DNA of 27,203 nt from a virus, in the IMG/VR virus record IMGVR_UViG_3300034102_002439, positions 1 to 27,203 of that record; one strand, 5' to 3'. A model generated the notes under the pieces. It had not been told where the DNA came from. It saw only the letters and a program-made list of their open reading frames with translations, and searched no databases. The translations under genes were made by a program, and so were the position numbers. Positions 1 through 27,203 of this stretch are shown piece after piece (the stretch's first letter is position 1; each line of letters starts with the position of its first letter).

Positions 1-10
1 AAATAGAATA

Positions 11-46
11 GAGGAAGTGATATATAGAGGTATCGCTTCCTCTTTT
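11..46 (+). terminator. Rho-independent terminator closing the upstream unit
   Basis: The arms GAGGAAGTGATA (11-22) and TATCGCTTCCTC (31-42) pair over 12 positions with one G-U wobble, around an 8-base loop. The stem is followed directly by TTTT and then CGTTT. It lies just before the first gene of the window and most likely ends a transcript coming from outside. I see no promoter between it and the ATG at 63. Confidence 0.85.
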
Positions 47-62
47 CGTTTATGGGTGTAAT

Positions 63-878
63 ATGGAAATAAAAGTAAAAATTGATGAATTGAAAAAATC
101 TAAACTGTTCATTGCAACACCAATGTACGGTGGCATGGCTCACGGCATGTATGTTAAGTCTTGTCTTGACCTTCAGGCTGTCATGTCAAAATATGGTGTT
201 GAAACAAGATTCTCTTTCTTGTTTAACGAATCGCTAATTACAAGGGCCCGAAATTATCTGGTAGATGAATTTCTGCGCTCTGACTGCACTCACCTTTTGT
301 TTATCGATTCCGATATTCATTATAATCCTCAAGATGTTCTAGCATTGCTTGCACTCGACAAGGAAGTTATTGGTGGGCCTTATCCTAAGAAGTCTATTAA
401 CTGGTCGAACATTGCTCACGCAATCAAAAAGAATCCAGATATTAATCCTGGTGAATTAGAGAATCTTGTTGGTGATTATGTGTTCAACGTAGTGAAAGGC
501 ACTGCACAGTTTCAAGTTACCGAACCTCTTGAAGTTTTGGAAATCGGAACTGGTTACATGCTGATTAAACGTGAAGTGTTTCCTAAAATGGAAGCGGCAT
601 ATCCTCAATTGAGGTACAAACCAGACCACGTTGGTCAAGCCAACTTTGACGGCTCACGTTATATTCATGCATACTTCGATACTATCATTGATAGTAAAGA
701 TTCTGCAACAGGTGGTGGTTCTGAACGCTATCTGAGCGAAGATTATATGTTCTGTCAATTGTGGCGTAAACTTGGTGGTCAAATCTATCTGTGCCCTTGG
801 ATGAAAACGCAACATATCGGAACATATCCGTTTACCGGCAACATGCCAAAAATTGCTGAACACACAGGGAGACTATAA
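63..878 (+). CDS. Glycosyltransferase-like protein (GT-A fold)
   Basis: This is a 271-residue protein of the kind common in T4-like cyanophages. The N-terminal part reads TPMYGG, then SLITRARN, then LLFIDSDIHY. The last is a DxD-type metal and nucleotide-sugar site typical of GT-A glycosyltransferases. Towards the C-terminus SEDYMFCQLWRKLGG and a following PW...HIGTYPF segment match the conserved end of this phage family. There is no signal peptide or membrane segment, so it should act in the cytoplasm. The sugar donor and the acceptor (DNA, virion protein or cell surface) cannot be read from the sequence. It follows the terminator at 11-46 and ends in TAATG, sharing one base with the next gene. 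There is no clear Shine-Dalgarno sequence before its ATG. The family assignment is fairly safe, the specificity unknown. Confidence 0.75.
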   Translation: MEIKVKIDELKKSKLFIATPMYGGMAHGMYVKSCLDLQAVMSKYGVETRFSFLFNESLITRARNYLVDEFLRSDCTHLLFIDSDIHYNPQDVLALLALDKEVIGGPYPKKSINWSNIAHAIKKNPDINPGELENLVGDYVFNVVKGTAQFQVTEPLEVLEIGTGYMLIKREVFPKMEAAYPQLRYKPDHVGQANFDGSRYIHAYFDTIIDSKDSATGGGSERYLSEDYMFCQLWRKLGGQIYLCPWMKTQHIGTYPFTGNMPKIAEHTGRL

Positions 879-1252
879 TGCCAAGAGATGAATATTATTA
901 TACTGGTGCACCAGATGAAAATTTAGATTTTGAAGAACTTGAAAACCCACAATCAGATATAGGTAGAAAATTTGACGGTGGTAAACTAGAATATGGTTTG
1001 CTTCCACCAAAAGCACTTGAAGCCACTGTGGATGTTCTTACCTTTGGTGCTCAAAAGTATGAACGTGACAATTGGAAGCATGTAGATGATTCTAAACGTA
1101 GATATTTCGATGCCCTACAAAGACACATGTGGGCTTGGAAACAAGGTGAACAACTTGACCCCGAATCAGGCAAGCACCACTTGGCTCATGCTCTTTGTTG
1201 CCTGATGTTTTTGTATGAGCATGATACAATTTACTCCGTTGATAAAAAATAA
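878..1252 (+). CDS. dATP/dGTP diphosphohydrolase-like (MazZ/DUF5664 type)
   Basis: This 124-residue protein shows the hallmarks of the phage dATP/dGTP diphosphohydrolase N-terminal family (formerly DUF5664). These are GRKFDGGKLEYGLLPPKALE, then VLTFGAQKYERDNW, then the acidic and histidine-rich HMWAWKQGEQLDPESGKHHL with AHALCCLMFL. Family members are all-alpha, metal-dependent enzymes that remove pyrophosphate from purine dNTPs. In some phages (MazZ) they feed 2-aminoadenine (Z) DNA synthesis, but many phages carry them without PurZ. No PurZ is seen here and the polymerase is a family-B gp43, so a Z genome is not implied. The first 28 residues or so are acidic and not conserved. A GGGAG ribosome site precedes the ATG, which overlaps the upstream stop by one base. 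Confidence 0.72.
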   Translation: MPRDEYYYTGAPDENLDFEELENPQSDIGRKFDGGKLEYGLLPPKALEATVDVLTFGAQKYERDNWKHVDDSKRRYFDALQRHMWAWKQGEQLDPESGKHHLAHALCCLMFLYEHDTIYSVDKK

Positions 1253-1267
1253 TTTTAAAGGTATATT

Positions 1268-1951
1268 ATGAAACTTTCGAAAGAAACATTGAGCGTTCTT
1301 AAAAACTTTGCAAGCATTAACGATGGACTAATGTTCCGTTCTGGTAATGTTCTGCGTACTTGTGATGCAAACAAGCAGGTCATGGCTGAGACTACCATCA
1401 CTGAAAATGTTCCTGGTAATTTCGGCATCTTTGACTTGAATAAATTCTTGTCTGTATTGAGCCTTCATGAGGGAGATACTACCCTTCAAATTGATGATGG
1501 TACAAAATCATTGATTCTAAAAGATAAGTCTGGTCGTAGCACCACGACATATCGTTTTTGTGATGCAAGCAATATCAAAAATTCACCAGAGAAATCTGTT
1601 TCAATGCCAGCACCAGATGTGGTATTTAATTTGACACAGACTGATTTTGAATTAGTTATGCGAGCCGCAAATACCCTTGGTGTTCCACAAATCTCTATTC
1701 AGTCTGATGGTAGCAAGATTGTTCTTGGTGCTCTTGACACTAAGAATACTTCTGCACACACCAACCAACTTGAAATCGGTGATGGTAATGGCAAGAAATA
1801 CAAGATGCTTTTCAAGACTGAAAACTTGAAGATGATTCCTGGTTCGTATGAAGTTAGCATTTCTTTTAAAGGTATTGCAAGCTTCAAGAATACGACAAAG
1901 CCAATTCAATACTGGGTTGCAACTGAAATCGGCTCCACTGGAGAAGCTTGA
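1268..1951 (+). CDS. 45: Sliding clamp, DNA polymerase processivity factor (gp45)
   Basis: At 227 residues it is almost exactly the size of T4 gp45 (228), and it starts MKLSKETLSVLKNFASIN like the T4 protein (MKLSKDT..LLKNFATIN). The two pseudo-repeats expected of a trimeric clamp are visible. The first contains IFDLNKFLSVLSL and the second LKMIPGSYEVSISFKGIA. Gp45 encircles DNA, tethers polymerase gp43 and, in T4, also activates late transcription with gp33 and gp55. It is the first gene of the T4-order replication cluster. An AAAGG ribosome site lies 6 to 10 bases before the ATG. Its stop overlaps the ATG of the following small gene (TGATG arrangement). Confidence 0.95.
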   Translation: MKLSKETLSVLKNFASINDGLMFRSGNVLRTCDANKQVMAETTITENVPGNFGIFDLNKFLSVLSLHEGDTTLQIDDGTKSLILKDKSGRSTTTYRFCDASNIKNSPEKSVSMPAPDVVFNLTQTDFELVMRAANTLGVPQISIQSDGSKIVLGALDTKNTSAHTNQLEIGDGNGKKYKMLFKTENLKMIPGSYEVSISFKGIASFKNTTKPIQYWVATEIGSTGEA

Positions 1952-2130
1952 TGTTTTTATTTGTCACTGACAAAAACGGCACAAATTATGCCCTGAATAA
2001 GGACATGATTAGCCGTGTCGTAGAAACCCGCGACAGTTTGATGATTGTGATGAATGATGGTGTTACTATTTACGCCAAAGAAAAATTTCTTGAATTCACT
2101 TCGCGGTTGAATTTAACTATTTCTTGTTGA
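1951..2130 (+). CDS. Small conserved-looking protein between 45 and 44
   Basis: This is a 59-residue ORF beginning at the ATG whose A is the last base of the gp45 stop codon, so translation is probably coupled to gp45. A TTG one codon upstream (1948) is possible but less likely. The sequence alternates short hydrophobic strands (FLFVTD, SLMIVMNDGVTIYA) with polar turns and looks like a small beta-rich protein. It has no membrane segment, cysteine cluster or recognisable motif. Its position between two replisome genes suggests an early gene, but I do not recognise a function. Confidence 0.6.
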   Translation: MFLFVTDKNGTNYALNKDMISRVVETRDSLMIVMNDGVTIYAKEKFLEFTSRLNLTISC

Positions 2131-2154
2131 TTTTATTTTTTGTTATGAGGTATT

Positions 2155-3090
2155 ATGGAACATCTTTTGTGGACGGAGAAACACCGTCCTAAAACTGTAG
2201 CTGAGTGTATTCTTCCTGAAAGAATGAAGAAGCCCTTTCAGGACTATGTGAATAAAAATGAAATTCCTAACCTGCTGTTGCATGGCGGCGCAGGTGTTGG
2301 TAAGACTACCGTTGCGAAAGCAATGTGTAATGAAATCAATGCTGACTATCTAATCATTAATGGTTCAGATGAAACTGGTGTTGATGTTGTTCGCTCCAAA
2401 ATCAAAGACTTTGCTTCCACCATGTCATTCACTGGTGGTCGTAAAGTTATTATTGTTGATGAAGCTGACTATCTCTCTACGAATGCTCAAGCGGCTTTTC
2501 GTAACGTCATTGAAGAATTTGCTTCGAATTGTTCTTTCATCTTTACTTGTAACTTCAAGAACAAGATGATTGAACCACTGCACTCTCGCTGTGCAGTTAT
2601 TGACTTCACGATGAAGGCTTCTGAGAAAGCAACCATGGCTTCTCAGTTCTTCAAACGTGTCAATAATATTCTGACTGAAGAAGCAGTGAACTTCGACCAG
2701 AAAGTTATCGCTGAAGTTATCAAGAAACATTTTCCTGATTTTCGTCGTGTACTTAATGAGTTGCAAAGATATGCTTCAAATGATACTAAGACAATCGACA
2801 CTGGCATTCTTGCACAAATCGGTGATATCACAATCGATGAGATTGTTGGCTATCTGAAAGAGAAAAACTTTGGTGCAATTCGTAAGTGGGTCGCTTCGAA
2901 TGACATTGATGCATCAAATCTTTATCGTAAGATTTACGATAGTCTGTATGATGTTTTGCAACCGCAAAGTATTCCACAAGCAGTCATCATTTTAGCTGAC
3001 TACCAGTACAAACAAGCGTTCGTTGCTGATGCAGAGATTAACACCGTTGCATGTTTGACTGAATTGATGGTCAGTGTGGAGTTCAAATGA
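2155..3090 (+). CDS. 44: Clamp loader large subunit, AAA+ ATPase (gp44)
   Basis: This 311-residue AAA+ protein matches T4 gp44 (319 residues). It begins with the typical LWTEKHRPKTV box. The Walker A GGAGVGKT is at 44-51 and the Walker B VIIVDEAD near residue 100. A sensor-1 region follows (FIFTCNFKNKMI), then the SRC motif with the arginine finger (HSRC), and a helical collar domain follows. Four copies with one gp62 use ATP to open gp45 and load it at primer-template junctions. The start is supported by a TGAGG ribosome site. The 3' end overlaps the next ORF in an ATGA junction, so the downstream membrane protein is probably translationally coupled. Confidence 0.95.
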   Translation: MEHLLWTEKHRPKTVAECILPERMKKPFQDYVNKNEIPNLLLHGGAGVGKTTVAKAMCNEINADYLIINGSDETGVDVVRSKIKDFASTMSFTGGRKVIIVDEADYLSTNAQAAFRNVIEEFASNCSFIFTCNFKNKMIEPLHSRCAVIDFTMKASEKATMASQFFKRVNNILTEEAVNFDQKVIAEVIKKHFPDFRRVLNELQRYASNDTKTIDTGILAQIGDITIDEIVGYLKEKNFGAIRKWVASNDIDASNLYRKIYDSLYDVLQPQSIPQAVIILADYQYKQAFVADAEINTVACLTELMVSVEFK

Positions 3091-3374
3091 TTGAATTGTT
3101 TAAACCTACATTTGACTGGATAAAAGATGATTTTAAGTCTAATCGCATTCGTTTTGCTGTTGAGTTGTTGGCTTGGGCTATTAGTATTGGCTGCTCAATC
3201 ACCATGGCACTCACAGTCCCAAATCCTCCTCTTCTCGCTCTGTATCCTGTGTGGATTGGTGGTTGTGCCATGTATGCTTGGGCTAGTTATACTAGGAAAT
3301 CATTTGGCATGTTGGCTAACTATCTCTTGTTGACCACCATCGACACCATTGGGTTGATAAGGATGCTAACATGA
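3087..3374 (+). CDS. Small integral membrane protein between clamp-loader genes
   Basis: This 95-residue protein has a charged N-terminal 20 residues and then three hydrophobic segments, at about 22-42, 48-67 and 74-92. It contains no cleavable signal peptide, so it should sit in the inner membrane. The segments include conserved-looking stretches such as SIGCSITMALTVPNPP and SFGMLANYLLLTTIDTIGL. Similar small proteins are, to my memory, found at this position in T4-like cyanophages, but no function is established. The start overlaps the gp44 stop (ATGA) and the stop overlaps the next start (ATGA). Both are hallmarks of translational coupling within the 44-62 operon. Confidence 0.75.
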   Translation: MIELFKPTFDWIKDDFKSNRIRFAVELLAWAISIGCSITMALTVPNPPLLALYPVWIGGCAMYAWASYTRKSFGMLANYLLLTTIDTIGLIRMLT

Positions 3375-4081
3375 TAAATGTGTTTGGTGAGGAAATTGAA
3401 CAAAAACTTTTTCTCATTCCTATGGAGATTTTAGAACTTAAAGAATTTTTAGGAAACAGATTTCAATCAACATTTCAGTCAGAGATATCTAGCATAATTA
3501 AACCTCTAAAAAAATATTTAGACAAAGGATATCCATTAAGTCTCGGAAAAGAAATATGGGAATATGTTGTTTGTGAAAGTTTGGAGAATTCCATTTGGTC
3601 TGGTGCAGGTAATTCGATTGTTGATGTGAGTTATAATAATATAGGATGTGATGTTAAATCTATAAGTATATTAGATGGAACACACACAACAGAAGCCAGT
3701 CTATATCAAACATTCAAAGAAACAACATCCACATATTTTCATAATAATGACGCCAAGTCTCTTTGGAAATTATTTGTTGACGGTTGGCAAGATAAAGTTT
3801 GTTCTGTGAATGACTATCGTTTACTGATTATAGTTAGAGATAAAAATTCTATGAATTGTTCAATATGTGGCTTTAAGCTAACCGGAGATAAAATTCCATA
3901 TTCTGATACCAACCACAGTTTATCGGAAAGTTATATGAAAGTTAATTCTCTTATTGATTATGATTTTGCTGATATTAAAATTTATAAAAGTAAAACACGA
4001 CTAGAAATAAGACTTAAACGAAATTTTATTCAGAATTCTAAATATTTTTTATCAATTTTTGATTATGACAAATCCATTTGA
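3371..4081 (+). CDS. Putative PD-(D/E)XK restriction-like endonuclease, apparently inserted
   Basis: This 236-residue protein is not part of the T4 core. Its middle has the order expected of a PD-(D/E)XK nuclease. There is a helix with acidic residues (GKEIWEYVVCESLE, E61/E64), then IVDV with D85, a turn, and then CDVKS with D94-x-K96. The spacing D-x8-D-x-K resembles type II restriction enzymes. A CSIC pair occurs further on. The gene is strikingly AT-rich. Five 60-base lines counted by hand held only 14-19 G+C, against 25-28 in two lines of gene 44 and 23 in one line of gene 62. It starts in an ATGA junction and ends 17 bases inside gene 62, so it sits seamlessly between clamp-loader genes. 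I see no matching methyltransferase in the window. Nuclease activity is inferred. Confidence 0.6.
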   Translation: MINVFGEEIEQKLFLIPMEILELKEFLGNRFQSTFQSEISSIIKPLKKYLDKGYPLSLGKEIWEYVVCESLENSIWSGAGNSIVDVSYNNIGCDVKSISILDGTHTTEASLYQTFKETTSTYFHNNDAKSLWKLFVDGWQDKVCSVNDYRLLIIVRDKNSMNCSICGFKLTGDKIPYSDTNHSLSESYMKVNSLIDYDFADIKIYKSKTRLEIRLKRNFIQNSKYFLSIFDYDKSI

Positions 4082-4451
4082 TTATGTAAACGAGATTCTT
4101 CAAGGTAAGAAGCAATTAATCGTTGATGGTGAAACTGAAGCTGTATATGCACCGTTTCTAATCAATCGTGCATTGTCCTACCATAAAGATTGCATCATGT
4201 ATGCGAACGAAATGAATCGTAGGCACCAACTCGACCGGGCAATGCAAAATGACTATTTACTAAATACCGTAAGGTCAAAGAAGCGACCTTTCAATAAGTG
4301 GGTTAAGCCTGAAAAAAGTGAAGATTTAGCATGTGTTAAGACCTACTATGGTCTATCGGATGCAAAAGCACGAGAAGCCTTACGCCTCCTTACTGAAGAA
4401 CAAATCCAAGAACTAAAAGAAAAAACCGATATAGGTGGATTAAGGAAATGA
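4065..4451 (+). CDS. 62: Clamp loader small subunit (gp62)
   Basis: This is a 129-residue protein assigned to gp62 from its position directly before regA and from the family features MTNPFDYVNEIL, APFLINRALSYHKDCIMYANEMN and the downstream NKWVKPEKSEDLACVKTYYG. It is much shorter than T4 gp62 (187), as in the marine T4-like phages. Gp62 is the non-ATPase wedge that binds four gp44 subunits to form the clamp loader. I chose the ATG at 4065 rather than the in-frame TTG at 4059. No Shine-Dalgarno sequence is visible, because the upstream sequence belongs to the inserted AT-rich gene. Translation probably depends on ribosomes terminating at 4081. Confidence 0.88.
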   Translation: MTNPFDYVNEILQGKKQLIVDGETEAVYAPFLINRALSYHKDCIMYANEMNRRHQLDRAMQNDYLLNTVRSKKRPFNKWVKPEKSEDLACVKTYYGLSDAKAREALRLLTEEQIQELKEKTDIGGLRK

Positions 4452-4452
4452 T

Positions 4453-4854
4453 ATGGTCGATTTGTCAACGTTTGTTGAGGTGAAATTAAAGCAAGAAGAT
4501 GATTTTTTGAAAGTAAGAGAAACATTAACAAGAATTGGTGTGTCATCGCGTAAAGAAAAGATGCTCTATCAATCTTGCCATATCTTACATAAAAGAGGAC
4601 AATACTACATTGTTCATTTTAAAGAACTTTTTGCATTGGACGGAAAACCTTCTAGCATCATTGATAACGATATTGAAAGAAGAAATGCTATCGCTAAACT
4701 TTTGGAAGAATGGGGCTTAGTTAAGATTGTCAATCCAGAAATAATGGAAGGCAAGATTGCACCTATTCACCAGATTAAGATAATTTCGTATCGTGAAAAA
4801 GATGAATGGCAGTTGGTGAGTAAGTACAATATAGGTAAAAAATCTCAGGAATAA
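4453..4854 (+). CDS. regA: RegA translational repressor
   Basis: This 133-residue protein (T4 RegA has 122) carries the T4 signature almost intact. It has a DDFLKVRETLTRIGVSS stretch, MLYQSCHILHKRGQYYIVHF, a hydrophobic LLEEWGLVKIV segment and the C-terminal EWQLVSKYNIG. RegA binds the initiation regions of many early phage mRNAs, including those for clamp and clamp-loader proteins and its own, and blocks ribosome loading. An AGGAA ribosome site precedes the ATG. The gene is placed as in T4, immediately after 62. In T4 the polymerase gene follows at once. Here about 4.9 kb of accessory genes lie between regA and 43. Confidence 0.95.
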   Translation: MVDLSTFVEVKLKQEDDFLKVRETLTRIGVSSRKEKMLYQSCHILHKRGQYYIVHFKELFALDGKPSSIIDNDIERRNAIAKLLEEWGLVKIVNPEIMEGKIAPIHQIKIISYREKDEWQLVSKYNIGKKSQE

Positions 4855-4867
4855 TTGAGTTAACATC

Positions 4868-5053
4868 ATGAAAAAAGTGAAAGAAAAAATTACTAAGTTG
4901 AAGAACATCTATACAGGTGAGGTTGTCTGTACTAGCAATTTGTTTGAGAAAAGAATTGATAGCAATCTGACATTCATTCAGGTGTACAAAGAAGAAAATC
5001 CAGCACGAAAATATTTTGTGAATGGTGCGGCTTTCGTAAAAGTTGCTAAATAA
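4868..5053 (+). CDS. Hypothetical small basic protein
   Basis: This 61-residue protein has a lysine-rich N-terminus (MKKVKEKITKLKNIYTGEVV) followed by a short beta-like body ending in RKYFVNGAAFVKVAK. It has no membrane segment and no recognisable motif. It sits 13 bases after regA with only a weak ribosome site, so it may be translated by read-through of the regA message. Its charge would allow nucleic-acid binding, but nothing in the sequence proves this. Confidence 0.6.
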   Translation: MKKVKEKITKLKNIYTGEVVCTSNLFEKRIDSNLTFIQVYKEENPARKYFVNGAAFVKVAK

Positions 5054-5140
5054 TAGGCAGCAAACCGGTGTGGGCTGTATAATCCAGAAGCCGGACCAAT
5101 GCCTTCGGGGTTGGTATTATTAACTTGCTTTTAAAGGAGA
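5054..5140 (+). promoter_or_regulatory. Candidate promoter and structured leader of the Hsp20 gene
   Basis: A TATAAT hexamer lies at 5078-5083 with a 4-of-6 match to the -35 box (TAGGCA, 5054-5059) at an 18-base spacing. Transcripts starting near 5090 would carry a leader of about 55 bases. This contains a hairpin with ACCAA and TTGGT arms and an inner CC-TTCG-GG tetraloop (5095-5115), then a strong AAAGGAG ribosome site at 5134-5140. No T-run follows the hairpin, so it is not an obvious terminator. The CCTT at its tip could alternatively pair with the ribosome site. Confidence 0.45.
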
Positions 5141-5145
5141 AAACT

Positions 5146-5604
5146 ATGACTCACCTAAATCTAGGTCGTATTAACTTTGGACCTCTGGTTCCTTCAACTG
5201 TTGGTTTTGACCGCTACTTCGATGCGTTTGAAGCATTAGAAAAGGCAGTAACCACAACTTATCCTCCACACAACATTGTAAAAGAAGATGATAATAATTA
5301 TATCGTCGAACTTGCTGTTGCTGGTTTCAAAGAGGATGAAATTGAAATCGAAATTGTAAAGAATGAACTAGTAATCCGTGGAAATAAAACCGCGGAAGAT
5401 GCCCGTTCTTTCTTGCATCGTGGAATCGCCACCCGTTCCTTTAAGAAGATTGTTCACTTGGTAGACACAATCAAAGTCAAAGGAGCGCGCCTGGACAACG
5501 GCATTCTGTCTGTTGAACTGGAGAACGTGATTCCAAAGGAAGACATTCCTAAGCGCATTCCTATCAGTACGGTAAGTAAGAAGAAAGAACTACTTCAGGA
5601 ATAA
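5146..5604 (+). CDS. hsp20: Small heat shock protein, Hsp20/alpha-crystallin family
   Basis: This 152-residue protein starts at the ATG preceded by AAAGGAG. The in-frame TTG at 5125 lacks such a site. The N-terminal 40 residues contain the FDRYFDAFEALE type of segment. An alpha-crystallin domain follows at about 42-135, with YIVELAVAGFKEDEIEIEI, ELVIRG, the FLHRGIATRSFKK core and the LDNGILSVELEN motif close to its end. A C-terminal IPI tail motif (RIPIST) is present, which in sHSPs docks on neighbouring subunits. Such proteins are ATP-independent holdases. They are a marker gene of T4-like cyanophages and pelagiphages, where a role in virion assembly or in protecting proteins during infection is assumed but unproven. 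Confidence 0.93.
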   Translation: MTHLNLGRINFGPLVPSTVGFDRYFDAFEALEKAVTTTYPPHNIVKEDDNNYIVELAVAGFKEDEIEIEIVKNELVIRGNKTAEDARSFLHRGIATRSFKKIVHLVDTIKVKGARLDNGILSVELENVIPKEDIPKRIPISTVSKKKELLQE

Positions 5605-5619
5605 TTGCCTGATTAGTGG

Positions 5620-5662
5620 TTGACTGTTCCGCCTTTTGGTGTTACAATGCATCAAAAGGTGG
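5620..5662 (+). promoter_or_regulatory. Sigma70-type promoter inside an inverted repeat
   Basis: TTGACT (5620-5625), a 17-base spacer and TACAAT (5643-5648) form a strong host-type promoter. The -10 box lies in the 8-base loop of a 13-pair inverted repeat. The arms are CCGCCTTTTGGTG (5629-5641) and CATCAAAAGGTGG (5650-5662), with two G-U wobbles. The right arm contains the AAAAGGTGG ribosome site of the gene at 5667. Transcription from this promoter should start near 5655, after the left arm, so its mRNA could not form the hairpin, whereas read-through mRNA from hsp20 could. Confidence 0.75.
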
Positions 5663-5666
5663 AATT

Positions 5667-5912
5667 ATGAATGATGCTTATTTGAGAAAACTTATCTCTG
5701 ATGAATTGCGCGAAACTCTTTTGTTTTCTGGTCTAGTCAATGAATATCATTGCAAGACAAAAGAAAAAGATTCTAAAGGCAAAACACGGTACACTTTCAT
5801 TACTAAAATTGGACCAATGTATGTCTATTCTTCAAAATCCATTTACATTAACGGGAAAAAATTCCCATCATTGACTCAAGCAAGAGTCGAAATCGGAAAG
5901 TATTTACAATGA
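5667..5912 (+). CDS. Hypothetical 81-residue protein under its own promoter
   Basis: I placed the start at the ATG preceded by AAAAGGTGG. An upstream in-frame start at 5616 would lie ahead of the promoter's transcription start. The protein begins MNDAYLRKLISDELRETLLFSG and has a basic middle (CKTKEKDSKGKTRYTF). It ends in a beta-like segment, MYVYSSKSIYINGKKFPSLT, followed by a short helix. It has no membrane segment or known motif. The fold could be a small alpha-beta nucleic-acid-binding domain, but that is a guess. Its stop overlaps the start of the metallophosphoesterase gene (ATGA), so the two are probably made together. Confidence 0.7.
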   Translation: MNDAYLRKLISDELRETLLFSGLVNEYHCKTKEKDSKGKTRYTFITKIGPMYVYSSKSIYINGKKFPSLTQARVEIGKYLQ

Positions 5913-6811
5913 AAATCGCAGTTTGTTCGGATGTACATCTAGAGTTTGGACCCCTCAGTCTTGAAAATACTGAGGATGCGGATGTACTTATTCTTTCTGG
6001 TGATATTTGTGTTGCAAATGATTTGAAAGAGCGAGACTCTTATAATCTAAAGGGTGAAAATGATAAATCCAATCAATATCATACGTTCTTTCAAGAATGC
6101 TGTGCTAGATTCCCTTCCGTTGTATACATCGCCGGGAATCATGAACATTATCATGGTGATTATGCTAAGTCTATTGGAATTATCCGTACTCATCTTGGTT
6201 ATCTTTTCAATCTTCATGTTCTAGATAAAGAGAGTGTCATTCTAAATGACCACCTTTTCATTGGTGGTACTTTGTGGACAGATATGAACAAAGAGGACCC
6301 AGGTACTCTACGCCATATCAAGGGCTACATGAATGATTATCGCATTATTGAAAACAGTAATGAAGTTGTTCACTATAAGACACCAATTTATGGCAATAAA
6401 GAAGATGGTTCTATTGATTACAATAATGTTGTAAGTATGGAATTTCATACACGTTCAGCAAAATTCTCACCAGAAGATTCTGTGAAAGACCACAAAGCAA
6501 CGTTGGAATTTATCAAGACAACAATTGCAAGTAATCCCACAATGCCTGTCGTTGTTGTCGGTCACCATTCACCTAGCAAGCAATCAACTAAGCCACAGTA
6601 TGAACATGATGTGACTGTTAACGGTGCATACAGTTCCGACTTGACGGAATTTATTTTGAATCACCCACAAATCAAAGTGTGGACTCATGGTCATACTCAT
6701 CATGAGTTTGATTATATGGTTGGTTCAACACGAATTGTATGTAACCCTCGCGGTTATATTGGTTATGAGTATCAAGCTGATAACTTCAAGCTAAAATTTG
6801 TCGAAGTTTGA
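5909..6811 (+). CDS. Calcineurin-like metallophosphoesterase
   Basis: This 300-residue protein has all motifs of the binuclear metallophosphatase fold. These are SDVHLEF (D8 and H10), LSGDI (D32), AGNHEHYHGDY, VVVGHHSPS and the C-terminal THGHTHHEFDY. Between the third and fourth motifs lies a phage-typical region with TLWTDMNKEDP. It is cytoplasmic, without a signal peptide. Members of this group hydrolyse phosphodiesters or monoesters ranging from cyclic nucleotides to DNA ends, and the substrate cannot be inferred here. The start overlaps the preceding stop (ATGA). The stop codon TGA forms the edge of the large inverted repeat at 6811-6876, so the transcript may end there. Confidence 0.9.
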   Translation: MKIAVCSDVHLEFGPLSLENTEDADVLILSGDICVANDLKERDSYNLKGENDKSNQYHTFFQECCARFPSVVYIAGNHEHYHGDYAKSIGIIRTHLGYLFNLHVLDKESVILNDHLFIGGTLWTDMNKEDPGTLRHIKGYMNDYRIIENSNEVVHYKTPIYGNKEDGSIDYNNVVSMEFHTRSAKFSPEDSVKDHKATLEFIKTTIASNPTMPVVVVGHHSPSKQSTKPQYEHDVTVNGAYSSDLTEFILNHPQIKVWTHGHTHHEFDYMVGSTRIVCNPRGYIGYEYQADNFKLKFVEV

Positions 6812-6888
6812 TATCTAAGCCATAGAAAAAATCAATTAGACTTTACTGTTAATTGATGTATACTATGGCTAGATATTTTTGAAAGGAG
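6811..6888 (+). promoter_or_regulatory. Long inverted repeat with promoter and T-run before the rubrerythrin gene
   Basis: The arms ATATCTAAGCCATAG (6811-6825) and CTATGGCTAGATAT (6863-6876) form a 14-pair stem with one bulged A. A second nested stem pairs ATCAATTA (6831-6838) with TAATTGAT (6850-6857). The outer stem runs into TTTTT (6876-6880), so for transcripts from the metallophosphoesterase gene it may work as a terminator. Within it, TAGACT (6837-6842), 16 bases and TATACT (6859-6864) look like a promoter that would start near 6871 and escape the left arm. The AAAGGAG ribosome site (6882-6888) follows. Confidence 0.6.
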
Positions 6889-6893
6889 TAACT

Positions 6894-7343
6894 ATGTCTG
6901 TTACATTAAAAAATCTTGAAAGTGCATTGGCTGGCGAATCCATGGCTCACATCAAGTATCGTTATTTTGCCAAAATCGCCCGTGAAGAAGGCTTTGAAGA
7001 TGTTGCGAAACACTTTGAACACACTGCTGACCAAGAAATCAAACACGCCTGGGGTCACCTGGAACTGTTGATTGGTAAGCCTTCAACTAAAGAATGTCTT
7101 GAAAAGGCAATCGCTGGTGAAACTTATGAATTCACCGAAATGTATCCACAGTTTGAAGCTATTGCTATTCGTGAAGGTGAACTAGAAGCCGCTAAAGAAG
7201 CAAAAGAACAAACCGAGGAGTCAAAACTTCATGCAGAACAATTTAAAAAAGTCCTTGCACTGGCTGAGAAACGTTTCACTGCACTTAAAAAAGTGGAAGA
7301 ACGACACGCCAATGCTTACAAAGATGTACTAGGGAGTCTATAA
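6894..7343 (+). CDS. Rubrerythrin, ferritin-like diiron domain
   Basis: This is a 149-residue ferritin-like four-helix protein starting at the ATG after AAAGGAG. The family's iron ligands are present. E15 lies in AGESMAH, E48 and H51 in QEIKHAW, E76 and E79 in GETYEFTEMY, and E-x-x-H occurs at 135-138 in VEERHANAY. There is also an earlier E109-x3-H113 in the ESKLHAEQF helix. Rubrerythrins reduce hydrogen peroxide with electrons from a rubredoxin domain usually fused at the C-terminus. Here the protein stops before that domain, and a separate rubredoxin-like ORF begins on the stop codon (TAATG). It probably protects the infected cell or phage enzymes from peroxide. An oxidative-stress gene is unusual for a T4-type replication region. 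Confidence 0.92.
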   Translation: MSVTLKNLESALAGESMAHIKYRYFAKIAREEGFEDVAKHFEHTADQEIKHAWGHLELLIGKPSTKECLEKAIAGETYEFTEMYPQFEAIAIREGELEAAKEAKEQTEESKLHAEQFKKVLALAEKRFTALKKVEERHANAYKDVLGSL

Positions 7344-7474
7344 TGTCAGAAAGAGTATACGTTTGTGTAGTTTGTGGCCACACACTATCAGAAGCAGATT
7401 ATTTGAGTTTGCCAGATTCTGTTAATTGTCCAGAGTGTGGTGTTTCTAAAGAAGATTATGTTTTGATGGAGTAA
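7343..7474 (+). CDS. Stand-alone 43-residue rubredoxin-like protein
   Basis: This short ORF was read by hand. It encodes YVCVVCGHTLSEADYL, a short linker, and NCPECGVSKEDYVLME. C8-x2-C11-G and C29-P-x-C32-G are the two knuckles that hold the single iron of rubredoxin. The loop between them is only 17 residues, as in the C-terminal domain of rubrerythrin rather than in full-length rubredoxins (about 52-54 residues). Its ATG shares one base with the stop of the ferritin-like gene, so the two are coupled. Functionally it should pass electrons to the diiron centre. The arrangement looks like a rubrerythrin split into two polypeptides. Frameshifting is not needed, because a proper stop and start are present. 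Confidence 0.85.
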   Translation: MSERVYVCVVCGHTLSEADYLSLPDSVNCPECGVSKEDYVLME

Positions 7475-7477
7475 TTC

Positions 7478-7888
7478 ATGGACTGTATGGTCATTGGTGA
7501 TAGTATTGCGGTAGGTACAGCAATGTACCGAAAAGAATGTGTTAGTTATTCGCGTGGTGGTTGGAATAGTTGGCAGTGGAATAAAGACTATCTTGATAAA
7601 GCTTCAAGTAAGTCCTATAAAACTGTGATTATTAGTCTAGGCGCCAATGACCATAAAGGTGTAAAAACCGAACAAGAACTCCGCAAGATGCGTCAAGCTA
7701 TCAAAGCGGATAGAGTTTTTTGGATTAGTCCTGGTATGGAACGCAAGCCCGTACCTCAGACTGCAATTGAACAAATTGCAAAAGAATATGGTGATTTTGT
7801 TTTGCCTCGTCCGAAAGAACACATGAGTGCTGATGGTGTTCATCCAACAGGCAAAGGTTATAAAATTCTTGCGGAACAAGCGAAGTGA
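7478..7888 (+). CDS. Small SGNH/GDSL-type hydrolase
   Basis: This 136-residue protein has the four blocks of the SGNH fold. GDS with nucleophile S9 opens the protein, G27 lies in SRGGW, N57 in SLGANDHKG, and D119-x-x-H122 in SADGVHPTGKGY. Such enzymes are esterases, often deacetylating or acylating-reversing enzymes on carbohydrates. The size is close to the minimum for the fold and there is no signal peptide, so it acts in the cytoplasm or as part of the virion. Given the sugar operon elsewhere in the window, an acetyl-sugar substrate is possible but unproven. A GGAG ribosome site in the end of the rubredoxin gene precedes its ATG. Confidence 0.85.
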   Translation: MDCMVIGDSIAVGTAMYRKECVSYSRGGWNSWQWNKDYLDKASSKSYKTVIISLGANDHKGVKTEQELRKMRQAIKADRVFWISPGMERKPVPQTAIEQIAKEYGDFVLPRPKEHMSADGVHPTGKGYKILAEQAK

Positions 7889-8400
7889 AAGAAAAATTTC
7901 TTGAAGCATACATGAAAACAGCCGAGATATTCGCAGGACTATCTACGGCTCAAAGACTTCATGTTGGTGCTATCATCGTAAAAGACGATAGAATTATTTC
8001 CATTGGCTACAATGGAATGCCAGCAGGTTGGGATAACACATGTGAAGATAAAATATACATGGATAGAGATGCTGGTGGTTGGCTCAGTCCGGAAGAAATT
8101 GAACATCAATGGCCGAACCAAGAGCAACAACTTCCAAAAGAATCCAATACTTGGAAAAGATATAAGCTTGTAACTAAACCAGAGGTGCTTCATGCGGAAA
8201 CGAATGCAATCAGTAAACTCGCTAGAAGTAATGAAGCTGGCGATAATTCTACTATGTTTTGCACTCATGCTCCGTGTCTTGATTGTGCAAAGTTAATATA
8301 CCAGTCTGGCATCAACTCTCTTTATTATCGTAATAGTTATCGAAGTGATGTTGGCATCGAATTTTTAGAAAAATGTAATGTTGAGGTGAATAAGTTATGA
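7885..8400 (+). CDS. cd: dCMP deaminase
   Basis: This 171-residue zinc enzyme converts dCMP to dUMP and so feeds dTMP synthesis. The pattern follows T4 Cd. It has STAQRLHVGAIIVKDDRII, then SIGYNGMPAGWDN, the catalytic H103-A-E105 in VLHAETNAI, and the zinc cysteines of P130-C-L-D-C134 followed by AKLIYQSGI. The start is a GTG at 7885 that overlaps the previous stop (GTGA). An ATG at 7912 would still keep the zinc site but removes the first helix. The preceding ribosome site is weak, so coupling to the hydrolase gene is likely. It belongs with the neighbouring pyrophosphatases to the nucleotide-pool functions of the phage. Confidence 0.93.
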   Translation: MKEKFLEAYMKTAEIFAGLSTAQRLHVGAIIVKDDRIISIGYNGMPAGWDNTCEDKIYMDRDAGGWLSPEEIEHQWPNQEQQLPKESNTWKRYKLVTKPEVLHAETNAISKLARSNEAGDNSTMFCTHAPCLDCAKLIYQSGINSLYYRNSYRSDVGIEFLEKCNVEVNKL

Positions 8401-8912
8401 ATAAGACATATACAGCAGAAGTTTCGGAAATCTTAGATAATGGTGATGCCATTCTAAATTTACCGGATGAAATGTGTAAAGAGCTAGGTTGGGGTGATGG
8501 AACTCTACTAGATATTAGTGAACAAGATGGAGCAATTATAATGAAAGAAATTAAAACTGACATGTGGGCAGATGTTAGAACTTTTATCGATGCATGTGAC
8601 CAAGTGCCTAGTGTTGAAAACATTAGTCTCTATCGCAATCTTATCGTTGAAGAATTTTGGGAATTCAAAACAGGTGATGATAAGAATGATGACATTGAGC
8701 GACTTGATGCCTGCATGGACATGATTTGGGTTATCCTTGGCTATTGCAAGATGAAGGGTTATAATGTTTACGGTGCGTGGAATGAAGTCGCACGTAGCAA
8801 CCTCGCTAAGATTGATATTCAAACAGGTAAAGTTATCAAGAATGAAGCAGGCAAAGTTATGAAACCTGAAGGTTGGACGCCACCAAAGCTTGACACCTTC
8901 ATTAAATCTTAA
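8397..8912 (+). CDS. AbrB/MazE-like N-terminal domain fused to a MazG-like NTP pyrophosphohydrolase
   Basis: This 171-residue protein has two parts. Residues 1-50 or so read like a swapped-hairpin AbrB/MazE domain (LNLPDEMCKELGWGDGTLLD followed by ISEQDGAIIMKEI). Residues from about 55 on match the MazG/PRA-PH all-alpha pyrophosphatases. They show RTFIDACDQVPSVEN, the metal-binding RNLIVEEFWEF and DACMDMIWVILGYC helices, and the family tail VARSNLAKIDIQTGKV with GKVMKPEGWTPP. These enzymes cut pyrophosphate from NTPs, dNTPs or related nucleotides. The N-terminal domain could bind DNA, for autoregulation, or mediate oligomer formation. Start and upstream stop overlap (ATGA), with a GAGGTG ribosome site. 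The -35 box of the next promoter lies inside its last codons. Confidence 0.82.
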   Translation: MNKTYTAEVSEILDNGDAILNLPDEMCKELGWGDGTLLDISEQDGAIIMKEIKTDMWADVRTFIDACDQVPSVENISLYRNLIVEEFWEFKTGDDKNDDIERLDACMDMIWVILGYCKMKGYNVYGAWNEVARSNLAKIDIQTGKVIKNEAGKVMKPEGWTPPKLDTFIKS

Positions 8913-8918
8913 TATAAT
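8890..8918 (+). promoter_or_regulatory. Exact-consensus sigma70 promoter for the second MazG gene
   Basis: TTGACA (8890-8895), exactly 17 bases, and TATAAT (8913-8918) match the bacterial consensus at all twelve positions. The predicted start point (8924-8926) coincides with the ATG at 8926, so the transcript would be leaderless or nearly so. The -35 context TTGACACCTT and the -10 context TATAATATC are repeated in the promoter at 18962. Confidence 0.88.
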
Positions 8919-8925
8919 ATCGACT

Positions 8926-9201
8926 ATGAATGATGATACCCGTGAAATTCTATTGATTCTACAAGAAGAATGTGCTGAAGTTTCTCAAGCTATCAGCAAA
9001 TGTTTTCGATTTGGACCAGACCAAATTAAACCTGGAAAAGACAGAACCAATATTGACATGTTGCAAGAAGAACTAGGCGACTTACTTGCTATGATTGACC
9101 TTCTTGTATGGAATGGTGTAGGTGTTGATTGGAATAGTTTACTCGCCGCAAAGAAACAAAAATTTGAAAAACTTAAACAATGGAGCAATCTTGAACTCTA
9201 A
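8926..9201 (+). CDS. MazG-like nucleotide pyrophosphohydrolase
   Basis: This is a 91-residue single-domain MazG-type protein. The two metal-binding helices are LQEECAEVSQAISK (E-E-x-x-E) and LQEELGDLLAMIDLL (E-E-x-x-D). Between them lies a basic stretch, FGPDQIKPGKDRTN. Such enzymes hydrolyse NTPs or dNTPs to the monophosphate, and phage versions have been proposed to act on non-canonical nucleotides or on (p)ppGpp pools. I chose the ATG at 8926. The upstream TTG (8890) is in fact part of the -35 box. There is no Shine-Dalgarno sequence, which fits a leaderless message from the promoter directly ahead. It follows the AbrB-MazG fusion without overlap and is its probable functional relative. 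Confidence 0.88.
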   Translation: MNDDTREILLILQEECAEVSQAISKCFRFGPDQIKPGKDRTNIDMLQEELGDLLAMIDLLVWNGVGVDWNSLLAAKKQKFEKLKQWSNLEL

Positions 9202-9202
9202 A

Positions 9203-9424
9203 ATGGAAATCTCTAAACTGGCTTATTCACTGGCTCAAAAGAGCGGCCTTCAGGCTCTTAAGTATGACCTCTTTCTGAGGGAGTTTGACAACAAAGTTGA
9301 ACTCGTTGGGTTGGTTAACGACCCCAATTGTGACATTAACGACTTTCAAGGTCGTGAGATGTTGTTCCCAAAACGTTGGGTCACTCTCAAGGTTTTTGAT
9401 GCAGATTATAAGGTGTCTGCATAA
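9203..9424 (+). CDS. Hypothetical small protein upstream of DNA polymerase
   Basis: This 73-residue protein begins one base after the preceding stop (9199-9201). An upstream in-frame ATG at 9122 would run deep into the MazG gene and is rejected. It begins MEISKLAYSLAQKSGLQALK. Its middle is acidic to neutral with alternating hydrophobics (VELVGLVNDPNCDINDF), and it ends in a beta-like WVTLKVFDADYKVSA. I do not recognise the family. Its place in the run 8926-9717, ahead of gene 43 with touching ends, suggests an early gene transcribed from the promoter at 8890. Confidence 0.65.
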   Translation: MEISKLAYSLAQKSGLQALKYDLFLREFDNKVELVGLVNDPNCDINDFQGREMLFPKRWVTLKVFDADYKVSA

Positions 9425-9717
9425 TGTTACAACTAATAACACTTAAAACAAATCACACCCTTTTGGGCACCGTTGACCGCGAAATGGGTGATTATAAAAT
9501 CAAAAAGCCAGTACAAGTGGCAACTCAATTCACCAAAGACGGTCCTATGATTGGTTTCGTTCCTTTCTTGGAATTTTCACAAGAGTTTGAAACAGGTATT
9601 CGAATTAATCCGGCAGACGTTCTGTGTGTATCTTTGCCTGTTGTAGAACTTGAAAATCAGTATAATCAGATGTTTGGTTCTGGTATTCAGATTGCTTCTA
9701 CTATTCCTAAATTTTAA
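9424..9717 (+). CDS. Conserved small beta-rich protein preceding gene 43
   Basis: This 97-residue protein begins MLQLITLKTNHTLLGTVD, a strand-turn-strand opening resembling Sm/Lsm-like small barrels (a hydrophobic strand, then T-x-x-x-L-x-G). It continues through QVATQFTKDGPMIGFVPF and RINPADVLCVSLPV to an asparagine/glutamine-rich tail, ELENQYNQMFGSG. Similar proteins occur next to replication genes in marine T4-like phages, to my memory, with no known function. An Sm-like role in RNA binding is a guess from the opening pattern only. Its start overlaps the previous stop (TAATG) and the polymerase ATG follows its stop immediately. Confidence 0.7.
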   Translation: MLQLITLKTNHTLLGTVDREMGDYKIKKPVQVATQFTKDGPMIGFVPFLEFSQEFETGIRINPADVLCVSLPVVELENQYNQMFGSGIQIASTIPKF

Positions 9718-12264
9718 ATGAGTGACTTTTATACAAATGCAATTTGTGTAGGCAACAACATTCTTTTTCGTGGTGTAGAAAACGGTCGGAGAGTAAAGCA
9801 CAAAATTGCTTATTCTCCGACTTTGTTTTTGCCAACGAATAAACCTACACAATGGAAAAATCTTCAGGGTGAGTATCTTTCTGATATTCGCCCCGGTTCT
9901 ATTCGTGACTGCAAAGAATTCATTGAGAAGTATGAAGATGTTCAAAACTTCAAAGTGTATGGTAATACACGTTATGAATATGCTTTCATTGCTGACGAAT
10001 TCAAAGGCATGATTGATTGGGACCAATCTCTAATCTCAATTGGAATTATCGACATTGAGGTTGGCTCAGAGAACGGCTTTCCCGACCCATACTTGGCTAA
10101 TGAACCAATTACAGCAATCGCCATCAAAAAACTTGGCGGTGCAATGGTTGTTTATGGTTGCGGTGATTTCAATAACTATGAAGATGATGTTACGTATCAC
10201 AAATGCCGTGATGAATATCATCTTTGTAAACGTTTCTTAGAAGATTGGTTTCATGATACACCAGATGTATTGACTGGCTGGAACATTAAGTTCTTCGATA
10301 TTCCATATCTCGTTAATCGGCTAAACAAAATTCTTGGTGAAGATGAGACACGAAAGCTTTCACCTTGGAATTATATTGGTGAGAGAAAAGCTGTCGTAAA
10401 CGGTCGTGATATGACTGCTTACGAATTGAAAGGTGTTTCGTGCCTAGACTACATTGAGTTGTACAAGTGGTATGCGCCTGGTGGTAAGTCGCAAGAATCA
10501 TATCGCCTGGACAATATTGCAAACGTAGAACTTGGTAAGAGCAAACTGTCTTATGATGAGTTTGATAGTCTGCATCAACTATACAGACTAAACTACCAGA
10601 AGTTTATTGAGTATAACATCGTTGACGCGAGACTGATTGAAGAACTTGAAGATAAGTTGAAGCTTATTGAACTGGCACTTACTCTTGCTTATGATACGAA
10701 ATCCAATTTCGAAGATGTGTTTGCACAAACTAGAATGTGGGATGCACTGATTTACAGTTATCTACTTGCACAAAACATCATCGTGCCTCCAAAGGGTAAT
10801 GCATCTAAGAATGAAAGATTCGAAGGTGCTTATGTTAAAGAACCTCAGATTGGTCTGCATGATTGGGTTGCATCATTTGACTTGAACAGTCTGTATCCTC
10901 ATTTGATGATGCAGTATAATATTTCACCTGAGACTTTGATTGAGCCTTCAGAGTATACACCAGAAATGAGAAAAGTTATTTCTGACGGTGTTGATGTTGA
11001 AAAACTTCTATACAAAAAAATTGACCTATCGAACATCGGTGATGTAACTCTGACTCCTAATGGACAATTCTTCCGCAAAGACATTCACGGCTTTGTTCCT
11101 AAGATGCTTGAAGAAATGTATGAGGACCGTAAAAAGTTTAAGAAGTTGATGTTGCAATCGAAAAAAGAATATGAAAAAGAAAGTGACGGTCGAAAGAAAC
11201 TAGAACTGTCAAAGAAGATTGCACGTTATAATAACCTTCAACTTGCTAAAAAAGTATCTTTGAATTCAGCTTATGGTGCGATGGGTTCACAATATTTCAG
11301 ATTCTATGATTTGAGAATTGCTGTTGCTGTTACTCTTGCCGGTCAATTGTCGATTCGTTGGATTGAAAATAAAGTTAACGAATACATGAACAAATTATTG
11401 AGTACCGAAAATGAAGATTATATCATTGCATCAGATACGGATTCGATTTACCTACGCCTTGGTTCACTTGTTAATAAAGTGTACGGTGCGGGAGATGTGG
11501 TATCGCTCCCCAAAAACAAAGTTATCGAATTCATGGATAGAGTCTGTGAGGATAAAATACAACCGTTTATTGATAAGAGTTATCAAGAACTTGCTACGTA
11601 TGTAAATGCTTATGCACAAAAGATGCAGATGAAACGTGAAGGCTTGTCCGATAAAGGTATTTGGACTGCTAAGAAGCGTTACATTCTGCAAGTCTATAAC
11701 AATGAAGGTGTGCAGTATGCAGAGCCTGACTTGAAGGTGATGGGTCTTGAAATGGTCAAGTCCTCAACACCTGCTGCCGTCAGAGATAAAATGAAAGAAG
11801 TGATTCGCCTTGTTGTTACATCAGATGAGAATACAATTCAGAAGTTTATTGAGGACTTCAGAAATGAATTCAAATCTTTACCTCCAGAAGAAATATCTTT
11901 TCCTCGTTCCGTCAATGGTTTGAAAACCTATTCTGACAAGGGCCAGATATATACTAAAGGAACACCAATTCATGTGAAGGGTGCTTTGCTTTACAATTAT
12001 TATCTTAACAAGCTAAGCCTTGATAAGAAATATCCTAAAATCCAAGAGGGTGAGAAACTTAAATTTACCTACTTGAAGCAACCAAATCCTATCAATGATA
12101 CGGTAATTTCGTACCCTTCTCGTTTGCCGCCAGAAATGAATCTTGACAAGTACATCGATTATGATTTACAATTCGAAAAGACATTTTTGGACCCAATTAA
12201 AATCATTTTAGATTGTATTGGTTGGAAACCAGAAAAAACTAATTCGCTAGATGCATTTTTTTAA
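9718..12264 (+). CDS. 43: Family B DNA polymerase with 3'-5' exonuclease (gp43)
   Basis: This is the 848-residue replicative polymerase (T4 gp43 is 898). The exonuclease carries D112 and E114 in IDIEVG, the same residue numbers as in T4. LTGWNIKFFDIPYLV is exonuclease II and YNIVDARLIEELE is exonuclease III. The polymerase domain has motif A SFDLNSLYPHLMM (D388), motif B KKVSLNSAYGAMGSQYF and motif C SDTDSIYLR (D573, D575), with KKRYILQVY behind. The C-terminus SLDAFF resembles the clamp-binding peptide by which gp43 docks on gp45. All active-site residues are intact and no intein or intron interrupts it. The ATG directly abuts the upstream stop. Synthesis is probably controlled by RegA, as for T4 early genes. 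Confidence 0.97.
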   Translation: MSDFYTNAICVGNNILFRGVENGRRVKHKIAYSPTLFLPTNKPTQWKNLQGEYLSDIRPGSIRDCKEFIEKYEDVQNFKVYGNTRYEYAFIADEFKGMIDWDQSLISIGIIDIEVGSENGFPDPYLANEPITAIAIKKLGGAMVVYGCGDFNNYEDDVTYHKCRDEYHLCKRFLEDWFHDTPDVLTGWNIKFFDIPYLVNRLNKILGEDETRKLSPWNYIGERKAVVNGRDMTAYELKGVSCLDYIELYKWYAPGGKSQESYRLDNIANVELGKSKLSYDEFDSLHQLYRLNYQKFIEYNIVDARLIEELEDKLKLIELALTLAYDTKSNFEDVFAQTRMWDALIYSYLLAQNIIVPPKGNASKNERFEGAYVKEPQIGLHDWVASFDLNSLYPHLMMQYNISPETLIEPSEYTPEMRKVISDGVDVEKLLYKKIDLSNIGDVTLTPNGQFFRKDIHGFVPKMLEEMYEDRKKFKKLMLQSKKEYEKESDGRKKLELSKKIARYNNLQLAKKVSLNSAYGAMGSQYFRFYDLRIAVAVTLAGQLSIRWIENKVNEYMNKLLSTENEDYIIASDTDSIYLRLGSLVNKVYGAGDVVSLPKNKVIEFMDRVCEDKIQPFIDKSYQELATYVNAYAQKMQMKREGLSDKGIWTAKKRYILQVYNNEGVQYAEPDLKVMGLEMVKSSTPAAVRDKMKEVIRLVVTSDENTIQKFIEDFRNEFKSLPPEEISFPRSVNGLKTYSDKGQIYTKGTPIHVKGALLYNYYLNKLSLDKKYPKIQEGEKLKFTYLKQPNPINDTVISYPSRLPPEMNLDKYIDYDLQFEKTFLDPIKIILDCIGWKPEKTNSLDAFF

Positions 12265-12273
12265 GGAATAATT

Positions 12274-13329
12274 ATGAGTTTGTTGGACAAAATTAAAAAG
12301 AATAGTACAATTAAAGACGCCGCTATTCTGTCTAAATCTAAATTTTTCACCGAAAAGGATATGATTCCAACATCTATTCCTATGGTGAACGTTGCGTTGT
12401 CTGGTCGCCTCGATGGCGGTCTTACACCAGGTCTTACTATGTGGGCAGGCCCATCCAAACATTTTAAGACTGCATTTTCGTTATTGATGGCCAAGTCTTA
12501 TATGGAAAAATATGAAGATTCTGTTCTTTTGTTTTATGATTCTGAGTTTGGTACTCCCCAGTCCTATTTTGACACTTTTGGTATTGACACTAATCGTGTG
12601 CTTCATACTCCGATTACTGATATTGAACAACTCAAGTTCGACATAATGAATCAATTACAAAACATCGAACGCGGTGAACGTGTTATGATTGTTATTGATT
12701 CTATTGGTAATCTTGCTTCAAAGAAAGAAGTTGAAGATGCATTGGACCAAAAGTCTGTTGCAGATATGAGCCGAGCAAAACAGGTCAAGAGTTTGTTCCG
12801 TATGGTGACACCTCACTTGACAATGAAAGATATTCCAATGGTAGTTGTTAATCACACCTACAAAGAAATTGGTATGTTCCCGAAAGATATTGTTGGTGGT
12901 GGCACTGGTTCTTACTACTCAGCAGATAATATTTTTATTCTTGGTCGCCAGCAAGAAAAAGATGGCACAGAAATTACTGGTTATAATTTTATTATCAATG
13001 TAGAGAAATCACGATATGTCAAAGAAAAATCTAAAATACCTGTCAATGTATCTTTTGATGGCGGTATTAACAAGTGGTCTGGCTTACTTGATGTTGCTTT
13101 GGAATCCGGACACGTTATCAAACCTAGCAATGGTTGGTATTCGAAAGTAAACAAAGACACCGGCGAAATTGGTGATAAGAAACGCCTTGCAGACACACAA
13201 CAAGAATCATTCTGGAAAGATATTCTTTCAGATGAGTCTTTCAAGCAATTTGTGAAAGAAAAATATGAAGTCGCTTTTGGTAACATTATGGGACAAAATA
13301 CTGAAGAAGTTGAAGCCGAAGAAGTATAA
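12274..13329 (+). CDS. uvsX: UvsX recombinase (RecA-like)
   Basis: This 351-residue protein (T4 UvsX has 391) has the unusual UvsX Walker A, GPSKHFKT, at 59-66. It also has the Walker B strand VMIVIDSIGNL and the DNA-loop and conserved segments ADMSRAKQVKSLFRMVTP, VVVNHTYKEIG and GGGTGSYYSAD. It forms filaments on single-stranded DNA and drives strand exchange, double-strand-break repair and recombination-dependent replication together with gp32, UvsY and helicase gp41. The last residues are acidic (TEEVEAEEV), as in RecA-type proteins. An AAGGAA ribosome site precedes the ATG nine bases after gene 43. Its 3' end is overlapped by the next gene. Confidence 0.96.
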   Translation: MSLLDKIKKNSTIKDAAILSKSKFFTEKDMIPTSIPMVNVALSGRLDGGLTPGLTMWAGPSKHFKTAFSLLMAKSYMEKYEDSVLLFYDSEFGTPQSYFDTFGIDTNRVLHTPITDIEQLKFDIMNQLQNIERGERVMIVIDSIGNLASKKEVEDALDQKSVADMSRAKQVKSLFRMVTPHLTMKDIPMVVVNHTYKEIGMFPKDIVGGGTGSYYSADNIFILGRQQEKDGTEITGYNFIINVEKSRYVKEKSKIPVNVSFDGGINKWSGLLDVALESGHVIKPSNGWYSKVNKDTGEIGDKKRLADTQQESFWKDILSDESFKQFVKEKYEVAFGNIMGQNTEEVEAEEV

Positions 13330-13633
13330 ACTCGGTGAATATTTTCAGTTTTATAATTTTGCTGATACGAATTTAACTGGCATTATTCTCCGTGAAGGAG
13401 AATATGCTGGTGTTGTATACTATTACACATATGCTGGAATAAATGAAGAAGGTCTGGGAGCAAGGCTAAAGTTTGGCTATCAAATCGTCCAAGCAGGCGA
13501 ATTTGGTCGAGACTACTTGGAAAAAGATGAAAAGTTTGTTACACTCATGGGTGACATACTTACTGAACTAATTTTAACGGAAACCGAAATTGAACCGTCT
13601 AGAACACTCTATTCTGAAGAATCTGATTTATAA
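13310..13633 (+). CDS. Conserved small protein between uvsX and helicase 41
   Basis: The protein is 107 residues if it starts at the TTG at 13310, a 20-base overlap with uvsX. An ATG at 13265 would give 122 residues but a 65-base overlap. The body reads LGEYFQFYNFADTNLTGIIL, then VVYYYTYAG, then ARLKFGYQIVQAGEF, and ends MGDILTELILTET and SEESDL. I remember similar proteins between uvsX and the helicase in T4-like cyanophages, so it is a real and conserved gene without known function. It looks beta-rich with an acidic C-terminus. That end is encoded in another frame over the first 15 codons of gene 41, so the two genes are probably translationally linked. Confidence 0.75.
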   Translation: MKPKKYKLGEYFQFYNFADTNLTGIILREGEYAGVVYYYTYAGINEEGLGARLKFGYQIVQAGEFGRDYLEKDEKFVTLMGDILTELILTETEIEPSRTLYSEESDL

Positions 13634-14987
13634 TGAGGAATACACCAGAAAGGTGATGCCTTTCATTCAACCTGAATATTTCTCTGACAACACCGAGAAG
13701 ATTGTTTTCGGTGAAATCAAAGAGTTTGTAGAGAAATATAAAAATCTGCCGACACATGAAGCATTGGTGATTAACTTCACTGAAAGTAAAAAGCTGACTG
13801 AGGAACAGGTTCGTAGCTCTATTGAAATTCTGAACCAACTTCATAAAAACAAAGATGAGCCCACAGAACAGCAATGGCTGACAGAACAAACTGAAAAGTT
13901 TTGTCAAGACAAAGCAATCTATAACGCAATTATGGATGCTGTGCAGATTCTTGATTCGAAAACCAACAAAGCAAAAGGTGAAATTCCAAAGATTTTGTCT
14001 GACGCCTTGGGTGTTTCATTCGACAGAAATGTTGGTCATGATTACATAAGTGATTATGAAAGCCGATATGATTTCTACCATAGAAAAGAAGAAAGGATTC
14101 CCTTTGACCTCGATTTCTTCAATAAGATTACAAAAGGTGGTCTTCCTAACAAAACTCTTAATATTGCCTTGGCTGGCACTGGTGTTGGTAAGTCTCTCTT
14201 TATGTGTCATGTTGCCGCTGGCTGCATTTCACAAGGTTACGATGTTCTCTACATCACTATGGAAATGGCTGAAGAAAAAATTGCGGAGAGAATAGATGCG
14301 AATCTTCTTAATATTCGCCTTGATGATTTACATATTATATCCAAGGACGACTATACCAAAAAGTTCCAATCCTTACAAAACAAGACTCACGGCAGACTTA
14401 TCATTAAAGAATATCCAACCGCTTCAGCCGGTTCGATGCACTTTCGTTCGTTGTTAAATGAACTACAGTTGAAAAAGAGTTTCAGACCGAAAATTATTTT
14501 CATCGACTACTTGAATATTTGTTGTTCCTCAAGACTCAAACCTGGTTCTAATGTCAACAGTTACACATACATCAAAGCAATCGCTGAGGAACTCCGTGGC
14601 TTGGCTGTAGAGTTTAATGTGCCGATTGTGTCAGCCACACAAACAACTCGCTCAGGATACAGTAATTCCGATGTGGATTTGACAGACACTAGTGAATCCT
14701 TCGGTTTGCCAGCCACTGCCGACTTTATGTTTGCCTTGATTAACACTGAAGAACTTGAGCAATTAAATCAGATTATGGTCAAACAGTTGAAAAACCGTTA
14801 TAATGACCCTAGTTCCAATAAAAAGTTTGTGATTGGGGTTGACAGGGCTAAGATGAAGCTGTATGATGTAGAAGATACGGCACAGAAGATTGTTGATTCT
14901 GGTCAAGTACAGGATGATAAGCCATTGAATACTTTTGGAAATCGTGAGCGTAAATTCAACTCCAAGTTTGCAGGTGTGCGAGTATAA
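13590..14987 (+). CDS. 41: Replicative DNA helicase, DnaB family (gp41)
   Basis: This 465-residue protein (T4 gp41 has 475) has an N-terminal helical domain (RLEHSILKNLIYNEEYTRKV). The RecA-type ATPase domain follows, with Walker A GTGVGKS at 196-202, the ITMEMAEEKIAERIDANLL helix typical of DnaB, Walker B KIIFIDYLNICC, and PIVSATQTTRSGY. The start is a TTG at 13590, because homologues begin with the RLEHSILKNL segment. The first downstream ATG would remove it. The hexamer unwinds DNA 5'-3' ahead of gp43 and recruits primase gp61. The gene overlaps the preceding one by 44 bases and has only a weak ribosome site. Its stop lies inside the late-type TATAAATA box at 14983. Confidence 0.95.
   Translation: MNRLEHSILKNLIYNEEYTRKVMPFIQPEYFSDNTEKIVFGEIKEFVEKYKNLPTHEALVINFTESKKLTEEQVRSSIEILNQLHKNKDEPTEQQWLTEQTEKFCQDKAIYNAIMDAVQILDSKTNKAKGEIPKILSDALGVSFDRNVGHDYISDYESRYDFYHRKEERIPFDLDFFNKITKGGLPNKTLNIALAGTGVGKSLFMCHVAAGCISQGYDVLYITMEMAEEKIAERIDANLLNIRLDDLHIISKDDYTKKFQSLQNKTHGRLIIKEYPTASAGSMHFRSLLNELQLKKSFRPKIIFIDYLNICCSSRLKPGSNVNSYTYIKAIAEELRGLAVEFNVPIVSATQTTRSGYSNSDVDLTDTSESFGLPATADFMFALINTEELEQLNQIMVKQLKNRYNDPSSNKKFVIGVDRAKMKLYDVEDTAQKIVDSGQVQDDKPLNTFGNRERKFNSKFAGVRV
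14839..14867 (+). promoter_or_regulatory. Possible sigma70 promoter inside the end of gene 41
   Basis: TTGACA (14839-14844), 17 bases and TATGAT (14862-14867) match the consensus at 11 of 12 positions. The site lies in codons of gene 41, about 145 bases before the gene at 15011. It could give early transcription of the downstream set, or be a chance match in AT-rich coding sequence. Confidence 0.4.
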
Positions 14988-14990
14988 ATA
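14983..14990 (+). promoter_or_regulatory. T4-type late promoter box TATAAATA
   Basis: The octamer TATAAATA is the exact T4 late consensus recognised by gp55. It overlaps the stop codon of gene 41 and stands 21-28 bases before the ATG at 15011, with a TTTGGAGA ribosome site between. I saw no other exact copy on the + strand. It would make the genes from 15011 onward a late unit. Confidence 0.65.
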
Positions 14991-15010
14991 TCCAATAATT
15001 TGGAGATTTT

Positions 15011-15760
15011 ATGGCCGCTCAACAAGGCTTTCAGTACGAAATCAATGCCGCTAATGTTTTAAAACCTATGGGTCTTGTGCCCAAAAGTTTTAAACCAGCT
15101 GGCGCTGGTCATGACCAGCCAGATTTAATGCTTGAGCATAAAAAAGTCAAAGCTGGTTGTGAGTTAAAAATCACAGCCGCATCCGCTGGTTCTCTTGTTT
15201 TGAAATATGATGTGAAAGACAAGAAGAACCCTTGGAAATTTGGCAATGTCAGTGAAGATGATACTGAAAAGTTTTTCATCAAGAATCTGGCGGAAGAAGT
15301 TGGTCTTTTTAAGAGAATCAAAGCTGAATGGAAAGAAGTGCCTTTTAAGCGCGACAAAGACCCTTTGTGGGAAGCCACTGCTGGTAAGTTAACACCACAA
15401 AAAAGGTATGAGAGAGATAGAGACACTTTTCAAGACATTCGCGGCGAAATTAGTGCCAGAGAAATTGAAGATTACTATAACAAAAAAGACACCTATTATG
15501 TAAATGTTGGCACTCACGGCTTTTACTTGATGGGTTCTAAAAATCCTTTGAAACTCAAAGAAGTTCCTAGATTCGGAACTTCGGCGAAAGCAACTTACAG
15601 AGCGCGAGTTCAGTACAAAGGTAGTGGTAATTATCAGTTCACATTTGAAATGCAATTTTCTATACCAGCAAGTAAAAAATCACCATTTAACATTGCGCCT
15701 GTTGACGGTAAAAGTGTTACTATTATTAAAAAAGATTTAAGTTTAGGGTGTTTCACGTAA
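15011..15760 (+). CDS. Putative PD-(D/E)XK nuclease-like protein, late-expressed
   Basis: This 249-residue protein's N-terminus fits the PD-(D/E)XK core. E10 lies in the first helix (GFQYEINAANVL), then comes a glycine-rich turn (PAGAGHD), P37-D38 in QPDLML, and E51-L-K53 in AGCELKITAAS. Holliday-junction resolvases and phage recombination nucleases use this arrangement. The remaining two thirds hold a basic and acidic helical part, RYERDRDTFQDI, and a beta-rich end. I recall similar uncharacterised proteins in T4-like marine phages. No gp49 (endonuclease VII) is visible in this window, so a resolvase role is possible but speculative. A perfect late promoter box precedes it, with a GGAGA ribosome site. 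Its stop overlaps the next start (TAATG). Confidence 0.65.
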   Translation: MAAQQGFQYEINAANVLKPMGLVPKSFKPAGAGHDQPDLMLEHKKVKAGCELKITAASAGSLVLKYDVKDKKNPWKFGNVSEDDTEKFFIKNLAEEVGLFKRIKAEWKEVPFKRDKDPLWEATAGKLTPQKRYERDRDTFQDIRGEISAREIEDYYNKKDTYYVNVGTHGFYLMGSKNPLKLKEVPRFGTSAKATYRARVQYKGSGNYQFTFEMQFSIPASKKSPFNIAPVDGKSVTIIKKDLSLGCFT

Positions 15761-16992
15761 TGAAATTCAAAGAATTCTTAACAGAGAGCGCAAAAGAAGG
15801 AAAGAACGTACACCTTGAGCATATCGAGGATGAAGTTTTGAACCGCGGTGTGCCTGGTGCAAGAGATGCTATTAACTTTTTACGCTCTCTGCGTGATATG
15901 TTGGCTGGCAGTTCCAATTCTAAAGTAAATGTAACAACAAAGTGGGATGGTGCGCCAGCAGTTTTTGCTGGTACAAATCCTGAAAATGGTAAATTCTTTG
16001 TAGCTACAAAAGGCATATTCAATGCCAATCCTAAACTAAATTATACCGAAGAAGATATTGATAACAATCATCCTTCTGAAGGTTTAAACAAAAAACTCAA
16101 AGTTGCACTCAGATACCTGCCAAAAATTGGCATTGAAGGTGTATTGCAAGGCGACATGATGTTCAGTAAGGGTGATATTAAGACTGAAACTATTGACGGT
16201 CAAAAGTATATAACCTTTCAGCCAAATACAATTGTGTATGCAGTACCATTTGAATCTAAGTTGGCTAAGTCGATGCTTGCTTCTCAAATGGGTATCGTAT
16301 TTCATACTTCTTATACCGGCAAAACAATTGCAGATTTGAAAGCTTCTTTCAATATTGATATTGGTAGAATGAAGCCTGCAAAAGATGTTTGGTTCCGCGA
16401 TGCATATTTTGTCGATGCTTCAGGTACCGCAACATTTACTGAATCAGAAACCAAATTAATCACTGAGATTCTATCAGATGCCGGTAAAACTTTTCAGAAA
16501 ATCAATTCGATGACACTGAATAGAATCTCTGCATCCGATACTATACTGACTTATATCAAAACATTTAACAATACGAAGGTGCGTTCTGGTCAATCTATTG
16601 CAGATACTATGAAACACACCAATGAATTAATTAAATGGATTGAGGACAGATACAATAAAGAAATAATTTCTGCTAAAAAAGAAGAAACTAAACTGAAAAG
16701 ACAAGCAGAGAAAAATGAGATGGTTCGATTCTTCAGAAACAATGCTGTCGAATTGAAAAAGATATTTGATTTACAGAATGACCTTGTTGATGCTAAGAAT
16801 ATGATTATTAAAAAGCTTCAGCAAATGAAACAAGTTACTGGCTCATTCTTGAAAACAGATGATGGTTTTAAAATTACCAATCCTGAAGGTTTCGTTGCTG
16901 TCGATAAATTAAAAGGCACCGCAGTAAAGTTGGTCGATAGACTAGAATTCAGCCACGCAAACTTCACTGCACAGAAGAATTGGGACAAGTAA
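15760..16992 (+). CDS. KxDG nucleotidyltransferase-like protein (DNA/RNA ligase fold, DUF6267-like)
   Basis: This is a 410-residue protein, usually annotated as a phage protein of unknown function. I see the order of motifs of covalent nucleotidyltransferases. K61-W-D-G64 in TTKWDGAPA is motif I with the lysine that would bind AMP or GMP. LQGD at 129-132 fits motif III (G-D/E), E376-G-F-V fits motif IV and VKLVDR at 389-394 fits motif V. A helical, coiled insertion (about 250-370) separates motifs III and IV. Residues 1-10, MKFKEFLTES, resemble the T4 capsid-targeting peptide, with an LTE cleavage-type site. It could seal or cap nucleic acid ends. Activity is inferred from motifs only. The start at 15760 shares a base with the previous stop. 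Confidence 0.68.
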   Translation: MKFKEFLTESAKEGKNVHLEHIEDEVLNRGVPGARDAINFLRSLRDMLAGSSNSKVNVTTKWDGAPAVFAGTNPENGKFFVATKGIFNANPKLNYTEEDIDNNHPSEGLNKKLKVALRYLPKIGIEGVLQGDMMFSKGDIKTETIDGQKYITFQPNTIVYAVPFESKLAKSMLASQMGIVFHTSYTGKTIADLKASFNIDIGRMKPAKDVWFRDAYFVDASGTATFTESETKLITEILSDAGKTFQKINSMTLNRISASDTILTYIKTFNNTKVRSGQSIADTMKHTNELIKWIEDRYNKEIISAKKEETKLKRQAEKNEMVRFFRNNAVELKKIFDLQNDLVDAKNMIIKKLQQMKQVTGSFLKTDDGFKITNPEGFVAVDKLKGTAVKLVDRLEFSHANFTAQKNWDK

Positions 16993-17273
16993 TGGAAAAG
17001 AAATATGATTTAACTTCTATTATAGAAGAATATTCTAAGACTGATGACTTTGGCTTCACCGCAGAAGATGATGCAGATTATGAAGCAGTTATAGCAGAAA
17101 AAGAAGAAACAGTAGAAGAATATAAAGAGAGATTGAAAGAAGTTGAAAAACTTATTTTACCATTCTTAACCAAGCTATTGAAAACATCTGACCAACCAAT
17201 CATTAAGTGGCCAAATCGTAAGCCAGTTATTGAGTCACAAATTCAAAAGATATTGAATCTCACAAGAGGCTAA
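16992..17273 (+). CDS. Small acidic coiled-coil protein
   Basis: This 93-residue protein starts at the ATG that overlaps the stop of the ligase-like gene (TAATG). A TTG at 16980 is in frame but unsupported. Residues 1-40 are acidic (FGFTAEDDADYEAV). Residues 40-70 form a charged helix likely to be a coiled coil (EEYKERLKEVEKLILPFLTK). The end carries IIKWPNRKPVIESQIQKIL, a segment I have seen in several marine T4-like phage proteins. It has no catalytic motif. Its coupling to the ligase-like gene makes a partner or structural role plausible. Confidence 0.72.
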   Translation: MEKKYDLTSIIEEYSKTDDFGFTAEDDADYEAVIAEKEETVEEYKERLKEVEKLILPFLTKLLKTSDQPIIKWPNRKPVIESQIQKILNLTRG

Positions 17274-17274
17274 T

Positions 17275-17586
17275 ATGCAAGACTTCAAACAATATATTCA
17301 AATAAATGAAGCCGCATATGCAGGCAATATTGGTATTATGGAGCTTATCAAATTCAAACAAAAAGCAAACGATAAAGAAAAAAAAGAATTTGATGACCAT
17401 CTGAAAAACAAAAGACATAAAGATGCTTGGGAAACTGTTCAGAGAGTAACTGGTGTTAAACTACATAAAAGTGTGAGTGAAGAAAAGAAATCACCACATC
17501 CAGATATCTTACCTGTTGCTGGCGCAGGACAATGGGGAACAGACAAACTGGTAAACAAGTATAAGAAAGATACACCAGGTCAATAA
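17275..17586 (+). CDS. Small basic protein with capsid-targeting-like N-terminus
   Basis: This 103-residue protein begins MQDFKQYIQINEAAYAG. The F-K-x-Y-I pattern followed by I-N-E and A resembles the T4 internal-protein leader (MKTYQEFIAE, cut after the E by the prohead protease). After the possible cut the protein is helical and lysine-rich (FKQKANDKEKKEF). It ends in a glycine/proline-containing segment, ILPVAGAGQWGTDKLVNKY. Small basic proteins injected with the DNA are known from T4 (IPI-III). It starts two bases after the preceding gene, in the late-type unit 15011-17586. A structural assignment is inferred from the leader alone. Confidence 0.68.
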   Translation: MQDFKQYIQINEAAYAGNIGIMELIKFKQKANDKEKKEFDDHLKNKRHKDAWETVQRVTGVKLHKSVSEEKKSPHPDILPVAGAGQWGTDKLVNKYKKDTPGQ

Positions 17587-17592
17587 TATGAC

Positions 17593-17610
17593 TATATAAT
17601 TTTAAGGAGT
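17593..17610 (+). promoter_or_regulatory. Possible -10/late-like box and ribosome site before the sugar operon
   Basis: TATATAAT (17593-17600) contains an exact -10 hexamer and partly resembles the late box. No -35 box is visible at the right distance. TTTTAAGGAGT, giving a strong ribosome site AAGGAG (17604-17609), follows before the ATG at 17616. This 29-base gap is the only break before ten overlapping genes, so a start point here is plausible. Confidence 0.35.
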
Positions 17611-17615
17611 TTATT

Positions 17616-18452
17616 ATGAAAGATGTGATTATCGGCGGCAGTTCCGGCTATACATGGGACACACTCAAATATTGGGTGAATTCAATCAACAAAACAGGCT
17701 TCACTGGAGACATTGTTCTCGTCATGATGAATGCCGACAGAGAAACCGTAAAGAAAGTAATCGAAGCAGGCGTACATGTCATCGGCTTCGGTCAAAATGA
17801 ACAGGGTGATTTAGTCTACCAACATGGTAAGATTCCTGTACATGTCGAGCGGTTCATTCATATCTACAACTATCTAAAAGATAAAGAATATCGGTTCGCC
17901 ATTACAACCGATGTGAAAGATGTTGTATTTCAAAAAGACCCAATTACTTGGTTGGAAAATAACCTAGACAATAACAATCTTGTATTTGCATCTGAAAGCA
18001 TGATGTACAAGCATGAGCCATGGGGCAATGAAAACCTGTTGCAGACTTTCGGACCTTTCATCTATGAACAATTCAAAGACAATGAAATTTACAATGTTGG
18101 TGTTCTAGCAGGCAAATCAAATGCGTTGAGAGATTTGTGCATGAATATCTTTCTTTCTGCAATCAATCGACCAATTCCTATTTGTGACCAATCAACCTTC
18201 AATGTGATGATTTCAATGTCACCATATATCGATACGTGTTTGTATATGTCATCCGAATCAGGATGGGCGGCACAACTCGGCACAACTGCTGACCCATCAA
18301 AAATCGATTCTTTCGGTCCCTATCTTTTGGAAGCAGAACCTCAAATGATTGACGGTAAAGTTTGCACTTCAGATGGAAAAGTGTTTACAATTGTTCACCA
18401 GTATGATAGAGTACCAGAGTGGCGTAAAGTAATCGAGGCAACTTATGGTTGA
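17616..18452 (+). CDS. Glycosyltransferase-like protein, first gene of the sugar operon
   Basis: This 278-residue protein begins with a Rossmann-like strand, MKDVIIGGSSGYTWDTLKYW, then a second strand GDIVLVMMNAD. The centre has FAITTDVKDVVFQKDP, a DxxD/DxD-like site after a hydrophobic strand as in GT-A enzymes, then NVGVLAGKSNALRDLC and CDQSTFNVM, typical of acceptor-side regions in small GT families. There is no membrane segment. The family is recognised only in general outline and the donor is unknown. It has the best ribosome site of the operon (AAGGAG) and overlaps the next gene by 8 bases, so it may lead the cluster. Confidence 0.65.
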   Translation: MKDVIIGGSSGYTWDTLKYWVNSINKTGFTGDIVLVMMNADRETVKKVIEAGVHVIGFGQNEQGDLVYQHGKIPVHVERFIHIYNYLKDKEYRFAITTDVKDVVFQKDPITWLENNLDNNNLVFASESMMYKHEPWGNENLLQTFGPFIYEQFKDNEIYNVGVLAGKSNALRDLCMNIFLSAINRPIPICDQSTFNVMISMSPYIDTCLYMSSESGWAAQLGTTADPSKIDSFGPYLLEAEPQMIDGKVCTSDGKVFTIVHQYDRVPEWRKVIEATYG

Positions 18453-19131
18453 TGGTTTGTTTTTTATTTCTTCTGCATTAAACGTTAAGCAACTTTCCGT
18501 TTTTAATAACGAAGAAAGGTTCCAACAAACTGTAGAAACTATAAAGTCTATTGACAAGTATTGTCCGAACAATGCGAAATACATTTTCGATACATCATAT
18601 GACTTACCAAACGAACAATATTTGAAAGAATTGAACTCCATGGGAGTACAAATATTCTTTGCAGGTAATCATCATGATGTGAAAATGTTATCTGAATCAG
18701 GACAAAGAAGCTTAGCCGAAACCTTAGGTTTTATTTTGTTTCTAAACTTTTTCAGAAAGAATCAAGTCGAAGCTAAACGTATCTTTAAAATGTCTGGAAG
18801 ATACAAGCTAAATGATAACTTTGTTCCTTTTAAAGATGAATTCAAAGATTCATTTGTATTTTTACCTACAGTTAATTCTTGGATGCCAAAGCCTCAACAA
18901 GAAGCTGCCGGTGTAGATAGAATATTTGAACTCAGATTATGGCATATGGATTATAATTTGCTTGACACCTTTCAAACCGAACTGTATAATATCATCGATG
19001 ATATGTCAAAATACGGTATAGATGTTGAGCATTCATATTATAAAAATTTAAACAAATACAATTGGAAAACAATTGACCCTATAGGATTAGAAGGTGCTAT
19101 TGCACCGACAGGAGAAATTATTAATGAGTAA
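18445..19131 (+). CDS. Glycosyltransferase-like protein of unknown specificity
   Basis: This 228-residue protein has strands and helices in an alpha-beta order (GLFFISSALNV, KYIFDTSYDLP, VQIFFAGNHH). It contains RIFKMSGRYKLNDNFVPF, a segment found in several virus and bacterial proteins that I take to be distant glycosyltransferases. LRLWHMDYNLLDTFQ and a C-terminal PIGLEGAIAPTGEI follow. I cannot point to a DxD motif, so the assignment is weak and rests partly on the neighbours. It overlaps both flanking genes by 8 bases. An exact-consensus promoter lies within its last third, at 18962-18990, so this gene also serves as the leader of the downstream genes. Confidence 0.55.
   Translation: MVDGLFFISSALNVKQLSVFNNEERFQQTVETIKSIDKYCPNNAKYIFDTSYDLPNEQYLKELNSMGVQIFFAGNHHDVKMLSESGQRSLAETLGFILFLNFFRKNQVEAKRIFKMSGRYKLNDNFVPFKDEFKDSFVFLPTVNSWMPKPQQEAAGVDRIFELRLWHMDYNLLDTFQTELYNIIDDMSKYGIDVEHSYYKNLNKYNWKTIDPIGLEGAIAPTGEIINE
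18962..18990 (+). promoter_or_regulatory. Exact-consensus sigma70 promoter inside the sugar operon
   Basis: TTGACA (18962-18967), 17 bases and TATAAT (18985-18990) match all twelve consensus positions. The surroundings, TTGACACCTT and TATAATATC, repeat those of the promoter at 8890. It lies inside a coding region, about 130 bases before the dehydratase gene at 19124, and could start a separate message for the sugar-synthesis genes. Confidence 0.75.
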
Positions 19132-20149
19132 ACATGTTTTGATTACTGGTGGTTGTGGCTTTATTGCACACCACGTTATTGATTTGTTAATTAAGAAAAC
19201 TGACTGGAGAATCACAACTCTGGACAGATTGGATTATTCTGGCAATCTAAATCGTTTGCATGAAATTATGAATGGTTATGATGAGCAAACTAAGAAAAGA
19301 TTGAACATCGTATTTCATGATTTGAAAGCAGAAATTAATCCTTTAGTTGGCAACTTCATTGGTAAGCCAGATTACATTCTGCATTTGGCCGCATCGTCAC
19401 ACGTTGACCGTTCGATTACACACCCAATGGAATTTATTCTCGATAATACTATTGGCTCCGCACATCTTTTAGAATATGCACGTAAGCTAGACAATCTAGA
19501 AATGTTCTTGTATTTCAGTACAGATGAAATCTTCGGTGTTGCACCGCCTGGTGTTGCATATAAAGAACGTGACAGGTACAATTCTACCAATCCTTATTCT
19601 GCATCTAAAGCTGCCGCTGAAGAATTTTGTGTTGCATACGAAAACACATACAAACTTCCAATGATGATTACTCATACAATGAATGTCTTTGGCGAGAGAC
19701 AAACACCTGAGAAGTTTATTCCTTTGTGCATCAACAAAGTGCGTAAAGACGAAAAAGTTTTCATTCACTCAGATAGCACACGCACACTAGCAGGTAGCCG
19801 ATTCTACATTCATGCTGCCGATGTTGCTGAAGCACTTTTGTTCTTGCTTCAAAACAATCCGCAGATTGAACCTGATTATGGTTGGGCTAAGTGTCGCAAG
19901 TTTAACATTGTTGGTAAAGAAGAAGTTGATAACCTTTCTCTTGCTAAGATGATTGCTGCCGCACAAGGCAAAGAACTGAACTATGAAATGGTTGACTTTC
20001 ACTCTAGCCGTCCAGGTCACGACTTGAGATATGCACTTGATGGTGGTTTGATGCGTTCTCTTGGTTGGGAACCAAAGATTGCTCTGTCTGAACGCATCAA
20101 ACAAGTGAGTGAATGGTATCTACAAAACACAAGATGGTTGGATGTATGA
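19124..20149 (+). CDS. NAD-dependent sugar epimerase/4,6-dehydratase (SDR family)
   Basis: This 341-residue extended short-chain dehydrogenase binds NAD through TGGCGFI (8-14). It has the RmlB-like S132-T-D-E catalytic segment (FSTDEIFG), Y158-x3-K162 in YSASKAAAE, and the substrate-side segments TMNVFGERQTPEKFIP and SRPGHDLRYALD. The STDE motif and overall order are closest to dTDP-glucose 4,6-dehydratases, so the likely reaction makes a 4-keto-6-deoxy nucleotide sugar. Epimerases of the same fold cannot be excluded. I took the ATG at 19124 behind AGGAGAAA rather than the upstream ATG. It overlaps the previous gene by 8 bases and the methyltransferase by 4 (ATGA), which would use its keto-sugar product. 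Confidence 0.9.
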   Translation: MSKHVLITGGCGFIAHHVIDLLIKKTDWRITTLDRLDYSGNLNRLHEIMNGYDEQTKKRLNIVFHDLKAEINPLVGNFIGKPDYILHLAASSHVDRSITHPMEFILDNTIGSAHLLEYARKLDNLEMFLYFSTDEIFGVAPPGVAYKERDRYNSTNPYSASKAAAEEFCVAYENTYKLPMMITHTMNVFGERQTPEKFIPLCINKVRKDEKVFIHSDSTRTLAGSRFYIHAADVAEALLFLLQNNPQIEPDYGWAKCRKFNIVGKEEVDNLSLAKMIAAAQGKELNYEMVDFHSSRPGHDLRYALDGGLMRSLGWEPKIALSERIKQVSEWYLQNTRWLDV

Positions 20150-21375
20150 TAAAAGATTGTGAAGAAATTAAAAATTGTATTGCCTGCGGCAGTGAGGACT
20201 TAGTTAAAGTCTTAGACTTGAATGAACAGCCTCTAGCAAACTCCTATAAAAAGTCTGTTGACGAACCTGAGCCTTATTTTCCGCTTGCAATCAACCGTTG
20301 CAAACATTGTTTTCATGTTCAATTGACTCATCGTGTAAATCCTGATTTGATGTTCAAGGATTACGCTTATGTTTCTGGTACTGCAAAAACACAATTAGAA
20401 TACTTTGATTGGTTTGCAGAATTCGCAAAAGAAAAATTCGGAACTATGCCATCTACTGTTCTGGATATTGGTTGTAATGATGGCAGTCAACTTAATGCAT
20501 TTCAAGACAGAGGAGCAGAAACCTATGGTGTGGACCCAGCAGAAAATTTGTTCGATACTTCTTCCAAACGCCACAAGGTCGTTTGCGGATATTTCACTGG
20601 AAAAGAATGGGCAGGCAAATTCGATGTTATCACCTGCCAAAACGCATTTGCACACAATTTCGACCAGCTTGAACTCCTACAAAACATCAGTAGGAACATG
20701 CACTCGGAAAGTTTGTTATTTGCTACAACCTCGCAGTGTGACATGATTTTGAATGGTGAGTTTGACACCATCTATCATGAGCATCTGTCGTTCTACAACA
20801 TCAAATCAATTGATGCATTGTGTAAACGAGCAGGCTTGAATCTTATTGATGTTGTCAAATCGCCTGTACATGGAATGAGCTACATCTTCATCATTTCAAA
20901 GTACATGAGAGCACCAAAGACTATTCAGAATCTGATTGACCTTGAAACTAAAAAAGGTCTTTATGATAACAGAACATACGAAACTTATGCAAAAAAATGT
21001 CAGGAAGTTGCAGTATATTTTTCAGGTGTGATAAAGAGATATCGTGAACAAGGCATTCCTGTTGTTGGTTTTGGTGCACCAGCAAAAGGTAATACTCTAA
21101 TGAATTTTGCAGGCATTGGACCTGACTTTACCATCGATGAAAATCCATTGAAGCAGGGACTGTATTGTCCAGGTGTTAATGTGCCAATTTATGGTATTGA
21201 AAAGTTGAAAGAGTTGGACCCAACGAAGCCTGTATGTTTTATTCCATTGGCGTGGAATTTCTATGATGAAATTGTAAAGAAGATTAAAGCTAACAGACAA
21301 GAGAGTAATGATATCTACGTCAAATACTTTCCTTCTTTCGAAATCAAAGAAGAAATAATGTATCATCCAGTATGA
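20146..21375 (+). CDS. Sugar C-methyltransferase (TylC3/NovU type)
   Basis: This 409-residue protein has three parts. An N-terminal zinc domain has C11-x2-C14 and C52-x2-C55. A SAM-dependent methyltransferase domain has VLDIGCNDGS (105-114) and the segment DTIYHEHLSFY, whose histidine and glutamate are the family's active-site region. A C-terminal domain has VVGFGAPAKGNTLMNF and ends in FIPLAWNFYDEI. Relatives methylate carbon 3 or 5 of 4-keto-6-deoxy nucleotide sugars. This fits the 4,6-dehydratase upstream, to which the gene is joined by an ATGA overlap. Starts further upstream (20113) lie inside that gene and are rejected. It is full-length with no motif missing. Confidence 0.92.
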   Translation: MIKDCEEIKNCIACGSEDLVKVLDLNEQPLANSYKKSVDEPEPYFPLAINRCKHCFHVQLTHRVNPDLMFKDYAYVSGTAKTQLEYFDWFAEFAKEKFGTMPSTVLDIGCNDGSQLNAFQDRGAETYGVDPAENLFDTSSKRHKVVCGYFTGKEWAGKFDVITCQNAFAHNFDQLELLQNISRNMHSESLLFATTSQCDMILNGEFDTIYHEHLSFYNIKSIDALCKRAGLNLIDVVKSPVHGMSYIFIISKYMRAPKTIQNLIDLETKKGLYDNRTYETYAKKCQEVAVYFSGVIKRYREQGIPVVGFGAPAKGNTLMNFAGIGPDFTIDENPLKQGLYCPGVNVPIYGIEKLKELDPTKPVCFIPLAWNFYDEIVKKIKANRQESNDIYVKYFPSFEIKEEIMYHPV

Positions 21376-22064
21376 AAATAGGTTTCGGTTTTTATGGAAT
21401 AACTCACGGAATTGATAACAAGACTGGTTATCAAAGAGACTTTCGTGATTGCTGGTTTAATATTCAAGAAAACTTGATACAGCCTTTTGTTGCACAAGGA
21501 CATGAAGCCGTAACTTATGCATCGACATATCGTTTCGAAAATGCTGATATTGAAAGAGACTTCTACTCATTAGTTAATCCTAGAAAATTAGTGATTAATA
21601 AATCTGAAGGCTCTGATGCATTTACTGCTAAGTCTGCATTGCATAATGCTTTCGATGGTGAAGATTTAGACTTGGTTGTTTTCACTAGATTTGATATTCT
21701 GTTTCATCAAAAGATGACTGAGTTTCCAATCGAATTCAATAAAGTTAATATATTATTCCCTGAGGACCCTCAATGGTGGGCTAGCCATCGTTTTGTTTGT
21801 GATTGTTTTTATATTTGGAATCATCGATTCAGTGACCAAGTAAAGTGGGCAATGCGTGAAACTTATGGCTGGCCTAGAGGTACTGCATATCCAGACACTC
21901 ATGGTATTTTGAATTTCTTGATGCCTAGAATCGGTGAACAAAACATTCATTTTCTATGCAAAGATAATCACATAAGTAATGTGAATGATTTTTATACATT
22001 GTGCAGACCGAATGTACCTGAACATCCGAAGAAGCACCCTTTTGTGAAGAAAAAGTATGGTTAA
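21372..22064 (+). CDS. Glycosyltransferase-like protein, unknown family
   Basis: This 230-residue protein opens with MKIGFGFYGITHG and has a central strand followed by VVFTRFDILFHQK. This R-F-D-x-x-F pattern occurs in small GT-A-like proteins of capsule and phage loci. Aromatic segments follow (PEDPQWWASHRFVCDCFYIW), then an end rich in histidine and proline. It carries no membrane anchor. Its neighbours and the R-F-D segment suggest transfer or recognition of a sugar, but I do not recognise the family. It begins in an ATGA overlap and its last 8 bases are the start of the next gene. Confidence 0.55.
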   Translation: MKIGFGFYGITHGIDNKTGYQRDFRDCWFNIQENLIQPFVAQGHEAVTYASTYRFENADIERDFYSLVNPRKLVINKSEGSDAFTAKSALHNAFDGEDLDLVVFTRFDILFHQKMTEFPIEFNKVNILFPEDPQWWASHRFVCDCFYIWNHRFSDQVKWAMRETYGWPRGTAYPDTHGILNFLMPRIGEQNIHFLCKDNHISNVNDFYTLCRPNVPEHPKKHPFVKKKYG

Positions 22065-22788
22065 TAATTTGATTGTTTGTCCTGTTGGTATGAGTATACC
22101 GACAGACCCTCGCTGGAAAGATGAGGACCATTGGAGATGGACACATAATGAAAGAGACTATGAAACTCTTTTGATTGTGTATAATGACTTTGAGCCTGAG
22201 CCTGGTTCTTATGACCACATTGTACGAATTAAAGGTCACAAGTGGCAGCTAATGCAGAAAGTGAAAGATGTAATTGATATCGAGAAATATCGTTATATCG
22301 GTTGTGTTGATGATGACTTAATCACTGGCTATCAAGACTTCAATATCGGCTTAAACTACGCACAGAGATTCAATTTCGGATACTGGCAGCTATCAATGCC
22401 ACACGATTCAAGTTTAATCTATCAGCCACTGTTCAATGACCCGTCTTGCGATTTCTCTGAAACAAACTTCATTGAAATGGGTTCGTGTTTCTTTCAACTA
22501 GATTACTTTAAATTTCTCATGCAGTTTATCAGTCATTGGGACTTAGAGATTGCTTGGGGTATTGATAAGACATTCTATGATTTGTTCCAGAGTCCTGCGT
22601 ATGTTGTGCATTCTGGAATGATTCACCAACCGATTCGTGATAGTTACTATGACAAAACAGCGGCAATGAATGAAATGAATGACTATCTTTTTAGACGATA
22701 CCCTGATATACTAGAGAGGTATTACGGAAGAAAATCCAATTTTGTTGACAGACAAGACACTTTGAGAAAGTTTAAGATAAATGATTGA
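22057..22788 (+). CDS. DUF707-like putative glycosyltransferase
   Basis: This 243-residue protein resembles the DUF707 group of glycosyltransferase-like proteins. It has HIVRIKGHKWQLMQK, the acidic strand end YIGCVDDDLITGY (a D-D-D metal-type site), SMPHDSSLIYQP, FIEMGSCFFQLDYF and the near-C-terminal LEIAWGIDKTFYDL. It is predicted to be soluble. Proteins of this group sit in capsule and LPS clusters, but I know of no biochemical activity, so the substrate is open. Both ends overlap neighbouring genes by 8 bases, and it precedes the nucleotide-sugar activation set directly. Confidence 0.65.
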   Translation: MVNNLIVCPVGMSIPTDPRWKDEDHWRWTHNERDYETLLIVYNDFEPEPGSYDHIVRIKGHKWQLMQKVKDVIDIEKYRYIGCVDDDLITGYQDFNIGLNYAQRFNFGYWQLSMPHDSSLIYQPLFNDPSCDFSETNFIEMGSCFFQLDYFKFLMQFISHWDLEIAWGIDKTFYDLFQSPAYVVHSGMIHQPIRDSYYDKTAAMNEMNDYLFRRYPDILERYYGRKSNFVDRQDTLRKFKIND

Positions 22789-23320
22789 CCTGATAATTCT
22801 TGATGTTGATGGTGTTATGACCGATGGTCGAAAATACTATGATAGAGATGGCACTGTAAGATTCAAAACTTTTTGTGACAGAGACTGGACCGCAATTAAA
22901 AGATTCCGTGCATTGGGAATCAAAGTTATTTTTCTGACTGGTGACCCATTCAACGTTACTATCGGTGAAAACAGAAACATTGATGTTATCGTAAACCGAC
23001 AAAACGGTACACATAACGATAAATCCAGTTATCTTCCAGAAATCTGTTCTAATTACAATGTAATACCGGCTAATATTGCTTTTGTTGGTGATGATATCTT
23101 TGATATTGGTTTGATGAAAAAAGTCGGCTATTCATTCTGTCCCTTTGATGCACCACTTGAAGTGCGGGATGTTTGTAATGTCTTAACTAAGAATTCTGGT
23201 GATAATGTCGTTGCAGATTTGTATGATTTTCTTTTGCTGACACCTGGTGGATTGAAACCATATGATTTCGATGAACATCTAAAGAATGTTTATGAGTTGG
23301 ACTTGAAAGAGAAATTCTAA
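22781..23320 (+). CDS. HAD-superfamily phosphatase, KdsC-like
   Basis: This 179-residue HAD hydrolase without a cap domain, as in KdsC, has D8-x-D10 in LDVDGVMTDG, then the threonine motif VIFLTGD. A lysine-containing segment and the acidic VGDDIFDIGLMKKVG (motif IV) follow. KdsC removes phosphate from Kdo-8-phosphate. Relatives act on heptose bisphosphates or nonulosonate phosphates. In this gene set, next to a PfkB kinase and a nucleotidylyltransferase, the likely substrate is a sugar bisphosphate or phosphate on the way to an NDP-sugar. A C-terminal extension of some 30 residues (LLLTPGGLKPYDFDEHLK) is longer than in KdsC. The start overlaps the upstream gene by 8 bases. Confidence 0.85.
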   Translation: MIDLIILDVDGVMTDGRKYYDRDGTVRFKTFCDRDWTAIKRFRALGIKVIFLTGDPFNVTIGENRNIDVIVNRQNGTHNDKSSYLPEICSNYNVIPANIAFVGDDIFDIGLMKKVGYSFCPFDAPLEVRDVCNVLTKNSGDNVVADLYDFLLLTPGGLKPYDFDEHLKNVYELDLKEKF

Positions 23321-23988
23321 TGTTTGATATTACACTTTATGGTCATCTAACTAATGACCATATCTTTGATGGACAAGAAGAATCTATGTCTCTTGGTGGC
23401 ATCGCCAATTGCTGGCGCGCATTATGTGATTTAGATATTAAAATGAATATCGGTCTATCGCCTTCAGCACTAGGTGAAGCAAATATTTACCTTGAGAGAA
23501 AACACTCTAAAAGAAATTCTATTGCAGAATTGAATAAAGAAAAGTTTGAGGTGAAAGTCAAACCTTCTAAAATGTCTCATGTATTGTATTTGAATGAACT
23601 GCATGACACCCGTTTTATTAAAGAATTAAGTGGTGTTTTGAGTGCAGATTTGTGCAAAGGTGAAGAAGTTAAGTATGAATTGTTGAAACACTTTGATTAT
23701 GTTTTTGTTGCAAATGATGAGGACCATGATATCGAAAAGATTCGCTGGTACTCAAATATGGTCATTGTACATTCACCTGAAGGCAGTGTAATTTCTGTTG
23801 GTGAAATGATTCAGCCACCCTACATGGTGCATAAAATGCACATAGTTGAAAATGCAAATGTACTTGGTGCTGGAGATATGTTTGCATCGTGTTTTCTGTA
23901 TGCTATACATAATAAATGGTCACTTGACGGTGCAAGAGAATTTGCACACATTAAGACTGCTGAATTGATTAGGAAATATAATGTCTAA
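23320..23988 (+). CDS. PfkB-family carbohydrate kinase, shortened
   Basis: This 222-residue protein has the N-terminal PfkB pattern SLGGIANCWRAL and the C-terminal signature VLGAGDMFASCFLYA, in which D186 would be the catalytic base and GAG the anion hole. It lacks roughly 80 residues compared with ordinary ribokinase-type enzymes (about 300), mainly in the lid and mid-domain. It may therefore be a minimal kinase or need a partner. PfkB kinases phosphorylate sugar hydroxyls. HldE, which makes heptose 1,7-bisphosphate, is one example. It sits between the phosphatase and the nucleotidylyltransferase-isomerase fusion, with overlaps of 1 and 8 bases, which suggests one pathway. Confidence 0.82.
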   Translation: MFDITLYGHLTNDHIFDGQEESMSLGGIANCWRALCDLDIKMNIGLSPSALGEANIYLERKHSKRNSIAELNKEKFEVKVKPSKMSHVLYLNELHDTRFIKELSGVLSADLCKGEEVKYELLKHFDYVFVANDEDHDIEKIRWYSNMVIVHSPEGSVISVGEMIQPPYMVHKMHIVENANVLGAGDMFASCFLYAIHNKWSLDGAREFAHIKTAELIRKYNV

Positions 23989-25141
23989 AAAATACAATTT
24001 ACTTTTGCCAATCGCAGGCAAAGCACAACGATTCCTTGATGCTGGCTATATGATGCCAAAGCCATTGATTCGCGCCAAACACAAACATGTTATAGATTGG
24101 TCCATGGATTCTATTGACTATGGAGATTGTAATTTAATTTTCATTGTTAGACTCGACCACATTTACAATTTCAGTATTGATAAGATTCTGAAGCAAAAGT
24201 TTGGTGAAGATATTAAAATTGTTACAGTTGACCATGTAACTAGAGGTGCATTAGAAACTTGTACTCTAGCTGAAGAATATATTGATAATGATTTGCCTTT
24301 GTTCATCTATACACCAGATGTTTTCTTCGGACCTAAATTTGACCCCGAATCTGTATCTAAAGATTCTGATGGTTTTCTACTAACATTCTTAGCAAATAGT
24401 CCAGACCATAGTTACTCCGATTTTGATGAAAATGGTGTAGTTTCTCGCGTTGTTGAAAAAGAAGTTATCAGCCAACATGCTAACGTTGGTCTATACTATT
24501 TCAAAACTGGCAGTATGTTCTTGCATTATGCATGGAGAGCAATTGACGATAATCTGATGGTAAAAGGTGAGTTCTATATTGCACCCATCTACAATTATAT
24601 GATTCATGAAAAGCTTAAAGTAACTGCATATGATACTGCAAAAATGCACATTCTTGGTACGCCAGATACCTTTGAGTTTTTCTGTAAGCGAGTATTGCCT
24701 AGATTCGGTGACAAACCAATCGCACTAGCTGCCGACCATTCTGGCTTCGATTTGAAAGAAGAATGTAAAGATTTGTTAATTGATTTGGGTCTTGATTACA
24801 TTGACGTTGGCACATATGTTGATAAGTCTTGCGACTACTATGATTATGTTAGCCAGTCGGCTAAACTTGTTGAAGATGGGCATTGTGACCATGCAATCTC
24901 TTTCTGTCGTTCAGGACAAGGTGTAAATATTGCGGCAAATCATTGTGAACCATTTATCTCTGCTCTAACATTTGATGATTTCACTGCACGAATGGCGGTT
25001 GAGCATAATTGTGCGAACCATTTTGCTGTTCCCTCAAAGTATGTTGATAAAGTCATTCTTGAAGATATGATACTAACATGGATGCAGACAACCTTTGATG
25101 GTGGTCGCCATTTTACTCGTTTGAATAAGGTGTTGAAATAA
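23981..25141 (+). CDS. Sugar-phosphate nucleotidylyltransferase fused to an RpiB-type isomerase
   Basis: This 386-residue protein has two enzymes in one chain. Residues 1-240 form an NTP-transferase domain. LLPIAGKAQRFLDAGY followed by MPKPLI is the nucleotide-binding loop, and IYTPDVFFG carries the metal aspartate. Residues 244-386 form a ribose-5-phosphate isomerase B/LacAB domain. It has LAADHSGFDLKEE (D252, H253) and SFCRSGQGVNIAANH, with C309 56 residues after H253, the same spacing as H10-C66 in E. coli RpiB. HNCANHFAVPSKYV follows. The usual CGTG loop reads CRSG here. A fused isomerase and nucleotidylyltransferase would catalyse the first and last steps of a nucleotide-sugar route. The chain is intact, and it overlaps the kinase by 8 bases. 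Confidence 0.88.
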   Translation: MSKKYNLLLPIAGKAQRFLDAGYMMPKPLIRAKHKHVIDWSMDSIDYGDCNLIFIVRLDHIYNFSIDKILKQKFGEDIKIVTVDHVTRGALETCTLAEEYIDNDLPLFIYTPDVFFGPKFDPESVSKDSDGFLLTFLANSPDHSYSDFDENGVVSRVVEKEVISQHANVGLYYFKTGSMFLHYAWRAIDDNLMVKGEFYIAPIYNYMIHEKLKVTAYDTAKMHILGTPDTFEFFCKRVLPRFGDKPIALAADHSGFDLKEECKDLLIDLGLDYIDVGTYVDKSCDYYDYVSQSAKLVEDGHCDHAISFCRSGQGVNIAANHCEPFISALTFDDFTARMAVEHNCANHFAVPSKYVDKVILEDMILTWMQTTFDGGRHFTRLNKVLK

Positions 25142-25590
25142 TGTACTACGCACACAGAGGAAATCTGGAAGGCAGAATTGCTGAAAGAGAAAATCAACCG
25201 GAGTATATCGATGAAGCCATTGCTCAAGGTTTTGGTGCTGAGGTTGATTTATGGAAAGTTGGTGAAAGAATCTATCTTGGTCATGATGATGGTCAGTATG
25301 ACATTGACTTGAAATGGTTACAAGAAAGAAAACAATACTTGCTTGTACACACCAAGAACAAAGAAGCTTTTGAATTCAGTTTGAAGAATAAATTACATGC
25401 TTTCTGGCATACTGAAGAAGATTATGTAATTACGACCTGGGGCTACGTTGTTGGCTATCCTGGTCGTGAATCTGTTGGTGATTTGTTCTTATTGAGCGTA
25501 CCGGAAAGAGTCTGGCCAGTTGAAGAAATTAAAAAACATATCACTTTTGGCGTGATATCTGACTATGTAAAAACGCTAAATAACAGATAA
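25141..25590 (+). CDS. Short glycerophosphodiester phosphodiesterase-like protein
   Basis: This is a 149-residue TIM-barrel-type fragment with the catalytic signature of the GDPD superfamily. H5-R6-G in YYAHRGNLEG, E34-x-D36 in AEVDLWKVG and H48-D in YLGHDDGQ are all in the expected order. It is much shorter than normal GDPDs (230-250 residues), so only a reduced or half barrel is present. Similar short proteins with HRG and EVD motifs occur in capsule clusters. It shares one base with the preceding stop and is the last gene of the overlapping operon. Possible roles are cleavage of a phosphodiester-linked sugar or lipid, or a remodelled binding protein. Confidence 0.72.
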   Translation: MYYAHRGNLEGRIAERENQPEYIDEAIAQGFGAEVDLWKVGERIYLGHDDGQYDIDLKWLQERKQYLLVHTKNKEAFEFSLKNKLHAFWHTEEDYVITTWGYVVGYPGRESVGDLFLLSVPERVWPVEEIKKHITFGVISDYVKTLNNR

Positions 25591-25613
25591 ATCTAAACTA
25601 ACTGCTGTAGAGG
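25586..25613 (+). promoter_or_regulatory. Possible late-type promoter and ribosome site before the two-domain gene
   Basis: GATAAATC (25586-25593) matches the T4 late box TATAAATA at 6 of 8 positions and again overlaps an upstream stop codon, as does the exact box at 14983. A GAGG ribosome site (25610-25613) precedes the ATG at 25621. This is a weak call. Confidence 0.3.
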
Positions 25614-25620
25614 CGGGGAC

Positions 25621-27203
25621 ATGAACTTTAAAGATTATCTGGAAGAACAGAAAGAGAACCATGCTGTCTTAGCATTTGGACGCATGAATCCACCAACCAC
25701 AGGTCACGCCAAGCTGGTTGATAAAGTGAAAGATATAGCTAAAGATGTAGGTGGTTCACATCACATCGTTTTATCACACTCTCAAGATGAGGCTAAAAAC
25801 CCTCTAACCGCAGAGCAAAAAGTCAAACACGCAAAGAGATATTTCCCAGATACGAATATCTCAACCTCGTCTAAAGAACATCCAAACTTCCTATCGCAAG
25901 CATCCAAGTTACATAAGGCTGGTGTAACTCACCTACACATGGTTGCTGGTTCCGATAGAACCGAAGAATACCACAAAACATTGCACAAATACAATGGTGT
26001 AAAAGGTACTCACGGTTACTTCAAATTCAAAGATATCAAAGTACACTCTGCTGGTGAACGTGACCCTGACGCTGAAGGCGTGGAAGGTATGTCTGCATCT
26101 AAAATGCGCGAACATGCAAAAAAAGGTAACTTCAAAGAGTTTAAGAAGGGTGTACCTGGACATGTTGCACACGAACACGCAAAAGATTTATACAACGATG
26201 TTCGCAAAGGAATGAACATTAAAGAAGATTTTCATTCTCAGTTGCAAATGATTCTTGCTGAAGGTGTTCACGATAAAGGCATCTTCAAGGCAGTGTTCCT
26301 ATCTGGCGGTCCAGGTTCAGGTAAAGATTATGTTCTGGACAATACTTTGTCTGGTCATGGCATGGTCGAAATCAACTCCGACAAAGCACTAGAATTCTTG
26401 ATGGATAAAAACAATCTCAGCAAAAAGATGCCTGAGAGTGAAAAAGAGTTGCGTGATGTTGTTCGTGGTCGTGCAAAAGATATCACCGAACTGAAACAGA
26501 GACTTGCATTGCTAGGCAGAAACGGTCTTATCATTAATGGTACTGGTGATGACCCAGCAAAATATGCAAAGATTAAAAAGAATCTAGAGTCAATTGGCTA
26601 CGAAACCTCTATGGTTGCTGTCGTAACTAAAGATGAAATTTCTGCACAAAGAAACATCGAACGCGGTCAACGTGGTGGTAGAACTGTACCAGAAAAGATT
26701 CGCAAAGAAAAGTGGGACTCAGTGAACAATGCTCGACCTGAAATGGCGAAGCTGTTCGGCAAAAACTATATCGAATTTGATAACTCTGAAGATTTGAGAA
26801 ACGCCGCACCTGAAGTTGTTCAGGCTAAAAAAGAAGAAATGACAAACATCTTTAAGCAGATTCAAGATTTTGTCAAAAAACCACCAAAGAGTGAAGAAGC
26901 AAAACAATGGGTTGCCGGTGAACTGGCTAAGAAAGATACACTGCCAGTTAAAAAAGGTGGTGCAGAACAAGTTGCACCTAAGCATCATGAAGATGCAGGC
27001 ATTGCAGACAAAGCAAGAGAGCTTGGCTTACAATACTATGGTTTTGGTAGATATGGTAAGAACGGTAAGGTCACGCACCACTCGGTGCATGGGCAGTTAG
27101 TTGCTGACCCAACACATGTTGAACAACAAAAGGCTCAACAGAAGGCAGAAAAAGTAAAGGCTATGCAGTCGAGTGGTTCACCAATGAAAGAGGATGTGAA
27201 CAA
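25621..27203 (+). CDS. Two-domain protein: NMNAT-like nucleotidyltransferase and P-loop kinase (3' end outside window)
   Basis: The frame is open from the ATG at 25621 to the window edge (527 codons seen). Residues 1-9 (MNFKDYLEE) resemble the capsid-targeting peptide. Residues 15-180 form a cytidylyltransferase/NMNAT-like domain. FGRMNPPTTGHAKL is the HxGH-type nucleotide motif and MSASKMR at 157-163 the S/T-x-x-R motif. A linker contains ILAEG at 211-215. Then a P-loop kinase begins, with GGPGSGKD at 229-236, INSDKALEFLM, GRNGLIINGTGDD and RNIERGQRGGRTVPE, in the manner of polynucleotide kinase or zeta-toxin-type kinases. A basic, glutamine-rich C-terminal part has YYGFGRYGKNGKVTH. The order NMNAT then kinase recalls NadR, but the kinase is not clearly of the RNK type. 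Confidence 0.8.
   Translation, partial: MNFKDYLEEQKENHAVLAFGRMNPPTTGHAKLVDKVKDIAKDVGGSHHIVLSHSQDEAKNPLTAEQKVKHAKRYFPDTNISTSSKEHPNFLSQASKLHKAGVTHLHMVAGSDRTEEYHKTLHKYNGVKGTHGYFKFKDIKVHSAGERDPDAEGVEGMSASKMREHAKKGNFKEFKKGVPGHVAHEHAKDLYNDVRKGMNIKEDFHSQLQMILAEGVHDKGIFKAVFLSGGPGSGKDYVLDNTLSGHGMVEINSDKALEFLMDKNNLSKKMPESEKELRDVVRGRAKDITELKQRLALLGRNGLIINGTGDDPAKYAKIKKNLESIGYETSMVAVVTKDEISAQRNIERGQRGGRTVPEKIRKEKWDSVNNARPEMAKLFGKNYIEFDNSEDLRNAAPEVVQAKKEEMTNIFKQIQDFVKKPPKSEEAKQWVAGELAKKDTLPVKKGGAEQVAPKHHEDAGIADKARELGLQYYGFGRYGKNGKVTHHSVHGQLVADPTHVEQQKAQQKAEKVKAMQSSGSPMKEDVN

Follow-up and report, generated by a model that had tools for sequence, protein, structure and literature searches.

The stretch of viral DNA analysed here, referred to as the window, is a linear record of 27,203 bases and encodes a one-domain diiron protein together with a free rubredoxin. 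This gene pair is real, well conserved and widespread in viral genomes, and it is not a split enzyme. On the strength of sequence comparison we consider it likely that the phage pair is an adapted proteobacterial rubrerythrin-rubredoxin operon, which would carry out rubredoxin-dependent peroxide reduction in conjunction with a host reductase. If so, many uncultured T4-like phages carry a complete small peroxide-reducing module in their replication cluster, beside an Hsp20 gene, and oxidative stress during infection becomes a directly testable selective force. The pair would also offer a rubrerythrin system naturally made of two proteins, so that the enzyme and its electron donor can be studied apart.

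The features of the window on which the analysis is based are the following:

5125..5604, plus strand: Hsp20-type small heat-shock gene (Pfam match), more constant than any other upstream neighbour of the pair
6837..6864, plus strand: weak match to a sigma-70-like promoter, 5' of the pair (motif scan)
6883..6888, plus strand: Shine-Dalgarno-like AAGGAG 5' of the diiron gene (sequence)
6894..7343, plus strand: diiron (erythrin) gene, 149 aa, a group-5 rubrerythrin lacking a fused rubredoxin domain; ATG start, stop codon TAA at 7341-7343
7218..7232, plus strand: helix-D motif Glu109-Ser110-x-x-His113, with Ser where other rubrerythrins have a Glu ligand
7296..7319, plus strand: second motif Glu135/His138/Tyr142 in a C-terminal helical extension, 25 residues beyond the helix-D motif
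7331..7336, plus strand: Shine-Dalgarno-like AGGGAG within the 3' end of the diiron gene, 6 nt 5' of the rubredoxin ATG
7341..7345, plus strand: TAATG stop/start overlap with one shared base (sequence)
7343..7474, plus strand: free rubredoxin gene, 43 aa, with a shortened loop (17 residues separate the two CxxC motifs); ATG start at 7343-7345

The sequence-only reading of this DNA had described two open reading frames meeting at a TAATG junction, and both their coordinates and the one-base overlap are confirmed. The region scanned upstream of the pair contains four sigma-70-like matches, compared with 2.1 expected. The diiron protein matches the Pfam Rubrerythrin family with 62.2 bits (cut-off 22.8), and a search of PHROGs returned no rubrerythrin family for it (best E 0.016). 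It consists of a ferritin-like rubrerythrin domain with no rubredoxin domain in the chain, as in the unfused members of group 5. The 43-residue protein matches Pfam Rubredoxin (PF00301) with 24.2 bits (cut-off 23), a family that is matched at E <= 0.01 by 27/27 members of the rubredoxin alignment (A4), and scores 21.9 bits against the rubrerythrin-type rubredoxin domain, below the cut-off of 26.5. All four of its cysteines (Cys 8, 11, 29 and 32) are present and are invariant in the 27 aligned members, and its structural model (pLDDT 87.8) finds rubredoxins as best structural matches with a probability of 1.00 and an E value of 0.006 for this very short chain. Judged by these profile scores, the protein belongs to the free-rubredoxin family and not to the rubrerythrin C-terminal type; it is predicted to bind one iron via its four cysteines. 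Classical two-domain rubrerythrins (group 1) are unlike the pair in the window, where the rubredoxin has an open reading frame of its own and its CxxC spacing is 17, not 10-14. At 43 residues it is among the short natural rubredoxins. The short rubredoxin of Desulfovibrio desulfuricans (PDB 6rxn) is likewise free and of similar small size (chain 45-46 residues), whereas that of the window is slightly shorter and is encoded beside a diiron protein.

A scan of viral contigs with the diiron protein yielded at least 591 confirmed relatives, the best 80 of which were analysed. With the window these make 81 loci, 80 of them readable; the remaining one (L075) was left out, its contig stopping about 25 nt beyond the diiron gene. 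Two separate frames, with an ATG-started rubredoxin, are present in 80/80 readable loci (the best of at least 591 relatives plus the window), so that the search for separate-gene versions in other phage genomes, proposed in the sequence-only reading, had a positive outcome. The junctions of these 80 loci, again the best of at least 591, comprise 55 overlaps of 1 nt, 24 overlaps of 4 nt and a single spacing of +1 nt. An SD-like tetramer precedes the rubredoxin at every one of the 80 (best of at least 591), compared with 180/1600 control stretches. The median dN/dS of the rubredoxin genes is 0.015, 0.111 and 0.092 for proteins of 43, 42 and 44 residues, respectively, and that of the diiron genes lies between 0.05 and 0.10. 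Both frames are under purifying selection, and they are packed for linked translation in an arrangement that is conserved and selected. A chance origin of the rubredoxin frame was rejected on the grounds of the two-frame count in these loci, the best of at least 591, and of the low dN/dS. The reverse scan of viral contigs, seeded with the rubredoxin alignment, produced 80 loci, 78 of them with new identifiers, and the diiron gene lies directly upstream of the rubredoxin in 77 of these 78; the contig of the lone exception starts 15 nt before the rubredoxin. Some loci of the two scans share a contig, and the 153 phage loci used below, drawn from overlapping sets, represent 128 distinct diiron gene sequences.

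The pair had been regarded as rare in a phage. This holds for catalogued phages, where 0/50,697 phage records match over 80% of the diiron protein, but not for uncultured phages, in which the pair is common, with at least 591 viral relatives of the diiron protein. A phage rubrerythrin-rubredoxin pair is not described in the titles, abstract openings and passages of the literature surveyed, which lay mostly outside subscription journals and preprints; a single viral rubrerythrin is reported from silage (PMC10146946).

The descent of the pair was approached through 80 cellular relatives of the diiron protein from a genome collection. Fifty-three are long one-domain proteins like that of the phage, mostly from Betaproteobacteria, and an open reading frame with both CxxC motifs stands right behind the diiron gene in 52 of these 53 unfused loci; the contig of the 53rd stops 180 nt downstream. 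Another 17, all cyanobacterial, have the rubredoxin fused into the diiron protein, and the remaining 10 are other erythrins, mostly short. In a tree of 120 rows, built by a quick method with SH-aLRT support and having many open forks, the 36 sequences from phages fall in a single clade (100), nested together with 49 sequences from proteobacteria in a larger clade (99), and the fused cyanobacterial sequences form a clade of their own (100) outside the phage and proteobacterial one. The diiron protein is, by this placement, a member of the unfused branch of the 'cyanobacterial-type' rubrerythrins (group 5). For this group, Cardenas et al. 2016 report that a proteobacterial clade lacks a rubredoxin domain and that a cyanobacterial clade has one (PMC5114695); none of the terms 'rubredoxin gene', 'adjacent', 'virus' and 'phage' was found in that paper. 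Neighbouring locus tags in Polynucleobacter, Pnuc_1376 and Pnuc_1377, are reported as rubrerythrin and rubredoxin (PMC3308952).

With the proteobacterial group-5 proteins that lack a rubredoxin domain (PMC5114695), the phage proteins share the one-domain form, the clade, the ES..H and second E..H motifs and an adjoining rubredoxin gene. They differ in packing, since most phage pairs overlap by 1 or 4 nt whereas 49/52 cellular pairs are 10-203 nt apart (the other 3/52 having a spacing of -4 nt). They differ also in the rubredoxin: phage rubredoxins have 42-50 residues (80 loci, the best of at least 591 plus the window), with 20 residues between the CxxC motifs in 68/80 and 17 in 12/80 of these best loci, including the window, compared with 29 in 45/45 cellular rubredoxins measured. 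The phage spacings thus fall outside both the short (10-14) and the long (27-32) classes reported for such motifs (PMC5114695). Because the phage genes nest among unfused proteobacterial pairs, separate genes are the likely ancestral state for the phages. The pair likely descends from the two-gene set of bacteria, the two-gene state having been inherited and the genes subsequently packed tighter and the rubredoxin loop shortened. Cyanobacterial RbrA-type proteins (about 230 aa) have a homologous diiron domain, the same unusual helix-D motifs and a rubredoxin domain of the free-rubredoxin family, yet both of their domains reside in one chain.

These comparisons bear on the view, taken in the sequence-only reading, that a normally fused rubrerythrin has been split in this phage, or that the stop codon at 7341-7345 reflects a sequencing error. 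The view has in its favour that classical rubrerythrins and the cyanobacterial relatives are fused (PMC5114695; for the relatives also seen here). The suspected error is excluded by the relatives, since the same two-frame arrangement recurs in every readable viral locus (80/80, the best of at least 591), and a split does not agree with the two genes of 52/53 unfused cellular relatives, with the nesting of the phage genes in their clade, or with the free type of the rubredoxin. Moreover, none of 17 further long-form viral loci, retrieved with a cyanobacterial query, has a fused member. Taken together, we regard a split or an error as very improbable. Even harder to credit is that the operon is a passenger serving no function in the phage, as this is countered by the low dN/dS of both genes and by their constant place near the clamp-loader and Hsp20 genes. 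Among the 80 loci, which are the best of at least 591 and include many short contigs, 61 have an Hsp20 gene close to the pair; the corresponding numbers for the two clamp-loader genes are 42 and 48. In the window the pair is surrounded by genes for the sliding clamp, two clamp-loader subunits, a DNA polymerase, UvsX and a replicative helicase, families that we read as replication genes of T4 type, and the window as coming from a T4-like phage.

A few viral loci depart from the common pattern. A rubredoxin is present within 500 nt of the diiron gene in 15 of the 17 further long-form loci and was not found within that distance in two (L322 and L326), which represent a viral lineage where the open reading frame after the diiron gene looks unrelated. 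In two others (L332 and L334) the rubredoxin is at least 159 nt away, beyond another open reading frame. In L332 this inserted frame (2441-2620, 59 residues) starts in a TAATG overlap and matches Pfam DUF2061, a predicted membrane protein, with 24.3 bits; L334 has the same arrangement. Two unverified gut phage scaffolds (L344 and L345), which may be bacterial DNA, carry a classical fused rubrerythrin. A second, separate phage lineage of sulerythrin type is formed by the Mosig-type erythrins (L083-L162; L082 is Pelagibacter phage Mosig), and no such rubredoxin frame was found nearby in 80/80 of their loci.

The metal site of the diiron protein is altered. The sequence-only reading had stated that all iron-binding residues are present in both proteins, and this is borne out for the four rubredoxin cysteines and for Glu15, Glu48, His51, Glu76, Glu79 and His113 of the diiron protein, but not for the helix-D Glu; the canonical rubrerythrin site is complete in its Glu and His ligands save for this one, where Ser110 stands, directly preceded by Glu109. 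Position 126 of sulerythrin, the helix-D Glu that is changed in E126D-type entries and that is known in the family as a metal ligand, aligns without gaps to Ser110. The model of the diiron protein (mean pLDDT 94.5) has helices at 3-31, 35-60 and 65-93 and a very long one at 97-148, and shows the rubrerythrin/sulerythrin fold (Z 13-14); its residues 1-129 superpose on residues 5-133 of Pyrococcus furiosus rubrerythrin with Z 13.1 and an rmsd of 2.1 over 129 aligned positions, in support of this register. The structure alignment (A3) drew on 74 of 95 non-redundant sequences. Glu109, Ser110, His113, Glu135, His138 and Tyr142 are invariant in 153/153 phage, 53/53 cellular and 17/17 cyanobacterial sequences (223 in all). 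The 'aerobic-type' (group 4) proteins sulerythrin and ferriperoxin, and the Mosig-type phage erythrins, likewise have a four-helix diiron fold without a rubredoxin domain, but they possess a canonical helix-D E..H, which the protein of the window lacks, and no C-terminal extension; the ordinary helix-D motif is present in 79/79 Mosig-type sequences, which are also without a nearby rubredoxin. The helix-D change is an unexplained alteration of the diiron site across a whole rubrerythrin lineage, and in our view the most interesting loose end.

The second motif follows the first at 25 residues in 151/153 phage loci and at 28 in the other two, compared with 21 in 17/17 cyanobacterial sequences; two odd offsets among the cellular sequences probably reflect a match to the wrong motif, in helix A. 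The segments around the two motifs match each other best at exactly the motif offset, and scores as high were reached in 0/500 column shuffles for phage, 0/500 for cellular and 5/500 for cyanobacterial sequences. The second motif resembles an ordinary helix D more closely than does the first (30.6 versus 21.9 for phage, 34.4 versus 26.9 for cellular sequences), and for this reason we weighed whether the C-terminal E..H might be the one that belongs to helix D in the bundle. This assignment seems the less likely one, as the model (helix D at 97-148), which contains neither metal nor second subunit, and the P. furiosus superposition place Ser110 at the ligand position. The simplest reading of the sequences is that the second motif arose by tandem duplication. 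We tentatively extend this, as a speculation that may well prove wrong, to a metal site rebuilt throughout the group-5 rubrerythrins, including those of phages. A tandem duplication of 25 residues, about seven helical turns, would have doubled the metal-binding half of helix D, with the copy inside the bundle having Ser for Glu and an invariant Glu one residue earlier. The second copy, which is like an ordinary helix D and lies on a projecting helix, might form a second metal site or an inter-subunit site, perhaps serving as a dock for the free rubredoxin, and phages would have disseminated this rewired two-protein peroxidase widely.

In the proposed mechanism, a host NAD(P)H-dependent reductase would reduce the rubredoxin, which would hand single electrons to the dimetal site of the diiron protein, where hydrogen peroxide would be reduced to water during infection. 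The attribution of an oxidative-defence type of protein with its own free rubredoxin to a phage, made in the sequence-only reading, is supported, and the diiron protein probably reduces hydrogen peroxide. We infer iron loading, electron transfer between the two proteins, peroxidase activity and a benefit to the phage. No protein matching Pyr_redox_2 or NAD_binding_1 was found in 12/12 viral records that contain the pair wholly or in part (these records may be incomplete), whereas the control genomes matched Pyr_redox_2 in 14/14 and NAD_binding_1 in 10/14. For these two families in these 12 records a phage-encoded rubredoxin reductase was set aside, and a host donor would therefore be needed. 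NrdB, sought as a possible client, occurs in 8/12 viral records.

The linkage of the two genes makes the phage rubredoxin the likely electron donor to the diiron protein. It need not be the donor, since the diiron site of Anabaena RbrA, reported to be a peroxidase, is reduced by FNR without the rubredoxin domain (PMC6616624). Ferriperoxin, a peroxidase that has no rubredoxin domain and depends on an outside donor, is likewise reported to use FNR (PMC3317640). Both examples would suit a rubredoxin that mainly serves another acceptor, such as a host oxygenase or reductase pathway, with the diiron protein taking its electrons elsewhere, and so would L322 and L326, which have no adjacent rubredoxin. 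Also counting against the proposed mechanism are L332 and L334, where the rubredoxin follows another frame, the Mosig-type loci without a rubredoxin frame (80/80, though of a different lineage) and the presence of Ser110 in place of one canonical ligand. We nevertheless consider another main acceptor unlikely, given that a diiron gene lies directly upstream at 77/78 rubredoxin loci and that the pair persists even with a frame inserted between its members. Somewhat less probable still is that the four-helix protein, instead of being a rubrerythrin-type peroxidase, uses its altered dimetal site for iron or manganese binding or for oxygen scavenging. Ser110, shared by all 223 sequences, and the invariant second E..H could be taken in this sense, as could the reported Km of Anabaena Rbr for peroxide of 2.25 mM, compared with 35 uM for the P. 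furiosus enzyme (PMC3317640), a high value that is in line with an altered metal site. Against it, the cyanobacterial relative is reported to be a strong peroxidase that guards heterocysts from peroxide (PMC6616624); by length and group, Anabaena RbrA would belong to the fused cyanobacterial set. Rubredoxin-dependent peroxide reduction is the reading that we favour for the phage pair.

Several other genes of the window are of note. A GDSL-type esterase gene (7478-7888) lies directly 3' of the pair, a position it takes in only 10/80 loci (the best of at least 591). The gene at 15748-16992 matches DUF6267 strongly (377 bits); this family has no assigned function. At 23981-25141 a 386-residue frame combines a C-terminal ribose/galactose isomerase domain (PF02502, 119.5 bits) with a long N-terminal part that has no Pfam match. 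Its neighbours include a HAD-type hydrolase, a weak PfkB match, a nucleotide-sugar epimerase and a C-methyltransferase, and the region from 19 to 25 kb therefore looks like a sugar-nucleotide cluster.
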